Source: Geothrix fuzhouensis
GTDB lineage: Bacteria; Acidobacteriota; Holophagae; Holophagales; Holophagaceae
Direction: 5' to 3'
Assembly: GCF_024609325.1 (NCBI RefSeq)
Contig: NZ_JANHMQ010000002.1
Span: forward strand, 248,001-312,000
Length of the DNA stretch: 64,000 nucleotides
Shown: piece by piece, positions 1 to 64,000 of the stretch
Layout: each line of letters starts with the position of its first letter
How positions within the stretch are numbered: the stretch's first letter is position 1
Made by a program: the position numbers and the translations under genes
Notes under the pieces: generated by a model
What the model saw: the letters and a program-made list of their open reading frames with translations, nothing else
Told to the model about the DNA's origin: nothing
Databases searched by the model: none

Positions 1-52
1 GCCTGCCGAAGCCCCCAAGCCCGCTGAAGCCCCCAAGGGAGGTGCCCGTTGA
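1..52 (+). CDS. 3' end of an upstream gene with a Pro/Ala/Lys-rich tail (partial)
   Basis: The frame beginning at base 2 is open to a TGA at 50-52 and encodes a tail made of repeated P-A-E-A-P-K units. The start lies outside the window. Its stop overlaps the TTG start of the next gene in a TTGA arrangement, so the two are probably translationally coupled. Only 16 codons are visible, so no function can be assigned. Given the neighbour, another exported folding factor is possible, but this is inference. Confidence 0.6.
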   Translation, partial: PAEAPKPAEAPKGGAR

Positions 53-1032
53 AGGCACTGAGTCCCATCCTGGCCCTGGCACTGCTGGCGCCTGCGGGTC
101 TGACCGCCGAGGTGCGCGAGGAGATCCTCGTCATCGTCAACAGCCACATCATCACCCGGCACGACCTTACCCAGGCCGTAGAGCAGCAGCACGCGGCCCT
201 CTACCGCCAGTTCTCCGGCAAGGAACTGGACGAGAAGCTGAAGGATGCCCGGGAGAAGACCTTGCAGGGCATGGTGGATGCCTACCTGCTGGAGGACAAG
301 GGGGCCGAGCTGGGCTCGCCGGTCACGGATGACTACGTGCGCGCCAGCATTGACGGCATCAAGAAGGAGAACAACTTCGCCACGGACGCCGATCTGGAGC
401 GGGCTCTGCGCAGCAGCCTCGGCATCGGCCTTCCCGAGTTCATGAAGCGGCAGAAGCAGCAGGCGACGCAGCAGTACGTGCTTCAGCGTGAGGTGTTCTC
501 CAAGGTCGCGGTGGAGGACAACGAGCTGCGGGCCTACTACGAGGATCACAAGGAGGAATACCGCCTCCCCTTCCGCTTCCGCCTCCGCGAACTCGTGCTG
601 GCGAAGGGCGCCACGCCCGAGGAGCAGGCGGCGGCCCGCGTGAAGCTGGCGGAGATCCAGGCGGCGCTCAAGGCCGGCAAATCCTTCGAGGAACTGGCCA
701 AGGCCAACTCCGTGAGCCCCAGCAAGGCCACGGGCGGGGACCTGGGCTGGATGAACAAGGGCTTCCTCCGCGCCAGCATCGAGGACGCGGCCGTGAAGCT
801 CAAGCCCGGCGAGGTTTCGGCTCCCATCGAGACGGACAAGGATCTCTACCTGATCCAGCTCATCGCCCTGGAGGACGCCCCGGTCAAGGACTTCGCCGAG
901 GTGAAGGCCAAGATCCTGGAGAAGCTCCAGGAGCCCAAAGCCCAGAACGCCATCGAGCAGTACCTGTCGAACCTTCGGATGCGCGCCAACATCCGCTACC
1001 TGGTGCCCAAGGAACAGATCGTGAAAGGTTGA
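49..1032 (+). CDS. Exported PpiC-type peptidyl-prolyl isomerase (SurA-like)
   Basis: This 327-residue protein has a signal-peptide-like N terminus (residues 1-20). A helical SurA/trigger-like region covers about 25-170, and a parvulin (PpiC) domain covers about 175-275 with the family signature GGDLGWMNKG at 229-238. Such proteins catalyse cis-trans isomerisation of prolyl bonds and chaperone outer-membrane proteins in the periplasm. The start is TTG, chosen because a strong AAGGGAGG ribosome site lies six bases upstream. It overlaps the previous stop and is followed four bases later by an S4-domain gene, so it sits in an operon. There is only one PpiC domain, whereas E. coli SurA has two. 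Confidence 0.85.
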   Translation: MKALSPILALALLAPAGLTAEVREEILVIVNSHIITRHDLTQAVEQQHAALYRQFSGKELDEKLKDAREKTLQGMVDAYLLEDKGAELGSPVTDDYVRASIDGIKKENNFATDADLERALRSSLGIGLPEFMKRQKQQATQQYVLQREVFSKVAVEDNELRAYYEDHKEEYRLPFRFRLRELVLAKGATPEEQAAARVKLAEIQAALKAGKSFEELAKANSVSPSKATGGDLGWMNKGFLRASIEDAAVKLKPGEVSAPIETDKDLYLIQLIALEDAPVKDFAEVKAKILEKLQEPKAQNAIEQYLSNLRMRANIRYLVPKEQIVKG

Positions 1033-1036
1033 GCCA

Positions 1037-1360
1037 TTGAGACTGGATGCCTTCCTCAAGAAGAGCCTGCTCATCAAGCGGCGCGAGCTGGCCAACCAGC
1101 TCTGCGACGAGGGCATGGTGCGCGTGAACGGCGTGCCCAGGAAGGCCAGCCATGATCTGAAAGTCCAGGACGAGCTTGAGTTCCCGCTGTACAACCGGGT
1201 GCTGAAGGTGCGGGTCCTGAACCTGCCCGAAGGCAACGTGAAGAAGGCCGACCAATGGTCGCTCTTCGAGGTGCTGGAGGACAAGCGGCTGCCTCTCGAC
1301 CTGGGCTATGGCGACGAGGATCCCTTCAGCCCCCCCCCCAAGGTTCCGCGCAATCATTGA
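1037..1360 (+). CDS. S4-domain RNA-binding protein (HslR/RqcP-like)
   Basis: This 107-residue protein begins RLDAFLKKSLLIKRRELANQ, a typical S4 RNA-binding helix pair, followed by the conserved G-M-V-R-V-N-G turn around residue 28. Small free-standing S4 proteins such as HslR/RqcP bind the ribosome or tRNA during rescue of stalled 50S subunits. The start is TTG, four bases after the isomerase stop, so expression is probably coupled. The C terminus is acidic and then proline-rich. The family is clear; the exact role is inferred. Confidence 0.75.
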   Translation: MRLDAFLKKSLLIKRRELANQLCDEGMVRVNGVPRKASHDLKVQDELEFPLYNRVLKVRVLNLPEGNVKKADQWSLFEVLEDKRLPLDLGYGDEDPFSPPPKVPRNH

Positions 1361-1411
1361 CAGCCACTGTCGCATCAGCTGCCCGAGCCTGATGAGTCGC
1401 AGGGAGTTTTC

Positions 1412-2398
1412 ATGTCCGACCAGCCGCTCCTCCGCAGCCTGAAGGAAGGCGCCGCCTTCCAGGGCTTCCTCCTGGCCCAGGAGGCCGCCTACAAGATCAG
1501 CGCCAAGGGCAGCGAGTACCTGGAGTTGAAGCTTTCGGACGCGTCCGGCGATCTCAAGGCCTTCCTGTGGGATGTGCGGGCCATTGAGGGCGACATGGAC
1601 GCCGTTCGGGCGGATGCCTTCCTCTGGGTGAAAGGCTCGCTGTCCAGCTACAACGGCCGCCTCCAGATGAAGCTGGACAAGGTGCGCTTCGCCGCGGACG
1701 CCGAGGTGGGCGACCTCTCCCGGTTCTTCCCCGTCAGCGCCCGCCCTGTGCCAGAGATGCTAGCCGAGTTGGACGGGCTCATCGGGTCCGTGGAGGATCC
1801 CTGGATCCGCCGCCTGCTGGAGGCCCTGTTCGTGGCGGACACGGAGCTGCGCGCGGCCTTCGCCCAGGCTCCGGCCGCCAAGTCCATGCACCACGTCTAC
1901 CTGGGCGGCCTGCTGGAGCACACCCTCTCCGTGGCGGGCATGGCCGAGCGTGCCTGCGGACACTACCGGGACCTGAACCGCGATCTGGTGCTGGCCGGGG
2001 TCTTCCTGCATGACGTGGGCAAGACCGCCGAGTTGAGCTACCAGCGCAGCTTCGGCTACACCGACGCGGGCAACCTGCTGGGCCACATCGCCCTGGAGGC
2101 CGACTGGATCAGTGGGGCAGTGGGCAAGATCCCCGGGTTCCCCGAGGACCTGCGCCTGCAGATCCTGCACATCGTTCTCAGCCACCACGGGCGCCTGGAG
2201 TATGGCTCCCCGGTGCTGCCCAAGACCCCCGAGGCCCTGCTGGTCCACTACCTCGACGATCTGGACGGCAAGCTGGAGGTGATGTCCAGGGCCACGAAGG
2301 ATGAGTCAGACAGCGGTTCCTGGAGCCCCTACAGCCGGGCCCTGGACCGCATGATCTACAGGCGGCGCTGGCCCAAGGTTGAGCCTGTCCAGAAGTGA
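1412..2398 (+). CDS. YhaM-type 3'-5' exoribonuclease (OB fold plus HD domain)
   Basis: This 328-residue protein has an N-terminal OB-fold nucleic-acid-binding domain (about 10-95) and an HD metal-dependent phosphohydrolase domain (about 150-300). Visible metal ligands are the H-H pair near 160, the HDVGK motif at 200-204 and an H-H-G motif near 258. This architecture matches YhaM/Cbf1, a 3'-5' exonuclease acting on RNA and single-stranded DNA. The start is ATG with GGGAG upstream. A small inverted repeat overlaps and follows the stop. Confidence 0.85.
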   Translation: MSDQPLLRSLKEGAAFQGFLLAQEAAYKISAKGSEYLELKLSDASGDLKAFLWDVRAIEGDMDAVRADAFLWVKGSLSSYNGRLQMKLDKVRFAADAEVGDLSRFFPVSARPVPEMLAELDGLIGSVEDPWIRRLLEALFVADTELRAAFAQAPAAKSMHHVYLGGLLEHTLSVAGMAERACGHYRDLNRDLVLAGVFLHDVGKTAELSYQRSFGYTDAGNLLGHIALEADWISGAVGKIPGFPEDLRLQILHIVLSHHGRLEYGSPVLPKTPEALLVHYLDDLDGKLEVMSRATKDESDSGSWSPYSRALDRMIYRRRWPKVEPVQK

Positions 2399-2419
2399 TC
2401 AATCATGGGTTTTGATTGA
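2399..2419 (+). terminator. Weak hairpin after the YhaM-type gene
   Basis: TCAATCA at 2399-2405 pairs with TGATTGA at 2413-2419 across a seven-base loop, directly after the stop codon. It is AT-rich and has no T run, so termination is uncertain. Confidence 0.3.
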
Positions 2420-2493
2420 CCAATTATGAACAGTCTCGAAGGGAATAACCTTCATCTGGGCAGGTCCGGCTCGGCAGAAGGTGAGAGGAAGTC

Positions 2494-2520
2494 TTGATAA
2501 TTCAGGCGATGTGCTAAACA
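2494..2520 (+). promoter_or_regulatory. Possible promoter for the gene at 2590
   Basis: TTGATA at 2494-2499 and TAAACA at 2515-2520 resemble -35 and -10 boxes with a short 15-base spacer. They stand out in an otherwise GC-rich 190-base gap. The call rests on pattern only. Confidence 0.3.
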
Positions 2521-2589
2521 TGCCTGGGTAACGAACCCCTGGCACGGCTTTGGCCCTAGAGGAAGGTCCCACCCTTCCTGAGGCCCGCC

Positions 2590-3075
2590 ATGAAGCTGTC
2601 CCGCAAAGCCAAACGCTACGACGATTCCGTCCTGCCCGGTGAATTCCACGGGTTCGAGCCCTTCCACCAGGCGGATCTGGAGTTGGATGGCACTCTGGCG
2701 GGGTTTCTCCGGCGGGGTGACGACGGGGTGCAACTGGGCGAAATGGTTCTGGAGTGCCACGCGCCGAAGCGGCTCAGCTTCGCCAAGTTGAAGACGAAGG
2801 CCGAGATGCTCTCCGAGAAGGTGAACTACCTGAAGGAGCGCCTGGAGATCGTGGACCATGACCGCCGGGGGATGTACATCCAGCTCCGCAGCCTGCCGCC
2901 CTACAAGGACGACACCCAGATCCAGTTCAACGAAATCAGCCTCGGCAAGAACAAGGTCGTGGTGAAGCGCATTGCCTTCTTCCGAAAGGAAGAGGTAAAG
3001 CAGCAGGTGCCACTCCAGCTGTCCGAACTGGAGCTCAAGCGCCTCCTGTTCGATATTCGACAGGCGATTGCGTAG
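2590..3075 (+). CDS. Conserved-looking protein of unknown function
   Basis: I do not recognise this 161-residue protein. It has no signal peptide and no membrane segment. It is rich in charged residues and looks like a soluble alpha/beta protein. Its middle (about 55-100) contains a K-L-K-T-K-A-E helix followed by a beta-rich segment with a Y-K-D-D-T-Q motif. The ATG is preceded by TGAGG at seven bases. It stands alone between a possible promoter and a strong terminator, which supports a real monocistronic gene. Confidence 0.6.
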   Translation: MKLSRKAKRYDDSVLPGEFHGFEPFHQADLELDGTLAGFLRRGDDGVQLGEMVLECHAPKRLSFAKLKTKAEMLSEKVNYLKERLEIVDHDRRGMYIQLRSLPPYKDDTQIQFNEISLGKNKVVVKRIAFFRKEEVKQQVPLQLSELELKRLLFDIRQAIA

Positions 3076-3109
3076 ATCGGTAAACGCTTTAACTATTTGC
3101 TATAACGAC

Positions 3110-3136
3110 AAAAAGGGCGCCGTTGGCGCCTTTTTG
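3110..3136 (+). terminator. Rho-independent terminator
   Basis: GGCGCC at 3116-3121 pairs with GGCGCC at 3125-3130 over a three-base loop, flanked by five A before and five T after. The A and T tracts make it potentially bidirectional. A second GC-rich hairpin follows at 3143-3165. Confidence 0.85.
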
Positions 3137-3142
3137 TGATGT

Positions 3143-3165
3143 CGCTGCGCCGGAAGCGTGCAGCG
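3143..3165. repeat. GC-rich hairpin following the terminator
   Basis: CGCTGCGC at 3143-3150 pairs with GCGTGCAGCG sequence ending at 3165, giving eight base pairs with one G-T wobble. Together with the terminator it forms a double-hairpin arrangement like those after mglA and glnS. Confidence 0.4.
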
Positions 3166-3223
3166 CTGAATGCAGCGCATGACTTGGGGATTGGAAGACC
3201 GGGCTGGGTGTGAGGCTCTGCAC

Positions 3224-3399
3224 GACGGGGGCCGACTTCGTTGGGGTGAGGGGTCAACTGTGGACCTGATGTTCTGCTCGACGGGGGCCGGGCTTCGTTG
3301 GGGTGCGGGGTCAACCGTGGACGTGATGCTCTGCTCGACGGGGGCCGGGCTTCGTTGGGGTGCGGGGCCAACTGTGGACGTTATGCTCTGCTCGACGGG
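3224..3399. repeat. Three tandem repeats of 56-57 bp plus a partial fourth
   Basis: Units start at 3224, 3280 and 3337, and a truncated fourth begins at 3394. Each starts GACGGG and contains CTTCGTTGGGGTG, GTCAAC-like and TGTGGAC-like blocks, ending in TGCTCG. The first copy is the most divergent and lacks one G. The array lies between two convergently facing terminators and contains no convincing gene. Its function is unknown. Confidence 0.8.
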
Positions 3400-3404
3400 T
3401 GCCC

Positions 3405-3435
3405 AAAAAGGACGCTGCACTGCAGCGTCCTTTTT
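3405..3435. terminator. Bidirectional terminator between convergent genes
   Basis: A near-perfect 15-bp inverted repeat (3405-3419 against 3421-3435) has a GGACGCTGCA core flanked by A5 and T5. It lies six bases from the stop of the minus-strand LapB-like gene and so would terminate it. It would equally stop plus-strand transcription. Confidence 0.85.
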
Positions 3436-3441
3436 GACCCG

Positions 3442-4809
3442 TCAGAGCATCGCCATCCAGCCACCGCTTTCGGCGGCTCGGATGGGGCCTTCGGGGAGGT
3501 CGCTTTCCTTGAAGAGGAAGTGGTGGCTGTTCCAGCTGCCACAGCTATCACAGCGGTCCGCGTAGTCCTGGGTCTTGTGGCCGCAGACGGCGCACTCGAA
3601 GCGGAGTTTGAGGATCCCCAGGTTGCGGAGCAACTGGCGGTACTCGTTCAGCGAGGCATCCAGACGGCCGCGGCGGCTGTGGATCTTGGCCATGAAGAAG
3701 AACAGGATCGGGCTGTAGACCACCTGGCTGCGCACCTCCTGGAAGAGGTCCAGGGCTTCGTCCAGGATCTCCAGGCGGTAGAGCATCTTGCCCAGGAAGA
3801 ACTTGGCGGTGGTGGCGTGCTTGGAGGTGGCAGCAACCCGGCGCATGAGGGCGAGCCCGTCCTCCGGGCGGCCCAGCTGGATGAAGTAGTCCTCGATCTC
3901 CTGAAGGAAGGTGCCTTCGCCGGTCTTGCGGAAGCCTTCGATCCAGATTTCCAGGCCCTGGGCCTCCTGGTCCTGCAGGATCATGCAGCGCCCAAGGCTC
4001 AGATAGGCGGGGACGAAGTCCGGCTCGTCCTTGATGACCTGCTGGAAGACCTGGGCCGCGTCCTTGAACTGATCCGCCTCGACCTTGGTAATGCCGACCT
4101 GGTAGGCCAGGGCGGCCCCCTGGGCCTTCTCGCCCTGGGTGAGCTCGCTGGGAAAGAGGCTCAAGAGTTTCTTGTGGGCCTCCAAGGCCTCCTCCCAGCG
4201 CTGGGCGTCCATGTGGAGCGCCCGCAGGCGTCGCCAGGCTCGCAGTGCTTTCTTGGGACGGCTGGACACCAGCTTGCCCAGCACGGCTGCGGAGGCCTCG
4301 GGATTCCGGGTGGCCATATAGGCCTCGGCCAGCTGGTAGACGGCTTCGACCAGCTCCGGTTCGTCATCGCACAGGGCCTGGAACAGCTTCACGGCCTCGT
4401 CGGGGCTGCCGGTCTTCAGGAGGATCTCACCCATGAGCAGGCGGGCGGGCGCGTGATCCTTGCGCTGGTCGAGGATGCTCTCCAGGATCTCCTTGGCTTC
4501 CCGCGGCAGGCCGTGGGCCACGAGATCACGGGCGTCCTGCATGCGCTCGGAGATCCGCTTCACCAGCCTGGTGTCGGCGGAGGCGTTCAATCCGCGCACC
4601 AGCCGCACCAGCTCCATGATGCCGGTGTAGAGGATGTTCAGCAGGAAACCCAGCAGGAACGCCAGCAGGATGACGCTCTGGATCTTGATGTCTTCGCCGA
4701 AGATGACGACTTCGCGCACGAGCAGGTCGTGGTTGGTCAGGTACAGGTTGCCCAGTACAAACAGCACGAAGGCCAGGAGCACGAAGAAAAACACGTTTAC
4801 AAGACGCAT
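3442..4809 (-). CDS. LapB/YciM-like TPR protein with an N-terminal LapA-like membrane segment
   Basis: This 455-residue protein starts with two hydrophobic segments (about 5-22 and 45-65) with LapA (DUF1049)-like spacing. TPR-type helices follow from about 85 to 395. The C terminus has a rubredoxin-like C-x2-C...C-x2-C metal knuckle (CAVCGH and CDSCGSW, about 403-425). In E. coli, LapB is a membrane-anchored TPR/rubredoxin protein that regulates LPS synthesis by controlling LpxC degradation through FtsH, and LapA is a separate neighbouring gene. Here both modules seem joined. The ATG is preceded by GAGGTCG. The downstream terminator is at 3405-3435. The LapB assignment is confident as a family; the LPS role is inferred. 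Confidence 0.75.
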   Translation of the reverse strand: MRLVNVFFFVLLAFVLFVLGNLYLTNHDLLVREVVIFGEDIKIQSVILLAFLLGFLLNILYTGIMELVRLVRGLNASADTRLVKRISERMQDARDLVAHGLPREAKEILESILDQRKDHAPARLLMGEILLKTGSPDEAVKLFQALCDDEPELVEAVYQLAEAYMATRNPEASAAVLGKLVSSRPKKALRAWRRLRALHMDAQRWEEALEAHKKLLSLFPSELTQGEKAQGAALAYQVGITKVEADQFKDAAQVFQQVIKDEPDFVPAYLSLGRCMILQDQEAQGLEIWIEGFRKTGEGTFLQEIEDYFIQLGRPEDGLALMRRVAATSKHATTAKFFLGKMLYRLEILDEALDLFQEVRSQVVYSPILFFFMAKIHSRRGRLDASLNEYRQLLRNLGILKLRFECAVCGHKTQDYADRCDSCGSWNSHHFLFKESDLPEGPIRAAESGGWMAML

Positions 4810-4880
4810 GGGCCGACCTCGAAAGCTGGGCCTAGCATGACACAGGTGGCCATTGGCTCTCAGCTGTCAGGTCCCGGAAC

Positions 4881-5723
4881 TCAGTCTTCAGCGGGGCGGT
4901 CGATCCAGGCTTTCGCCGCTTTTAGGTCTTCCCACACGGCCCGGCGAACATCCTGGGTGTACTGACGCAGTACGTAGGCGGGGTGGAAGGTGGGCATGAC
5001 GGGGATTTCGCGACCGCCGACCCGCACCCGTTTCCATTGGCCCCGTACCTTCGTGATGCCTTCACTGAGACCCACCAGTTCACGCAGAGGCGTGGCACCC
5101 AGGGTGACGATGACGACGGGCTGGATCAACTCGATCTGGCGATGCAGGTAGCCGAGGCAGGTCCGAGCCTCGTCGGGACTGGGCGTGCGGTTGTCGGGGG
5201 GCCGGCACTTGACCACGTTCGCGATGTAGGTCTCCTCGCGCTTCATCCCGATGGCGCCGATCATCTTGTCCAGCAGCTCGCCGGCCTTGCCCACAAAGGG
5301 GCGGCCCTGCAGGTCCTCGTCCCGGCCGGGTCCTTCGCCCACCAACATGAGCCGGGCTTGGGGACTGCCTTCGCCGAAGACGAATTTCAGGCGGCCGGGC
5401 CCCAGGGGACACGCCAGGCAACCCTGGATGGCCTTCTCCAGTTCCGGGAGGGTGGCTGCGGCGGCCACGGCCTCGGGCGGCGGGCAGCCCACGGGGTCCG
5501 TGGGGGGGGTGTAGGCCGTGGCGGCTGCGGGAGCCGGTCGGGGGGCCGGTCGGGGCGGAGCCTCAGCCGGGCGCCTGGTTGGGCCTAAGGCTGGGCCTGA
5601 AGCTGGGCGTGGGGCGGAAGCCGGGAGGGCCGGCTTCAGCGCCGCCACCACCGGTTCGCGGACCAAGCCCATCACCCCCAGCTCCTCGAGGGTGTCGCGC
5701 CAGGCTTGAAGGGGCGAATCCAT
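4881..5723 (-). CDS. Family 4/5 uracil-DNA glycosylase with Fe-S cluster
   Basis: This 280-residue protein carries a UDG domain from about residue 85. The first cluster cysteines are in CLACPLG. Motif A is GEGPGRDED, and a further cluster cysteine lies in [13 protein letters not shown]. Another is in RTCLGYL. The catalytic-site motif HPAYVLRQ lies near the C terminus. These are hallmarks of the 4Fe-4S uracil-DNA glycosylases that excise uracil from deaminated DNA. A long Pro/Ala/Arg low-complexity linker (about 28-80) separates a short N-terminal region from the catalytic domain. Family 4 is preferred over family 5 on the GEGPG motif. Confidence 0.9.
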
Positions 5724-5787
5724 AGCCTCCAGCCTAGCCCGGAACTAAGCCTCGGGTTGAGGCATCCTAGGACGTTGGAGTCCGTGC

Positions 5788-6303
5788 ATGGAGCAGTCCC
5801 CCCAGGAAACCCCGTTCGGCAGCGAAGAGGCCTTCCACGGCGCCTTCGCCGAACTCTATCCCCGGCTGGTGAGTTACGCCCGCCGCTATGGCGCCACCTT
5901 CCCGGAAGACATTGCCCAGGAGGCCTTTGTCATCCTCATGCAGCGAGAAGTGCGGGTGGAACATCCCACCGCCTTCCTCTATGGGACGGTGAGAACCCTG
6001 TCCCTCACGGAGCGCCGCCCCATGAAGAACCAGAACCTCAGCCTGGAAGCCGTGGCCGAGCCCGGCCTGGCCGGTGGGGCCGATGATCAAGTGTTGAATC
6101 AGGAGGTGCGGGAGCGAATGCGCCTGCTTTCTCCTACCTTCCGCGAGGCCCTGTGGCTCTTCGTGGTCGAGGGTCTCTCCATTCGGGAGATCGCGGACAT
6201 CCTCGGCATCCCCGAGGCCACCGTGAAGACCCGCATCCACCGGGCCAAGGCCCAACTCAAAGATCAGCTCAATCCCACTGGAGGCGTGCATGTCCTGGTC
6301 TGA
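5788..6303 (+). CDS. ECF-type RNA polymerase sigma factor
   Basis: This 171-residue protein has a sigma-2 region (about 15-75, with the DIAQEAFVILMQ helix that contacts core polymerase and -10 DNA). It also has a sigma-4 region (about 110-160) with the helix-turn-helix LSIREIADILGIPEATVKTR. These features define an extracytoplasmic-function sigma factor. The ATG has GGAG seven bases upstream. The next gene overlaps by 14 bases and encodes a single-pass membrane protein, the usual arrangement for a sigma/anti-sigma pair. Confidence 0.9.
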   Translation: MEQSPQETPFGSEEAFHGAFAELYPRLVSYARRYGATFPEDIAQEAFVILMQREVRVEHPTAFLYGTVRTLSLTERRPMKNQNLSLEAVAEPGLAGGADDQVLNQEVRERMRLLSPTFREALWLFVVEGLSIREIADILGIPEATVKTRIHRAKAQLKDQLNPTGGVHVLV

Positions 6304-6814
6304 TCCCGCTCGGCGTTTTGAACCCGCCGAGGATGTTCAGTTGCGGGCCGAGCTCCGCGATCTCCTGGGTCTCGGGCCCACGGTCGCCAGCGCCCCTGCG
6401 GCACCCAGTGCCGAACTGGCCACCCTGGCCAACGATTTGCGCCGGGAGGCCCTGCGCCGCCGCCGCACGGAACGCAAGCGCCCCTCCTGGGGCTTGCTGG
6501 CCGCCGCGGCCCTGCCCCTGCTGGCCGTGCTGGCCGGTCTTGGCACCTGGGGCTTCCAGCAGAAGCACCGGGCCGACGATCTGGCCCTCCAGACCCAGCG
6601 CCAGGAACAGGAACTCACCCGCATGGCCGCCACCCACGCCATCGAAGTGGCCAGGGAACGTCAGGCCAAGGAAGAAGTTCAACAACAACTTCAGTTGGCC
6701 TCGAGGCAAGGGGTGGGGCGCAAGACCGAACCATACCTGGTCATCCCCGTGGAGAAGCCTCTGAAGTTCCAGGGCGAGGATTACCAGCGGGTGAAGGCCA
6801 AGCCGCAGCAGTAG
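6290..6814 (+). CDS. Single-pass membrane protein, probable anti-sigma partner
   Basis: This 174-residue protein has a soluble N terminus (1-65), one transmembrane segment (about 67-88) and a Gln/Glu/Arg-rich coiled coil (about 92-145). A short tail contains the TEPYLVIPVEKPL segment. It overlaps the sigma-factor gene by 14 bases and ends at a strong terminator, so the two form an operon. I see no zinc-binding H-x3-C-x2-C anti-sigma motif. The anti-sigma role is therefore inferred from context. Confidence 0.6.
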   Translation: MSWSDPARRFEPAEDVQLRAELRDLLGLGPTVASAPAAPSAELATLANDLRREALRRRRTERKRPSWGLLAAAALPLLAVLAGLGTWGFQQKHRADDLALQTQRQEQELTRMAATHAIEVARERQAKEEVQQQLQLASRQGVGRKTEPYLVIPVEKPLKFQGEDYQRVKAKPQQ

Positions 6815-6840
6815 CTCCGCGCTTTGGGGGGAGAAGGAAA

Positions 6841-6869
6841 GAGAAGAGCCGGCTTTGCCGGCTCTTCTC
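6841..6869 (+). terminator. Terminator of the sigma-factor operon
   Basis: A perfect 13-bp stem (6841-6853 with 6857-6869, GAGAAGAGCCGGC) has a three-base TTT loop, preceded by A residues and followed by CTCTT. It lies 27 bases after the stop codon at 6814. Confidence 0.8.
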
Positions 6870-6951
6870 TTGGGCGTCCCGGGGGGTGTGCGCGTAGCGC
6901 GCCCCTAGATCCCTGCCACACATGCGTGGCGGGGAGGACCCCCGGAGAATA

Positions 6952-8862
6952 TCATCCGGCCTGACTGTGATTGGCAGGCGTCCAGCCGCGCTCATTCAGG
7001 AGCTTCACGCCCTGGATGCGGGTGAGGCGGAAGGCCATCTCCTCCTGGTGAAGGTGGCAGAAGGCCAGCAGGTGGTCCTCCTGGATGGTGCGCGGGGAAA
7101 CCCGCCGCAGCTGCGTGCGATGGGCGGCCGGGGGCAGGTAGGTGAGTTCCACCATGAGGGTGTGGCCCGCCGCGTATTCGAGGATGCGCTGCACCTCCTC
7201 GGCCAGCTGGTCTTCGCCGCCCAGGTGGAGCATGGGGATGCGCCGCTGGACTTCCTGGTAGAGGGCCGGGTCCTCGTCGTGGAGGCGCTGGAGCGCCGAC
7301 CGCACCATCTGCTGCACGGGCTCCAGGTGGTGGTTCATGCCCTTCTCGTCCACGAAGGCGAGCGCGGCCAGGGCCCACAGGTAGAACTTCTCGTCGGCAT
7401 CCACGCTCAGGGCCAGGAAGCGGCCGGGCTTGGGCATGAAGCCCGCCTGCTTGAGCAGGGCATGGGCGTTGCCATCGCCGCGCACTTCCAGCACGGTGTC
7501 GGACAGCGTGGCCAGCTTGAGGGGCGCCAGTTCCGGGCGCAGCTTCAGTTCATCCGCCAGGTGGGCCGTGCGGGCACGCACGAGCCGCACACCCTGGTGA
7601 ACTTCCACTTCGCCCACGCGGCGGGAGAGGTCCTCCAGCAGCTGGAGCAGGGGCTGGGGCAGGGTCTGCGTGGAGGCGCCCAGGCGCTGGCCCAGTTCCT
7701 CAAGAAGCACACCGGCATCAAGCGCGCGCACCAGGGTGGCGTGGCTCACCCGGAAGGTGCCCATGGCATCCAGGGCTTCCACATCCGCCAACTGGGCCAG
7801 CTGAAGCAGCCGATGGGGATTCTGCAGCAGCGGTGTCAGCAACTCCAAGGTGGGCTGGAGGATCATGGGCTGATCAACCTCCAGGGGCTGCCAGTGGGCG
7901 GCGGTGCCCTTCAGATCGCGCAGCAGGTACTCGTGGGCCAAGGCCTCGCCGTGCTCAGAGAGCCGCAGGTGTGCGTAGCCTTCGTCGGCCTGGATGATGC
8001 CCATGCGTCCCAGGAAGGGCAGGAACACACTGCGAGTGCGCTCTTCGTCCAGGGGGTGGAGGGTCTTGAGGAAGGCCAGGAACGGCTGGACGGCAAGGGC
8101 CTGACCGCGGCGCTCCAGCAGGTGCTGCATGAGGAAGTGGCGGTCTTCGGCGGGGGGCATGCCCCAGGCCTTGAGGTCGTGCTCCAGCAGGCTGGCGAAG
8201 GCGCGCTCGGCCACCCACCGGGGCGGATGGCTGGTGACGGCGGGCAGCAGCGTCTCCACGCGCCCTTCGCGGCTCCAGAGCAGGCCCAGGCGGTGCAGGA
8301 GGGTGAACAGCAGGGTGGCATCCTGTTCCTCCTGGAGCATGGCGTTGCGCTGCATGAGCTGGCCCAGTTCCTTTTTCGCGGGCAGGCCACCCTTCAGCAC
8401 GCGCAGACCCGACACGCAGCGCAGGAGGACGCTCGTGAGGGCCAGGGAGAAGCGGAATGGCTCTGCGGCGTGCATTTTCACGCCTTCAGGTGCCTGGAAA
8501 TTCAAGGCGCCGTCGTCGAAGTCGTCGAGTGCGTCGGCCACCCGCTCGGCCACGGCCCAGCCCTCGCCAGCAGGAAGGATCAGCCCCAGTCCGCGGAGCG
8601 TCTCGATCGCCGGCTCGGCGGGAAGGGTGCCCTCGTTCGCCAGATGTTTCAGTGCTACGAGAGAGCCGCTATCCAGGTCGGCCAGGGTATCGGCCAGACG
8701 CTTGTGATCCTCCAGATGGAAGACCATGGTCTTGAGCAGGCGCATCCGGCCATCCGTCTCATCTTCCCAACGAAGGGGGATGGGCAGCCGGCGCCGCTCG
8801 CAAATGGTCCTGAGCTGCTCATCCGAGCAGTTCGAAAGGAGCTGGTAATGGTTAAGTGGCAT
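6952..8862 (-). CDS. Helicase-associated protein with XPB/Ssl2 N-terminal-like domain
   Basis: This 636-residue protein resembles the helicase-associated proteins that accompany bacterial XPB helicases (Helicase_C_3 / XPB-N domain). The recognisable part is the C-terminal half: the segment around L-R-P-E-L-A-P-L-K-L through V-L-E-V-R-G-D-G is the XPB-N-like fold. The last about 80 residues look WYL-like (L-M-V-E-L-T-Y and a late L-A-F-C-H-L-H). The N-terminal half is helical and winged-helix-like. I chose the ATG at 8862 over a GTG at 8898 because the protein then begins MPLNHYQLL without an odd leader. In actinobacteria its counterpart lies beside the XPB helicase; here the helicase is at 15824. 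Confidence 0.6.
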   Translation of the reverse strand: MPLNHYQLLSNCSDEQLRTICERRRLPIPLRWEDETDGRMRLLKTMVFHLEDHKRLADTLADLDSGSLVALKHLANEGTLPAEPAIETLRGLGLILPAGEGWAVAERVADALDDFDDGALNFQAPEGVKMHAAEPFRFSLALTSVLLRCVSGLRVLKGGLPAKKELGQLMQRNAMLQEEQDATLLFTLLHRLGLLWSREGRVETLLPAVTSHPPRWVAERAFASLLEHDLKAWGMPPAEDRHFLMQHLLERRGQALAVQPFLAFLKTLHPLDEERTRSVFLPFLGRMGIIQADEGYAHLRLSEHGEALAHEYLLRDLKGTAAHWQPLEVDQPMILQPTLELLTPLLQNPHRLLQLAQLADVEALDAMGTFRVSHATLVRALDAGVLLEELGQRLGASTQTLPQPLLQLLEDLSRRVGEVEVHQGVRLVRARTAHLADELKLRPELAPLKLATLSDTVLEVRGDGNAHALLKQAGFMPKPGRFLALSVDADEKFYLWALAALAFVDEKGMNHHLEPVQQMVRSALQRLHDEDPALYQEVQRRIPMLHLGGEDQLAEEVQRILEYAAGHTLMVELTYLPPAAHRTQLRRVSPRTIQEDHLLAFCHLHQEEMAFRLTRIQGVKLLNERGWTPANHSQAG

Positions 8863-8974
8863 GGACACCTGAGTACAGATGATCCTGCAGTGTCCCACGG
8901 AACCTCGGAACGCTCACGCGGAAAAAATGCCCGGTATGCCGGGCGCTTTCCCGCGCCGTTGGAAAGTCTTCTGG

Positions 8975-11900
8975 CTAGTCGAGAACCTTGATCTGGGGGC
9001 GGCGTCCCGTGGCGCCGCGGCTGAGGGCCAGGTCGAAGCGCTTCGCCCGGGTTGTGAAGGTCTGGCGACCTCCTGAGAGGATGGCGATGACTTCGCCGGT
9101 ATCCGCGTCGCGGACCAGGGCGGCTGGATGGAGCGTTGCGTCCCAGGTGAGCTGGACCTTGTCTTCCGAGAGGCGCTGAACCTCGGGTGACAGGGCCACG
9201 CCCGCGGTGGCGCCGAGGCTGGCGAGCGTCTTTCCGCCCTTCATGACCCTCAACCCGGCGATGGTGTCCAACGTGGTCGCGTCGATCGGGAGCGCCATGA
9301 CGAAGTGGCTCTCGTGGCCTTTGGGCCAGCAGCCCAGCTCCATGAGTTCGATGGGCGCGGTGAAGACGGCAACGTTCTTCTGGTCCACGCATTCCAGCGC
9401 GTATTCCCCCGTCTTGGCCGCTGTGGATGGGAGTGCCCGGGTCCGGAAGGAGGGGAGGATCTCAACCTCGCCATTGTCGTGGACGATCCCCCGGACGATC
9501 AGGCACTCCTGGGCCGCCGCCTGTTCCCTGGCCTGCGCCTTGGGCAGGGGGGCCTCCCCGGTGCCCACCGTGAGGAAGCCGCCGGTGGCCCCTCGGAAAT
9601 CCAGGATCTTCTTGTAGACGTAGTCGCTGACCCAGTCGGGTGAGCAGTAGCCCATGATGTCCTTGTAGGTGGTCGGTGCTTTCAGCAGACCCGCGGTGGT
9701 GTCGTAGCCCCAGACGCCGATGAGCCCGCCGGCGTAGGGGTAGTTGGGATCGGGGTTGGCGGCGCTTCCGCAGGGGCTGTGCTGCCGGCCCATGTTGTGG
9801 CCGGTCTCGTGGGCGAAGACTTCCGGGAAATTGCCTCCATCCTGATAGCCCGTCTTGTCCCACCCGATGGCGGTGCGGTATTTAAACGGGGTGGTCGGAT
9901 CCGGGGGAACATAACCGACGCCGGCTACGCCAGAGGTGTAGCTGACGTTCAGGGCACCGAAGTAATAGCGATCGGAGGTGCCATCCAGCAGGTGCTTGGC
10001 CGTGAGGTCGCTGAGCAGCGTGTCCCAGCCAGTGCCGTCGTCCTTGAGGGTCACCGAGGAGGTGAAGGTGGCGCCCACGGTGACGTCCACGCCGGCCACG
10101 GGATACATCTGTGCCAGCCGGGCGACCCAGGCGCCCTTGTTGGCCTCGGTGATGTTCCCGGTGCCGGTGGAAAGCGCGACCGGGAAGATGGTGGTCCGGA
10201 AGGTGGGGACGGCGATCCCGCTGAAGCTGCGCACCTGCGCGTTGTTGGTTTTGTCGGCTTCTGGAATGAGGCCGCCCGGGTCGATCTCGGCGCTGATCAG
10301 GTACACCCCTTGGATGATCAGGGTGAGGTCCGTCCCCGGAACGGCCAGGTTCCAGCTGGAGGCAAGGCTGGATTCATCCAGCGAGGTGGGGACACCGGAC
10401 CGGGTGGCGGCGACGACCTTCGGATAGCCCGGAACAGGCACCGCGTTGTTATCCATGACCGAGATCTTCACGGAGGGGGTCGCGGTGTTGGCCTGGTTGG
10501 CCAGCACGAAGGCCCGGATCAGGCCGTCCTTTCCAGCCACGATGGGGACGGATCCGTACAGATCCTGGGTGCTCTGGGTGAGCTGCACGTTCTCCACATG
10601 GAGGTCGAGGGTGGTGCTGGCGGTGTTGACCGTGAAGGTCTGCGTCGACGTCCCGCCCGGAGTGGTGATGACCAGGTTGCCGCTCGTGGCGCCGGCAGGC
10701 ACGGTGAAGGTGAGCTGGGAGGGGCTGAGGCTGGTGGGCTGGATGGTCTGGCCGTTCAAGGTCAGCGTGGTGCCCGGATAGCCCAGGTAGCTGCCCGCGA
10801 TGACCACGGGCGTTCCGATCGGACCCTGGGTCGGATTCACGCCGGTGACGACAGGGACTCCGTAGGTCACGGAGAAGTTCGTGGTGGAAGCGCCCGTGCC
10901 TTGCGCGTTCGAGATCGTGATGGGTGCGTTGCCAATGGCCGCGTTGGCAGGGATCGCGGCCGCCAAACTGGTGCCGTCCGTGAGGGCGATGGTCGCGCCG
11001 GCACCGCCGATGGTCATGCCCGTCAGCCCGAAGAAGTTCATGCCCGAGACCTGGATGACGCCTTCCCCGGCAAGGCCGGAGGTGGGGGTGAAGCTGGAGA
11101 TGATCGGCTTGAGGTCGGCAGCGGGAGCCGCGAGGTTGGCCACGACATCATCGAGCAGGAAGCTGGTGGCGTTCTGGGCGTCCTCCTGGCTCTTGAAGGA
11201 CAGACGGATGACCTGTCCCTTGTAGGGAAGCAGGTCCACGGTATAGGCCGTATAGTCGGCGGCGTTGAGGTTGGTCTTGGTGAGCAGGGTACCCAGAGAG
11301 GTGCCATACGTGTTCAGTGCCTCCACGATGACGGAATCCTTGACTCCCCCTCCCGTGGGTTCGGCGGTGATGATCTTCAGGTAGAAGGTGGCGTTGGCAG
11401 CCTGGGCCGTGGCCGGGATGTAGAGGTCCTGAGTGATCTGATCCGACTGCACCGACCCGTACCCGCCCAGCCAGGCATACTGGGTTCCGCTATGGGGCAC
11501 CACGCCTGTGGAGCCGGTCGAGGCGCCCTGGATGATGCCGGTATCCCCTTTCCAGATGACGGGCGAGGCCTGCTCGAAGCCCGTATTCATGAGCACCTGG
11601 ATGGAGCTGTTGACCGAATAGGAGCTGGCGGAGGTGGCGGTGCCGCCTGGGGTGGTCACCGACAGGGTTCCAGCCGTCAGGCCGGAGGGGGCAGTGGCCT
11701 GGATTTCCGTATCACTGGTGACTGTGAAGTCGGCGGCAAGGGTGCCGTTGAACTGCACCTGCGAGGTGCCCACGAAGTGCGTGCCCGTGAGAGTGACCAC
11801 CGTACCGGCCGTGAGCGCCGTCGGCGTGAAGGCTGTGAGGGTGGGAGCCAGGGCCAAGTCGACCGTGAAGGAGGGGGAGGTGGTGAAGCCAGCGGGTGTG

Positions 11901-12199
11901 GTGACCCGGACAGGCCCTGTGGTGGCACTGCCAGGCACCACGGCGTCGATCTCGGAGGCGCTTACGACCTTGAAGGAGAATGCGGCTCGCCCGTTGAAGG
12001 AGACGGCCGTGGCGCCTAGCAGGTTTGTTCCGGCAAGGGCCACTGTCGCGCCGGGGGCCCCATGGGTGGGATTCACCCCGCTGAGGGTCGGCGCCGTGGA
12101 GGGGGCAGGTGGCGGGGTGGACGAACCACCCCCACCTCCACACGCCAGGAACGTCATTGCTGCCGCAAGGGCGAGGCATCGGATGGGTAGGTGGCGCAT
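8975..12199 (-). CDS. Secreted lipoprotein with TIG/IPT repeats and a zinc metalloprotease domain
   Basis: This 1074-residue protein has a lipoprotein signal ending M-T-F-L-A-C followed by a Gly-rich linker and a Pro-rich stretch. Next come two TIG/IPT immunoglobulin-like repeats (about 35-200), a jelly-roll-like segment (about 205-360), two more TIG repeats (about 365-525) and a CARDB-like segment. A metzincin-type protease domain follows. The motif HETGHNMGRQH supplies the three zinc histidines and the catalytic glutamate, and is followed by S-P-C-G. About 200 more residues follow the protease domain. The start at 12199 has GGAG six bases upstream and places the signal correctly. It is probably a surface protease or adhesin; the substrate is unknown. 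Confidence 0.75.
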   Translation of the reverse strand: MRHLPIRCLALAAAMTFLACGGGGGSSTPPPAPSTAPTLSGVNPTHGAPGATVALAGTNLLGATAVSFNGRAAFSFKVVSASEIDAVVPGSATTGPVRVTTPAGFTTSPSFTVDLALAPTLTAFTPTALTAGTVVTLTGTHFVGTSQVQFNGTLAADFTVTSDTEIQATAPSGLTAGTLSVTTPGGTATSASSYSVNSSIQVLMNTGFEQASPVIWKGDTGIIQGASTGSTGVVPHSGTQYAWLGGYGSVQSDQITQDLYIPATAQAANATFYLKIITAEPTGGGVKDSVIVEALNTYGTSLGTLLTKTNLNAADYTAYTVDLLPYKGQVIRLSFKSQEDAQNATSFLLDDVVANLAAPAADLKPIISSFTPTSGLAGEGVIQVSGMNFFGLTGMTIGGAGATIALTDGTSLAAAIPANAAIGNAPITISNAQGTGASTTNFSVTYGVPVVTGVNPTQGPIGTPVVIAGSYLGYPGTTLTLNGQTIQPTSLSPSQLTFTVPAGATSGNLVITTPGGTSTQTFTVNTASTTLDLHVENVQLTQSTQDLYGSVPIVAGKDGLIRAFVLANQANTATPSVKISVMDNNAVPVPGYPKVVAATRSGVPTSLDESSLASSWNLAVPGTDLTLIIQGVYLISAEIDPGGLIPEADKTNNAQVRSFSGIAVPTFRTTIFPVALSTGTGNITEANKGAWVARLAQMYPVAGVDVTVGATFTSSVTLKDDGTGWDTLLSDLTAKHLLDGTSDRYYFGALNVSYTSGVAGVGYVPPDPTTPFKYRTAIGWDKTGYQDGGNFPEVFAHETGHNMGRQHSPCGSAANPDPNYPYAGGLIGVWGYDTTAGLLKAPTTYKDIMGYCSPDWVSDYVYKKILDFRGATGGFLTVGTGEAPLPKAQAREQAAAQECLIVRGIVHDNGEVEILPSFRTRALPSTAAKTGEYALECVDQKNVAVFTAPIELMELGCWPKGHESHFVMALPIDATTLDTIAGLRVMKGGKTLASLGATAGVALSPEVQRLSEDKVQLTWDATLHPAALVRDADTGEVIAILSGGRQTFTTRAKRFDLALSRGATGRRPQIKVLD

Positions 12200-12331
12200 G
12201 GTGGCTCCGCAGAGATCGTTCCGCGAATCCATCAGTCAGCGGATCCAGGAGATCCTTACGTTACCTGACAATTTCGCCATTGATGACTTGAAAATCCTGA
12301 TTGCTATGAAGGAGGATACTCCCTAATCCTA

Positions 12332-12919
12332 TCACTGGCCGGAGAGGGTGCCCACCGTGATGGTGATGGGCGAGACAAGGGCTCCCGTGCCGTCGAGCAC
12401 CTGGCCCTTGGTGGCGTCAGCGTTAAGACTGACGGTGCCCGAGGGCTGGGAGGCCTTGAGGTCCAGGGCGATGCGCAGCAAGGGGGCATTCAGAGAGACG
12501 GGGGTTCCGGTTCCTTTCTGCGCTGCCGTGACCTGGAGGGTGCCACCGGTGACTTTGCCCCTGAGGATTTGGGGGGCGCTGCCGAGGTTGAAGGCCGTGC
12601 CGTTCTGGACGAAGGTGCCGGCGGTATCCGTGGCCGCGACGTTGGTCCAGGCCACCTTGGCGGGGTCCGCGCTGAAGGTGGCGGTGATGCCGCTGCCCGT
12701 CGCGGACGCTGGTCCCACGAGGTCCAGCACGAGGTGGGTGGAGGTGGAGAGGGGGATGTTCTTTTTAAGCAGGTAGGTGCCCGAGGTGGGGTCAACGTAG
12801 CTGAGGCTCGTGGCCGTGGGTGGCGGTGCGGAGGACCCACCGCCTCCGCCGCCGCAGGCCAGGAAGCCCGTGAGCGCCAGGGCGGCGGAAGCGGAAAGGA
12901 ACTTGGTCATCGGAGTCAT
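12332..12919 (-). CDS. Lipoprotein with a possible cohesin-like domain
   Basis: This 195-residue protein has a lipoprotein signal (T-G-F-L-A-C followed by six glycines) and a Pro-rich linker. One beta-rich domain of about 145 residues follows, with the order expected of cohesins: a G-x-x-A-T-F-S-A-D-P-A-K-V strand, a G-T-A-F-N-L segment, L-L-R-I-A-L-D-L-K-A and a final G-T-V-S-L-N-A-D. The start at 12919 is preceded by GAGGAG at six bases. It follows the dockerin-bearing gene by 10 bases, so they share an operon. The cohesin assignment is tentative, from pattern and context; an unrelated beta-sandwich is possible. Confidence 0.55.
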   Translation of the reverse strand: MTPMTKFLSASAALALTGFLACGGGGGGSSAPPPTATSLSYVDPTSGTYLLKKNIPLSTSTHLVLDLVGPASATGSGITATFSADPAKVAWTNVAATDTAGTFVQNGTAFNLGSAPQILRGKVTGGTLQVTAAQKGTGTPVSLNAPLLRIALDLKASQPSGTVSLNADATKGQVLDGTGALVSPITITVGTLSGQ

Positions 12920-12929
12920 GGTCAGCTCC

Positions 12930-15638
12930 TCACAGGCCAGCGAGCAGGAGGGCGAGGTCCGTGTCATCCACCCTACCGTCGCCATTCAGATCGCAGGTGC
13001 CGTTGGTGGTGCCGTAGTACTTCGCGAAGAAAAGCAGGTCGCGCAGATCCACCACGCCGTCAGCGTTCAGGTCCAGGGCCCCCGCCGTTTTGAGTTCCCA
13101 CACCCCGCGTCCAAAGGTGGCGGCACGCAGCAGGCTGCCGTCCGGGGCTACGTACAGGTCCCGCACGGCGACCAGAGGCAGGTTGCTGCCGAAGCGATTC
13201 CAGGTGGAGCCGCCATTGCCGCTCACATACACGCCAAAATCCGTGCCTGCGTACACCTTGTTGGCGACCAGGGGATCGGCCTTCACCACATGGACCGGAA
13301 TGCCGAAAGGGAAGCCGTTGCTGGCGGTGGCGCTGCCATCGAGGGCCGTCCAGCTGGCGCCACCGTTGGTGCTCTTCCATAGGTGGTTGGCGGTGCTGCT
13401 GGGGGCCACTGATCCCACGTACACCGTCGTGGGGCTGGTGCGGTCGAACTCGATGCAGCTGAGATAGGAGGCGTTTCCCGGCAGGGTTCCGCCCTTGCTC
13501 CAGGAACCGCCGCCGCTGGACGTCAGGTAGACCCGCGCCTGGTTGGCCGCAATGCCCAGTGTGTTCGGATCGCTGGCGGAGGCCGCCAGGTTGCGGATGA
13601 ACAGCTCGGTTGTCGAGGTGGTGGAGGACATGTTCAGTGGCGCCGGCAGGCCACTGGTGCCGAGAGCCGCCCAGCTGGCCCCGAAGCTGGTGCTCTGGTA
13701 GACCTTCCCATTGGTGGACGTGTAGATCACCGCTGGACGGGGCGTATCACCCGGGGCCAGCTTGGGTGCAAAGGGCGCGAGATCCTTATTATTCGCCTCC
13801 GTGATGCCCGAGATGGCTTCATTGAAGGTGCTGCCGCCGTTGGTGCTGCGCCAGATGTCCGTGTAGTAGATGCTGCCCAGCACCTGGGCACCGTCCGCGG
13901 GATGGAAGACCGTCGCGAAGCCGTCACCGCCGATCATGTCCTCGAAGACGCCTTCAGTGCCCGTAAGCGTGCCTCCGGGAGAGGCGGGCTGGCGCAGGCG
14001 GGTGCCGTTGTCCTGGAGACCCAAGGAGATCCTCCACTTCGAATCCGAGGGGTTGGTCGCCGCGGTGGAACCCACGTTGGAGGCCATGTGTGAAGCCAGG
14101 CCTTTGTTGCGGCGGTTGTCCAGGAAGGTGAGGTCAAAGGACGAGGTGGGGATCGTGGCGCGGAAGGGATCCAACACCACGGCCAGGCCGCCGTCGTTGG
14201 CGACATAGAGGGTGGTTCCGGTGGGTGACCAGGCCGTGGCGTGGGAATCCGCATGGGCATAGACGTGGCCGCTGCCGAACCAGTGGGTGAGCTGGACCCA
14301 GTTCACGCCGCCATCGGTCGAGCGGTAGAGGGCGAGGTTGGCCCCGACGAAGATCCGGGATGGGCTGTTGGGATCCACCGCGAGCCCTTGGTTGTACCAG
14401 CCCTGGCCGCCATCGCTGGTCATCTGGGAGCCTGTGCCCTGGAAGAGGCCACCGCTCACCGTGGGGGCCGCCTGCCAGGTCCAGGTCACGCCTTTGTCGA
14501 GGCTCTTCAGGACGCCACGGGCGACCACTGTGCTGCTGGAGTTGGTGGTGTCTTCGAGGATGGCGTAGGCGGTGACCCCATCGTGGGCAGCCGCGATGGT
14601 GATCCGACCCGGCGTGAAACCGAGGGTGGTGCTGCTGGGCAGGGTGGCCTGCGTCCAGGAGGTGCCCGCATCGCTGGAATAGTAGATGGTGCCGGTGCTG
14701 GTGGACCCGCTGGTGGCTTCCACGGAGCACACAAGGTCTGTGCCGGTGACCTTCTGCACCGACCAGACCTGACCCGTGGACGGTCCTCCCGTCGCGGCGA
14801 CGAACGAGGCTCCGCCGTCGGTGGAGACCCGGAGGCCGCTGTTGGTGCCCCAGAGGAGGTGGTTGGCATCGAGGGGCAGGATGGCGTAGGACCGGGTGGC
14901 GGCGCCGAGGCTGGCGGTGGGGGCGGCAGTCCAGGTGGTACCCCCGTCCGTGGTCTTGTAGAAGCCGCGGCCTTCGGCGTCGAAGGCATCGCCAGCGCCC
15001 AGGTAGAGGACGTTGGGATCGGTCGGGCTCATGGCCAGGGCGCCCACGGAGACATTACCTCCGCTGCTGCTGGTGGGCAGGGCGTCGGTGACGGAATACC
15101 AGGTCCAATCGCTGGTCGACGCGGGATCGGCGTTGTCGCAGCGGAAGACGCCGCCGCCGCTGGCGGCGAGGTAGAGCGTGGGGGCCGTGGGATGGGGCAC
15201 AATCGCCACGGGCCGACCGCTGTCGATATCGGGGCTGGTGTTGGTGAGCTGCGAGAAGGGTCCTAGGTTCCTCCAGGTGCCACCCACGCCGGCCGGGCCG
15301 GAGATCAGGGCCGCTGGCAGGGCGGAACCGGTCAGCGGCTGAGCCACAGGAGCTGCGGATCCGCTGATCTGGAGGCGCCGGGGTGACCAGATGCGGGCCT
15401 CTTGCGTGGCCATCCGGTTCTTGTAGTCCAGGTAGTCCGGGCTGGCGAGGCCGCCGAACCAGAAAAGGTTCCAATCCCGGCGCAGGTCTGCCCGGTCATG
15501 CCCGCTGAGGACATGGGAGGTCCTGCGGTAGGGCAGATCCCGGCGCCGCTCACCGGGGTTGCCCTCCTGGGCCGCCAGGCCGGACAGGGCTGCGAACAAG
15601 ATGAGGAGGGAGAGGAATTTGGTGGCCCGGCCGTTCAT
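12930..15638 (-). CDS. Exported Asp-box (BNR/sortilin-type) repeat protein with C-terminal dockerin
   Basis: This 902-residue protein has a signal peptide (about 1-23). The long beta-propeller region carries about ten Asp-box motifs of the form S-x-D-G-G-x-x-W (for example TTDGGTTW, SSDAGTSW, STNGGASW), as in sortilin, BNR and GH74-type propellers. The last about 55 residues contain two calcium-loop repeats, D-L-N-A-D-G-V-V-D and D-L-N-G-D-G-R-V-D-D, the signature of a type I dockerin. The start at 15638 has GGAG upstream. The following gene, 10 bases on, is a lipoprotein that could carry a matching cohesin. The catalytic activity, if any, is unknown. Confidence 0.75.
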   Translation of the reverse strand: MNGRATKFLSLLILFAALSGLAAQEGNPGERRRDLPYRRTSHVLSGHDRADLRRDWNLFWFGGLASPDYLDYKNRMATQEARIWSPRRLQISGSAAPVAQPLTGSALPAALISGPAGVGGTWRNLGPFSQLTNTSPDIDSGRPVAIVPHPTAPTLYLAASGGGVFRCDNADPASTSDWTWYSVTDALPTSSSGGNVSVGALAMSPTDPNVLYLGAGDAFDAEGRGFYKTTDGGTTWTAAPTASLGAATRSYAILPLDANHLLWGTNSGLRVSTDGGASFVAATGGPSTGQVWSVQKVTGTDLVCSVEATSGSTSTGTIYYSSDAGTSWTQATLPSSTTLGFTPGRITIAAAHDGVTAYAILEDTTNSSSTVVARGVLKSLDKGVTWTWQAAPTVSGGLFQGTGSQMTSDGGQGWYNQGLAVDPNSPSRIFVGANLALYRSTDGGVNWVQLTHWFGSGHVYAHADSHATAWSPTGTTLYVANDGGLAVVLDPFRATIPTSSFDLTFLDNRRNKGLASHMASNVGSTAATNPSDSKWRISLGLQDNGTRLRQPASPGGTLTGTEGVFEDMIGGDGFATVFHPADGAQVLGSIYYTDIWRSTNGGSTFNEAISGITEANNKDLAPFAPKLAPGDTPRPAVIYTSTNGKVYQSTSFGASWAALGTSGLPAPLNMSSTTSTTELFIRNLAASASDPNTLGIAANQARVYLTSSGGGSWSKGGTLPGNASYLSCIEFDRTSPTTVYVGSVAPSSTANHLWKSTNGGASWTALDGSATASNGFPFGIPVHVVKADPLVANKVYAGTDFGVYVSGNGGSTWNRFGSNLPLVAVRDLYVAPDGSLLRAATFGRGVWELKTAGALDLNADGVVDLRDLLFFAKYYGTTNGTCDLNGDGRVDDTDLALLLAGL

Positions 15639-15823
15639 AGACGTCTCCAGGGAGCATCCCTGGCCCGGAGGGAACGGAATGGGGGCCAGGGGTTTCAAAC
15701 TATACGACAGCCAAAGGCCCGTGCCAGTTGGGTTTTCATACTTCCACCGGGCATTCGATTGGAGCCTTCCGTTGACCCTGCCGCCGGGGGCCCCTAGGCT
15801 GAAGGTTTGGGTCTGCCGCCACC

Positions 15824-17569
15824 GTGATCGCCCTCCGCCCCGACAATCCGCTGATCGTTCAGAGCGACCGCACGCTGCTGCTCGAGGTGGCCAACCCGGC
15901 GTTTGAGCAGGTGCGTGACGAACTGGCCCGCTTCGCAGAGCTGGTGAAGAGCCCCGAGCACATCCACACCTACCGCATCACGCCGCTCAGCCTCTGGAAC
16001 GCGTCCGCCTCGGGCGTGGCCTGCGAGGACATGATCGAGACGCTGAATACCTGGTCCAAGTACCCGGTGCCGCAGAACCTGCTGCAGGAGATCGAGGACC
16101 ACGGCACCCGCTATGGCAAGCTGCGCCTGGTGGCCAAGGGCGACCGGCTGGCCCTGGAGATGGACGACCGCGGGCTCTTCTGGGAGCTGGAGAACCAGAA
16201 GTCGCTGCAGGGAATGCTGGCCGAGCCCTATCCCGATGAGAAGGGCATCTACCTGAACACGGGCATGCGCGGAGAAGTGAAGCTGCAGCTCATCCGCCTG
16301 GGCCATCCCGTGCAGGACATGGCCGGCTACAAGCCCGGCGACCCTTTGCCCTTCGAGCTGTCCCCCATCACCAAACAGAACGGCAAACCCTTCGGCCTGC
16401 GCCACTACCAGCAGGCGGCGGTGGATGTCTTCCACGCGGGCGGTGGCCCCGACGGCGGCGCCGGTGTGCTGGTGCTCCCCTGCGGCGCAGGTAAGACCGT
16501 CATCGGCATCGGCTGCATGGGCACCCTGCAGACCCACACGCTGGTGCTCACCACCAACGGCACGGCCGTGAAGCAGTGGAAGCAGGAGCTGCTCGACAAG
16601 ACGACGCTCACGGAGGATCAGGTGGGCCTCTACACGGGCGACACCAAAGAGATCAAACCCGTCACCATCGCCACCTACCAGATCCTCACCTACCGCAAGA
16701 GCAAGACGGGGCCCTTCGAGCACTTCAAGCTCTTCGAGGCCGCCAACTGGGGCCTGGTGATCTACGACGAGGTGCATATGCTGCCCGCCCCGGTGTTCCG
16801 GGCGGTGGCGGAACTCCAGGCCAAGCGGCGCCTGGGCCTCACGGCCACCCTGGTGCGCGAGGACGGCAAGGAAGAGGACGTCTTCAGCCTCATCGGCCCC
16901 AAGCGCGTGGACGTGCCCTGGAAGATGCTGGAGAAGGACGGCTTCATCGCCACGGCCCACTGCCTGGAGATCCGCGTTCCGCTGCCCACGGACGAGCGCA
17001 TGGACTATGCCGTGGCCGACCAGCGCCAGCGCTTCCGCATCGCCTCCGAGAACAGCCTGAAGATGGCCGTGATGGACGAGCTGCTGGCGGGCCATCCCAC
17101 CGACAACATCCTCATCATCGGGCAATATCTCGAGCAGCTCCGCATCATCGGCGAGCGGCTGGGGGCGCCGGTGCTGACCGGGCAGACACCCGAGAAGGAA
17201 CGGGAGAGCCTCTTCCGCCAGTTCCGCGACGGCCAGCTGCGGGTGCTCATCGTGAGCAAGGTGGCCAACTTCGCCATCGATCTGCCGGATGCCAGCGTGG
17301 CCATCCAGATGAGCGGGACCTTCGGGTCGCGGCAGGAGGAAGCCCAGCGCCTGGGCCGCATCCTGCGCCCCAAGGGCGAGCGGAACGTGAGCTACTTCTA
17401 CAGCCTCATCAGCCGCGACACCACGGAGCAGGAGTTCGCCCGGAATCGCCAGCTGTTCCTGACCGAGCAGGGCTACCGTTACCTCATCGAAAGCCGCCAC
17501 TTTGACGAGACTGGCCGCCTCAGCGAGCCCGCCGTCTGGAAACGGTTGCGAGAAGAAACCGCAGGCTGA
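15824..17569 (+). CDS. XPB/Ssl2-type superfamily 2 DNA helicase
   Basis: This 581-residue protein has an XPB-like N-terminal damage-recognition region (about 1-180). The helicase core carries Walker A PCGAGKT near 225, DEVH at about 320 and motif III L-T-A-T. The second RecA domain carries I-I-G-Q-Y and the arginine-finger motif Q-R-L-G-R-I-L-R-P. XPB helicases unwind DNA 3'-5' in repair or transcription. The start is GTG at 15824, close to where XPB proteins normally begin (I-V-Q-S-D-R-T-L-L-L-E). The stop codon lies inside a nested inverted repeat (17556-17627). The companion XPB-N protein is encoded about 7 kb away on the other strand. Confidence 0.9.
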   Translation: MIALRPDNPLIVQSDRTLLLEVANPAFEQVRDELARFAELVKSPEHIHTYRITPLSLWNASASGVACEDMIETLNTWSKYPVPQNLLQEIEDHGTRYGKLRLVAKGDRLALEMDDRGLFWELENQKSLQGMLAEPYPDEKGIYLNTGMRGEVKLQLIRLGHPVQDMAGYKPGDPLPFELSPITKQNGKPFGLRHYQQAAVDVFHAGGGPDGGAGVLVLPCGAGKTVIGIGCMGTLQTHTLVLTTNGTAVKQWKQELLDKTTLTEDQVGLYTGDTKEIKPVTIATYQILTYRKSKTGPFEHFKLFEAANWGLVIYDEVHMLPAPVFRAVAELQAKRRLGLTATLVREDGKEEDVFSLIGPKRVDVPWKMLEKDGFIATAHCLEIRVPLPTDERMDYAVADQRQRFRIASENSLKMAVMDELLAGHPTDNILIIGQYLEQLRIIGERLGAPVLTGQTPEKERESLFRQFRDGQLRVLIVSKVANFAIDLPDASVAIQMSGTFGSRQEEAQRLGRILRPKGERNVSYFYSLISRDTTEQEFARNRQLFLTEQGYRYLIESRHFDETGRLSEPAVWKRLREETAG

Positions 17570-17627
17570 CGCCGTCGCGCCTCATGCAACTTGATGTCGC
17601 ATGAGAAGCCCAGGCGTCCTGCGGTTT
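17556..17627. repeat. Nested inverted repeat spanning the helicase stop codon
   Basis: Three concentric stems are visible. AAACCGCAGG (17556-17565) pairs with CCTGCGGTTT (17618-17627), ACGCC (17569-17573) with GGCGT (17613-17617), and CTCATGC (17581-17587) with GCATGAG (17599-17605). The outer arm includes the last helicase codons. There is no T run. It could be a terminator-like structure or a small palindromic element. Confidence 0.65.
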
Positions 17628-17644
17628 AAGGCAGGCTGACGCCG
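17561..17644. repeat. Direct repeat of the helicase 3' end
   Basis: The 14-base sequence GCAGGCTGACGCCG occurs at 17561-17574, containing the last two codons and stop of the helicase, and again at 17631-17644. The palindromic segment lies between the copies. Confidence 0.6.
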
Positions 17645-17739
17645 CTTGTTTTGGTATGGCTGGCTGCCGTGTGGAATGTCCAGGTCGCCCGCCCCCAAGG
17701 GTGCTTTGGCCTCGCAGGCCGTTGGCGCGTCAATTGCCG

Positions 17740-17753
17740 TGACACATGTGTCA
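17740..17753. promoter_or_regulatory. Perfect 14-bp palindrome upstream of the FHA phosphatase gene
   Basis: TGACACATGTGTCA is a perfect palindrome, about 50 bases before the ATG at 17804. An AT-rich stretch (17760-17780) follows and could hold a promoter. The shape suggests an operator for a dimeric regulator; no known regulator can be named. Confidence 0.45.
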
Positions 17754-17803
17754 ATAAGTCGATTAAATATTAGTAAAGATCATGGCTGGCGAGGAAGTGT
17801 ACT

Positions 17804-19486
17804 ATGCCAGTCCACGGCATGATTTACACCGATGGCCCCGAGTCCGGCTCCATGAAACCTCTGGTCCTGCACATCCCAGGAAGGCCGCCCGTCCCCCTGG
17901 GAGGGGAGGCGCAGTCCTGGACCTTGGGGCGCTCCTCTCAAAATGACGTGGTCATCCCCGACGCCAGCCTGAGCCGCCACCACGCACGGATCAGCCTGAA
18001 GGATGGCGTCGCCTATCTGGAGGACCTGGGTTCCCTGAATGGGACTTCCATCCATGGGGAGCGGATCAGCTCGATCCACCCCTTGCAGGAGGGTGACGAG
18101 TTCCTGCTCGGGCAGGTCACCGTGCGGTTGGGGGAACCCCAGCAGGGGCCCAGGGTCCACATTGGCCCGGATGGGGATACCTCGTCGTCGGCCGGCTCGC
18201 TGGTGCTGCCTCTCGAGCGGTTGCGGGCGGCTCCGATCCGGAGCGAGGCGCCGGGAACCTTCCGGCTCCGTGAAGTGGTCCGGGAACTCCAGGGGCTCTC
18301 CCTGGAACTCCTGGAGGACAGCCCTCCGGAACAGCTGCTCAAGCACCTGCTGGACCGGCTCTGGACCCTGCTCAGGCCCTGGCGGGCCGCCGTACTGCTC
18401 CAGGATGCCAATGCGGATCTCCACGCCGTGGCTTCTCGGGGCCCCGAAGGCCACCAGCCGATCCTGCTGGCCCACAGCCTTGTGGAGGCCGCCCTGCAGC
18501 GGAAGGAATCCGTGCTCTTCAACATCCTCGCGGACAATCAGGGGTTGGCCTCACCCTCGCTCGTGAGCAGCGGCATCACCTCGGCAATGGTCACTCCACT
18601 GGAGCATCAGGGCGTGGTGAAAGGCCTGCTGTACCTGGATTCTCACCCCCCCCGGCCCCCTTTCGATGAAGAGGATCTCAGGCTGGCGAGCACCCTGGCC
18701 CATTTGGCCACGGCCAAGCTCGAGCAGGCCCGCATGCGGGAGGAGGCCCAGGCCCGGAAGAAACTCGACCAGGAACTGGATCTCGCCCGCCACATCCAGC
18801 AGGGGCTCCTGCCCGGGTTCCCCCCGGAGGTGGAGGGTTTCGAGGTGCACGGCAACAACCTCCCCAGCCGCCAGGTGTCCGGGGATTTGTTCGGTTGGTG
18901 GCTCCGCCAGGATGGTCAGTGGCTCTTCTGCCTGGCTGATGTGAGCGGCAAAGGCCTCGGGCCGGGTCTTCTGATGGCCTCCATGCAGGCGACGCTGGAG
19001 GCCTGGACGGAACGCGACATGGCGGTGAACGACGTGGCCTTCCAACTCTCGCGGGCCGTGGCTCGGCACACGGATGGGCGACGCTTCATCACAGCCTTCC
19101 TGGTCCTGCTGGACCCCGCGACAGGACGGCTCAGCTATACGAATGCAGGACACAACCCCGGCCTCTTCATCCGCCGCGGGGGGACCGTCGACCTGCTCGA
19201 ATCGCAGGGACTGCCCATCGGCATGCTTCCTGGGAACCCCTATGGGACTGCGTCCATGACCATGCGATCCGGGGACCTGCTGGCCCTGTACACCGATGGC
19301 ATCACCGAAAGCGCGGATCCGGCGGGGAATGAATTCGGCGAGGCGGCCTTGATCGACTTCCTCCTGGCTCAGCGCTCCGAGCCGCTTGCGGCGATGGAGG
19401 CCCGCCTCATGGAGGAACTGGATCGGTACACCCACGGTGAACCCTACCTTGATGACCGGACGATCCTGCTGGTGCGAAGGACCTAG
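17804..19486 (+). CDS. FHA-GAF-PP2C (RsbU/SpoIIE-type) serine phosphatase
   Basis: This 560-residue protein has three modules. The FHA phosphothreonine-binding domain (about 20-110) has LGRSSQNDVVIPD and SLSRHHARI, and a GAF-like domain covers about 155-310. The PP2C/SpoIIE phosphatase domain (about 330-558) has D-L-A-R-H-I-Q-Q-G-L-L-P, S-G-D-L-F, D-V-S-G-K-G and Y-T-D-G-I-T-E. Such proteins control anti-anti-sigma partner-switching in response to signals read by the sensor domains. The start at 17804 has GAGGAAG upstream; an ATG at 17852 would also keep the FHA domain. No partner kinase or anti-sigma antagonist is nearby. Confidence 0.85.
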   Translation: MPVHGMIYTDGPESGSMKPLVLHIPGRPPVPLGGEAQSWTLGRSSQNDVVIPDASLSRHHARISLKDGVAYLEDLGSLNGTSIHGERISSIHPLQEGDEFLLGQVTVRLGEPQQGPRVHIGPDGDTSSSAGSLVLPLERLRAAPIRSEAPGTFRLREVVRELQGLSLELLEDSPPEQLLKHLLDRLWTLLRPWRAAVLLQDANADLHAVASRGPEGHQPILLAHSLVEAALQRKESVLFNILADNQGLASPSLVSSGITSAMVTPLEHQGVVKGLLYLDSHPPRPPFDEEDLRLASTLAHLATAKLEQARMREEAQARKKLDQELDLARHIQQGLLPGFPPEVEGFEVHGNNLPSRQVSGDLFGWWLRQDGQWLFCLADVSGKGLGPGLLMASMQATLEAWTERDMAVNDVAFQLSRAVARHTDGRRFITAFLVLLDPATGRLSYTNAGHNPGLFIRRGGTVDLLESQGLPIGMLPGNPYGTASMTMRSGDLLALYTDGITESADPAGNEFGEAALIDFLLAQRSEPLAAMEARLMEELDRYTHGEPYLDDRTILLVRRT

Positions 19487-19504
19487 GGCCCGAGCCCAGG
19501 ATAC

Positions 19505-20047
19505 TTAGCGCCAGAGCCCAGGATGCAGCAGCGACTGTGCGCCCAGCCAGCGATCCAGGGGCCAGGCGAGGAGGGCGGCGAGGAGACCCGCCAGCCCATC
19601 ATCCGCCACCACCCCCCATCCACCGGGGAGCTGCTGCGCGCGATCCACGGCTCCGGGTTTCCAAATGTCGAAGAGGCGGAAGAGCAGGAAGGGCGCCACG
19701 AGCCGTGCCATCCACAGGGTCCAGGGCTGCGGTTGGATGGTCACCGTAAAGAGCAGGGGAGTCACGGCGATCCAGATGCCAGCCCACTCGTCGGCCACCA
19801 CGAAGGAGGGATCCTTCAGGCCCGTCTCGGCCACCACGCGATCCGCCGCCCACACAGCCATCAGGGCGAGGGCCAGCGGCGCCACCAGGAGGACCCAGGC
19901 CGGCAGGGCCCAGCCGCGGATGACCCACACCAGCACAAGCCAGGCGGCCAGGCCGGACAGGCTGCCCCAGGTGCCCGGCGCGGGTTTCAGGTAGCCGCTG
20001 CCGAAGCCCGTGGCGAGCCACCAGGCGGGCCGGGGTGCCTTATACAT
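19505..20047 (-). CDS. pgpA: Phosphatidylglycerophosphatase A
   Basis: This 180-residue integral membrane protein starts near the PgpA signature F-G-S-G-Y-L-K-P-A-P-G-T-W-G-S. It contains D-P-S-F-V-V-A-D-E-W-A-G (acidic catalytic site) and F-R-L-F-D-I-W-K-P, followed by G-V-V-A-D-D-G-L-A-G. PgpA dephosphorylates phosphatidylglycerol phosphate to phosphatidylglycerol at the inner membrane. I chose the ATG at 20047 because GGAGG lies nine bases upstream; a TTG at 20065 would put that site inside the gene. It overlaps the preceding ABC permease gene by eight bases, so it is the last gene of that operon. Confidence 0.9.
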   Translation of the reverse strand: MYKAPRPAWWLATGFGSGYLKPAPGTWGSLSGLAAWLVLVWVIRGWALPAWVLLVAPLALALMAVWAADRVVAETGLKDPSFVVADEWAGIWIAVTPLLFTVTIQPQPWTLWMARLVAPFLLFRLFDIWKPGAVDRAQQLPGGWGVVADDGLAGLLAALLAWPLDRWLGAQSLLHPGLWR

Positions 20048-21284
20048 GTCTGAGGGCCTCCACAATGCGCAGCCGCGCGGCCTTCAGGCCGGGGAACAAG
20101 GCGCTCAGCTGGAGGGTGGCCTGAATGCCAATGGCCACGATGAGGTAGACGGCAGGCACAAAGTGGATGTCCAGTTCGTACCCATGGCTGGTGCCCGGTG
20201 GGGCGGGCATCTGGATGTGCAGGGCGTTGAGGCCCGCCCTAAGCAGCAGCGTGGCCGCCAGGCCCAGGGCACTGCCCATGAGGCCCAGGAAAGCACCTTC
20301 CCACTGAAGGAGGATCAGCAACTGGCCGGGCTGGAGGCCCATGGCCCGCAGGACGCCGAACTCGCGAACGCGCTCCATGACCGACATCAGCAGTGTGTTG
20401 GCCGTGGCCAGCAGCACCACCAGGAAGAGCACCAGGCCCATGAAGCCGAAGATGGCGTAGTAGAGCAGCTTCACCTGCCGGTAGAAGGAGGCCAGCTCGA
20501 ACCAGGGTTTCACAGACGTCTCCGGCAGCAGGGCCTGGATGCGCGCCTGCTCGGCGACGGTGTCCTGGGGCCGCTTCAGCACGATGGACAGCCGCGAGCG
20601 GGCCGGACCGGCGTCCAGCAGTTGGTTCGCGGTGGCCAGGCTGACGGTGAGGAGGCGATCGTTCAGTTCTCTTAACCCCAGGTCCTGGAGACCGATCACT
20701 TCCACATCCACGGCATTCAGGGCGCCATCCCGGGTGGTGGACATGAGGGTGAGCAGGCTGCCCACCGAGGCACCCAGGCTGTGGGCTAGCCCGGCGCCGA
20801 GGATCACCTCGCGGGCCGAAGGGTCGGCCGAAAGCCAGTGGGAGCCCGCACCGCCGGAGGCTTTGGCGCCGTCTTTCAGCGAATCAAGACAGGCCATGTA
20901 TTTGGGTTCGAGCACGGGATCCACGGCCGTGCCGAGGAAGGCCACGCTCTTCGCGCCGCTGGACAGCAGGCCCATGAATTGGCTGCGCGGCAGCACCTCC
21001 GCCACGGCGGGATCCTGACGCAGTCGCGCCGCCAGCGACTCACCGTCGGGCAGGGCCTTCTCCAGGCTCTGGGCTTCGTCGCCTTCCATGGCCCCGGGGG
21101 GCATCACCTGGAGGTGGCCCAGGCCGCCGCGGATGGCCGCGTCCGAAAGCCCCTGAAAGGTCTGGGCCATGAAGCCCCCCGCCAGGCTGAGGGCGAGGAA
21201 ACCCGCCACCACCACCATCAAGGTGAGCGCTGTCCGCCGCCGCTGGCGCAGCAGGTTCCGAAGGGCCAGGCGCGGGAGGATCAC
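20040..21284 (-). CDS. FtsX-like ABC transporter permease (LolC/LolE-type)
   Basis: This 414-residue protein has one N-terminal transmembrane segment (about 18-40), a large periplasmic domain (about 45-265) and three C-terminal segments (about 270-395). The FtsX-type motif E-R-V-R-E-F-G-V-L-R-A-M-G identifies the coupling helix that contacts the ATPase. Such permeases extract lipoproteins or act as mechanotransmitters. The start is GTG, overlapping the ATPase stop by four bases (GTGA). The LolC/E topology fits, but lipoprotein release is not proven. Confidence 0.85.
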   Translation of the reverse strand: MILPRLALRNLLRQRRRTALTLMVVVAGFLALSLAGGFMAQTFQGLSDAAIRGGLGHLQVMPPGAMEGDEAQSLEKALPDGESLAARLRQDPAVAEVLPRSQFMGLLSSGAKSVAFLGTAVDPVLEPKYMACLDSLKDGAKASGGAGSHWLSADPSAREVILGAGLAHSLGASVGSLLTLMSTTRDGALNAVDVEVIGLQDLGLRELNDRLLTVSLATANQLLDAGPARSRLSIVLKRPQDTVAEQARIQALLPETSVKPWFELASFYRQVKLLYYAIFGFMGLVLFLVVLLATANTLLMSVMERVREFGVLRAMGLQPGQLLILLQWEGAFLGLMGSALGLAATLLLRAGLNALHIQMPAPPGTSHGYELDIHFVPAVYLIVAIGIQATLQLSALFPGLKAARLRIVEALRHV

Positions 21285-21955
21285 AGGCGCTCCTCCCCGA
21301 TCAGCTGTCCGTCCATGAGGCGGAACACGCGATGGGCCCGGGTGATGACGGCGGGATCGTGGCTGGCCACGAGGAAGGTCACGCCGCGCTCGGCGGCCAG
21401 TTCGGCCATGAGGTCCATGAGCGGTCCGCCGTGGGCGTGATCAAGGCTGGCGGTGGGTTCATCCGCCAGCACCAGGAGTGGATCCGGGGCCAGGGCCCGG
21501 GCAATGGCGGCACGCTGCTGTTGGCCGCCGCTCAGCTGGCCGGGGCGGTGTTGCAGACGGTCCCCAAGGCCCACCCGGTCCAGGGCGAGCTTGGCGCGAT
21601 GTTGGGCCTCAGCCTCGGCGACGCCTTGGAGCTGCAGAGGCAGCATCACGTTCTCCAGGGCCGACAGCACCGGCACCAGGTTGAAGGCCTGGAACACGAA
21701 ACCCAGGCGCCGCAGGCGCAGGTCGCAGCGTTCCCGCTCGGACAGACTGGACACTTGCTGTCCATCCAGCAGGACGGTGCCCTCGTCGGGCTGATCCAGC
21801 AGGCCGGCGAGCTGGAGCAGCGTGGTCTTGCCGCTGCCGCTGGGGCCGGCCAGCACGGCCAGGCAGCCCTTCGGCACCTCCAATGACACGCCGAACACAC
21901 CGGCGCGTTCGCCGCCAAGTTCGTAGGCGCGGGTCAGGTTGCGGAATTGCAGCAT
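21281..21955 (-). CDS. ABC transporter ATPase (LolD/MacB-type)
   Basis: This 224-residue ATP-binding subunit has Walker [10 protein letters not shown] (about 38-46), a Q-loop F-Q-A-F-N-L-V-P, the signature LSGGQQQR and Walker [10 protein letters not shown]. The switch histidine is in A-S-H-D-P. The R-R-x-x-L-G-F-V-F-Q-x-F-N-L pattern is typical of the LolD/MacB/FtsE group. It is the first gene of the ATPase-permease-pgpA operon. Confidence 0.9.
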
Positions 21956-21980
21956 CGAACCAGTGTAACGGTCCCTGGCC

Positions 21981-24158
21981 TCAGAATTGCATGGCGTAAG
22001 CCACCTTCGCGAAGAGGCCCCGCTCCACCATGCGCTCGGAGGGGATCACCGCCGTGGGATCCTGCCGCCGCTGGCCTGACCAGCCCAGGTAAGCATTGGT
22101 GAAGGCGTTGGGCTGCCAGCCCACGAAGGCCTTGAGGAACTTGTCCACCCCAACGATCTCGGAGCCGTCGTACCGCACCACGAAGGCCTGGGCCTTCAGG
22201 TAGAAGGCATGCGGCATCTGATAGGTGGCGGTGGTGGCGAGCTTGCGGGCCCGCACGAGCCGGAGGTCGTCGGACTCGCGATCCAGCACGGTCCTCTGGG
22301 CCGAGAGGTCGTAGCTCAGATCACCGACCGCACCGTGAGAACTGAAGCTGGTGGTGCGGATACGTGCCGGGGCGCCCGAGGCCAGGTCGATGGTGCGCCC
22401 GGTCGTCGCCCGCACCAGCATCTGGGCCCAGATGAGTTTCTTCCAGCTCAACGCCAGGTTGATATTGCGGGTGGCGTTCGAGGTCACCTCATCGTTGGCC
22501 CAGGTCCGCCCGGCGATGTCCCAGTCCAGGCTCCAGGCCCAGCGGTTGGCGGTCTCCACATAGCTGCTCAGGCCCACGGCCCGATCGAAGGGATTGCCGT
22601 CCCACCACACGAGCCGGCGGAGGCGCAGGTAGGTGTTCGCCTGGGAGAACCTCCCGCCGTTCCAGTTGCCCTGCCACCCGAAGGTCCCGTTCTGTTGGCG
22701 GTAGCCCCGAAGGTCCGTGAACCCCGATACCAGCACCAGCCCGGGGCTCGTGGCCTGACTGACGGCCGAGGCGAACCAGTGGCGGGTGTTCCAGTCCAGT
22801 TCGGCGGAGGTCGATGTCCCCCGCTGGGAGAGGAGGCTGCCGTCGGCCTGGGGGAGGCGTGAGGTGGCGGCCATGGCGCTGCCGATGACGTGGAACTCGG
22901 AACCCAGATACTGGTCGAGGTAGATCCCCCCGCTCTGGCCGCCAGTGTCGGCGGGCCCACCCATCAGGCGCTTGTCCGTGCCGAGGAAGGAGATTCCGGA
23001 GCCTCGGCCCCCCACCTGGAGGCGCAGCGCGGCCGCGGTGTCCTGGGTGGGCAGGCCCTCGATACCCTGGGCGCCATTGGCGCTCAGCATGAGGCCGCCG
23101 TCCTCGTCCTTGGCGTGGAGCAGGGTCCAGCTGGCCAGGGAGCCCTGGCCGGAGGCCTTGAGACCGTACAGCGGGCTCTGGATGGATCGGCTGAAGAACT
23201 GGCGCTGGGCCGCCGGAGGGGAGAGCAGGTCCATCCCCTCCAGGAAGAAGGGCCGGCGTTCGGGGTAGAACACCTTGAAGCGGCTGTTGATCTGGAGCGG
23301 GTCGACGTCCGCGTCCGCCGTGGCGAAGTCGGGCCGGTAGGTGCCCTCGAATGTGAGGGCCGTGGTGGCGTAGCGGGCATCCAGGCCCAGCCGGGCCTTG
23401 GATTCCACGGGCGCGCCCGGGTTGGTTTCCAGCGACTGCGTGCGGGTGTAGGTGGCGAAGGGAATCAGGAGGAACGGTGAGCCGGGCTTGTCCACCGGGG
23501 CGCCGGAGACCCGGGCCATCTGGCAGATGTCGCACTGCACGTCCTTGCTCATGCGGGGCCAGGAGATGCCGTAGCGCCGCTCCCGCGGAATGATGCGCAG
23601 GATGCGGAAGGCCCAGTCGCCGGGACGCCGGCGCAGGCTGCTGTAGGGGATGCGCATCTTCACGACATAGCCGTCCGGCGTCAGCACGCCGGTGGAATCC
23701 CAGAGGCAGTTGTACGAAGCGTTCTCGCCGGTGCTGTCCGTCATGATCTCGTCGATCTGGCCGCCCAGGGGCGTCACGAAGAACCGGGCGATGCTCTGGC
23801 CCTTGCCGGAGGGATCCAGGTCCACGCCCACGAAGTCGAAGTCGCCGTTGTTCGTGTCCCGCATGTGGTGGGCGGCGTGGATCTTCGCGGGCTCGGGGTC
23901 CTTCGCCTCCACGGCGACGTAGAGCGCGTCGGAACCCCAGCCCACATGGACGATGGTGGGCCAGCGGTTCTCACCATGGTCGTCCGGCATGATCATGCCG
24001 AACTCGGTGAGGACCAGGGCCTCCTTCCAGGTGGAGAGGTCCGCGTCGCGGGCCATGGAAGGCGCCTGGGCCAGCCGGGGGATGGCCAGGTGCAGCGGGT
24101 TGGGGGCCTGGGAGGCCAGGATGGGCAGGCAGGCAAAAGCCAAGACCGGGAAGCGCAT
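21981..24158 (-). CDS. Exported CBM9-like/DUF5916 outer-membrane protein
   Basis: This 725-residue protein begins with a signal peptide (about 1-16). The carbohydrate-binding family 9-like domain (about 30-200) has W-G-S-D-A-L-Y-V-A-V-E-A, D-F-V-G-V-D-L-D and the M-R-I-P-Y-S-S-L strand. The DUF5916 beta-rich domain (about 225-725) has P-E-R-R-P-F-F-L-E-G and R-S-I-Q-S-P, and ends in phenylalanine like an outer-membrane barrel. It is predicted to be a surface or outer-membrane protein; its function is not established in the family. Two cysteines (C-D-I-C, about 212) are unusual for such a protein. Confidence 0.75.
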   Translation of the reverse strand: MRFPVLAFACLPILASQAPNPLHLAIPRLAQAPSMARDADLSTWKEALVLTEFGMIMPDDHGENRWPTIVHVGWGSDALYVAVEAKDPEPAKIHAAHHMRDTNNGDFDFVGVDLDPSGKGQSIARFFVTPLGGQIDEIMTDSTGENASYNCLWDSTGVLTPDGYVVKMRIPYSSLRRRPGDWAFRILRIIPRERRYGISWPRMSKDVQCDICQMARVSGAPVDKPGSPFLLIPFATYTRTQSLETNPGAPVESKARLGLDARYATTALTFEGTYRPDFATADADVDPLQINSRFKVFYPERRPFFLEGMDLLSPPAAQRQFFSRSIQSPLYGLKASGQGSLASWTLLHAKDEDGGLMLSANGAQGIEGLPTQDTAAALRLQVGGRGSGISFLGTDKRLMGGPADTGGQSGGIYLDQYLGSEFHVIGSAMAATSRLPQADGSLLSQRGTSTSAELDWNTRHWFASAVSQATSPGLVLVSGFTDLRGYRQQNGTFGWQGNWNGGRFSQANTYLRLRRLVWWDGNPFDRAVGLSSYVETANRWAWSLDWDIAGRTWANDEVTSNATRNINLALSWKKLIWAQMLVRATTGRTIDLASGAPARIRTTSFSSHGAVGDLSYDLSAQRTVLDRESDDLRLVRARKLATTATYQMPHAFYLKAQAFVVRYDGSEIVGVDKFLKAFVGWQPNAFTNAYLGWSGQRRQDPTAVIPSERMVERGLFAKVAYAMQF

Positions 24159-24239
24159 GAAAGATCCCTGAAACGGTTCCCATGGCCTACGAGTGACTTC
24201 GGAGATCCGTTTAGAACCCTTGGCCTGAGCGCGCGTAGT

Positions 24240-24518
24240 TCAGCGTTTGGCGGGAGCTGGCGCCGCTGCGGGCTTGGCGGCCTTGCCCCTGGGATCATCC
24301 GGCTTGGGACCGATGGCCTTGACATCCTTGCCCCTGGGATCATCCGGCTTGGGGCCGATAGCCTTGACGTTCTTGCCCCTGGGATCATCCGGCTTGGGAC
24401 CGATGGCCTTGGCCGGGGTTTGGGCCGGGGCCTTGGCGGTCGGCGGCGCGGCCTGAAGGGCGACGGCCATGAAGAGACCGATCGGGAGAAGGGAGGCCAG
24501 GGCGACGGAAGGGCGCAT
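24240..24518 (-). CDS. Small exported protein with three 15-residue repeats
   Basis: This 92-residue protein has a signal peptide (about 1-23), a short Pro/Thr/Ala stretch and three near-identical repeats of K-A-I-G-P-K-P-D-D-P-R-G-K. A Lys/Pro/Ala-rich tail ends it. AGGAGC lies six bases before the ATG, which supports this start. I do not recognise the family. The basic, low-complexity repeats suggest a periplasmic or cell-surface ligand-binding or spacer protein. It lies tail-to-head between the DUF5916 gene and the divergent CPBP protease gene. Confidence 0.6.
   Translation of the reverse strand: MRPSVALASLLPIGLFMAVALQAAPPTAKAPAQTPAKAIGPKPDDPRGKNVKAIGPKPDDPRGKDVKAIGPKPDDPRGKAAKPAAAPAPAKR
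24282..24416. repeat. Three 45-bp in-frame tandem repeats
   Basis: Units start at 24282, 24327 and 24372 on the plus strand and differ at only a few bases. They encode the 15-residue repeats of the small exported protein. The low divergence suggests recent expansion. Confidence 0.85.
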
Positions 24519-24675
24519 GGAAGCTCCTGTGGAGGTGGTTGTGGGAGGTGACCCACAGGTTAGCCGGATTGGTGCTGAAGGTGGGAGGCGGGAGGTGCCC
24601 ATGGTGGCCGACCTCGCCCTGGTTATTTCCAGGTCGGATGCGTTCAAGTGGTGGAACCCAATCCGAGGAATGCGA

Positions 24676-25494
24676 ATGTCAGAAGCCGAGGAAGCCGCTG
24701 TCCCAAGGCCTGAAGCCGACCGTATGAACCAGGCCTTCGCCGGTGTGGGCGCGGCCCTGGGCCTGGTCGTCTGGCTGAACCTGTTTCCGATTCCCCTGAT
24801 GATCGCTTCGACGATCGCCCACAAGTCCCACCCGTGGCTTGGGGTCTGCCTGGGAGCCCTGGCCATGCTGACGGTGGTGCCGGGGATCCTCCGGGTGGCG
24901 AAATCCGCCTGGGGTAAGGACTGGCGCAAGGCCCTGCCTTTGGCTCCGGTGACTCCCGGTGTCCTGGTGTGGACGGTCCTCTGTGTCCTGGCCCTGCTGC
25001 CGGTGGTGGTGGCCTGGGCGTGGTCCCTTGAGCGTACCGTGGGCCTGCCCCATGTCTCGGATCCCCTGGCTTCGGTGGGGGTGCTGGGAGTGGTGCTCGG
25101 TGCCCCCATCGCGGAGGAGGTGCTCTTCCGGGGTTACGGCCTGGCGAGGATCCGCGAGCTCGGCGGGGAACGACGGGCCCTCCTGCTCACCGCCTTGATG
25201 TTCGCCCTGGCGCACGGCAGCTGGGCCAAGCTCCCCGGAACTTTCGTCCTCGGGCTTCTCCTGGGTTGGCTCGTGCTGCGCACCGGCTCTCTGTGGCCAG
25301 CCTTCCTGGGACATTTCATCAACAACAGTGTGGTCCTTGCCTTGGGCCGGCTGAATCCGATGCCTTCCTTCGATCAGGCCAAAGGATCCTGGATGGTCAT
25401 CCTGCTGGTGGGAGCCGCGGGTCTCGTCGGCCTCGCCATGCTTTGGTCGCCGCAGGTTCGCGGACGGATCAGGGGGCTGAGCGCTTCGACCTGA
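24676..25494 (+). CDS. CPBP-family intramembrane metalloprotease (CAAX-like)
   Basis: This 272-residue protein has about seven hydrophobic segments and the three CPBP motifs: E-E-V-L-F-R-G near 155-161, F-A-L-A-H-G-S-W and H-F-I-N-N. These supply the glutamates and histidines of the membrane-embedded active site. Members process prenylated or bacteriocin-type substrates, or act as membrane scaffolds. I chose the ATG at 24676 because GAGG lies seven bases upstream; upstream in-frame codons overlap the divergent small gene and are unlikely. Its 3' end overlaps a remnant of a rimO duplication on the opposite strand. Confidence 0.8.
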   Translation: MSEAEEAAVPRPEADRMNQAFAGVGAALGLVVWLNLFPIPLMIASTIAHKSHPWLGVCLGALAMLTVVPGILRVAKSAWGKDWRKALPLAPVTPGVLVWTVLCVLALLPVVVAWAWSLERTVGLPHVSDPLASVGVLGVVLGAPIAEEVLFRGYGLARIRELGGERRALLLTALMFALAHGSWAKLPGTFVLGLLLGWLVLRTGSLWPAFLGHFINNSVVLALGRLNPMPSFDQAKGSWMVILLVGAAGLVGLAMLWSPQVRGRIRGLSAST

Positions 25495-25580
25495 AGGCCG
25501 CTTCATAGGCGGTGGTACTGGCCTCCGGGCCGCCCTCTTCGACCTCGCCAATAAGGTCGTAGGCGTGGGCCTCAACCCCG
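25469..25580 (-). pseudogene. Remnant copy of the rimO 3' end
   Basis: Read on the minus strand, this stretch encodes A-H-A-Y-D-L-I-G-E-V-E-E-G-G, then P-E-A-S-T-T-A-Y-E-A-A-F-R-S and a TGA at 25469-25471. That closely matches the RimO C terminus. A 38-base block is identical at 25533-25570 and 25721-25758. There is no start codon or upstream gene body, so it is a duplicated tail only. It overlaps the last codons of the CPBP protease gene. Confidence 0.75.
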
Positions 25581-25589
25581 AGCCGGGTC

Positions 25590-25620
25590 GCATCTGGGGC
25601 TGCGGGGCAGCCTCAGATGC
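25590..25620. terminator. Strong hairpin downstream of rimO
   Basis: GCATCTGGGGCTGC (25590-25603) pairs with GCAGCCTCAGATGC (25607-25620), a 14-bp stem with one wobble and a GGG loop. It lies 40 bases after the rimO stop, between rimO and the duplicated rimO tail. No T run follows on either strand. Confidence 0.5.
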
Positions 25621-25659
25621 GGGGCATCCGGCCGGGCGTTGATGCCAGGAAGGCCCCGA

Positions 25660-27039
25660 CTAGGACCGCTGGCGGTTCCGGAACGCCTGCTCGTAGGAGG
25701 CTGTGCTCGCGTCGAGGCCCCCCTCTTCGACCTCGCCAATAAGGTCGTAGGCGTGGGCTTTCACGATGCGCACCCGCTGGATGGTGTTCACCTGGGGCGC
25801 GCCGTCCACCAGCAGCACGTTGCCATCGATCTCGGGGGCCTGGCCCTGGTGGCGGCCCTTCACGAGGAGATCCGTCTCCTCGTGGGCGCCTTCCACCAGC
25901 ACGTCGATCACCTGGCCCACCTTCTCCTGGTTCTTCTCCCGGGCGATCTTCTGCTGCAGCTCGAGGATGCGCCGCTTGCGGGCCTCCTTGGTGCGCTTCG
26001 GGATGGGGTCGCCCAGATCATAAGCGGTGGTGCCTTCCTCGGGGCTGTAGGTGAAGACGCCCACATGATCGAAGCGGGCCTCCTGCACGAAGGCCTTCAG
26101 CTCCTGGAAGGCGGCCTCGTCTTCGCCGGGGAAGCCCACGATGAAGTTGGACCGGATGGCGATGCCCGGGACGATGCGACGAACCTTCTCAATGAGCTTC
26201 AGGAACGAAGCCCGGCTGCCGCCCCGGGCCATGGCCTTGAGGATGGCGGCATCCGCGTGCTGCAGGGGCATGTCCAGGTAGCGCGCGCAGTTGGGCGTTT
26301 CGGCAATGGCGTGGAGCAGGCCGTCGGTCAGGCGGTTGGGATAGGCGTAGTGGATGCGGAACCACCGCAGGCCATTGACCGAGCCTAAGGCGCGCACGAG
26401 CTTCTCCAGCGCGTCGGGATCGCCGAAGTCGCGGCCGTAGTCCGTGGTGTCCTGGCCCACGAGGCTGATCTCCAGCACACCCTGTGCCACCAGGTTCATC
26501 GCCTCGGCCACGACACTCGCGATGCTGCGGCTGCGCTGGGCGCCCCGGAGCTGCGGGATCACGCAGAAGGCGCAGGCATGGTCGCAGCCCTCGCTGATCT
26601 TGAGGTAGGCACTGGCCTTGGGGGTGGTGAGCATCCGTGGGCTGGCCTCGGTGTAGAGGTAGTCGGGGTTGGGGTTCAGCTCGAAGGCCGCGCCGGCGCC
26701 GATGACTTCGGCGATCTGCTCGATGTCCCGGGTGCCGATGCAGGCGTCGATCTCCGGCATCTCGGTCATGAGCTCGTCGCGGTAGCGTTCCACCAGGCAG
26801 CCGGCGACGATGAGCTTCTCGCAGGCGCCTTCCTTCTTCATCGACGCGGCCTGGAGGATGGCCTCGACGCTCTCCTGCTTGGCCGCGTCGATGAAGCCGC
26901 AGGTGTTCACCACCAGCACCTGGGCCTCTTCCAGCACGGGGGTGATCTGGTAGCCCTTGAGGCGCAGATGGCCCAGCATGACTTCCGAATCCACCAGGTT
27001 CTTGGGGCAGCCCAGGGACATGAAACCGACTTTGGTCAA
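25660..27039 (-). CDS. rimO: Ribosomal protein S12 methylthiotransferase RimO
   Basis: This 459-residue protein has an N-terminal MTTase domain with cysteines in S-L-G-C-P-K-N, N-T-C-G-F and A-G-C-L-V-E-R. The radical SAM core has C-D-H-A-C-A-F-C (C-x3-C-x2-C), and the C-terminal domain is TRAM-like. RimO adds a methylthio group to the conserved aspartate of ribosomal protein S12, using two 4Fe-4S clusters. I prefer the TTG at 27039: GGAG lies five bases upstream and the protein then starts T-K-V-G-F-M-S-L-G-C, as RimO usually does. An ATG at 27072 is the alternative. The final codons are duplicated downstream. Confidence 0.9.
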   Translation of the reverse strand: MTKVGFMSLGCPKNLVDSEVMLGHLRLKGYQITPVLEEAQVLVVNTCGFIDAAKQESVEAILQAASMKKEGACEKLIVAGCLVERYRDELMTEMPEIDACIGTRDIEQIAEVIGAGAAFELNPNPDYLYTEASPRMLTTPKASAYLKISEGCDHACAFCVIPQLRGAQRSRSIASVVAEAMNLVAQGVLEISLVGQDTTDYGRDFGDPDALEKLVRALGSVNGLRWFRIHYAYPNRLTDGLLHAIAETPNCARYLDMPLQHADAAILKAMARGGSRASFLKLIEKVRRIVPGIAIRSNFIVGFPGEDEAAFQELKAFVQEARFDHVGVFTYSPEEGTTAYDLGDPIPKRTKEARKRRILELQQKIAREKNQEKVGQVIDVLVEGAHEETDLLVKGRHQGQAPEIDGNVLLVDGAPQVNTIQRVRIVKAHAYDLIGEVEEGGLDASTASYEQAFRNRQRS

Positions 27040-27095
27040 CGGATCTCCAACCACCTGCTGGTGGAACCTCATAGAATACCGCGTCCGGCCGATAA

Positions 27096-27406
27096 GAGTG
27101 CCTAACCAAACCCGACGCGGTCGCGAGAAAGTCAGGTGGGATGCACCGCAGATATCAGTTTGTCTCGCGCATCGCCGAAGGCGATACCGAGAAGGAAGGG
27201 CCCGCGGGGCGATGCGGGACATCGTTCAAGGGCTCTGACGCCGCGGGGCGCCCACCTGGTTTTCTCCCTCCGGGCGAGGGCCGGCGGGCGTCGCGATGCC
27301 GCGTCACGCTCGTCGCGCGTAGTACCCGGTACGCGTCTCCTCGCGTTCCTCGCCTCGCTCGCCCGGCGGCTCTCGCACGGCCCCATGGGGGCTTGGTTAG
27401 GCACTC
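27096..27406. mobile_element. MITE-like segment bounded by 14-bp inverted repeats
   Basis: GAGTGCCTAACCAA at 27096-27109 is the exact reverse complement of TTGGTTAGGCACTC at 27393-27406. After one mismatch, three further bases match on the inner side. The 311-base segment has no gene and carries a hairpin also found between nuoJ and nuoK. I see no clear target-site duplication, so mobility is a hypothesis. Confidence 0.4.
27162..27194. repeat. Hairpin repeat, copy 1
   Basis: GTCTCGCG, then the stem ATCGCC-GAA-GGCGAT (27171-27185), then TACCGAGAAG. The same layout recurs at 39538-39570, with the stem bases changed in a compensatory way. Confidence 0.6.
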
Positions 27407-27453
27407 AGGATCAGCAGCGCATGCTAAACTCAATCTCCCCCTCCGGATCGGCC

Positions 27454-29073
<1,620 letters not shown>

Positions 29074-29245
29074 AGGCAGGACCCGCTTGCCCTGTTTATG
29101 TCCCATGCGACCTCCGGATTGAAGTCCGGCTCAAGCTGCTTGTATCCCGCCTATACCGCCACTAAGCTCTAGGCTGACACTCGTTTCATCCCACTTTTAT
29201 TGGCCGTATCCCAAGGATGGATTCTGCCTTTCCCCAGGAGCCTTC

Positions 29246-29686
29246 ATGTCTCATTCCGACTCCAGCGCCCTCGCCGCCATGCTTGGCGGGGGCTGCTTGA
29301 TCTTCATCCTGTTGGGCGCCGCGATCGGTATCGCCATCGCGATCTTCTACATCCTCACGATGCAAAAGGCCCTGAACTTGGCCGGTGAACGCCATCAAAA
29401 GATGAATCCCAGCATGGTCTGGCTGATGCTCATCCCCCTTTTCAACCTCGTGTGGCACTTCTTCGTCGTGAAGAATGTCTCCGACTCCATCAAGAGCTGG
29501 GCGGCGGAGAATGGGAAGAGCGTCGACGACGCTGGCTATACCATTGGCCTGGTCACCTGCATCGCGCAATGCTGCGGCCTCATCCCAATTCTCAACATCC
29601 TCGCGGGCCCCGTGGGCCTCGTCTGTCTCATCATCTGGTGGGTCAAGATCGCGGGCTTCAACAAACTCATGAGCGGCCAGGTCTAG
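29246..29686 (+). CDS. Small membrane protein of unknown function
   Basis: This 146-residue protein has three or four hydrophobic segments (about 12-38, 57-75, 97-112 and 115-132). Between the first and second is a short K-A-L-N-L-A-G-E-R-H-Q-K-M-N-P loop. The arrangement resembles small DUF4328/Yip1-like membrane proteins, but I cannot assign a family. The ATG has AGGAG seven bases upstream, and a strong terminator follows. A small CCGGA...TCCGG inverted repeat lies upstream at about 29112-29127. Confidence 0.65.
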   Translation: MSHSDSSALAAMLGGGCLIFILLGAAIGIAIAIFYILTMQKALNLAGERHQKMNPSMVWLMLIPLFNLVWHFFVVKNVSDSIKSWAAENGKSVDDAGYTIGLVTCIAQCCGLIPILNILAGPVGLVCLIIWWVKIAGFNKLMSGQV

Positions 29687-29712
29687 CCGTTCTGCCCCAG
29701 AAGTGACTGCGG

Positions 29713-29740
29713 AAAAGGCGGCGCTCTTGCGCCGCCTTTT
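29713..29740. terminator. Bidirectional terminator
   Basis: AAAAGGCGGCGC (29713-29724) pairs perfectly with GCGCCGCCTTTT (29729-29740) over a TCTT loop. It lies between the convergent membrane-protein gene and dcd and can serve both. Confidence 0.9.
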
Positions 29741-29771
29741 CAATGCCAAGGGGGGTCAGTGATCCAGGGTC

Positions 29772-30302
29772 TTACGACTCTTTGATGAAATCCTTCCACA
29801 GCATCGAAGGCTGGATACCAGAGTTCCGCTGGTACTTGCCGGATTCGTAGCTGTCGTAGTCGCCACTGACGGTGTGGTAGAAGATCTGGCAGATGCCCAC
29901 CCCGGCATAGATGCGCACGGGCTGGATGCAGCTGATCTCCAGGGTCCAGAAGCCGCAGAAGCCGATGTCGCCGAAGCCGGCGGTGACGTGCACGAAGAGG
30001 CCCAGGCGCCCCACGCTGCTGCGGCCCTCCAGCATGGGCACCATGCCGTGGGTTTCCGTGTACTCCAACGTGCGCCCCAGGTAGAGCGTCCCAGGTTTCA
30101 AAAGCAGCCCTTCAGCCGGGATCTTCATGAACTCGATGCCATTGGGTTTGGCCATGTCGAGTTCACGCTCGGTGTACACGGCCAGATCGTCGCCCAGGCG
30201 CAGGTTGTAGCTGTTGGGATTCAGCTGCTCATCCCGCCAGGGATCGATGCGGATCCGGCCCTGGGTCCTAGCTTCGAGGATCTGCTTCCCGGTGAGGATC
30301 AC
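29772..30302 (-). CDS. dcd: dCTP deaminase
   Basis: This 176-residue protein shows the dUTPase/dCTP deaminase fold motifs: L-N-P-N-S-Y-N-L-R-L-G, R-S-S-V-G-R-L-G-L-F-V-H-V-T-A-G-F-G-D and T-L-E-I near 120-125. S-G-K-Y-Q-R-N-S-G lies near the C terminus. It converts dCTP to dUTP for thymidylate synthesis; some relatives also cleave dUTP to dUMP, and motif inspection alone cannot decide. The start is GTG. It begins two bases after the stop of the FHA-RDD gene, so they are co-transcribed. Confidence 0.9.
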   Translation of the reverse strand: MILTGKQILEARTQGRIRIDPWRDEQLNPNSYNLRLGDDLAVYTERELDMAKPNGIEFMKIPAEGLLLKPGTLYLGRTLEYTETHGMVPMLEGRSSVGRLGLFVHVTAGFGDIGFCGFWTLEISCIQPVRIYAGVGICQIFYHTVSGDYDSYESGKYQRNSGIQPSMLWKDFIKES

Positions 30303-30304
30303 CG

Positions 30305-31303
30305 TCAGCGGTCCACTTTGAGGACTTCGGACTTGGCCAGCATGTCACTGAGGCTGATGCGCTCGTCACCCTTGACGGCCAGGACGATGAGGTTCAGGAA
30401 AAGGAAGTTGCCGATCTGGCGCAGGATCGCGGGTCCGAGGTCGATGCGGCCCTGGGGTTTCCCTTCGGGTACCACCCGTAGCTTCATGACCTTCTTGCCG
30501 ATGCTGGCGCCGTACTTCGACACGCACCAGGGCACGAAGAACCAGTAGTAGCCAAGCTGGGCGGCGATGTTGAGGGGCAGCAGGATGCAGCCGACGTAGG
30601 GCACGACCGACAGGACCATGAAGACGATCGAGATGAGGATCGCGGGAACCACATCAATGAGGACAGCCACCAGGCGGGTGACCAGGTCACCGCGTTCGCC
30701 CGTGGTCACGGCGTCGTCGGGAATCGGGGGCAGGAGGGAGCCCAGGAAGGATTGTTCTGGAAGGAAGCCGGAGGCGGGCCTGGGCGCCGATGGCGGCGGC
30801 ACCGGCGGGATGGGGGGAACGACTTTGACCGGGACGGGGGCAGGCCCGGTGGAGGACTGGCCCACGGAAATAGCCTGGGGCTCTCCGGTGGGGAAGGCGG
30901 CGGCGGGCGGCTTCCCGGTGTGGATGGCGGCCAGTTCGTCGGCGGACATGCGTACGGTGCCGAGGGGCGGCTGGACCGCCCCCTCGCGGCTCACGGCCGC
31001 GGTGACGCCGACTTCGGAGAGGGGATCCTGGAAGGTGAGCTGGATCTGACCCAGTGTGATGCGGTCGCCGTTCCGCAGCGGGGAGGACTGCACCCGGTTG
31101 CCATTCACCAAAACGCCATTGCTGCTCTGGAGATCCTGGATCTCATAACCGCCGCCCACCTTGCGGAGCACGCAGTGGTGGCGGCTGATGCTGGGGTCCG
31201 GGAGGCGCAAGGTATTGTCCAGCTCTCGCCCCATGTGGACTTCGTTATCCACGATCTCGAACTCGCGGACTCCAGCGCTTTCGTGCACCAGCAGCTTGGC
31301 CAT
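30305..31303 (-). CDS. FHA domain plus RDD membrane protein
   Basis: This 332-residue protein has an N-terminal FHA domain (about 5-95; H-M-G-R-E-L-D-N-T-L and S-I-S-R-H-H-C-V, then S-S-N-G-V-L-V-N-G). A long Pro-rich linker follows (about 100-190). The C-terminal RDD domain (about 210-330) has an R-L-V-A-V-L-I-D start and two or three membrane segments. FHA domains bind phosphothreonine, so this is likely a membrane target of a Ser/Thr kinase. It is transcribed divergently from mglA. Confidence 0.8.
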   Translation of the reverse strand: MAKLLVHESAGVREFEIVDNEVHMGRELDNTLRLPDPSISRHHCVLRKVGGGYEIQDLQSSNGVLVNGNRVQSSPLRNGDRITLGQIQLTFQDPLSEVGVTAAVSREGAVQPPLGTVRMSADELAAIHTGKPPAAAFPTGEPQAISVGQSSTGPAPVPVKVVPPIPPVPPPSAPRPASGFLPEQSFLGSLLPPIPDDAVTTGERGDLVTRLVAVLIDVVPAILISIVFMVLSVVPYVGCILLPLNIAAQLGYYWFFVPWCVSKYGASIGKKVMKLRVVPEGKPQGRIDLGPAILRQIGNFLFLNLIVLAVKGDERISLSDMLAKSEVLKVDR

Positions 31304-31443
31304 GGAAACCCTCAGGGTGGTTGGGATGGCGGGAAGTGTACCGCATCATTGGCGGACTGGGGGATAGAACGCCCTTCCCGGTTCTTTCTTGACGGCATGC
31401 CGCAGACCCGCCAATCTTCCCGTGAGATCGCGAAGGTGAAGGC

Positions 31444-32331
31444 ATGGTGCTTTTCAATGCGGCCACAAAGGAGCTGACGGCCAAGATCGTTTACTACGGC
31501 CCCGGCCTTTGTGGAAAGACGACCAACCTACAGCACGTCTACGACACCCTGCCTGGCGAAGGCCGGGGCAAGATGCTGTCCCTGGCCACCCAGACGGACC
31601 GCACCTTGTTCTTCGATTTCCTGCCCATCGACCTGGGCACCATCCGGGGCATGAAGACCCGCGTCCAGCTCTACACCGTGCCTGGCCAGGTCTTCTACGA
31701 CGCCACCCGCAAGCTGGTGCTCCGCGGCGCCGACGCCGTGGTGTTCGTGGCGGATTCCCAGGCCCCGGCCCTGGAAAGCAACAAGGAGAGCTTCCAGAAC
31801 CTCATCGCCAACCTCAAGGAACAGGGCACGGATCTGTCGAAGATCCCCCACGTGATCCAGTGGAACAAGCGGGACACGCCGAACGCCCTGCCGGTGGGTG
31901 TCCTGGACAAGGAGATCAACCTCTTCCGCGTCCCCACCTTCGAGGCCTGCGCCATGCGAGGCGAGGGGGTCAAGGAGACGCTCACGGGTGTGGCCCGGCT
32001 GGTGTTGAAGAGCCTCGCGGAGAAGTACGGCGGCGGCGTGGTCGAGGAGCCACAAACCGTCCTGACGGGAGGGGCGGCACCCGTGCCGCCACCACCACCG
32101 TCTCCCGCCATGGAATCCACCAAACCCTTGGAAGTCGAGGAGCTGTCCGCCGGTGAGTTGCTGGAAGAGATCGATGAATTTCCCATCGACTCTGCGTTTT
32201 CCTCGAGCCACGCGCCCTCTCCGAACCACATGCCCCATCGCAGCGTGGTCGAGGTGCCCATCGTGCTGGATCGCAGCCTCTTCAGCGGAGAAGGCCCCGT
32301 CGAGATCAAGCTGAAGCTTTATATCAAGTAG
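31444..32331 (+). CDS. MglA-type small GTPase with C-terminal extension
   Basis: This 295-residue protein has a Ras-like GTPase domain (about 1-195): P-loop Y-Y-G-P-G-L-C-G-K-T-T-N, then F-D-F-L-P and Y-T-V-P-G-Q-V-F-Y. The Q-W-N-K-R-D motif supplies guanine specificity. This is the MglA pattern, including the MglA-specific L-A-T-Q-T-D-R-T-L-F-F-D-F-L-P. A Pro/Glu-rich tail of about 100 residues follows and ends in a short basic-hydrophobic segment. MglA GTPases set cell polarity for motility. The mglB partner is not in this window. Confidence 0.9.
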   Translation: MVLFNAATKELTAKIVYYGPGLCGKTTNLQHVYDTLPGEGRGKMLSLATQTDRTLFFDFLPIDLGTIRGMKTRVQLYTVPGQVFYDATRKLVLRGADAVVFVADSQAPALESNKESFQNLIANLKEQGTDLSKIPHVIQWNKRDTPNALPVGVLDKEINLFRVPTFEACAMRGEGVKETLTGVARLVLKSLAEKYGGGVVEEPQTVLTGGAAPVPPPPPSPAMESTKPLEVEELSAGELLEEIDEFPIDSAFSSSHAPSPNHMPHRSVVEVPIVLDRSLFSGEGPVEIKLKLYIK

Positions 32332-32334
32332 GGG

Positions 32335-32382
32335 GCAAAACGCTTGGCGTTTTGCATATGCGCGCAGACGGAGTCCGCGCGC
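32335..32382 (+). terminator. Double hairpin after the mglA-type gene
   Basis: First hairpin: GCAAAACGC (32335-32343) with GCGTTTTGC (32347-32355), loop TTG. Second hairpin: GCGCGC-A-GAC (32360-32369) with GTC-C-GCGCGC (32373-32382), interrupted by one A.C mismatch. It begins four bases after the stop codon. The likely role is termination or mRNA 3'-end protection. Confidence 0.6.
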
Positions 32383-32418
32383 TTGGGGCACACTGGTTGT
32401 TTGATTAGAGGCCATTCC

Positions 32419-33891
32419 ATGTCCCGCCAGGTCGTCACCCGCTTCGCCCCGTCCCCCACCGGCATGCTCCACATCGGCGGGGTGCGCACGGCCCTCTTCT
32501 GCTGGCTCTTTGCCCGCAAGCACGGGGGGCGCTTCATCCTGCGCATCGAGGACACGGACCTGTCCCGCAGCACCGACGACAACATCCGCATCATCGAGGA
32601 AGGCATGGCCTGGTGCGGGCTGGACTGGGACGAAGGCCCGATCGTGGGCGATCCGGGTCAGTGGAAGGGGCCCCACGGTCCCTACCGCCAGATGCAGCGC
32701 ATGGACCTCTACAAAGCCAAGATCCAGGAGCTGTTGGACAAGGGCCTGGCCTACCGCTGCCGGTGCTCAAGGGAAACCTTGGACGAGCGCCGCAAAGCCG
32801 TGGAAGCCGCGGGCAAGGTCTTCCAGTACAACCGCGGCCTGGACGCCGGAAGAGGCTGCGCCGACGCGAACCACGATGCCAGCGAGTCTGCCGCCATCCG
32901 GTTCCGCATGCCCACCGGGGGTGACATCGTGGTGGCCGACCTCATCAAGGGCGAGACCCGCTTCCCGGCGGACAGCCTGGACGACTGGATCATCGCCCGC
33001 ACCGGCGAGGGTCCCGGCGAGATCGGCGTTCCGACCTACAACTTCTGCGTGGTGGTGGACGACACGCACATGGAGGTCACTCACGTCATTCGCGGTGACG
33101 ACCACCTGAACAACACGCCCAAGCAGATCCCGCTCTTCGCGGCCTTCGGCTACGACCTGCCGGCCTTCGCCCACGTGCCCATGATCCTGGGGGCCGACGG
33201 CGCCAAGCTCAGCAAGCGCCACGGGGCTACCAGCATCACCGAGTACCAGGCCATGGGACTGCTGCCCTCCGCGGTGCGCCTGGCCCTGGCGCGGCTCTCC
33301 TGGACGCCCAAGATCGACGGGAAGGCCGTGGAGACCGCCGAGGAGGAGCTGCTCACGGACGAGCAGATGATCCAGCTCTTCGACCTGGCGGACTGCCAGA
33401 AGAGCGCCGCCCGCTTCGACATGGACAAGCTCCAGTGGCTGAACCAGAAGCTCATCCAGCGGGCCTCCTGGCAGGAGCTGGAGCCCCACCTGCGCTCCTT
33501 CATGCCGGCCGAGTGGACCGTGAAGCCCGATGCGTGGAAGGCCCAGGCCATCCACGCCACCCAGAAGGGCAAGTCGCTCACGGACATGGCCGAGGCCCTG
33601 CGCTTCGCCTTCGAGCGACCCGCCACCTTCGATGAGAAGGCCGCGGAGAAGTTCATGACGCCCGCGGTGAAGCCCGCCCTGCGCGAGGTCGCGGCCCTGG
33701 CCGACTACAACCACGACCGTCTGGAGGCCGACTTCAACGCCATCCTCGAGCGGCACAGCCTCAAGACCAAGGACCTGGCCCAGGCCCTGCGCGTGGCCCT
33801 CTGCGGCAAGCCGGTCAGCCCCGGCATCTTCGACACCCTCATCCTCGTCGGGCGCGAGGAAGTGGTGGCGCGCCTGGAACGCTGGCTCTGA
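32419..33891 (+). CDS. gltX: Glutamate--tRNA ligase
   Basis: This 490-residue class I synthetase has the HIGH-type motif P-S-P-T-G-M-L-H-I-G-G at the start and K-L-S-K-R-H-G near 262. It also has the R-I-E-D-T-D element and a C-terminal anticodon-binding helical domain. It charges tRNA-Glu (discriminating or non-discriminating cannot be told). Since a GlnRS gene lies 2.9 kb downstream, the discriminating type is more likely. I chose the ATG at 32419 because the family begins M-x-R-x-V-V-T-R-F-A-P-S-P-T-G. Confidence 0.95.
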   Translation: MSRQVVTRFAPSPTGMLHIGGVRTALFCWLFARKHGGRFILRIEDTDLSRSTDDNIRIIEEGMAWCGLDWDEGPIVGDPGQWKGPHGPYRQMQRMDLYKAKIQELLDKGLAYRCRCSRETLDERRKAVEAAGKVFQYNRGLDAGRGCADANHDASESAAIRFRMPTGGDIVVADLIKGETRFPADSLDDWIIARTGEGPGEIGVPTYNFCVVVDDTHMEVTHVIRGDDHLNNTPKQIPLFAAFGYDLPAFAHVPMILGADGAKLSKRHGATSITEYQAMGLLPSAVRLALARLSWTPKIDGKAVETAEEELLTDEQMIQLFDLADCQKSAARFDMDKLQWLNQKLIQRASWQELEPHLRSFMPAEWTVKPDAWKAQAIHATQKGKSLTDMAEALRFAFERPATFDEKAAEKFMTPAVKPALREVAALADYNHDRLEADFNAILERHSLKTKDLAQALRVALCGKPVSPGIFDTLILVGREEVVARLERWL

Positions 33892-34235
33892 TGGATCTGG
33901 ATGAGTTCACCCACATCACCCTTGCGGTGCTGGAAGACCAGGGGGCTGCAGCCTACGCCCCCACGATCATCGCGGGCGAAACCGTGCAGGTGATCCAGGG
34001 CATTCCCGAGGGCATGGATCACCGCGACGCCCTCCAGGAAACGGCGGTGCGCCTGGGTCTTGAACAGTCGGAATTCTATTTCGGCGTGCGATCGGGGCCC
34101 GGCGAGATCACCACCGGCTTCCACAGTCCCAAGGGCGACACGTTCCAGCGCATCTCCGAAATGCGCCAGGGTTTCGTCGTCTCCAATCTGGAGGCCTGTC
34201 CCTGGTGGACCCTGGGATGGGGCCGGGACCAGTAG
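33891..34235 (+). CDS. Unknown small protein coupled to gltX
   Basis: This 114-residue protein begins at an ATG sharing its first base with the gltX stop codon (TGATG), so translation is coupled. It is soluble, mixed alpha/beta, acidic at the start, and has no motif I recognise. A pattern Y-F-G-V-R-S-G-P-G-E-I-T-T-G-F-H lies near 65-80, and P-W-W-T-L-G-W near the end. Coupling to gltX suggests a translation-related role, which is inference only. Confidence 0.55.
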   Translation: MDLDEFTHITLAVLEDQGAAAYAPTIIAGETVQVIQGIPEGMDHRDALQETAVRLGLEQSEFYFGVRSGPGEITTGFHSPKGDTFQRISEMRQGFVVSNLEACPWWTLGWGRDQ

Positions 34236-34266
34236 CGGTTTTCTCCCGCCGAAGGTCAGGCCCCGT

Positions 34267-34403
34267 TATAGTGATCGTCATGATCCTCATTCCCGTCATC
34301 CACCCGCGCCCTAGCACCTTGAGTGCGGGGGGGAGTTGCACGACGAGCTGACCTGGATTCAGGTCCCGCCATCCCGCCCCCGCCACTACAGGCGGGGGTT
34401 TTT
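34267..34403 (+). promoter_or_regulatory. Probable transcription attenuator in the proC leader
   Basis: TATAGT at 34267-34272 could be a -10 box. A short open frame at 34280-34351 (23 residues, three prolines: P5, P9, P11) follows, but without a clear ribosome site. Then come a hairpin (GACCTG 34350-34355 with CAGGTC 34360-34365) and an intrinsic terminator (CCCCCGCC 34377-34384 with GGCGGGGG 34391-34398, then TTTTT 34399-34403). A G run at 34327-34333 could pair with the C-rich terminator arm as an antiterminator. Only 17 bases separate the T run from the proC ATG, so proC transcripts must read through it. Confidence 0.55.
34377..34403 (+). terminator. Intrinsic terminator immediately before proC
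   Basis: An eight-bp G+C stem with loop ACTACA is followed by five T. There is no room for a promoter between it and the proC start at 34421. Confidence 0.85.
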
Positions 34404-34420
34404 CGTTCCAGGGAGTCTCC

Positions 34421-35236
34421 ATGAGCCGCCATCCCCAGCTCGCCATTCTCGGTTTCGGCACCATGGGCCAGGCCATCAGCGCCGGCCTGGTGGAGGCTTC
34501 GGGCTATCCCGCGGGCCGGATCCATGCCGCCACCCCGCACCCCGCCTCCTCCAGCGCGCGGGCCAAGACCCTCGGCATCGCGCTCTCGAACGATGCCAAT
34601 AGCGCAGTGCGGGGAGCGGAGGTGGTGCTGCTCTGCGTGAAGCCCAAGGAGCTGAAGGGCCTGCTGGCGGGCCTGTCCGCATCGGGGGCCCTGGACCACC
34701 ATCCCCTGGTGGTCTCCATCGCCGCGGGCACGACCCTGGCGTTCCTGGCGGCCCACACGCCGGCGGGCACGCCCCTGGTGCGGGCCATGCCCAACACGCC
34801 CTGCTCCATCCGCCGGGGCATGACGGTGCTGGCGGCGGGGCAGGGGGTCACCGAGGCCCAGTTGGCCCAGGCCCGGACCCTCTTCGAGCCCCTGGGCCGG
34901 GTCATGGACCTGGACGAGCGGCACATGGACGCCGTTACGGGCCTCAGCGCCAGCGGTCCCGCCTTCATGTTCGTGATCCTCGAAGCCTTGGCCGAAGGGG
35001 GCGTCCAGTGCGGCCTGCCTCGGGCCGTGGCTCTGGAACTGGCGGCCCAGATGACCCTGGGGGCCGCGTCCATGGTGCTGGAGACCGGCCGGCACCCCGC
35101 CGCCCTCAAGGACGAGGTGACGACCCCGGCGGGCTGCACCATCGCCGGCCTGCTGGCCCTGGAGGACGGCCGCATCCGCTCCGTGGTCGCCCGCGGCATC
35201 GAGCGGGCCACCCAGGTGGCGGCAGGGTTGGGGTGA
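34421..35236 (+). CDS. proC: Pyrroline-5-carboxylate reductase
   Basis: This 271-residue protein has a Rossmann fold at the N terminus (I-L-G-F-G-T-M-G-Q-A-I) for NADPH. R-A-M-P-N-T-P follows near 125, and the C-terminal dimerisation helix carries the ProC signature D-E-V-T-T-P-A-G-C-T-I-A-G-L near 226. It reduces pyrroline-5-carboxylate to proline. GGGAG lies about seven bases upstream of the ATG. The leader terminator suggests regulation by proline or tRNA charging. It is followed 59 bases later by glnS. Confidence 0.95.
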   Translation: MSRHPQLAILGFGTMGQAISAGLVEASGYPAGRIHAATPHPASSSARAKTLGIALSNDANSAVRGAEVVLLCVKPKELKGLLAGLSASGALDHHPLVVSIAAGTTLAFLAAHTPAGTPLVRAMPNTPCSIRRGMTVLAAGQGVTEAQLAQARTLFEPLGRVMDLDERHMDAVTGLSASGPAFMFVILEALAEGGVQCGLPRAVALELAAQMTLGAASMVLETGRHPAALKDEVTTPAGCTIAGLLALEDGRIRSVVARGIERATQVAAGLG

Positions 35237-35295
35237 CCATTACCGGGGAGGGCTTGCCAGCGGGTATCTTTGAGGTTTGCATCCTGTGAGCCCCG

Positions 35296-37017
35296 ATGTC
35301 CGCTGACCTGCACAATTCCGAATCCAGGCCCGAACCCAAGAGCCTCCACTTCATCGAGGAGATCGTGGAGGCGGATCGTGCCTCGGGCAAGCACGGGGGC
35401 CGTGTGCTCACGCGCTTTCCGCCGGAACCCAACGGCTACTTGCACATCGGCCATGCCAAGAGCATCTGCCTGAACTTCGGCCTGGCGAAGGCCTACGGCG
35501 GTGCCACCAACCTGCGCTTCGACGACACCAATCCCGTCAAAGAAGATGTGGAATACGTGGATTCCATCCGCGAGGACGTCAAGTGGCTGGGCTTCCAGTG
35601 GAAGGGCGAGCACTACGCTTCCGACTACTTCCCCTTCCTTTACGACTATGCGGAATACCTGATCCAGCAGGGCAAGGCCTACGTCTGCGACCTCACCGAG
35701 GCGGAGATTCGCGAGTACCGCGGCAACTTCCATACGCCGGGCCGGCCCAGTCCCTTTCGTGATCGCAGTCCCGACGAGAACCTGGACCTCTTCCGCCGCA
35801 TGAAGGCCGGCGAGTTCCCGGACGGCTCAATGGTGCTGCGCGCGAAGATCGACATGGCGAGCGGCAACATGAACCTGCGCGATCCGCTCATGTACCGCAT
35901 CCGCCGGGCCCACCACCACCGCACGGGCGACGCTTGGTGCATCTACCCCATGTATGACTACGCCCACGGCGTGTCAGATGCCATCGAGACCATTACCCAT
36001 TCCATCTGCACCCTGGAGTTCGAGGATCACCGGCCGCTCTACGAGTGGTTCCTGGAGCAGGATGTCGACGGGAAGTTCTTCCAGCGCCCCCTGCCGCGCC
36101 AGATCGAGTTCGCCCGCCTGAACCTCACCTACACGGTGATGAGCAAACGCCGCCTTCTCCAGCTGGTGCAGGACGGCGTCGTGCGCGGCTGGGACGATCC
36201 CCGCATGCCCACCATCTGCGGGCTGCGGCGTCGGGGCTACACGCCCGAGGCCGTGCGGGCCTTCGCCGAGCGCGTGGGCGTGGCCAAGCGGGACATGGTG
36301 GCCGACGTGGGCCTGCTGGAGTTCTGCATCCGCGAGGATCTGGAGAAGCGGGCCCCCCGCCGCATGGGTGTGCTGCGCCCCCTCAAGGTGGTCATCACCA
36401 ACATGACGGAGGCCGAGGCCTTCGAGGTGGAGGTGGCGAACCACCCGGATGACCCGGCCATGGGCACCCGCAAGCTGCCCTTCACCCGGGAGCTGTTCAT
36501 CGATCAGGACGACTTCCGCGAAGAGGCTCCCAAGAAGTGGTTCCGCCTGGCCCCGGGGGCCGAGGTGCGCTTGCGGGGGGCCTGCCTGGTCACCTGCAAG
36601 GATGTGGTCAGGGACGCCGCAGGGGATGTGGTGGAGCTGCGCTGCGAGTGGGATCCCGCCAGCAAGGGCGGCAATGTGCCGGACGGCCGCAAGGTGAAGG
36701 GCACCCTCCACTGGGTGAGCGCCGCCCATGCCGTGAAGGCTGAAGTGCGACTCTATGAGCCCCTCTTCACCCAGCAGGACCCCATGGACGTGCCCGCGGG
36801 CCAGGATTGGAAAACCCTCCTGAACCCTGGAAGCCTTGAGGTCCTGGCCGAGGCCCGGCTGGAGCCCAGTCTGGTGGAGGCGCTTCCCGGCGAGCGCTTC
36901 CAGTTCGAACGGACCGGCTACTTCGCCGTGGATCCTGACAGCCAGCCCGGCCGACCCGTGTTCAACCGGACGGTGGGGTTGAAGGACAGCTGGTCGAAGA
37001 TTGAGGCCAAGCAGTGA
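35296..37017 (+). CDS. glnS: Glutamine--tRNA ligase
   Basis: This 573-residue class I synthetase has [16 protein letters not shown] (HIGH motif) and the F-D-D-T-N-P-V-K-E motif. T-V-M-S-K-R-R (KMSKS equivalent) lies near 285, followed by the C-terminal beta-barrel anticodon-binding domain. It charges tRNA-Gln directly. GlnRS in a bacterium outside proteobacteria usually indicates an old horizontal origin from eukaryotes; the sequence alone cannot test this. The last codons and stop are duplicated about 99 bases downstream. Confidence 0.95.
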
Positions 37018-37110
37018 GGTGATTCCCTCCGCACCGGGTCCCGGCTCCGCAGAACCCCCGGGGTTCAGCCCCGTCACCCGGTGGGCGGGAGGTCGAAGAT
37101 TGAGGCCAAG
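36992..37110. repeat. Direct repeat of the glnS 3' end around a palindrome
   Basis: GGTCGAAGATTGAGGCCAAG occurs at 36992-37011, the glnS tail, and again at 37091-37110. Each copy is followed by a stop codon in TGAGG. Between the copies lies a nested inverted repeat: CACCGGGT (37032-37039) with ACCCGGTG (37076-37083), GGCT (37043-37046) with AGCC (37067-37070), and GAACC (37052-37056) with GGTTC (37062-37066). Confidence 0.75.
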
Positions 37111-37337
37111 GGCTGAGGAATCGCGGGCCGCGCCTACGATTCCTCTAGAGCGCGGCTTCGCTGCACCAAAAGCCTTGGCTTTTTACGTGAGGCCAAAGCG
37201 ACAGCTTCGGCCCCAGGCTGTGACCCAGGTCGCATCGCCGCCCTCAGGGTTCTTTCCCTCCGTGTCGGGAACGCCGCCGCTCTGATAGGCTCGATGGGTT
37301 GGGCCTCCCCGCGGGCGGCCCTGCCGGGAAGCCGCCC
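37018..37337. other. Gap between glnS and nuoH
   Basis: This 320-base gap carries the duplicated glnS tail and its palindrome, then a double hairpin at 37168-37212. I find no convincing gene. A promoter for the nuo operon is expected in the last 130 bases but I see no clear sigma-70 boxes. Confidence 0.5.
37168..37212 (+). terminator. Double hairpin, probable glnS terminator
   Basis: First hairpin: AAAAGCC (37168-37174) with GGCTTTT (37177-37183), followed by T. Second hairpin: GGCC-A-AAGC (37191-37199) with GCTT-C-GGCC (37204-37212), again with a single A.C mismatch. The layout matches the pair after mglA. Confidence 0.6.
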
Positions 37338-38399
37338 ATGGACAAGCTCGCAAGCCTGCTACATACCACGCCTGCCATCGCTTGGATGGTGGCGAAGCTC
37401 GTCATCGTCTTCGGTGGCGTGTTTTCGCTGGCGGCCCTCTGGACCTGGGTGGAGCGTCGCGGCTCGGCCATGATCCAGGACCGCATCGGCCCCAATCGCG
37501 CCGCGCTCTTCGGCAAGATCAAGATCATCGGCCTGGCCCAACCGTTGGCGGATGGCATCAAGTTCTTCTTCAAGGAGGACCTGGTCCCCCACGACGCCAA
37601 CAAGGCGCTCTTCTGGCTGGCGCCCTTCCTGGCCCTCGTGCCGGCCCTGATGGGCTTCGCCGTGATCCCCTTCGGCCGCAGCTTCATGAGCGGTGGCCAG
37701 GAATACCACATGGCGCTGCTGGATCCCGGCAACGGCATGGGGCTGCTCTACCCCCTGGCCATCGGCGGCATGGCGGTCTACGGCGTGCTGGTGGCCGCCT
37801 GGTCCAGCAACAACAAGTGGTCGATCCTCGGCGGCATGCGTGCCTCGGCGGCCATGGTGAGCTACGAGATCGGCATGAGCCTGGCCGTGGTCACCATCTT
37901 CATGACCGCCGGTGGGTACGATCCCTCGGAGGTCATCAACGCCCAGGGCCATCTTCCCTGGGCCTGGAACGTCGTTCGCCAGCCCCTCGGCTTCATCGTG
38001 TTCTTCACCTGCATGTTCGCCGAGACGAACCGGCTGCCCTTCGACTTCGCCGAGGGTGAGAGCGAGATCGTGGCGGGCTTCAACACCGAGTACGGCAGCA
38101 TGAAGTTCAGCCTGCTGGCTCTGGCCGAGTACTGCCACTTGATGACGGCTTCCGCCCTCATGGCCACGCTCTACTTCGGTGGGTGGCAGGTACCTTTCGT
38201 GCAGAACCCCGCGGTGATGCTCTCGGTGCTGAGTTTCCTGGTGAAGATGCTGTTCTTCGCCTGGGTCTTCGTCTGGATCCGCTGGACCCTGCCACGCTTC
38301 CGCTACGACCAGCTCATGCATCTCGGGTGGAAGGTGATGCTGCCGCTCTCCATGGCCAACCTGGTCTTCCACGCCTGGCGCATGAGCCAGGGACACTGA
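37338..38399 (+). CDS. nuoH: NADH-quinone oxidoreductase subunit H
   Basis: This 353-residue membrane protein has about eight to nine transmembrane segments. Family motifs are E-R-R-G-S-A-M-I-Q-D-R-I-G-P-N-R near 35-50, Q-P-L-A-D-G-I-K-F-F-F-K-E-D, and the acidic loop E-T-N-R-L-P-F-D-F-A-E-G-E-S-E near 235. NuoH forms the quinone-binding chamber where the peripheral and membrane arms meet. The ATG at 37338 has GGGAAG seven bases upstream. It is the first gene of a seven-gene nuo cluster. Confidence 0.95.
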   Translation: MDKLASLLHTTPAIAWMVAKLVIVFGGVFSLAALWTWVERRGSAMIQDRIGPNRAALFGKIKIIGLAQPLADGIKFFFKEDLVPHDANKALFWLAPFLALVPALMGFAVIPFGRSFMSGGQEYHMALLDPGNGMGLLYPLAIGGMAVYGVLVAAWSSNNKWSILGGMRASAAMVSYEIGMSLAVVTIFMTAGGYDPSEVINAQGHLPWAWNVVRQPLGFIVFFTCMFAETNRLPFDFAEGESEIVAGFNTEYGSMKFSLLALAEYCHLMTASALMATLYFGGWQVPFVQNPAVMLSVLSFLVKMLFFAWVFVWIRWTLPRFRYDQLMHLGWKVMLPLSMANLVFHAWRMSQGH

Positions 38400-38409
38400 G
38401 GAGTTCGCA

Positions 38410-38973
38410 ATGGGTGTCCTGGTCAAGAAGGTCGAGCTGAGCTGGCTGGATCGCACCTATGTGTGGCCGGTGATGAAGGGCATGGGCATCACGTTCCAGC
38501 ACTTCCTCAAGCAGCTCTTCACGCCCACCGCCAAGCGCTTCACGATCCAGTATCCGGACATGAAAAAGGAGATGCCCTCCGGTTATCGCGGGCTCCATGA
38601 GCTGAAACGGTTCGAGGATGGCGCCATCAAGTGCGTGGCCTGCTTCATGTGCCAGGAGGCCTGCCCGGCCCGCTGCATCAGCATCGAGGCGGAGGAATTC
38701 AGCGATCTCAACATCACCCAGGGCTTCGAAGAGAAGCGGCCGGCCAAGTTCAGCATCGACATGCTCCGCTGCATCTACTGCGGCATGTGCGAGGAAGCCT
38801 GCCCCAAGGATGCCATCTGGCTCCGCAAGGACTATGAAGTGGCGGCCTACGACCGGCTGTCCATGCAGTTCGGCAAGTGGGATCTGATGAACACCTACAC
38901 CGAGGCCGATGGCAAGGAAAGCATCTCCCAGGATCCCACCCCCTCCGTGCCGCGCCGCACGATCGCGTTGTAA
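38410..38973 (+). CDS. nuoI: NADH-quinone oxidoreductase subunit I
   Basis: This 187-residue ferredoxin-like subunit has two 4Fe-4S motifs: C-V-A-C-F-M-C-Q-E-A-C-P (about 77-88) and C-I-Y-C-G-M-C-E-E-A-C-P (about 121-132). They hold clusters N6a and N6b on the electron path to quinone. The N-terminal amphipathic segment docks on NuoH. It lies 10 bases after nuoH and 10 before nuoJ. Confidence 0.95.
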   Translation: MGVLVKKVELSWLDRTYVWPVMKGMGITFQHFLKQLFTPTAKRFTIQYPDMKKEMPSGYRGLHELKRFEDGAIKCVACFMCQEACPARCISIEAEEFSDLNITQGFEEKRPAKFSIDMLRCIYCGMCEEACPKDAIWLRKDYEVAAYDRLSMQFGKWDLMNTYTEADGKESISQDPTPSVPRRTIAL

Positions 38974-38983
38974 GGGAGCGGCC

Positions 38984-39478
38984 ATGTTCATCACCTTTGC
39001 CCTCATCACCCTCCTGGGCGCCCTGGGAATGTTGCTGCAGAAGAACGTCGTCGTGGCAGGCCTCTGCATGGTGGCCGCCTTCTTCGGCGTGGCGGGTCTC
39101 TTCGTGTTGCTCGCCAACCCGGTCGCCGCGGCGCTCCAGATCATCGTCTACACCGGCGCGATCATGGTGCTCGTCCTCTTCGTGATCATGATGCTGAACA
39201 GCCACGAAGAGGAGAAGGCCCAGGTTTCTCATCCCGTCCAGCGGTGGCTATCCGTGACTCTGATCGCAGCCCTGGCGTTCGGTGCCGTGAAGCTGGTGCT
39301 GGGTTCCAAGGGCCTGACGGCCCTGGCGGTCACGGGGGCTGAGATGCCCCAGGCCATGACCCTGCAGAAGATTGGCACCACCCTTTTCGCGGATCATCTG
39401 CTGGGCTTCGAGGTGGCGGGCCTGGTGCTGCTGGCCGCGATGATCGGTGCCGTGGCCCTGACGAAGAGGAATCTGTGA
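38984..39478 (+). CDS. nuoJ: NADH-quinone oxidoreductase subunit J
   Basis: This 164-residue membrane protein has five hydrophobic segments. The third carries I-V-Y-T-G-A-I-M-V-L-V-L-F-V-I-M-M-L, the conserved NuoJ helix with the pi-bulge that changes during turnover. The ATG at 38984 has AAGGGAG upstream. The last codons (K-R-N-L-stop) are duplicated about 104 bases further on, before nuoK. Confidence 0.9.
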   Translation: MFITFALITLLGALGMLLQKNVVVAGLCMVAAFFGVAGLFVLLANPVAAALQIIVYTGAIMVLVLFVIMMLNSHEEEKAQVSHPVQRWLSVTLIAALAFGAVKLVLGSKGLTALAVTGAEMPQAMTLQKIGTTLFADHLLGFEVAGLVLLAAMIGAVALTKRNL

Positions 39479-39582
39479 TGCGCTCACCACTGATGCCCCA
39501 CTTCAGATCTGGCGAGCGGACCGCTGATGTGTCGAGCGTCTCGCGTATCGGCAGAGCCGATACCGAGAAGAGGAACCTGTGA
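39464..39582. repeat. Direct repeat of the nuoJ 3' end around a hairpin element
   Basis: The 16-base block GAAGAGGAATCTGTGA at 39463-39478 recurs with one change at 39567-39582. The 88 bases between the copies end with the hairpin repeat at 39538-39570. This 114-base gap is unusual in an otherwise tightly packed nuo cluster. Confidence 0.65.
39538..39570. repeat. Hairpin repeat, copy 2
   Basis: GTCTCGCG, then the stem TATCGGC-AGA-GCCGATA (39546-39562), then CCGAGAAG. It matches copy 1 at 27162-27194, with compensatory G-C to C-G exchanges in the stem. Confidence 0.6.
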
Positions 39583-39592
39583 GGAGCCCACG

Positions 39593-39922
39593 ATGACCGG
39601 CATGGATGCGATCCTCCACGGCGGCCTCCAGGGATACCTGGTGGTGGCCCTCCTGCTCTTCGGCCTGGGCTTGGCCACGGTGCTCCTGCGCCGCACCCTC
39701 CTGCTGCAGTTCATGGGCGTGGAGCTGATGCTCAACGCCGCCAACGTGGCCCTGCTGGCCTTCGCCCGGTTCCACGGGGGCGATGCCCAGGCCATGGTGT
39801 TCTACCTCTTCATCATCGCCGTGGCCGCCTGCGAGGCAGCCATCGGCTTGGCGCTGGTCATCGGCCTCTACCGTCACCGGGATACCACCGACTCGGACCG
39901 GGCCACCAGCCTGAAGCAGTGA
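39593..39922 (+). CDS. nuoK: NADH-quinone oxidoreductase subunit K
   Basis: This 109-residue protein has three transmembrane helices. It contains the two membrane glutamates conserved in the proton path: one in F-M-G-V-E-L-M-L-N-A-A-N-V, the other in V-A-A-C-E-A-A-I-G-L-A. The ATG at 39593 has GAGGAG seven bases upstream. Seven bases separate it from nuoL. Confidence 0.95.
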   Translation: MTGMDAILHGGLQGYLVVALLLFGLGLATVLLRRTLLLQFMGVELMLNAANVALLAFARFHGGDAQAMVFYLFIIAVAACEAAIGLALVIGLYRHRDTTDSDRATSLKQ

Positions 39923-39929
39923 GGATGCG

Positions 39930-41834
39930 ATGAACAAGTACTACTGGCTCATTCCGATCCTCCCCCTGCTGGGCGCGGCCTTCAACGGTCTCCTGGGCAA
40001 GCGCCTGGGCAAGGGCGTCGTCACCGTCGCAGGCGTGGGCGTGGTCTTTATTTCGCTGCTGCTGGCCACCTCGGCTTTCCTCGCCATGAAGGCCTTGCCG
40101 GACCACCGCCTGGTGCTGAACTACGGCGAATGGATGGTGACCGGGTCCATGGCCGTCCCCTTCGGCCTGGTGATCGATCCCCTCAGTGGCACCATGATGC
40201 TGGTGGTCACCGGCATCGGCTTTCTCATCCACCTGTATTCCGTGGGCTACATGCATGCGGAAGAGGGCTACGCCCGGTTCTTCAGCTACATGAACCTGTT
40301 CGTGTTCTTCATGCTGACCCTGGTGCTGGGCTCAAGCCTGCCGCTGATGTTCGTGGGCTGGGAGGGCGTGGGCCTTTGTTCCTACCTGCTCATCGGCTAC
40401 TACTTCGAGACGGACTTTGCGCCCCAGGCGGGCCTCAAGGCCTTCCTTTTCAACCGCGTGGGCGACCTGGGCGTGTCCATCGGCATGCTGGTGCTCTTCG
40501 CCAGCTTCGGCACCCTGACGATCTCCGACATCCTCATCCAGGCCGGCCATCTGGCTCCCGAGGCGAGCTTCGGCATCCTCACCTTCGCCACCTTGATGCT
40601 TTTTGTGGGCGCCACGGGCAAGAGCGCCCAGCTGCCCCTCTACCTCTGGCTGCCGGACGCCATGGCGGGCCCGACCCCGGTCAGCGCCCTGATCCACGCG
40701 GCCACCATGGTGACGAGCGGCATCTACATGATCTGCCGCCTGGCGCCGGTCTACACCCTGACGCCCACCACCCTGACCGTGGTGGCCTGGGTAGGCGCGG
40801 CCACGGCCCTCTTCGCCGCCACCATCGGCCTCTTCCAGCGCGACATCAAGAAGGTGCTGGCCTATTCCACCGTCTCCCAGCTGGGCTACATGTTCCTGGG
40901 GCTCGGCGCGGCGGGTTTCTCGGCAGGCTTCTTCCACGTTTTCACCCACGCCTGGTTCAAGGCCCTCCTCTTCCTCGGTGCGGGTAGCGCGATCACGGCC
41001 ATGCACCACGAGCAGGACCTCTTCAAGATGGGCGGCCTGAAGAACAAGACGAAGATCACCTTCATCACCATGGTGGCCGGCACCATCGCCATCATGGGCT
41101 TCCCCGGCACCTCCGGCTTCTTCAGCAAGGACGAGATCCTCTATCTGGCTTTCCTGAAGTCCCCGGCCCTGTGGGTGGTCGGCGTGATCGCTGCCTGCTG
41201 CACGAGTTTCTACATGTGGCGCCTCATGGCCCTGGCCTTCTGGGGCGAACCCCGCGACAAGCATGCCTACGAGCACGCGCACGAGAGTCCGCTGTCGATG
41301 ACGGTGCCGCTGATGGTGCTGGCGGTGGGCTCGCTGCTCTGGGGCTTCTGGGGCGTGCCCGAAGCCTTCGGCGGCCACTTCAACATCGGCGAATGGCTGA
41401 AGCCGGCTCTGACCTACGGGCAGACCCATGCCGCCCACGGCCACCACGAGGGCCCGGCGGTCCTGCTGGCGGTCGTCTCCACCACCTTGGGCCTGGCGTT
41501 CGGCCTCCTGGGTTGGCTCAAGTACAAGACCGGGCCCGCCTGGGAGCTCGCCTTCGCGGAGAAGCACCCCTTCCTCCACGACCTGCTGGTGAACAAGTAC
41601 TACGTGGATGAAGGTGTGGAGCTCTACCTGCTCCGGCCCATCCGCTGGTTCGGCAACCTCCTGTGGAAGCTGTTCGACGTCATCATCATCGACGGCCTGG
41701 GTGTGAATCTGCCGGGCGCGCTGGCCCGGGTCTTCGGGGACTTCACCGCCTTGTTCCAGACAGGCCGGGTGCGCAATTACGCGCTCAGCATGGCGCTGGG
41801 GGCCGCGATCCTCCTCTATGTCTTCCTGAAGTAG
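39930..41834 (+). CDS. nuoL: NADH-quinone oxidoreductase subunit L
   Basis: This 634-residue antiporter-like subunit has about 14-16 transmembrane segments. Key motifs are F-V-G-W-E-G-V-G-L-C-S-Y-L-L-I-G (lateral glutamate), L-P-D-A-M-A-G-P-T-P-V-S-A-L-I-H-A-A and D-I-K-K-V-L-A-Y-S-T-V-S-Q-L-G-Y (central lysine). It pumps protons and ends with the long amphipathic connecting helix. Spacing to the neighbours is seven bases before and eight after. Confidence 0.95.
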   Translation: MNKYYWLIPILPLLGAAFNGLLGKRLGKGVVTVAGVGVVFISLLLATSAFLAMKALPDHRLVLNYGEWMVTGSMAVPFGLVIDPLSGTMMLVVTGIGFLIHLYSVGYMHAEEGYARFFSYMNLFVFFMLTLVLGSSLPLMFVGWEGVGLCSYLLIGYYFETDFAPQAGLKAFLFNRVGDLGVSIGMLVLFASFGTLTISDILIQAGHLAPEASFGILTFATLMLFVGATGKSAQLPLYLWLPDAMAGPTPVSALIHAATMVTSGIYMICRLAPVYTLTPTTLTVVAWVGAATALFAATIGLFQRDIKKVLAYSTVSQLGYMFLGLGAAGFSAGFFHVFTHAWFKALLFLGAGSAITAMHHEQDLFKMGGLKNKTKITFITMVAGTIAIMGFPGTSGFFSKDEILYLAFLKSPALWVVGVIAACCTSFYMWRLMALAFWGEPRDKHAYEHAHESPLSMTVPLMVLAVGSLLWGFWGVPEAFGGHFNIGEWLKPALTYGQTHAAHGHHEGPAVLLAVVSTTLGLAFGLLGWLKYKTGPAWELAFAEKHPFLHDLLVNKYYVDEGVELYLLRPIRWFGNLLWKLFDVIIIDGLGVNLPGALARVFGDFTALFQTGRVRNYALSMALGAAILLYVFLK

Positions 41835-41842
41835 GTGGGGCG

Positions 41843-43450
41843 ATGACCTGGCTGAACCTCCATCCCCTCACGTTCCTGGTCTTCGCGCCGACCCTGCTGG
41901 GGTTCGTGCTGATGGCCCTGCCGCACAAGGTTGGCAAGCTCTCGCGGCTGCTGGGCTTCCTGGGTGCCCTGGCCATCTTCATCCTGAGCCTGGCCTGGCT
42001 GCTGGGCCACACCCCGGCTGCGGGCGGCACGATCCTGGCCGAGCGCGCCCCCTGGTTCACCTTGGTGGGCCTGCCCGTGGACTATGCCTTGGCGGTGGAC
42101 GGCCTGAACCTCTGGCTGGTGCTCCTCACCACCTTCCTGGTGCCCCTCACCATGCTGGGCACGTGGAACAGCCTCAAAGACCGCCTCGGCACCTTCGCGG
42201 CCCTGTTCCTCCTGCTGGAGACGGGCATGCTCGGCGCTCTGGTGGCCCAGGACCTGTTCGTGTTCTACCTCTTCTGGGAGGCCATGCTGATCCCGATGTA
42301 TTTCATGATCGGGATCTGGGGTGGCGACGAGCGCCGGTATGCAGCCAACAAGTTCTTCCTCTACACCCTGAGCGGTTCGCTGCTCTGGCTGGTGGCCCTG
42401 CTCTACCTGGCGAACAAGGCCGGGGGCTTCAACCCAGCCCTCATGGCCCAGGCCGCTTCCGCACTGTCCTTCGGCGTCCAGAGCTGGTTGTTCATCGCCT
42501 TCGCCGTGGCCTTCGCCATCAAGGTGCCGCTGTTCCCCCTGCACACCTGGCTGCCGGACGCCCACGTGCAGGCGCCCACAGCCGGTTCCGTCATCCTCGC
42601 CGGCGTGCTACTGAAGCTGGGTGGATACGGCTTCATCCGCTTCGCCATCCCCATGTTCCCCCAGGCGGCGATGCACTACGCCAAGCCCATCGCCCTGCTG
42701 AGCGTCATCGCCATCGTCTACGGAGCCCTGGTGGCCATGGTCCAGCGCGACATCAAGAAGCTGGTCGCCTACTCCTCCGTGAGCCACATGGGTTTCGTGA
42801 TGCTGGGGCTCGCCTCCATGACCGTCATCGGCACCCAGGGCGCCATGCTCCAGATGCTCAACCACGGCATCAGCACCGGGGCGCTCTTCCTCCTGGTGGG
42901 CATGCTCTATGACCGGGCCCACACGCGCATGATCGCGGACTTCGGCGGCGTGGCCGTGAAGATGCCCATCTTCACCACGTTCTTCATGATCGTCACGCTC
43001 AGCTCCATCGGTCTGCCCCTCACCAACGGGTTCGTGGGCGAATTCTGGATCCTCAACGGCACGTTCCTCTCCGGCTTCGGCTGGGGCCGCCTCTACGCCT
43101 GCCTGGCCACGTCAGGCGTGCTGCTGGGCGCGGTCTACATGCTGTGGATGTTCATGCGGGTCTTCTGGGGCCCCGAGAACAAGGATGAGGACAGCGGCAC
43201 CCACCACCTGCACACTGACCTGAATGCCCGCGAGATCGCGGTGATGCTGCCCATCGTGGTGCTCATCGTCTGGATGGGCGTCCATCCGAAAACCTTCGTG
43301 GCTGCCAGCGAGGCTCCCGTGACCGCCCTGCTCCAGGAGATCAAGGCCCCGGCGCCCCGGGTCTTCGTCTTGAAGCCGGCTGTCCCTGAGGCCCCTGAGG
43401 GCTCCGAGACCCACGCTCCCGACGCCCCCACTGCCCATGAGGTGCACTGA
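41843..43450 (+). CDS. nuoM: NADH-quinone oxidoreductase subunit M
   Basis: This 535-residue antiporter-like proton-pumping subunit has F-Y-L-F-W-E-A-M-L-I-P-M-Y (conserved glutamate), L-H-T-W-L-P-D-A-H-V-Q-A-P and D-I-K-K-L-V-A-Y-S-S-V-S-H-M-G (conserved lysine). The Pro/Glu/Ala-rich C-terminal tail of about 45 residues is longer than usual and ends H-E-V-H. The ATG at 41843 follows AGGTGGGG; upstream in-frame codons lie inside nuoL. It overlaps nuoN by one base. Confidence 0.95.
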   Translation: MTWLNLHPLTFLVFAPTLLGFVLMALPHKVGKLSRLLGFLGALAIFILSLAWLLGHTPAAGGTILAERAPWFTLVGLPVDYALAVDGLNLWLVLLTTFLVPLTMLGTWNSLKDRLGTFAALFLLLETGMLGALVAQDLFVFYLFWEAMLIPMYFMIGIWGGDERRYAANKFFLYTLSGSLLWLVALLYLANKAGGFNPALMAQAASALSFGVQSWLFIAFAVAFAIKVPLFPLHTWLPDAHVQAPTAGSVILAGVLLKLGGYGFIRFAIPMFPQAAMHYAKPIALLSVIAIVYGALVAMVQRDIKKLVAYSSVSHMGFVMLGLASMTVIGTQGAMLQMLNHGISTGALFLLVGMLYDRAHTRMIADFGGVAVKMPIFTTFFMIVTLSSIGLPLTNGFVGEFWILNGTFLSGFGWGRLYACLATSGVLLGAVYMLWMFMRVFWGPENKDEDSGTHHLHTDLNAREIAVMLPIVVLIVWMGVHPKTFVAASEAPVTALLQEIKAPAPRVFVLKPAVPEAPEGSETHAPDAPTAHEVH

Positions 43451-44949
43451 TGAGCCTCACCCCTAGTCAGTGGGCGGCCCTGCTGCCGCTGCTCATTCCG
43501 GTCTTCGGCGCCTGCGTGATCGTCATCATGTCCCTCGACACGGATCAGGCCACTACCAAGTGGATCCGTGGCGCCATGTACGGCACGGCCCTGCTGGCCG
43601 TGGCGGGCAGCTTCTGGTATCTGACGGATCTCTGGAAAGCTGGGTCCCAGCCGGCCTTCTTCCAACTCCACATGGATCGCCTGGCCCAGTTCACGGGAAT
43701 CTTCGTGATGGTGGCCGCAGCGCTCACCGTCCTCCAAAGCTGGGATCACTTCCACCAGGAAGGCTGGGTGAAGGGCGAAACCCTCGCGCTCCTCCTCTTC
43801 TCGGCGGTGGGCATGATGCTCTTCGCCTCCACCACCCACTTCGTGACGCTCTTCCTGGGCCTGGAGCTGTTCAGCATCCCCCTCTACGCTCTGGTGGGCA
43901 CCGTGCGCGCCCGCTCCGAGAGTGCCGAGGGTGGCATGAAGTACTTCCTCACGGGCGCTGTGGCCTCCAGCTGCTTTCTCATGGGCGGCGTGCTCATCTA
44001 TGGCCTGAGTGGGACCTTCGACCTGGCTGCCGCGGCCTCCATCCTCACGGTCAAAGGACTCGCCCTTGATCCCCTGGTGCTGGTGGGTGCCGCCCTCATG
44101 CTGCTCGGCTTCCTGTTCAAGGTCTCCGCGGTGCCCTTCCACCAGTGGACGCCGGATGCCTACGAGGCCGCGCCCCACCCCATCGCGGGCTTCATGTCCG
44201 TGGCCACCAAGGGGGTGGCCTTCATCGCCCTCCTGCGGGTGTTCCCCGGCAGCTTCGCCCCCCTGGGCGCCTTGGGCATGAAGATGCAGGCCGTCGTGGC
44301 TATCCTCGCGGTCGCGACGCTGGTGCTCGGCAACCTCACGGCCCTGGTCCAATCCAATGTGAAGCGCATGCTGGCCTACTCCAGCATCAGCCACGCGGGC
44401 TACCTCCTGCTGGGCTTCGTGGCCGGCACCCCTGCGGCCTACACGGGCGTGCTGTTCTACCTGGTCATCTACCTGGCCATGAACATGGGTGCCTTCGGCC
44501 TGCTGACGGCCTTCGGCCTGGTGGGCGAGCACACCACCTTCGAGGACCTGCGCGGCCTGGGCTGGAAGCGACCAGCCATGGGCTTCGCTGCCGCAGTCTT
44601 CATGCTGAGCCTGGCGGGCATCCCACCCCTGGGCGGCTTCTACGGCAAGTACATGATCTTCCGTGAGCTGGTGGGCACCGGCCATGTGGGTTTGGCCATC
44701 CTGGGCGTGCTGGCGAGTCTGGTGTCCGCTTACTACTACCTGCGCCTCCTGGTGGCCCTGTTCCTCCAGGCTCCCAGCGCCGAGGCCGAGCGCCTGGCCT
44801 CCGACCGCCCAGCGGTCCATGCCCCCCTGGCGGGCGCGGCGGTGCTGGTCTGCGCTGTCATTGTCCTGGCAGGCGGTTTCCTTCAGTATGCCCTGGTGGA
44901 TGGGTTCGCGAAGCGGGCCCTGGTCGAGGGCCTGGGCCTGCTCCGCTAA
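43450..44949 (+). CDS. nuoN: NADH-quinone oxidoreductase subunit N
   Basis: This 499-residue antiporter-like proton-pumping subunit has F-L-G-L-E-L-F-S-I-P-L-Y-A-L (glutamate), P-F-H-Q-W-T-P-D-A-Y-E-A-A-P and N-V-K-R-M-L-A-Y-S-S-I-S-H-A-G (lysine). Its start shares a base with the nuoM stop. It ends the nuo cluster. No nuoA-G gene follows or precedes in this window. Confidence 0.95.
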   Translation: MSLTPSQWAALLPLLIPVFGACVIVIMSLDTDQATTKWIRGAMYGTALLAVAGSFWYLTDLWKAGSQPAFFQLHMDRLAQFTGIFVMVAAALTVLQSWDHFHQEGWVKGETLALLLFSAVGMMLFASTTHFVTLFLGLELFSIPLYALVGTVRARSESAEGGMKYFLTGAVASSCFLMGGVLIYGLSGTFDLAAAASILTVKGLALDPLVLVGAALMLLGFLFKVSAVPFHQWTPDAYEAAPHPIAGFMSVATKGVAFIALLRVFPGSFAPLGALGMKMQAVVAILAVATLVLGNLTALVQSNVKRMLAYSSISHAGYLLLGFVAGTPAAYTGVLFYLVIYLAMNMGAFGLLTAFGLVGEHTTFEDLRGLGWKRPAMGFAAAVFMLSLAGIPPLGGFYGKYMIFRELVGTGHVGLAILGVLASLVSAYYYLRLLVALFLQAPSAEAERLASDRPAVHAPLAGAAVLVCAVIVLAGGFLQYALVDGFAKRALVEGLGLLR

Positions 44950-44979
44950 CTTCCCCTTTTTCCGCCTCAACCGGGAACC

Positions 44980-45008
44980 TTGTATGGTGGTCCATACATC
45001 GTTATGCG
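44980..45008 (+). promoter_or_regulatory. Promoter with overlapping inverted-repeat operator
   Basis: TTGTAT (44980-44985) and TATGCG (45003-45008) are 17 bases apart. The inverted repeat TGTATGG-TGGT-CCATACA (44981-44998) covers the -35 box and spacer. A repressor bound there would block the promoter of the efflux-adaptor gene at 45062. No regulator gene adjoins it. Confidence 0.45.
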
Positions 45009-45061
45009 AAGGTAGAAGGCTGGGCCCCCGCCCGGCCCCTTGAGAAGCGGAGCGCGGCGTC

Positions 45062-46588
45062 ATGAAGCGGAATACCTGGATTGGTCTTGGCCTCGGCGTC
45101 GTGGTGGTGGCGGGGGGAACCGGCTACCTGATCAACCGGCCCAAGGACGAGGTGAAATGGCGCCTGGCCAAGGTGGACAAAGGCAACATCACCCAGCGCA
45201 TCAATGCCACCGGGTCCGTGAGTCCGGTGGTGCAGGTGGCGGTGGGCACCCAGGTGTCGGGCGTGATTTCAGCCCTTTATGTGGACTACAACAGCATCGT
45301 GAAGAAGGGCCAGCTGATTGCCCAGATTGATCCCACGGTGTCGGATACCCAACTCCAGGACGCCCAGGCAAGTCTGCTCCGAGCCCAGGCCGCCTATGAT
45401 TTCGCCAAGGCCGACTATGACCGCAGCAAGCGACTGGCGGAGGACAAGCTCCTGGCGGTCCAGGATCTCGATTCCAAGGACACAGCCCTGAAGAATGCCA
45501 AGGGCAATCTGGAGTCCGCCAAGGCCACTGTGAACCGGGCCAAGGCCAATCGGGGGTACTGCGATATCACGGCGCCGGTGGATGGCGTGGTGATATCCCG
45601 CCTGGCCGATGTGGGTCAAACCGTGGCGGCCAGCTTCAGCACCCCCAACCTGTTCCAGATCGCTCAGGATCTTTCCAAGATGAAGGTCCAGGTCTCCATC
45701 GGCGAATCGGATATTGACGAAGTGCAGGTGGGCCAGCGTGCGCTGTTCACGGTGGACAGCCTGCCAGACAAGCAGTTCGCGGCCACCGTGAGCCTGGTCC
45801 GCCAGGAGCCGATCACCACGCAGAATGTCGTGAACTACGTGGTGGAGATGATCGTGCCCAATGAGCCGTTGCCCGGCCCAGATGAGGGTGGCAAGGCGAT
45901 AGCCGGGGCAGGGCAGGGCGGTCCCGGCCGTGAGGCGGCCCCGGATCCCGAGAAGGCCTGGGAACGCATGAAGGACCGCATGGAGGCCCAGGGCGTCACC
46001 AAGGAGCAATTCCTGAAGCGGTTCAAGGAGCGCCAGGCCAGCCAGACCCAAGGGCTCCCCGGTGGGCCCAGAGCCACGACTGCGAAGCCTTCGGCCCCCA
46101 TTGGCGATCCGAAGGTGCTGGCGCGGATTCCCGGCGGCGCCAGCCAGCTTGGAGGTCCCAAGTTCACGGGCACCCTGGCCTTGCGTTCCGGCATGACCGC
46201 CAACGTCACCATCATCACCAACCAGCGTAAGGACGTGCTCCGCGTACCGAATTCGGCTCTGCGCTTCAATCCCGCTGCCTTCATCAAGGAAGAGAAGAAG
46301 GCCGAAGGTCCCCGGTTGGGCCAGCCCATGATGATGGGTGGTCCCCGGCATGGCACTCAGAGCACCACCGGCAGCAAGGGCGGCATGGTGGGTCGTCCGG
46401 ATGACCGGGTCTGGGTGCTGGAGAACGGCAAGCCCAAGGCCCTGGTGGTCAAGGCCGGCATCACCGATGGCCAGTACACGGAGGTCATGGGCGAAGGGCT
46501 GCAAGAGGGCCTGCAGGTCCTGATCGGCGTAGAAAACACCAAGCCGGCCAATGGCGCGACCGCTGGCGCGAACGGGGGACGGCGCTAG
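45062..46588 (+). CDS. MacA-type periplasmic adaptor of an efflux pump
   Basis: This 508-residue membrane-fusion protein has an N-terminal membrane anchor (about 5-22). The lipoyl half-motifs lie at about 60-95 and 165-185, flanking a helical hairpin (about 95-160), and beta-barrel strands follow. It matches MacA/HlyD adaptors that link inner-membrane permeases to outer-membrane channels. An insertion of about 90 residues, Gly/Pro/Gln-rich (about 275-365), interrupts the barrel region. It lies 11 bases before a MacB-like permease gene, but no ATPase or outer-membrane channel gene follows. Confidence 0.8.
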   Translation: MKRNTWIGLGLGVVVVAGGTGYLINRPKDEVKWRLAKVDKGNITQRINATGSVSPVVQVAVGTQVSGVISALYVDYNSIVKKGQLIAQIDPTVSDTQLQDAQASLLRAQAAYDFAKADYDRSKRLAEDKLLAVQDLDSKDTALKNAKGNLESAKATVNRAKANRGYCDITAPVDGVVISRLADVGQTVAASFSTPNLFQIAQDLSKMKVQVSIGESDIDEVQVGQRALFTVDSLPDKQFAATVSLVRQEPITTQNVVNYVVEMIVPNEPLPGPDEGGKAIAGAGQGGPGREAAPDPEKAWERMKDRMEAQGVTKEQFLKRFKERQASQTQGLPGGPRATTAKPSAPIGDPKVLARIPGGASQLGGPKFTGTLALRSGMTANVTIITNQRKDVLRVPNSALRFNPAAFIKEEKKAEGPRLGQPMMMGGPRHGTQSTTGSKGGMVGRPDDRVWVLENGKPKALVVKAGITDGQYTEVMGEGLQEGLQVLIGVENTKPANGATAGANGGRR

Positions 46589-46599
46589 CCGGGGGGTCC

Positions 46600-47817
46600 A
46601 TGCGATTCCTGGAATTCCTCAAACTCGCCCTATTTGCCATCACGCGGAACAAGATGCGGGCCTTCCTGACCATGCTTGGCATCATCGTCGGCGTGGGCGC
46701 GGTCATCGCCATGATCGGCATCGGCGAGGGCTCCAAGCGCGCCTCCATCGCGCTCATCCAGAACATGGGCTCCAACATGCTGACCATCTTCCCGGGCAGC
46801 GCGGGGAACCGCTTCGGTCCCTCCGCCATGGGCAGCGCGGACATCCTGCTGGAAAGCGACCCACCCCTGATCCAGCAAGAGCTTGCCCAGAGCAGCGTCG
46901 TGGCCGCCACCGCCCAGGTCCAGACCACGCGGCCCATCATCTACCAGAACAGCAACTACGTGACCCAGATCCAGGGCACCGGCCCCCAGTTCCTCCAGAT
47001 CCGCGGCTGGGAGGTTGAGAACGGGCGCTTCTTCACCGATACCGAGGTGCGTGGCATGGCCAAGGTCTGCGTCATCGGCCAGACGGTGAAAGACAACCTC
47101 TTCCCCAATGGTGAGGATCCCGTGGGCCTGACGGTGCGGGTAGGCCCGCTACCCTTCCAGGTGGTGGGTGTCCTTGAAAAAAAGGGCGCTGGCATGTGGG
47201 GCGACCAGGACGACCTCATCGTGGCACCGTACACCACCGTCATGCGCAAGATCATGGGCCGCGACAAGATTCAGCGCATCATGGTCAGCGCTCAGGAAGG
47301 CAAGGCCGAATTGGCCGAGGCCGAGATCACGGCCCTGCTGCGCCAGCGAATGAAGGTGGCACCCAGGGATGACAACCCGTTCCAGATCCGCAAGCAGGAC
47401 GACATCGTGCAGATGCAGACCCAGCAGGCAGGCATCCTCACAGCCCTGCTGGCCGTGGCAGCCAGCATCTCCCTGGTGGTGGGCGGCATCGGCATCTCCA
47501 ACATCATGCTGGTGAGCGTCACGGAACGCACTCGGGAGATCGGCATCCGCCGTGCCTTGGGTGCCACCCAGAACAGCATCCTGTGGCAGTTCCTCGTCGA
47601 GGCGATCGTGCTCTCTGTGTTGGGTGGCGTCATCGGCATCGGGTTCGCCTACTCCGCCGTGTTCGTCCTTCAGAAGTTCCAGATTCCCGCCGTGACCGAG
47701 TCCTGGGCCGTGGCCCTGGGCCTGGGCTTCTCTGGGCTGGTGGGGGTGGCGGCGGGTTTCCTGCCGGCGGTGAAGGCGGCCAAGCTGAACGTGATCGATG
47801 CCCTGAGGTATGAGTAA
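46600..47817 (+). CDS. MacB-type ABC permease without its ATPase domain
   Basis: This 405-residue protein has an N-terminal transmembrane helix (about 15-40) after the MacB-like A-I-T-R-N-K-M-R-A-F-L-T-M-L-G-I-I-V-G-V. A periplasmic domain (about 45-270) and three C-terminal helices follow. The coupling motif is E-R-T-R-E-I-G-I-R-R-A-L-G-A-T. E. coli MacB has a fused ATPase; here the permease starts directly and no ATPase gene is adjacent. One must be supplied from elsewhere, possibly the LolD-like ATPase at 21281-21955. Confidence 0.85.
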   Translation: MRFLEFLKLALFAITRNKMRAFLTMLGIIVGVGAVIAMIGIGEGSKRASIALIQNMGSNMLTIFPGSAGNRFGPSAMGSADILLESDPPLIQQELAQSSVVAATAQVQTTRPIIYQNSNYVTQIQGTGPQFLQIRGWEVENGRFFTDTEVRGMAKVCVIGQTVKDNLFPNGEDPVGLTVRVGPLPFQVVGVLEKKGAGMWGDQDDLIVAPYTTVMRKIMGRDKIQRIMVSAQEGKAELAEAEITALLRQRMKVAPRDDNPFQIRKQDDIVQMQTQQAGILTALLAVAASISLVVGGIGISNIMLVSVTERTREIGIRRALGATQNSILWQFLVEAIVLSVLGGVIGIGFAYSAVFVLQKFQIPAVTESWAVALGLGFSGLVGVAAGFLPAVKAAKLNVIDALRYE

Positions 47818-47823
47818 CCCGCC

Positions 47824-49092
47824 GTGACCGGACGGGCGGTACCGCACGATCCTTATGCGGCCCTGAGGGACGGGAACTACCGCTGGTTCGTCGCGTCCAT
47901 GGGGCTCGTCACCCTGGGGCTGCAGATGCAGGGCGTGGTGGTGGGCTGGCAGGTCTACGACCGGACCGGTGATCCCCTGGCCCTGGGTTTGGTGGGCCTC
48001 TCCGAGGCGCTGCCCTTCATCACCCTGGCGCTCTTTGGCGGCCATGCGGCGGACCGGGTGAACCGCCTGCGCCTCTGTCTGGCCGCGACCCTGGGCCTCG
48101 CCTTCTGCTCAGCCCTGCTCTGCGCCTTCAGTTGGCGCTTTCAGGCAGGGCCCATGGCTCAGGCGGTGTGGCCCATCTATGGGGTGATCTTCCTCACGGG
48201 CATCATGCGCGCCTTCTATCGGCCCGCCAACGTGGCCCTCGGTACGGACCTGCTCCCGAAGTCGCTCTACGCGAACGGCTCCACCTGGCGTGTGTCCGTG
48301 TTCCATTCCGGCATGGTGGTGGGACCGGCCCTCGGGGGCGTGGTCTACGCCTGGCGTGGCCCGGTGGCGGCCCACTTCCTGGTGATGACGCTCCTGGCCT
48401 GCGGCCTGCTGGGTCTGCTCTTCATCCGCTACCTGCCCTTGGCCGTCGCGCCGCGGCGCGGCTCGATTCTGCAGAGTTTGAGTGAGGGGCTGCGCTTTGT
48501 GTTCTCCCACCGGCTGCTGCTGGGGGCCATCAGCCTCGACCTGTTCGCCGTGCTCTTCGGGGGGGCCGTGGCGGTGCTGCCCGTATTTGCCCGGGAAATC
48601 CTGAAGGTGGGTCCCCAGGGCCTCGGCGCCCTGCGGGCGGCGCCAGCCCTTGGTTCCGTGCTCATGGGCATCACCATGGCTCACCTGCCGCCCCTGCGTC
48701 GGGCGGGGCGCACGCTCCTGCTCTGCGTGGCGTGTTTCGGTGTGGCCATGATCGCCTTCGCCCTGAGCCGCAGCTTCCTCCTCAGTCTGTTGATGCTGGC
48801 CGCCAGCGGGGCCGTGGACAACGTCAGCGTGGTGTTGCGTGCCACCCTCCTCCAGACGCTCACCCCCGAGCACATGCTGGGCCGCGTCTCTTCGGTGAAC
48901 CAGGTGTTCATCGGCTCCAGCAACGAGATCGGCGCCTTCGAGAGCGGCTTGGCGGCGCGGCTCTTGGGCCTGGTGCCTTCGGTGGTCTTTGGTGGTTGCA
49001 TGACCTTGCTGGTGGTGGCCACCACAGCCTGGAAGGTTCCCATGCTCCGCAAGATGGACCGCATCGAGCAGGAAGCGGGCGCTGAAGGGTGA
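47824..49092 (+). CDS. Major facilitator superfamily exporter (EntS-like)
   Basis: This 422-residue membrane protein has about 12 hydrophobic segments and the MFS loop motif G-G-H-A-A-D-R-V-N-R between helices 2 and 3. The overall pattern (Y-R-W-F-V-A-S start, R-A-F-Y-R-P-A, G-R-V-S-S-V-N-Q-V-F-I) resembles EntS-type exporters. The start is GTG, six bases after the permease stop, so it is co-transcribed with the efflux adaptor and permease. The substrate is unknown. Confidence 0.8.
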   Translation: MTGRAVPHDPYAALRDGNYRWFVASMGLVTLGLQMQGVVVGWQVYDRTGDPLALGLVGLSEALPFITLALFGGHAADRVNRLRLCLAATLGLAFCSALLCAFSWRFQAGPMAQAVWPIYGVIFLTGIMRAFYRPANVALGTDLLPKSLYANGSTWRVSVFHSGMVVGPALGGVVYAWRGPVAAHFLVMTLLACGLLGLLFIRYLPLAVAPRRGSILQSLSEGLRFVFSHRLLLGAISLDLFAVLFGGAVAVLPVFAREILKVGPQGLGALRAAPALGSVLMGITMAHLPPLRRAGRTLLLCVACFGVAMIAFALSRSFLLSLLMLAASGAVDNVSVVLRATLLQTLTPEHMLGRVSSVNQVFIGSSNEIGAFESGLAARLLGLVPSVVFGGCMTLLVVATTAWKVPMLRKMDRIEQEAGAEG

Positions 49093-49187
49093 CTGGTGAC
49101 CTTGATCAAATGTGACCATCAGGTCTATTGAATGGACCCTGAACATTCCACACTGATGGGATCTGCTGATTCCGCCCAGGGTGACCC

Positions 49188-50924
49188 ATGTTCTTCGACC
49201 TCCTCCACGTCCGAATCCGCATCAAGCTCCTGGGCCTGGTGCTCCTGCCCGTCGTAGGAGGCGGCCTGCTCTCCGGTCTGGTGGTGGCCGAGCAGACGCG
49301 CCTGCTCGAACGCATGCAGCGTCTGCGCGCCGCTTCGAGTCTCTCGGTCTCGGTGGGCAATGTGGTCCACGCCCTTCAGGCGGAATCCGCCGGGACAGCC
49401 CTCTACCTGGGCAGTGAAGGGATGCTCCAGGCCCCCATGGCGAAGGGTCGGGAGGCCGTGGATCACGAGCAGGCGGGGCTGAACGCCGCCCTTTCCGAGG
49501 CGGGGCCCGAGTTCAAGGGTGTCTTCCCCGCCCCGCTCCGGGATGGGAGCCATCTCAAGGACCTCCGTCGCCGGGCTGACCGGCATGGGGCGAGCTTGGA
49601 GCTGATTGACGACTACGCGCGGGAAGTGGACGCCCTGCTGCGGGTGCAGAACCAGCTCATGCTGCCGGCGGCTGGAACGCCCTTGGAGAGCCGGTTCCAG
49701 GCCTTCACGACCCTGATCAGGGCCAAGGAATCCGCAGGCCTCGAGGCTGCGGTCCTGGCCCACGTCTTCTCCCATGGCACCTTGGACGTGGCCACCCAGG
49801 AACGGTTTCTATCGCTGCTGGACGCCCAGAAAGCCCAGGGCGAGGCCTTCCTGTCCTCGGCCCCCGAGGCCGTGCGCGAGGATTACAAGAAGGCCCTGGC
49901 CGGCCCGTTCAGCGCCGAGTTGCAGCGCATGCGTGACCTGGTCCAGGCCGGGCGTGTGATCGAGGATCCGGAGGCCTGGGCCCGGGTGGCCGCCGAGGAG
50001 CTCCAGGCCCTCAAGGGCGTGCAGGACCGGATGAGCCAGGACCTCCTGGCCGACGCCCAGGGACTGGAACGGGGGGCTCGCACCAAAGGGTGGTTTCTGG
50101 CGGCAGGGTTCAGCGTGTTCGGCCTGGTCGTGCTGCTCTGGACCTGGCGGGCCACGGTGCTGATCACGGAGCCCATCCACGCGCTGGCGGACGGCATGGC
50201 CCGCATGCAGCAGGGCGATCTGAGCATCCAGCTTCCCGTCCACAGCTTTGACGAGACCGGCCGCATGACCGAGACCTTCAACGCCATGAGCGCCCACCTC
50301 AGCGAGCTGGTGCGGACCCTCCAGAGCCAGGCCACGCGGGTCGCCAGCGGGGCGGGGCGGTGGTCCACCAGCGTCGAGCAGATCTCAAGCGCGACCCAGC
50401 AGCTCGCGAAGAGCAGCCGGGTGCAGCGGGAGGCCTCGGAGGATGTGGCCGCCGCCGTGACCCAGCTCCAGGCCACGGTCGTCCAGGTCCGTGCCAGCGT
50501 GGACGCCATGATCGATGGGGGCCGTGAGGCCGCCGGCATGGTACGCGACACGGGCCGGAGGGCACAGCTGCTCCATCAGGTGCTGGAGGAGGTGGCGAAA
50601 GGTGGCGACGCCATGCTCCTCGCCCGCCTTCGGGAAGGCGCAGCCCAGGCCGCGGCCATCATCCAGGCCATGGCGCAAGTGAATGACGCGCTCAGTGCCA
50701 TCGAGGCTGTGGGCGGCGAGATCCACAAGGCCGCCGAAGCGCAGTCCTCCGTGAGCAGCGATGTGAGCCACCGCATGAAGGCGAGCCAGGCGGCCACCGG
50801 CGAGGTGCAGCTGGCCGCCGCCCAGCTGGCCAACACGGCTCCGGAATTGGCCATCACCACCCGGGACCTGGTGAGCGTCGCTCAGTCCCTCAAGGCCTCC
50901 GCCGCGACCTTCCGGGTGGAATGA
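49188..50924 (+). CDS. NIT-HAMP chemoreceptor-like protein with an atypical signalling domain
   Basis: This 578-residue protein has a transmembrane segment at about 13-33 and a periplasmic helical region (about 35-300) that fits the NIT nitrate/nitrite-sensing fold. A second transmembrane segment (about 303-325) and a HAMP domain (about 328-380) follow, then a coiled-coil cytoplasmic region. The highly conserved receptor tip (E-I-A-x-Q-T-N-L-L-A-L-N-A-A-I-E-A-A-R) is not recognisable, although coiled coil continues to the end. It may therefore act without CheA/CheW, or with a divergent tip. Transcription is convergent with tpx. Confidence 0.65.
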   Translation: MFFDLLHVRIRIKLLGLVLLPVVGGGLLSGLVVAEQTRLLERMQRLRAASSLSVSVGNVVHALQAESAGTALYLGSEGMLQAPMAKGREAVDHEQAGLNAALSEAGPEFKGVFPAPLRDGSHLKDLRRRADRHGASLELIDDYAREVDALLRVQNQLMLPAAGTPLESRFQAFTTLIRAKESAGLEAAVLAHVFSHGTLDVATQERFLSLLDAQKAQGEAFLSSAPEAVREDYKKALAGPFSAELQRMRDLVQAGRVIEDPEAWARVAAEELQALKGVQDRMSQDLLADAQGLERGARTKGWFLAAGFSVFGLVVLLWTWRATVLITEPIHALADGMARMQQGDLSIQLPVHSFDETGRMTETFNAMSAHLSELVRTLQSQATRVASGAGRWSTSVEQISSATQQLAKSSRVQREASEDVAAAVTQLQATVVQVRASVDAMIDGGREAAGMVRDTGRRAQLLHQVLEEVAKGGDAMLLARLREGAAQAAAIIQAMAQVNDALSAIEAVGGEIHKAAEAQSSVSSDVSHRMKASQAATGEVQLAAAQLANTAPELAITTRDLVSVAQSLKASAATFRVE

Positions 50925-50926
50925 CA

Positions 50927-50946
50927 AGCGGCCCCGAAGGGCCGCT
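50927..50946. terminator. Hairpin between convergent genes
   Basis: AGCGGCCC (50927-50934) pairs with GGGCCGCT (50939-50946) over loop CGAA. It follows the receptor stop by three bases. There is no T run, so it may be a weak terminator. Confidence 0.5.
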
Positions 50947-50973
50947 CACCAAGAGCAAGAGACTGAGGACGGG

Positions 50974-51471
<498 letters not shown>

Positions 51472-51587
51472 GAGACTTCCTCCTAGAGGACTTCCAGTTT
51501 ACGCCTCTGGGAAGGTTTCCGAATGATCTGAGGGCGATTTTGTCCTACTCTTCCGCCACCCAACGCCGGTCTCGGGCTGAGCAGGCC

Positions 51588-52133
51588 CTAGCGTGGCGGG
51601 AACTTGGCCAGGATGTCGTGGACGGCCCGGGGCACCACTTCGTCGGCGTCTTCCGGGTTGTTCAGGCCCGTGAGGGCCCCGGCGGCGGCGCCCTGCCAGA
51701 TCATCTGGTTGGACTTGAAGTCCACGATCTCGATGACGATGGTGCCTTCCTGGTAGCTGTGCACCTCGCTCATGCTGGTGCCCACGCCCCCGTAGAAGGG
51801 CCGGTAGCCCCACCCCCAGCCCCAGCCCATGTGGGTGGTCGTGCGATACCGGCGCTCATGGACGATGGGGTAGTAGGTCACGAGGAAGTCGGGATCCGCC
51901 TTGGTTTCCATGACGAAGCCTTTGGCCTGGAGTTCCTTCTCGACGGCCGCGCGGACCCGCTTGTCCATAAGGCTGGTGGTGCCGCCGGTGCCCTTCTTGG
52001 AGGTGTAGTAGTCGAAGGTCTTGTAGCGGGCGAACGAGGTCGTGACGTCGTAGTCGTAGTTCACGCTGTAGCCGGTACAGGCGGCGAGGAGAAGCACGGG
52101 CAGCAGGGCGGCGGACAGGGCAAGGCGGCGCAT
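51588..52133 (-). CDS. DUF4136 lipoprotein
   Basis: This 181-residue protein has a lipoprotein signal ending L-L-L-A-A-C. The DUF4136 pattern follows: Y-D-Y-D-V-T-T-S-F-A-R-Y-K-T-F-D-Y, D-P-D-F-L-V-T-Y-Y, a W-G-W-G-W-G-Y turn and a late T-I-V-I-E-I-V-D. The family is usually an outer-membrane or periplasmic lipoprotein of unknown function. It is transcribed divergently from the MocR-type regulator. Confidence 0.85.
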   Translation of the reverse strand: MRRLALSAALLPVLLLAACTGYSVNYDYDVTTSFARYKTFDYYTSKKGTGGTTSLMDKRVRAAVEKELQAKGFVMETKADPDFLVTYYPIVHERRYRTTTHMGWGWGWGYRPFYGGVGTSMSEVHSYQEGTIVIEIVDFKSNQMIWQGAAAGALTGLNNPEDADEVVPRAVHDILAKFPPR

Positions 52134-52232
52134 GGAACCTCCGGTTCACCATTATGGATGCCCCGAAAAGACGATGGTTGAGTCCCCATGGTGGTCTAGG
52201 GTGGTCTGGGAGAGGGGGTGATCCCCTATGAC

Positions 52233-52258
52233 CTGGGCTAATGGTCTGTTCTGGACTG
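52233..52258. promoter_or_regulatory. Direct repeats upstream of the MocR-type regulator
   Basis: CTGGGCTA (52233-52240) and CTGGACTG (52251-52258) are 18 bases apart, on the same face of the helix. Further G-G-T-C-T copies lie at about 52190-52210. MocR-family regulators commonly bind such CTGGNCT-type direct repeats, so autoregulation is plausible. Confidence 0.4.
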
Positions 52259-52297
52259 TGAATTCCGTCGTTTTTGGAGGCGGAATGACCGATCCTG

Positions 52298-53767
52298 ATG
52301 GAGATGGTTCTCGATCCCACCCTCGACCCGGGCGCGTCCAGCCCCTTGTATCTGCAGCTGCAGCGGCGGCTGCGGGGGTTGATTCAGGAAGGCGAGTGGC
52401 GGCCGGGTTCCCGATTGCCGGCGGTGCCGGAACTGGCGCAGCGCTGGGGCGTCCACCGCCTGACGGTGCTGAAGGCCCTGGCGGGCCTGAAGCGCACGGG
52501 CTGGATCCAGACCGTCCAGGGCAGGGGCAGTTTCGTCGCGCCCCGGCTGCCCGAAGCGCCGGGTCTGCGAGCCAGCAGTGACTTCCCGTTCGAGGGCTCT
52601 CCCCTGTTGGTCCACGATGGCGAGCTGGGCTCGTGGCTGGGCGAAACCCTGGAGCGGGTCCAGGACCGCCACCTGGTGAGCTTTTCCGCCGGCTTCATCC
52701 CTTCCGACCTGCTGCCGGGCGAGCAGTTGCGCCGGATCACCACCCAGGTGCTCAAGGAGCTGGGCTCCGAAGCCTGGGTCTACTCCGCCCCGGCGGGTCA
52801 TCCGCCCTACCTCGAGGCGGTCAGCCGCTGGCTCGCCTCCGAGGGCGAACCCATCGACGAGGGCTGGGGCATCCGCTCCTTGCCCGGCGCCCAATCCGGC
52901 CTGGCCCTGGCCCTGGAATCCTTCACGGTACCCGGTGACCGGGTGCTGGTGGAAAGCCCCTGCTATGTGGGCATCCTGGCCATGATCCGCGCCCTGGGCC
53001 GGGAGGCGGTGCCCGTGCCCGTGGATCGCCAGGGGCTGGATCCCGACCGCTTGGCCTCGACCCTCCAGCGCAGCGAAGCCAAGCTGCTCTTCACGGTGCC
53101 CAGCTTCCACAATCCCACGGGCATGACCCAGTCCAAGGCCCGCCGGGAGCGGGTGCTGGCCGTCGCCCGGACCCACGGCGTGATCGTGGTGACGGATTCC
53201 GCCTATGGCGACCTGCGCTTCACCGGCAACTCCCTCCCGCCCTACCGGCGCCTGGAGGGGGCCGATAATGTCATCCACCTGGGGAGCTTCTCCAAGTCCC
53301 TGGCGGCAGGCTTGCGCCTGGGCTACCTCATCGCGAAGGACGACCTGCTGCGGCGCATGGCGCTCATCCAGGAAGTGCAGACCATCGGCCAGCCTCCCCT
53401 CTTGCAGGCGGTGGTGGCCCGGTTCCTCGATACCGGCGGATTCCGGCGTCATCTGGCCCGCCTCCGGCGCGCCCTGAAGGAGCGCCGCGACGCCATGGTG
53501 GAGGCCCTGGCCGAGCACTTCCCCCCAGGCACCCAGGTCTCCGAGCCCAAGGGCGGCATGCATCTGTGGGTGGTGATGCCCGAGGGCTTCTCCGCCCTGG
53601 ACCTACACCGCGATGCTCTGCAGCACGGCATCGGCTTCGCGCCGGGTCCGCTCTTCTTCGCCGACGGCCGCGGTACCAACTGCCTCCGCCTCAACTTCTC
53701 CACGCACGACCCTGCGACCACCCGGGAGGCCATCGCGCGCCTCGGGCACCTGGTCCGCCGGGCCTGA
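52298..53767 (+). CDS. MocR-type regulator (GntR domain fused to aminotransferase)
   Basis: This 489-residue protein has an N-terminal GntR winged helix (about 10-85; L-P-A-V-P-E-L-A-Q-R-W-G-V-H-R-L-T-V). A PLP-dependent aminotransferase I/II-like domain covers about 110-485, with the PLP lysine expected in G-S-F-S-K-S-L-A-A-G-L-R. Such proteins sense PLP or amino-acid adducts. The start is uncertain: ATG 52298 and 52304 have no good ribosome site, while GGAGG at 52276 precedes an out-of-frame ATG at 52285. It lies 20 bases before ilvE. Confidence 0.85.
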   Translation: MEMVLDPTLDPGASSPLYLQLQRRLRGLIQEGEWRPGSRLPAVPELAQRWGVHRLTVLKALAGLKRTGWIQTVQGRGSFVAPRLPEAPGLRASSDFPFEGSPLLVHDGELGSWLGETLERVQDRHLVSFSAGFIPSDLLPGEQLRRITTQVLKELGSEAWVYSAPAGHPPYLEAVSRWLASEGEPIDEGWGIRSLPGAQSGLALALESFTVPGDRVLVESPCYVGILAMIRALGREAVPVPVDRQGLDPDRLASTLQRSEAKLLFTVPSFHNPTGMTQSKARRERVLAVARTHGVIVVTDSAYGDLRFTGNSLPPYRRLEGADNVIHLGSFSKSLAAGLRLGYLIAKDDLLRRMALIQEVQTIGQPPLLQAVVARFLDTGGFRRHLARLRRALKERRDAMVEALAEHFPPGTQVSEPKGGMHLWVVMPEGFSALDLHRDALQHGIGFAPGPLFFADGRGTNCLRLNFSTHDPATTREAIARLGHLVRRA

Positions 53768-53787
53768 TCCATCTCCAAGGAGCGCCT

Positions 53788-54900
53788 GTGAATCCCGTGA
53801 TGTCCACTCCCACCCTCGAGATCCACCCCTCGGACCACGCCGCCAGCCCAGAGCAGCGCGCCAAGCTCATGACCAATCCCCGCTTCGGCCAGGTGTTCAC
53901 CGACCACATGGTGGTGATTCCCTACAAGGACGGGCAGGGCTGGGGGAAGGGCATGTTGAAGGCCTACGGTCCCATCGAGCTGTCCCCGGCCGCCTCCGTG
54001 CTGCACTACGGCCAGGCCATCTTTGAAGGCTTCAAGGCCTACAAGCAGAAGGACGGCACCATCGCCGCCTTCCGCCCCGAGGCCAATGCCCGCCGCTTCG
54101 CCACCTCGGCCGCGCGCCTCGCCATGCCAGAACTCCCCGAGGCGCGCTTCCTCGAGGCCGCCAAGGCCCTGATCACCCAGGACCAGGCCTGGGTGCCCGG
54201 CGCCGTGGGCGAGAGTCTCTACATGCGCCCCCTCATGATCGGCACCGAGCCCGCGCTGGGTGTCCACGCCAGCAGCGAGTACCTCTTTCTCCTCATGGCC
54301 TGCCCCAGCGGCGCCTATTTCTCCGGCGGCGTGAAGCCCGTGACCGTCTGGATCTCCGAGGACTACGTCCGGGCGGCCCCCGGCGGCACCGGCTTCGCCA
54401 AGTGCGCCGGCAACTACGCCGCCAGCCTCGTGGCCCAGAGCCAGGCCAAGGACCAGGGCTGCGACCAGGTGGTGTGGCTCGACGCCATCCACCGCAGAAA
54501 CATCGAGGAAATGGGCGGCATGAACATCTTCTTCGTCTATCAGGAGAAGGGCGAGACGGTGGTGGTGACACCCGAGCTCACCGGCACGCTGCTGCCCGGC
54601 ATCACCCGCGACAGCCTGCTGCAGTTGGCCCGTGAGCAGGGCTTCCGCGCCGAGGAGCGCAAGGTCACTGTGGACGAGTGGCGCGCCGCCATCCATGATG
54701 GCCGCATGACCGAGACCTTCGCCTGCGGCACCGCTGCGGTGATCACGCCCGTGGGGCGCGTGAAGTCCAAGCAGGGCGAGTGGCTGGTGAACAAGGGCGA
54801 GACCGGCCCCGTGGCCGCCAAGCTGCGCGAGTCGCTCCTCAACCTTCAGCACGGCATCGCGCCGGATACCCATGGCTGGATGAAGACGATCGTCGGATAA
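53788..54900 (+). CDS. ilvE: Branched-chain amino acid aminotransferase
   Basis: This 370-residue class IV aminotransferase has L-H-Y-G-Q-A-I-F-E-G, the PLP lysine in G-G-T-G-F-A-K-C-A-G-N-Y, and F-A-C-G-T-A-A-V-I-T-P. It interconverts leucine, isoleucine and valine with their keto acids. The start is GTG at 53788, with AAGGAG five bases upstream; ATG 53800 would be too far from that site. The gap to the MocR gene is 20 bases, suggesting one operon. Confidence 0.95.
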   Translation: MNPVMSTPTLEIHPSDHAASPEQRAKLMTNPRFGQVFTDHMVVIPYKDGQGWGKGMLKAYGPIELSPAASVLHYGQAIFEGFKAYKQKDGTIAAFRPEANARRFATSAARLAMPELPEARFLEAAKALITQDQAWVPGAVGESLYMRPLMIGTEPALGVHASSEYLFLLMACPSGAYFSGGVKPVTVWISEDYVRAAPGGTGFAKCAGNYAASLVAQSQAKDQGCDQVVWLDAIHRRNIEEMGGMNIFFVYQEKGETVVVTPELTGTLLPGITRDSLLQLAREQGFRAEERKVTVDEWRAAIHDGRMTETFACGTAAVITPVGRVKSKQGEWLVNKGETGPVAAKLRESLLNLQHGIAPDTHGWMKTIVG

Positions 54901-54943
54901 TCCAAATCGGGCCGGAACCGCGTCCGGCGCGTCGGAGGGGGCC

Positions 54944-56329
54944 ATGCCCACCGTCCGCCAGCAGGGATCCGGCCGGGGAGTCCGCCTCCTCGCCGGATCC
55001 TTGGCCGTTCTGGTCTGGGGTTGCGCAACGCCGCATCCCCTGGCTTATACCCCCGCCGTGCCTGAACCGATCCGCCGTGGAATCCAAGTGGTGGAGGTAG
55101 TATCTGTCACGCCGGAAGCAGGGACGCAGCCCCACCTGGACGGTGAGATCGGCAAGGGGCACGCCACCGGCAAAGGAGCGGCCGCTGGCGCAGCCACCGG
55201 GGCCACCGCTGGGTTGCTAGCCTCTTTGCAGACCGGGCCCTTCTTCGTGATTCTCGCGCCCATCCTGGTCCCGGCAGGCACCCTGGTGGGTGGCGCGGGA
55301 GGTGCGGCGGTCGGCTATACCCGAGGCATTCCGGAGAAAGAGGCGCAGGCGGTGCAGGCGCTGCTCACCCGCAATCAGACGGATCTTTCCGCAGAACTCG
55401 CCGCCCAAGTGCTCCTGCGCCTGCCCCAGGCAGGGAAGACCCAGGCCTCCCCAGGTACCGCACCGGATCTGCGCCTGGAGGTTTCCGCGCTTTCCTGGGG
55501 GCTGTACGGCGGGGCTGGGGCCCACCCCATGGCCGACTTTGAACTGACCGTGTTCTACCGTGTGCTGGATCCGCAGGGAACCTGCCTGTTGTCCCGGCGG
55601 TTCACCGTGGGCGGTCCCCGGCGTCCCTTCCAGGACTGGAGCGCGGAAGAAGGGAAAAGATTGCGGGAGGCCCTGACAGCCACTGTGGAAACAGCCGCTG
55701 AAGCCGTCGCGGACTCAGCCTTCCTCATCCAGGATTTCTACCTCTCGAAGACGACGACCCCTTCGACTTGCGGACTGCTGCCCCGTCGGCCGGGGCAGGT
55801 GCTCCTGGCGGGGTCTCCGCTCCACGGCGCCAACCCGAAGGTGGAGGGGCTCAGCCCCGTCTTGCAATGGGAAGCGTTTCCCCGGCGGGAGGATCTCGAC
55901 CACGATGCCGGACGGCTGTTCGAGAGCATTTCCGCGGTGAGGTACGACCTCCGGATCTGGTCCTCGGTCGGAGGCGGTCCCGGCCAACTGGCATATGAAC
56001 GACTGGGGCTGAAGCTGGAACCGCGTACCGATCCGGCGGAGCCCCCGGCGGCTCCTGGAGACGATCCTCGACCTGCCGCGGTGGCCTTCGTGGAACACCG
56101 CGTGGACTGCGTCCTGGCGCCGGGCACGGAATACCTCTGGTCCGTGCGGGCCCGTTTCAGTCTCGATGGAGAAGAGCGCGCCTGCCGCTGGTCCATGAAC
56201 CAGGCTCCGGATATCCGGGCCCAGCCTGCCTTCCGGCGCTGGCTCCCGTATAGCCTGCCTCCCTCTCGTGGGCTTTGCCTCTACGACGGCATTCCACCTC
56301 TGCGCCATCACCGTTTTCGCACGCCCTGA
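54944..56329 (+). CDS. Lipoprotein with glycine-zipper segment, unknown function
   Basis: This 461-residue protein has a lipoprotein signal ending V-L-V-W-G-C-A-T. A glycine-zipper-like membrane segment (about 75-130) with repeated G-x3-G and A-G-A-A-T-G-A-T-A-G comes next. Several beta-rich regions with no recognised motif follow. The C-terminal third (about 300-450) contains a repeated aromatic pattern (L-Q-W-E-A-F, Y-L-W-S-V-R-A-R-F). It is probably anchored in the outer membrane. The ATG has GGAGGGGG upstream. Confidence 0.55.
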   Translation: MPTVRQQGSGRGVRLLAGSLAVLVWGCATPHPLAYTPAVPEPIRRGIQVVEVVSVTPEAGTQPHLDGEIGKGHATGKGAAAGAATGATAGLLASLQTGPFFVILAPILVPAGTLVGGAGGAAVGYTRGIPEKEAQAVQALLTRNQTDLSAELAAQVLLRLPQAGKTQASPGTAPDLRLEVSALSWGLYGGAGAHPMADFELTVFYRVLDPQGTCLLSRRFTVGGPRRPFQDWSAEEGKRLREALTATVETAAEAVADSAFLIQDFYLSKTTTPSTCGLLPRRPGQVLLAGSPLHGANPKVEGLSPVLQWEAFPRREDLDHDAGRLFESISAVRYDLRIWSSVGGGPGQLAYERLGLKLEPRTDPAEPPAAPGDDPRPAAVAFVEHRVDCVLAPGTEYLWSVRARFSLDGEERACRWSMNQAPDIRAQPAFRRWLPYSLPPSRGLCLYDGIPPLRHHRFRTP

Positions 56330-56414
56330 CCCACCCATTCATTCTTGACCTAAGGGTTAGATGAAGATTTCGGTCTACCGGCGTAGCCTGAGGGCCTTTG
56401 ACAAGGAGGAACCC

Positions 56415-56768
56415 ATGGTGTTGATCCGTTCCGTGGTGGTAGGTCTCATCGCGAGCGCCGTAGCGCTCAGCGCAGCCCCGACCAAGATCGGCGCTGCGTC
56501 CTGCAAGATGTGCCACAAGGTCCAGTTCGAGTCCTGGAGTGCCTCTGCGCACGCCAAGACCAAGCCGGTCCTGGATTGTGAGGGCTGCCACGGCCCCGGA
56601 AGCGAATACAAGTCCCTCAAGATCATGAAGGATCCCGCCGCCGCAAAGAAGGCCGGGCTCATCATGCCGGACAAGGCCCAGTGCGCCACCTGCCACGGCA
56701 AAAAGAAAGTGTCCCCCATGACCGACGCGATGTTCGCGAAGGTTCACGCGCACAAAAAGAAGGCCTGA
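56415..56768 (+). CDS. Small triheme c-type cytochrome
   Basis: This 117-residue protein has a signal peptide (about 1-23) and three C-x2-C-H heme-binding motifs: C-K-M-C-H, C-E-G-C-H and C-A-T-C-H. The spacing, with W-x-x-S-A-H-A between the first two, resembles cytochrome c554/c3-type electron carriers. It would act in the periplasm, passing electrons to external or periplasmic acceptors. AAGGAGG lies seven bases before the ATG at 56415. It is convergent with the radical SAM gene. Confidence 0.85.
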   Translation: MVLIRSVVVGLIASAVALSAAPTKIGAASCKMCHKVQFESWSASAHAKTKPVLDCEGCHGPGSEYKSLKIMKDPAAAKKAGLIMPDKAQCATCHGKKKVSPMTDAMFAKVHAHKKKA

Positions 56769-56819
56769 ACCGTTGGCGTCCTGACCCTCCGTGCGCCCGT
56801 CCTGTGGGCGCGCGGAGGG

Positions 56820-57890
56820 TCAACCCATCATCGCGTGCTTGGCGAGCCACATCGGCAGGGCCTTCAGGTTGTAGTAGGTGCCTAGGTTGTAGAAGCAGGT
56901 CGAGGAGCAGTGGGGCAGGCATGCTTCCTTGGCCGCCCGCAGCGCCTCGGGATTGAAGTCTGGTTTCCAGATGCGGCCCCAGTCATAGGAGTGGGTGATC
57001 AGATCGAAGCACGGAGCCACCGATCCGTCCGGTTTGATCAGTGCGCCGTTATGACCAGCCCGGCAGTCCCAGGGCTCGATCTTGCCCCGCATGCGGTCCT
57101 TCATGGCCCGGAGGTGTTCGGGCGCATTGACCATGCACCAGCCCTGGTCCTGCCTCTCGATGAGCCAGTCCAGGAGCGCGTCCACCTCCTCGAACTGCTC
57201 GGGCCGGATGCTCAGGCCATTCTCCCGATGGGCGTAGTGGTCGATGTCGACCATGTGCTGAGGCTCTTCGTTGAGGTGGTAATCGGTGCCGATGCCGTTC
57301 TGATGGGCGATCTCGGTGAGCATCTTGACGTCTTTGAGGTTCGTCCCGCAGATGTTGATGTTGAAGAAAAGGATGTAGCCGTAGGTCTTCTGCTGCTCCA
57401 CGAGGTAGCGGAACTGGGGTTCGATGGCCAGCAGCGCCTTCGGCAGCCCCTTGCGCGGCGCCACACAATCTACGGCCAGGTTGATGGCAGTCACGCCGGC
57501 CTGGCCCGCTGCGTCGATGAAGGCCCGGTCCATGAGGTAGCCGTTGGTCGGCAGGTAGACGAAGAAGCCGTTCTGGCTGCCGTACCGGATTACGTTCAGG
57601 ATGAACTCCTTCCGCACCAGGGGCTCGCCGCCCATGATGGCGAGGACCCGGCAGCCCACGGTCTTGAGCCAGTCGATGGAAGACCGTGCCGTGTCCAGTG
57701 TCATGCCCTCCCGGCCGTTGTCGTTCTGGAAGCAGTAGTGGCAATCGATATTGCACTTCCAGTCGGTGAAGAGGTAGCAGAGCAGGGGCCGGAACTCGTC
57801 CGGCCGCAGCCGCGATCCGACGTAGGGGACGGCCCAGCGCCGGATGGCCCGGGCCCCGTTGAGGCTCCTGTACCGAAGCGTGTCCAGCAT
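56820..57890 (-). CDS. Radical SAM protein with SPASM-like C-terminal cysteines
   Basis: This 356-residue protein has the radical SAM motif C-N-I-D-C-H-Y-C (C-x3-C-x2-C) near 47-54 and a G-G-E-P motif near 85. Extra cysteines near the C terminus (C-R-A-G, P-C-F-D, C-L-P-H-C-S-S-T-C) are typical of an auxiliary-cluster SPASM domain. It begins near an L-L-C-Y-L-F-T-D-W-K strand. SPASM enzymes often modify peptides or sugars; the substrate is unknown, and no obvious peptide precursor is nearby. Confidence 0.8.
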   Translation of the reverse strand: MLDTLRYRSLNGARAIRRWAVPYVGSRLRPDEFRPLLCYLFTDWKCNIDCHYCFQNDNGREGMTLDTARSSIDWLKTVGCRVLAIMGGEPLVRKEFILNVIRYGSQNGFFVYLPTNGYLMDRAFIDAAGQAGVTAINLAVDCVAPRKGLPKALLAIEPQFRYLVEQQKTYGYILFFNINICGTNLKDVKMLTEIAHQNGIGTDYHLNEEPQHMVDIDHYAHRENGLSIRPEQFEEVDALLDWLIERQDQGWCMVNAPEHLRAMKDRMRGKIEPWDCRAGHNGALIKPDGSVAPCFDLITHSYDWGRIWKPDFNPEALRAAKEACLPHCSSTCFYNLGTYYNLKALPMWLAKHAMMG

Positions 57891-58225
57891 CGCCCCCTCC
57901 TTTCATCCCCGATCGCCGGACGATCGGGCCTTGAAAACCGGAAAGCCGCTTTGACCATGATCCGTCCAGCTCGCCCGCCATCCCCTTCAAGGACGCAAAG
58001 GCAGATCGGACGCCCCCATGGTACGGCGCTGACATGTGCCTGCCCCTCTTTTTTCGGGGCGGAGCCCTGATCTATCAGGCGATTGAAACCAATCGGACCT
58101 CGGCGGAGGTCGCCAATGGGGGATTCCCTCCGCGTCATGCTGGCACGGACCTGATTGTGGCGCGTCAAAAAGAATTCATCTGGCGGGTTCATAATGAATG
58201 GAACTTCCATTCTTTATGAAAGGGC
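57891..58225. other. Non-coding gap with three inverted repeats
   Basis: Upstream of the radical SAM gene lies CCCGATCG-CCGGA-CGATCGGG (57908-57928), a possible operator or leader hairpin. At 58042-58060 is GCCCC...GGGGC around a pyrimidine loop. At 58188-58220 is a 15-bp stem with one mismatch. I find no convincing gene. Confidence 0.5.
58188..58220 (-). terminator. AT-rich hairpin after the small gene at 58226
   Basis: TTCATAATGAATGGA (58188-58202) pairs with TCCATTCTTTATGAA (58206-58220), one mismatch, loop ACT. It lies five bases from the stop of the minus-strand gene at 58226. There is no T run, so termination is uncertain. Confidence 0.4.
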
Positions 58226-58552
58226 CTACTGAAAGGCCTGAAAGGCACCAGAGCGCCTTGATAAGTCTTCAGTGAGACTGCGAGCCAAGGGTTTAGCCTT
58301 GGGGCCACCGAGTGTGATCAGATGGGCCAGGCTGACTTGGATGCGCTTTCTCCTGGCGTATCGGATCGCGTCGATTGAAGCCAAACAAGCCTCATGGGCT
58401 TCTCCAACATTGCGGGAGATCAGATCAAGCAGGGGCAACAAGTCAGGGCGATCCAAGTCCTGCAAGGCACTGCGAAGGCTCCCAATTAAGTGCAGCGATA
58501 GGTGCGCCCGGCGCTCAACGAAGCGCACAAGGGTCTGCTGGGTTTCAGGCAT
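58226..58552 (-). CDS. Small helical protein of unknown function
   Basis: This 108-residue protein is almost entirely helical, rich in Leu, Arg and Ala, with no signal or membrane segment. It has the look of a helical bundle (L-H-L-I-G-S-L-R-S-A-L-Q-D-L and S-L-A-H-L-I-T-L-G-G). AGGAGGAG lies four bases before the ATG, a strong argument that it is real. The sequence immediately upstream (58589-58712) folds strongly. It lies near the edge of a phage-like region and may belong to it. Confidence 0.6.
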   Translation of the reverse strand: MPETQQTLVRFVERRAHLSLHLIGSLRSALQDLDRPDLLPLLDLISRNVGEAHEACLASIDAIRYARRKRIQVSLAHLITLGGPKAKPLARSLTEDLSRRSGAFQAFQ

Positions 58553-59165
58553 AACTCCTCCTGGGCTCGGGGCCCTGGCGTCGGGGGTCTAGAAACCGCG
58601 CACAGCTGCGGCCCGGCTTATTTCCTGGTTGAGGTGTTGTATTCGCCGGATCCCCGACAAGGGGAGTCCCCGAGCTGACGGGCTCGGGGTCCGGCTGTAC
58701 ATGGGTTTCTAGGCCCGGGAATAGTCTACCGGTGGATGGCCGGCGATGAGATGATCACCCCAGGATTGCCAGGGCCATGCCAAAGCCTCCCCGCCGGTCG
58801 ATTGAAACGGGGATATGCGAGGCGGCATAAAGACTTGGGGTAGACCGAAGGGGGTAGGCCTAAGGCCAGTGTCGCCATTTCGGTGACAGGTCGGCCGATC
58901 GGATAGACGGAACCCTGACGCTAGTGGGCGCCGAGGCCTTGCCGCAATTGGTTTTATGACGCTGATTGGACAGCTGTTGCCTATCTGCAAGTGCTAGGCC
59001 AAGGGACGAAAGCGGATCAACCCGACCCCACACCCAGCGGCCATTGCTGGCCAGTCGCGGGAAGTTCGGTTGCTGCCGAGGTCGTGTCGTTGCGAGGGGA
59101 AAGAATTCGTTTGGTGATCTTCACCACGGCTTGTGGGGTAGGCGCTGGAATGTATTGAGTGGTCA
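58553..59165. other. Gap containing a strongly structured segment
   Basis: This 613-base stretch has no convincing gene. Its first part (58589-58712) is a compact foldable segment; the rest has irregular composition and no clear motif. It separates the small gene from the phage tail-type genes. Confidence 0.5.
58589..58712. ncRNA. Possible structured RNA with alternative pairings
   Basis: An outer stem CTAGAAACC (58589-58597) with GGTTTCTAG (58704-58712) encloses GCCGGA-T-CCCCGA (58645-58657) with TCGGGG-TCCGGC (58684-58695). Two alternative hairpins are exclusive of that stem: CCCCGAGC (58668-58675) with GCTCGGGG (58682-58689), and GGATCCCC (58648-58655) with GGGGAGTCC (58661-58669). Alternative folds suggest a switch or leader. 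The orientation is unknown; on the minus strand it would be the 5' leader of the 108-residue gene. Confidence 0.4.
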
Positions 59166-60017
59166 TCAGTCGAACCTCATGGCGAGAACGACGGTGCCAC
59201 CATAGAAAAGAGTTGTATTAGGTATGGATACGTTGGCACTCGGCATGATCGTGTGGGTGGTCCCATCCCAGAGCGTGGCCGGGACACTCACAGATGGGGA
59301 AAGATCTGCACTAAAAACCATGAAGAAATTGAGTGACGCCGAACTCTCGCCCTTACCCCAGCCCCGCACTGCGGCGAGATAGATATCGGCGGCGTCGGCA
59401 TAAGTTCCAGTCGGCGGAGCGGTGCAGTTCCAATGTGAATAAGATACGGGCACCGAGCCCACCGCACTTAGGACTTGTGAGAAGCCAGTGTTGTAAGCAA
59501 AAGAGAGACAAAGAGCGCCGTCCCCAGTATCTGCGCCTGTGGACCCATGGCTTCGCTCTACGGAAAAACCATAATGATCATTTGTGGCCGTGGAACTTTG
59601 CCCATACCAGCAGCAGAATCTGTTTACTTCACCACTAAATCGGCAGTTATAAACATTAGCAGTGGCAGTGATGGTGATCAGCCTACGTGTGGTCATACTC
59701 CCAGTCAAATTACCGGCGCCATCATGACCTGTCGCAACCGTCACCCATAGTGATGGGTAAGTCGCTCCGGTTCCCGTTCCATAATCGACCTTGAGGAACA
59801 ATGGCGCGGTTGCCTGAAGCGAGTCCTGCATGGCCCAAACCTCTGAACCGGCTACCGTTCCTGGGGTAGTGGGCTTTACAACAGTTGCCCAATCAATATT
59901 ATTCCATACTTTAGACCATCCTGCTGCGGTTAGCGCATCCGATAGAGGTGAAAAGAGACTACGGAAAAGCGCGTCTGTGGTGATCAATGAAGATAGATTG
60001 GCAGATGATGCGGCCAT
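59166..60017 (-). CDS. Phage tail-type protein
   Basis: This 283-residue protein is beta-rich, with many Ser, Thr and Gly residues and no signal peptide. It contains a W-K-V-W-N-N-I-D-W-A segment near the start and ends V-V-L-A-M-R-F-D. The composition and its place as the last gene in a tail-gene series suggest a tail fibre or tip protein. The DNA here is visibly AT-richer than in the housekeeping genes. The specific function is unknown. Confidence 0.55.
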   Translation of the reverse strand: MAASSANLSSLITTDALFRSLFSPLSDALTAAGWSKVWNNIDWATVVKPTTPGTVAGSEVWAMQDSLQATAPLFLKVDYGTGTGATYPSLWVTVATGHDGAGNLTGSMTTRRLITITATANVYNCRFSGEVNRFCCWYGQSSTATNDHYGFSVERSHGSTGADTGDGALCLSFAYNTGFSQVLSAVGSVPVSYSHWNCTAPPTGTYADAADIYLAAVRGWGKGESSASLNFFMVFSADLSPSVSVPATLWDGTTHTIMPSANVSIPNTTLFYGGTVVLAMRFD

Positions 60018-60025
60018 AGCTGCTC

Positions 60026-61213
60026 CTACAACGCGTGCATGATGACGTTATCTATATCGGTATGGTCAATAGCAGTCGTGTATTCTGTGCAGATTTTCAT
60101 CACTGCGATATCTGCAAGCACCGATTGGATTTCGGTATTGGTGGCAACCCGGTCGCCCGCAAAGGCACTTCCAAACCGCCAATCGGCTGAAGTACTCAAA
60201 TTGAAAAGATATGTAGTCCATGCATTTAAGGTTGGTATCGTCCCATTCACACTTATCTGCACACCGTTGGTCCCAATCAGGGTCAGGATGCCCGGGTCAG
60301 CGTTGTAGGCTGGGGCTGTACGGACTCGAATATCAAAGGTGATGGTCCCGCCAAAATAAGCGCTTTTATTCCCGAGGAATTTTGCAGGAGCATTGAAATA
60401 GGTCGTCAGACCCACATTCCAATCATCCATGGTCCCCCACCCGCCCGGGTTCCAGCTAGTCGTGCCATCATTCGCGACACTCCAACCATCCATGCCGATA
60501 TCGAAAGTGCTGGAGATGTCGGGTGTCCCTGTTGTTGGCGGAGCGACCTCATGAGGCTGGTGGACGATGGTGACCGTGATCGCCTTGGCTACACTCGGAT
60601 CGGTGTTGCGCACGGAGACCCAGGCCATATTGGACGGTGTGGAGTCTAGGTTCGCGCAGGTGGTGACAGGATCCTGCTGGATGATGAGTTTCCCGCTGGT
60701 GGTGGTGTTCTGGCAGACCAGGCCCATGCCCGCCAAGGGTGGCGTGGTGGTGGACCGACTGATATCCGCCAGGCAAGCCGCCTGGGAGTCGTAGATCCGA
60801 ACCTCGGCGGGTGAATCGGTGCCGACGGAGAGGAGATGAGTAGTTCGCGCTAATTCAAAGGCAAGGCGATCTGAGGCCCCAGGCTGGATGACCGGTAGGG
60901 TGACGGTCGTGGTCATCCGCGGGAGGACCCCGCTGCCCGCCCAGGTTGGCACGCCGGCCACCATGGTGAAGACCTGCCCATCCGCGCCTGCAGCCTTGCG
61001 GCCAGGCGTCCCGGCGGTGCCGCCCACAATCAGGTCACCCAGGGAGGTCATCGGGTTGGCCATCTTGGTGGCGATGGCGTCGGCATGGACTTTCAGAAGG
61101 GCGTCAATGCTGGTGAAGTTCCCATTGATAGCAGCAGCCCACACCTGGTTGTTGTCGATGCCGTCGCTTTCGACGGGGAGGTAGAAGCTGAAGTTGGTCG
61201 TCAGGCCGCTCAT
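60026..61213 (-). CDS. Phage tail fibre-type protein
   Basis: This 395-residue protein starts with a tail-fibre-like N terminus (L-P-V-E-S-D-G-I-D-N-N-Q-V-W and N-G-N-F-T-S-I-D-A-L-L). A Gly-rich stretch (D-L-I-V-G-G-T-A-G-T-P) and a beta-rich C-terminal region follow. The ATG at 61213 overlaps the preceding stop by one base (TGATG), so translation is coupled. Base composition falls in its C-terminal half. It is probably an attachment or baseplate fibre. Confidence 0.65.
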   Translation of the reverse strand: MSGLTTNFSFYLPVESDGIDNNQVWAAAINGNFTSIDALLKVHADAIATKMANPMTSLGDLIVGGTAGTPGRKAAGADGQVFTMVAGVPTWAGSGVLPRMTTTVTLPVIQPGASDRLAFELARTTHLLSVGTDSPAEVRIYDSQAACLADISRSTTTPPLAGMGLVCQNTTTSGKLIIQQDPVTTCANLDSTPSNMAWVSVRNTDPSVAKAITVTIVHQPHEVAPPTTGTPDISSTFDIGMDGWSVANDGTTSWNPGGWGTMDDWNVGLTTYFNAPAKFLGNKSAYFGGTITFDIRVRTAPAYNADPGILTLIGTNGVQISVNGTIPTLNAWTTYLFNLSTSADWRFGSAFAGDRVATNTEIQSVLADIAVMKICTEYTTAIDHTDIDNVIMHAL

Positions 61214-61761
61214 CACCAACCCCACGGCATGAGGCCCCAGGGGCCCAGCCCCCAGCCGCCTGAACTTTTCTCGAAGCGCACGCCGTTCACCAGCGCCATG
61301 CCCGCCAGCACCAGCTCCAGCCGAGGATGGGCCACGCCTTTGGTGTCGGCCAGGCTGGGGCCCTTCTCGTAGCTCTGGGCCTGGAAGGTGGGCATGGGCT
61401 GGCCCATGAAGGGCTCGACCCGGCAGGGCAGCTTGGCGCTCCAGGCCAGGATCTCGCTGTGGGCTTCGGCAGTGGGCCGCTCGACGGGGGCGGACCAGGC
61501 GCCGCTCACCCAGGCTTCGCGGGTGCTGGTGAGGCCGTAGCCCCACTTCACGGCCAGCTCCTGGCGGAAGCCGCGGTGCTGCCAGATGCGCCGCCAGTTC
61601 CGGGCGCTGCCCAGGGTCTGCATCACACCATCGGGGATCCAGCGCAGGGTCCTGCCCTCGCGCTCGGGCGCCTGAAGCGTCCAGCGCACCTGGGCCACGC
61701 CAGCGGCATCGAGCAGGCTGATGCGCGTGGGTGGGGCGGTGTTGACGACGGTGTAGCTCAT
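61213..61761 (-). CDS. Phage structural protein, tandem paralogue 2
   Basis: This 182-residue protein is a diverged copy of the preceding gene product. Shared blocks are L-G-S-A-R-N-W, H-R-G-F-R, S-G-A-W-S-A-P-V, P-C-R-V-E-P-F-M and D-T-K-G-V-A-H. It ends with a Gly/Trp-rich tail (G-G-W-G-L-G-P-W-G). It overlaps the previous gene by four bases (ATGA). The function is unknown, presumably tail assembly. Confidence 0.65.
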   Translation of the reverse strand: MSYTVVNTAPPTRISLLDAAGVAQVRWTLQAPEREGRTLRWIPDGVMQTLGSARNWRRIWQHRGFRQELAVKWGYGLTSTREAWVSGAWSAPVERPTAEAHSEILAWSAKLPCRVEPFMGQPMPTFQAQSYEKGPSLADTKGVAHPRLELVLAGMALVNGVRFEKSSGGWGLGPWGLMPWGW

Positions 61762-62258
61762 AGGCTGGCCCAGTCCGGCAACGGGGCTACCTCGGTGGCG
61801 ATGAGGGAGAGCGCCAGGTCCTTGTGAGCCACGCCCTTGGTGTCGTTGAGCGCCAGCGCCTTGCCAGGGTCCGGCTGGGCGCTGAAGGTGTAGGCCTTGT
61901 CCATGTGGGGCTCGACCAGGCAGGGACTCTGGAACGCCCAGGTGAAGATCAGGCTCAACACAGTGGGCGTGAGGGTGATCACTGGGGCGCTCCAGGCCCC
62001 ACTGGTCCAGGTCTCAAGAAGGCTGTTCTTGCCGTAGTTCCACCGGAGGTCGAGGCTGGCTCGGAAATTCCGATGAGTCCAGCTCTTGGCCCAGTTCGCA
62101 CCGCTGCCCAACTGGTGTGCTGCGCCCTCGGGTTTGAAGACCAGGCTCAGCCCTTCCTTGGTCTCCCGCTGGAGAGTCACGCGGTACTTGGGCGTGGTGC
62201 CGTCCACCTCGTAGAGGGTGATGCGGCTGCGGGCCGTGCCATAGATGATGTAGCTCAT
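61758..62258 (-). CDS. Phage structural protein, tandem paralogue 1
   Basis: This 166-residue protein is paralogous to the next gene product, sharing the H-R-N-F-R-A-S-L, S-G-A-W-S-A-P-V, P-C-L-V-E-P-H-M and D-T-K-G-V-A-H blocks. It begins four bases before the end of the large upstream gene. Overlapping starts throughout this cluster indicate strict co-translation. I do not recognise a named family. Confidence 0.65.
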   Translation of the reverse strand: MSYIIYGTARSRITLYEVDGTTPKYRVTLQRETKEGLSLVFKPEGAAHQLGSGANWAKSWTHRNFRASLDLRWNYGKNSLLETWTSGAWSAPVITLTPTVLSLIFTWAFQSPCLVEPHMDKAYTFSAQPDPGKALALNDTKGVAHKDLALSLIATEVAPLPDWASL

Positions 62259-64000
62259 GGGGCCGCCGGATTGATGAGAACGGGGAGCTTGATCAGTTCA
62301 ACGCCCACTTCGCGGTTTTCGGCGCGGGGGCGGAACTGGTGGAGCTTGTAGGCCTCCAGCGGTGTGGTGCTGCCGATGGCGTGGGAGGTGAAGGTGACGA
62401 GATCGCCGATCTGCCAGGTGGCCCAGAAGGGGGGGGTGAGGCCCTGGGCGACACCACCGGTTCGGTCCACCCAAGTCTCGCTGAGCACCCCCGCGGGCGC
62501 GCCGAACCAGTAGGCCGCGGCCTCGCCGATGGCGCGGGCGGCGGTGATGCCACCCACCAGAGCGCTCATGTCCAGCGTGATGGGCTTACCTCCATCGTGG
62601 GTGGCCACCACCACGGCCTGGGCAGAGTCTCCCGTGAGCACATCAGTGAAGTTGACGCGGACCTCGCTCACATACCCGCGATAGGTCTGGGTGGTCTTTC
62701 GCGGGCCGCGCTGGCTTGCCTGCACGCTAATCCGGTTGCCGGCGCCGATGTCCTGCACCTGGAGGGGCCCACTGCCACGGGAGACCATCCGGAGGTTGCC
62801 GTCTGCTGCCGGGATGGCGGTGGCCAGCAGGGCGCTGGCAAGCAGCTCCACATAATTGGCGGCAGAGAGGCCGCTGGCATCCTTGCCCGTGGTGCTGGCC
62901 TCGCCAACCTTCAGATGCTCCACGGTGCGGGGGATGGTTGTGTCCACCTGGAACAATCGGCCCCCGATGAACCCCGCGCAGGCATCGCCAATACCCGTCC
63001 GGGCCAGGCGGCAAGGCAACGCCCCATCGGGGATCAGAGATGACACCACATCGCCGCGGCGGAAGCTCGCAGCGAGATTCAGGGGATCACTCGGATCAGG
63101 CTCAGGGTCTCCATTCAAGAGGGTAAGCGAGGGGCCCAGCCACAAGAAGCGTAGGCGGCGGGCAGCGGCGAAATTGCCGTCGAGATAAGTCTCGATGCCC
63201 AATGCGTACCATCCGCTGATGGTCATGGCTCCGGCGGAGCCCGCGAGGCTGAGGGGTTGGATCGACTGGGGGATCACCTCCATCGTCCGGAATGTGGCCG
63301 TCAGGTGGTTGGTCCCGTCGAGCTTGTGCAGGATGGTCTTGGGGTAGGCCACGCCATCCACGGTTTCGGTGATGGTCTGGACCACCAGGCCACCGCCAAC
63401 CGCCCAGGTGCCGGCGGGGACGCTGCCCGTGGCCCAGAGGGAGACTGACTGGCGCAGGGTGAGATTGCCCCCGCTGGCCTGGCTCAGCAGGGCCGCGCTG
63501 ACAGCTGTGAAGGGTTGGGCGGAATCGGGCACCACCAGGCCAAGGAGGGCCTCCTGCTCATCGCCGCTGGCATAGATGCCCATGCCCAAGGTCAACCAAT
63601 TGCCGGTGGGCAGGGTGCCCGTGAGGGTGGGTGTGACAGCCGCGCCCAACGTGCCGGCTCCCGTATGGGGCTCGAAGGTCCAGGCCGGGGCATTGGTGCG
63701 GGTGTAGCGGCCTGGGCTGACAGTCTGGGCCGAGAAGCTCACCAGCTTGGTGGGGATCAGGCCGGTGGGCGCCTGGTTGACCCACTGCACGGCCGTGCCG
63801 TTCCACCAGGATTCAGCATCTTGGATTTGGGTGAGGGGATCCTTCCATGTGCGGAAGTACCCGCGCCAACCATTGGGCGGGATGGTGGCGCCCGCGCTGA
63901 GGTCACCCTGGACGTAGAGCACGGGCGGGCGGGCTGTGTTGGTGCCACCAGGCCACTGGTTGAGATCGCCGAGGATCTGGAGCGGGCTCGCCCCGGTGGG
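62255..64000 (-). CDS. Large phage tail-type protein (5' end outside window)
   Basis: The frame is open from 62255 to the right edge, at least 581 codons, so the true start lies beyond 64000. The visible part is beta-rich, with W-N-G-T-A-V-Q-W-V-N-Q-A-P near the edge and a late L-V-T-F-T-S-H-A-I-G-S-T-T-P-L-E-A-Y segment. A tail tip or host-contact protein is likely from composition and context. It is coupled to the next gene by a four-base overlap. Confidence 0.55.
   Translation of the reverse strand, partial: PTGASPLQILGDLNQWPGGTNTARPPVLYVQGDLSAGATIPPNGWRGYFRTWKDPLTQIQDAESWWNGTAVQWVNQAPTGLIPTKLVSFSAQTVSPGRYTRTNAPAWTFEPHTGAGTLGAAVTPTLTGTLPTGNWLTLGMGIYASGDEQEALLGLVVPDSAQPFTAVSAALLSQASGGNLTLRQSVSLWATGSVPAGTWAVGGGLVVQTITETVDGVAYPKTILHKLDGTNHLTATFRTMEVIPQSIQPLSLAGSAGAMTISGWYALGIETYLDGNFAAARRLRFLWLGPSLTLLNGDPEPDPSDPLNLAASFRRGDVVSSLIPDGALPCRLARTGIGDACAGFIGGRLFQVDTTIPRTVEHLKVGEASTTGKDASGLSAANYVELLASALLATAIPAADGNLRMVSRGSGPLQVQDIGAGNRISVQASQRGPRKTTQTYRGYVSEVRVNFTDVLTGDSAQAVVVATHDGGKPITLDMSALVGGITAARAIGEAAAYWFGAPAGVLSETWVDRTGGVAQGLTPPFWATWQIGDLVTFTSHAIGSTTPLEAYKLHQFRPRAENREVGVELIKLPVLINPAAP

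Follow-up and report, generated by a model that had tools for sequence, protein, structure and literature searches.

Introduction

Dockerins and cohesins are the assembly modules of the cellulosome, in which they join enzymes into one complex. Both modules also occur outside it, in bacteria as well as in archaea, for example in the ANME archaea and their partner sulphate reducers (PMC9012536, PMC10553843). In many cases such a non-cellulosomal dockerin has no partner that can be seen. Here we describe a two-gene locus in a 64,000-nucleotide stretch of Geothrix fuzhouensis DNA (the window), where a putative partner exists that neither Pfam nor NCBIfam recognises; this suggests that unseen cohesins may adjoin other 'orphan' dockerins as well. 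The kind of system, a non-cellulosomal cohesin-dockerin pair, is already known. No description of the pairing in Geothrix or in the Holophagaceae was found in the open-access literature, where one paper mentioning both Geothrix and dockerin gives a domain count only (PMC5900883). As far as that literature was searched, what appears new is a stand-alone, lipid-anchored putative cohesin of an unrecognised sequence family, the repeated one-to-one gene pairs and the mostly non-cellulolytic carriers.

The dockerin-bearing carrier protein

The first gene of the pair encodes the dockerin carrier, with the following features.

12930..15638, minus strand: carrier, a 902-residue secreted Asp-box protein, putatively a double propeller, with a C-terminal dockerin (open reading frame, Pfam, AlphaFold2, Foldseek)
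Sec-type signal peptide of the carrier: MNGRATKFLSLLILFAALSGLAA
13089..15287, minus strand: propeller region with Sortilin-Vps10 / BNR Asp-box repeats (Pfam PF15902, E 1.1e-16; strands in the AlphaFold2 model)
12945..13073, minus strand: type I dockerin module, carrier residues 856-898 (Pfam PF00404, E 1.7e-7; PDB 2y3n_B; AlphaFold2 helices)
13038..13073, minus strand: dockerin calcium loop 1, DLNADGVVDLRD (sequence and pattern scan)
12957..12992, minus strand: dockerin calcium loop 2, DLNGDGRVDDTD (sequence and pattern scan)

The original prediction, made from the sequence, had read this gene as a large Asp-box repeat protein ending in a two-loop type I dockerin, and the reading is confirmed for the Asp-box/Sortilin repeats as well as for the C-terminus, which scores 31.7 bits against Pfam Dockerin_1 (PF00404; cut-off 22.9 bits, E 1.7e-7) and 36.6 bits in the genome-wide search with the same family. 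Both 12-residue calcium loops are complete in the pattern scan and each is followed by a helix in the AlphaFold2 model (residues 865-874 and 892-901), while a sequence search of the PDB ranks a dockerin from a cellulosome first, 2y3n_B (E 8e-7). The model of the whole carrier has a moderate pLDDT of 72.9, and Foldseek rows 1-23 obtained with it are all GH74-type double propellers with a TM of 0.41-0.46 to the query. In its predicted fold, at this moderate model confidence, the carrier resembles GH74-type double propellers and may be a double seven-bladed Asp-box propeller.

The adjacent lipoprotein and its neighbourhood

The carrier gene stops with a TGA at 12932-12930 and, after a 10-base gap (12929-12920), the ATG of the second gene is found at 12919. 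A third gene follows on the same strand.

12926..12929, minus strand: GGAG, ribosome-binding-site-like, within the 10-bp gap and 6 bases ahead of the lipoprotein ATG (sequence)
12332..12919, minus strand: lipoprotein of 195 residues with a signal peptide, a lipobox, a Gly/Ser/Pro linker and a single cohesin-fold domain
12335..12784, minus strand: predicted cohesin-fold domain, residues 46-195 (model residues 16-165; AlphaFold2, Foldseek, VIA-align, profile link)
8975..12199, minus strand: third gene, a lipoprotein bearing TIG repeats plus a peptidase domain of M66/metzincin-like type (motif HExxHxxGxxH)

That the next gene, 10 bases on, encodes a lipoprotein had been proposed at the outset and agrees with coordinates, strand, spacing and a lipobox (GFLAC) ending in Cys22. 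With a relaxed pattern, the lipobox is present in 113 of 115 lipoprotein homologues. Contigs with related loci come from Geothrix and other Holophagaceae. The third gene adjoins the pair in 17 Geothrix-like loci and was not found with it more widely; its apparent association with the pair is one of synteny only.

The lipoprotein domain displays a predicted cohesin fold

By sequence the lipoprotein is hardly recognisable. It shows no significant match in Pfam or NCBIfam, the cohesin family PF00963 matches none of 38 sequences (the window lipoprotein and 37 homologues) and none of the lipoprotein loci of 77 family genomes, and direct sequence and profile searches of the PDB with the lipoprotein returned nothing. 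An unrelated beta domain, which these blank searches could suggest, was considered and rejected, since the fold search clearly points to cohesins. Indeed, the AlphaFold2 model, built with 38 sequences, has a mean pLDDT of 94.3 and a pTM of 0.89 for the domain, and the best 50 Foldseek rows against the PDB are all cohesins or cohesin complexes (top 1qzn, E 8.6e-5). VIA-align gives a top Z of 12.7 to 4u3s with an rmsd of 3.0 over 142 residues, and its best 50 rows are nearly all cohesins, non-cellulosomal ones among them. The predicted fold is that of a cohesin, as had been expected for the single beta domain of this protein; a fold unlike cohesin would have spoken against the pair.

A search by HMM had also been proposed as a check, and its outcome is divided: Pfam and NCBIfam remain silent, but a profile comparison does give a link. 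The profile of the lipoprotein family finds more distant acidobacterial lipoproteins, 4 of 7 of which match PF00963 (best E 1e-6), and hhalign, run after removal of signal peptides and linkers, aligns the family with this distant set at a probability of 94.9 (E 4.4e-8), compared to at most 0.3 for five column-shuffled control profiles. Judged by model and profile, the lipoproteins are a cohesin family of divergent sequence linked to the PF00963 cohesins.

Dockerin and lipoprotein genes are paired across the Holophagaceae

The strongest evidence comes from comparing genomes. The pairing was surveyed in 77 Holophagaceae, the family to which the window belongs, counting as paired a dockerin and a lipoprotein homologue at most 2.5 kb apart on the same strand. 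Lipoprotein homologues are present in 66 of the 77 genomes and dockerins in 61. Among dockerins above the Pfam cut-off, 67 of 78 are paired, as are 19 of 35 weaker matches, against a chance expectation of about 0.14% per dockerin; the arrangement is far beyond chance. Seen from the other side, 86 of 122 lipoproteins have a Pfam-visible dockerin nearby, and many of those remaining adjoin heavily degenerate dockerin-like tails that Pfam misses. None of the loci examined for it was found to join dockerin and lipoprotein in one frame by read-through.

The two genes also occur together at the level of whole genomes: 61 carry both, 5 the lipoprotein only, 11 neither and none the dockerin only (Fisher p 6.5e-10, kinship ignored). 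All 11 genomes without the lipoprotein are thus without a dockerin too, many of these 11 being incomplete assemblies, and restricting the comparison to genomes at least 90% complete gives the same co-occurrence with smaller numbers (p 0.009). As related genomes are not independent, the raw counts are inflated and the p values describe a pattern instead of giving a strict probability.

The carriers vary widely. Across the family they comprise Asp-box propellers, subtilisin, thermolysin, papain-like and kumamolisin peptidases (S8, M4, C1, S53) and NPCBM/Ig proteins, otherwise unrelated and with the dockerin as their common part. The set holds about 100 related gene pairs; outside the Holophagaceae, one pair was found in an acidobacterium of a different family (L205) and another on a contig that bears the label Proteobacteria (L174). 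Judging from these sequences, Holophagaceae appear to use private plug-and-socket pairs repeatedly, often on proteases and with no sign of a cellulosome, probably to keep secreted proteins on the envelope.

The genome of the window itself has two dockerin carriers and two lipoproteins, each pair adjacent, the carrier of the second pair (L049) being a subtilase. This inventory bears on whether the pair could be part of a cellulosome-like multi-enzyme complex, as the presence of both a dockerin and a cohesin fold might suggest. In this genome no PF00963 cohesin lies above the cut-off (the best value, 0.24, falls on a TIG domain), and no multi-cohesin scaffoldin was found, the two lipoproteins having a single predicted cohesin domain each. 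Nor was a dockerin-bearing cellulase set found there, the propeller protein and the subtilase being the only two carriers. With neither scaffoldin nor cellulase set, a cellulosome was rejected and we regard it as barely conceivable; the claim that the pair stands outside any known cellulosome holds for this genome.

Rearranged loci and orphan dockerins

Several loci depart from the usual arrangement. In the small genomes of one genus (g8) the propeller harbours the dockerin internally, not at its C-terminus, and the lipoprotein is still adjacent; three loci of this genus (L074, L085, L090) were considered as counter-examples, propellers lacking a C-terminal dockerin, and rejected because the dockerin is internal. 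In a subset of loci (L214-L219) the order is reversed, the carrier following the lipoprotein, and at one further locus (L231) a single lipoprotein has a dockerin carrier on each side. Six apparent orphan lipoproteins (L061, L065, L081, L083, L087, L097) were likewise rejected as such, a dockerin gene being located downstream. The three kinds of rearrangement (internal dockerin, reversed order, carriers on both sides) suggest that the modules, and not merely the genes, belong together. A pairing that is kept while gene order, dockerin position and carrier change fits a physical pairing and counts for the first reading of the locus as a dockerin-cohesin pair, which is supported and largely holds.

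The same observations weigh on another possibility, namely that the cohesin-fold domain binds something other than a dockerin, such as a glycan or the surface layer, and that a common substrate keeps the genes together. A shared fold proves no function, and the identity of the lipoprotein to known cohesins in VIA-align is only about 8-17%. Against this, the carriers share nothing but the dockerin, every genome without the lipoprotein is also without a dockerin, and the pairing outlasts changes of gene order and dockerin position, so that we consider a different ligand very improbable.

True orphans exist as well. Strong dockerins with no adjacent lipoprotein are found at four loci of genus g11 (L225-L228), and the genomes concerned (G056, G064, G073) carry a lipoprotein elsewhere, hence docking in trans is possible there. 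At three of these loci (L226-L228) the gene directly after the orphan dockerin gene is homologous to the one at 6952-8898 in the window, which indicates the same chromosomal place minus the lipoprotein gene. At two other loci (L222, L229) the dockerin match is weak and untypical, and there is no partner. The pairing of dockerin and lipoprotein is not strictly local.

Orphan dockerins in genomes with a distant lipoprotein, together with the lipoprotein flanked by two carriers, would suit a general anchor, on which any dockerin carrier of the cell could dock on any lipoprotein and adjacency would serve co-expression only. The near one-to-one adjacency and the matching copy numbers, including the two separate pairs in the genome of the window, count against such promiscuity, and we find it rather unlikely, though the least so of the alternatives weighed here.

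A putative lipid-anchored tether

The two genes quite probably form a dedicated cohesin-dockerin tether, in which a private lipid-anchored cohesin holds the dockerin of its neighbour at the outer membrane. Dockerin identity, cohesin fold, lipobox and conserved pairing are computed; the binding, its calcium dependence, the outward-facing location and the benefit of retention are what we infer in the following scheme. The propeller protein would be exported via Sec with the type I dockerin at its C-terminus, and the product of the adjacent gene would be lipidated at Cys22 and sorted to the outer membrane, the destination that the usual sorting rule assigns to its glycine at position +2. The dockerin of the carrier would then dock on the cohesin of the lipoprotein, presumably in the presence of calcium, like the pairs already known, and docking would keep the carrier at the outer membrane and prevent its loss. 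Across the Holophagaceae the cassette is modular, one socket family being combined with dockerins on unrelated secreted proteins, often peptidases.

The same binding could occur with the lipoprotein facing the periplasm, so that the carrier would be held inside, for instance at a folding or secretion checkpoint or as a protein kept periplasmic. Outer-membrane lipoproteins of well-studied Gram-negatives face inward by default, the lipoprotein sequence has no recognised surface-export signal, and the signal of the carrier is an ordinary Sec one. On the other hand, other loci have carriers that are large peptidases of broad spectrum (S8, M4, C1, S53), and such enzymes probably act outside the cell as a rule. 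Given such large peptidases among the carriers, outward-facing display is more plausible, and we judge the periplasmic arrangement unlikely.

Extending the outward-facing tether to the whole family, the Holophagaceae may have a general envelope display, with peptidases and propellers as its main cargo. Each secreted protein would carry a dockerin and have its own private lipid-anchored cohesin of a previously unrecognised family, with pair-specific binding and several pairs side by side in a cell; this wider proposal is tentative, and we place it slightly short of even. Such a display would be a possible way for a Gram-negative-type bacterium to keep secreted peptidases on its envelope. Furthermore, the natural pairs collected here offer material for studies of cohesin-dockerin specificity and for orthogonal protein tethers.

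Comparison with known systems

Cellulosomal pairs (2y3n from Bacteroides cellulosolvens and 4u3s from Acetivibrio cellulolyticus) are the best structural matches of the lipoprotein, and the best sequence match of the dockerin, 2y3n_B, is one of them. In contrast to these, the genome of the window has neither scaffoldin nor cellulase set, with one predicted cohesin per anchor and a lipid anchor in a Gram-negative-type cell. The surface anchors of the cellulosome, OlpA and OlpC (3ul4, 4dh2), match the lipoprotein in fold with a VIA-align Z of 11.2-11.4, and they are alike in concept, in that the anchor protein has one cohesin, through which it can fix an enzyme to the cell without an intermediary. 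In clostridial anchors the attachment is made by S-layer homology domains, whereas in Geothrix it would be made by a lipidated cysteine, with the partner gene adjacent.

A non-cellulosomal cohesin fold is also found in the cohesin-like modules of secreted Clostridium perfringens glycosidases (2jh2, 2w1n), with Z of 11.1-11.6 to the Geothrix lipoprotein model, the highest of these for 2jh2 (Z 11.6). There the cohesin lies within the enzyme, while in Geothrix it would be the membrane anchor. The GC-type dockerin domain-anchored proteins of NCBIfam (NF041540) are alike in concept, in that a dockerin at the C-terminus anchors a secreted protein, and match the Geothrix dockerin weakly (21.6 bits, below the cut-off of 29 bits of that family).

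Finally, the non-cellulosomal modules of archaea and bacteria, namely the Archaeoglobus fulgidus cohesin 2xdh and those of ANME archaea and sulphate reducers, resemble the Geothrix pair in the cohesin fold (VIA-align Z 10.3 to 2xdh), in a type I-like dockerin, in having no multi-cohesin scaffoldin and in an organism that is not cellulolytic as far as known. The Geothrix pair differs from them in that its putative cohesin stands alone in a lipoprotein whose sequence family neither Pfam nor NCBIfam sees, and in that the two-gene pairing is repeated over dozens of Holophagaceae genomes while the carriers change.

Pairs and neighbouring genes in the Geothrix genome

A second dockerin-cohesin pair is present in the genome from which the window was taken, and a peptidase lipoprotein gene lies beside the window pair.

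locus L049, 3139-9570 (contig C2, roughly 407.6-414.1 kb): carrier and lipoprotein of the second pair
8975-12199, minus strand: lipoprotein that combines TIG repeats with a peptidase domain of M66/metzincin-like type, motif HETGHNMGRQH

The carrier of the second pair is an Ig-rich subtilase of 1949 residues whose dockerin loop 1 is degenerate, and 9 bases separate it from its lipoprotein, which shares about 41-45% identity with that of the window. In 17 Geothrix-like loci the 8975-12199 gene is syntenic, following the pair.

Variation in partner arrangement

The dockerin is not always C-terminal: in the small genomes of genus g8 (loci L074, L085 and L090) it is found within the propeller, ~ 160 residues from its end. 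At L231, dockerin carriers are seen on either side of a single cohesin lipoprotein. In genus g11 (L225, L226, L227 and L228) strong dockerins are observed with no adjoining cohesin lipoprotein; at L226-L228 a homologue of the window gene 6952-8898 comes after the dockerin gene, an arrangement that would fit local loss of the lipoprotein gene.

One clade (L106-L109, L111-L115) displays mere traces of dockerin loops in the carrier tail while the lipoprotein still adjoins. Read through by sequence, two L106 carriers are M4/thermolysin-like in appearance, one of them with a clear HExxH motif. A metagenome contig labelled Proteobacteria (L174) combines a thermolysin-like carrier, a degenerate dockerin and a cohesin lipoprotein.

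Among other Acidobacteriota (L206, L207, L208, L209, L210 and L211), single-cohesin lipoproteins, some matching Pfam cohesin family PF00963, have no dockerin gene nearby; those of L207, L208 and L209 adjoin a peptide-deformylase-like gene. Finally, a PF00963 cohesin and a dockerin occur on the same long chain (frames of 1574-1749 aa) at G030:C243:3849-4532 and G031:C403:3428-4636.
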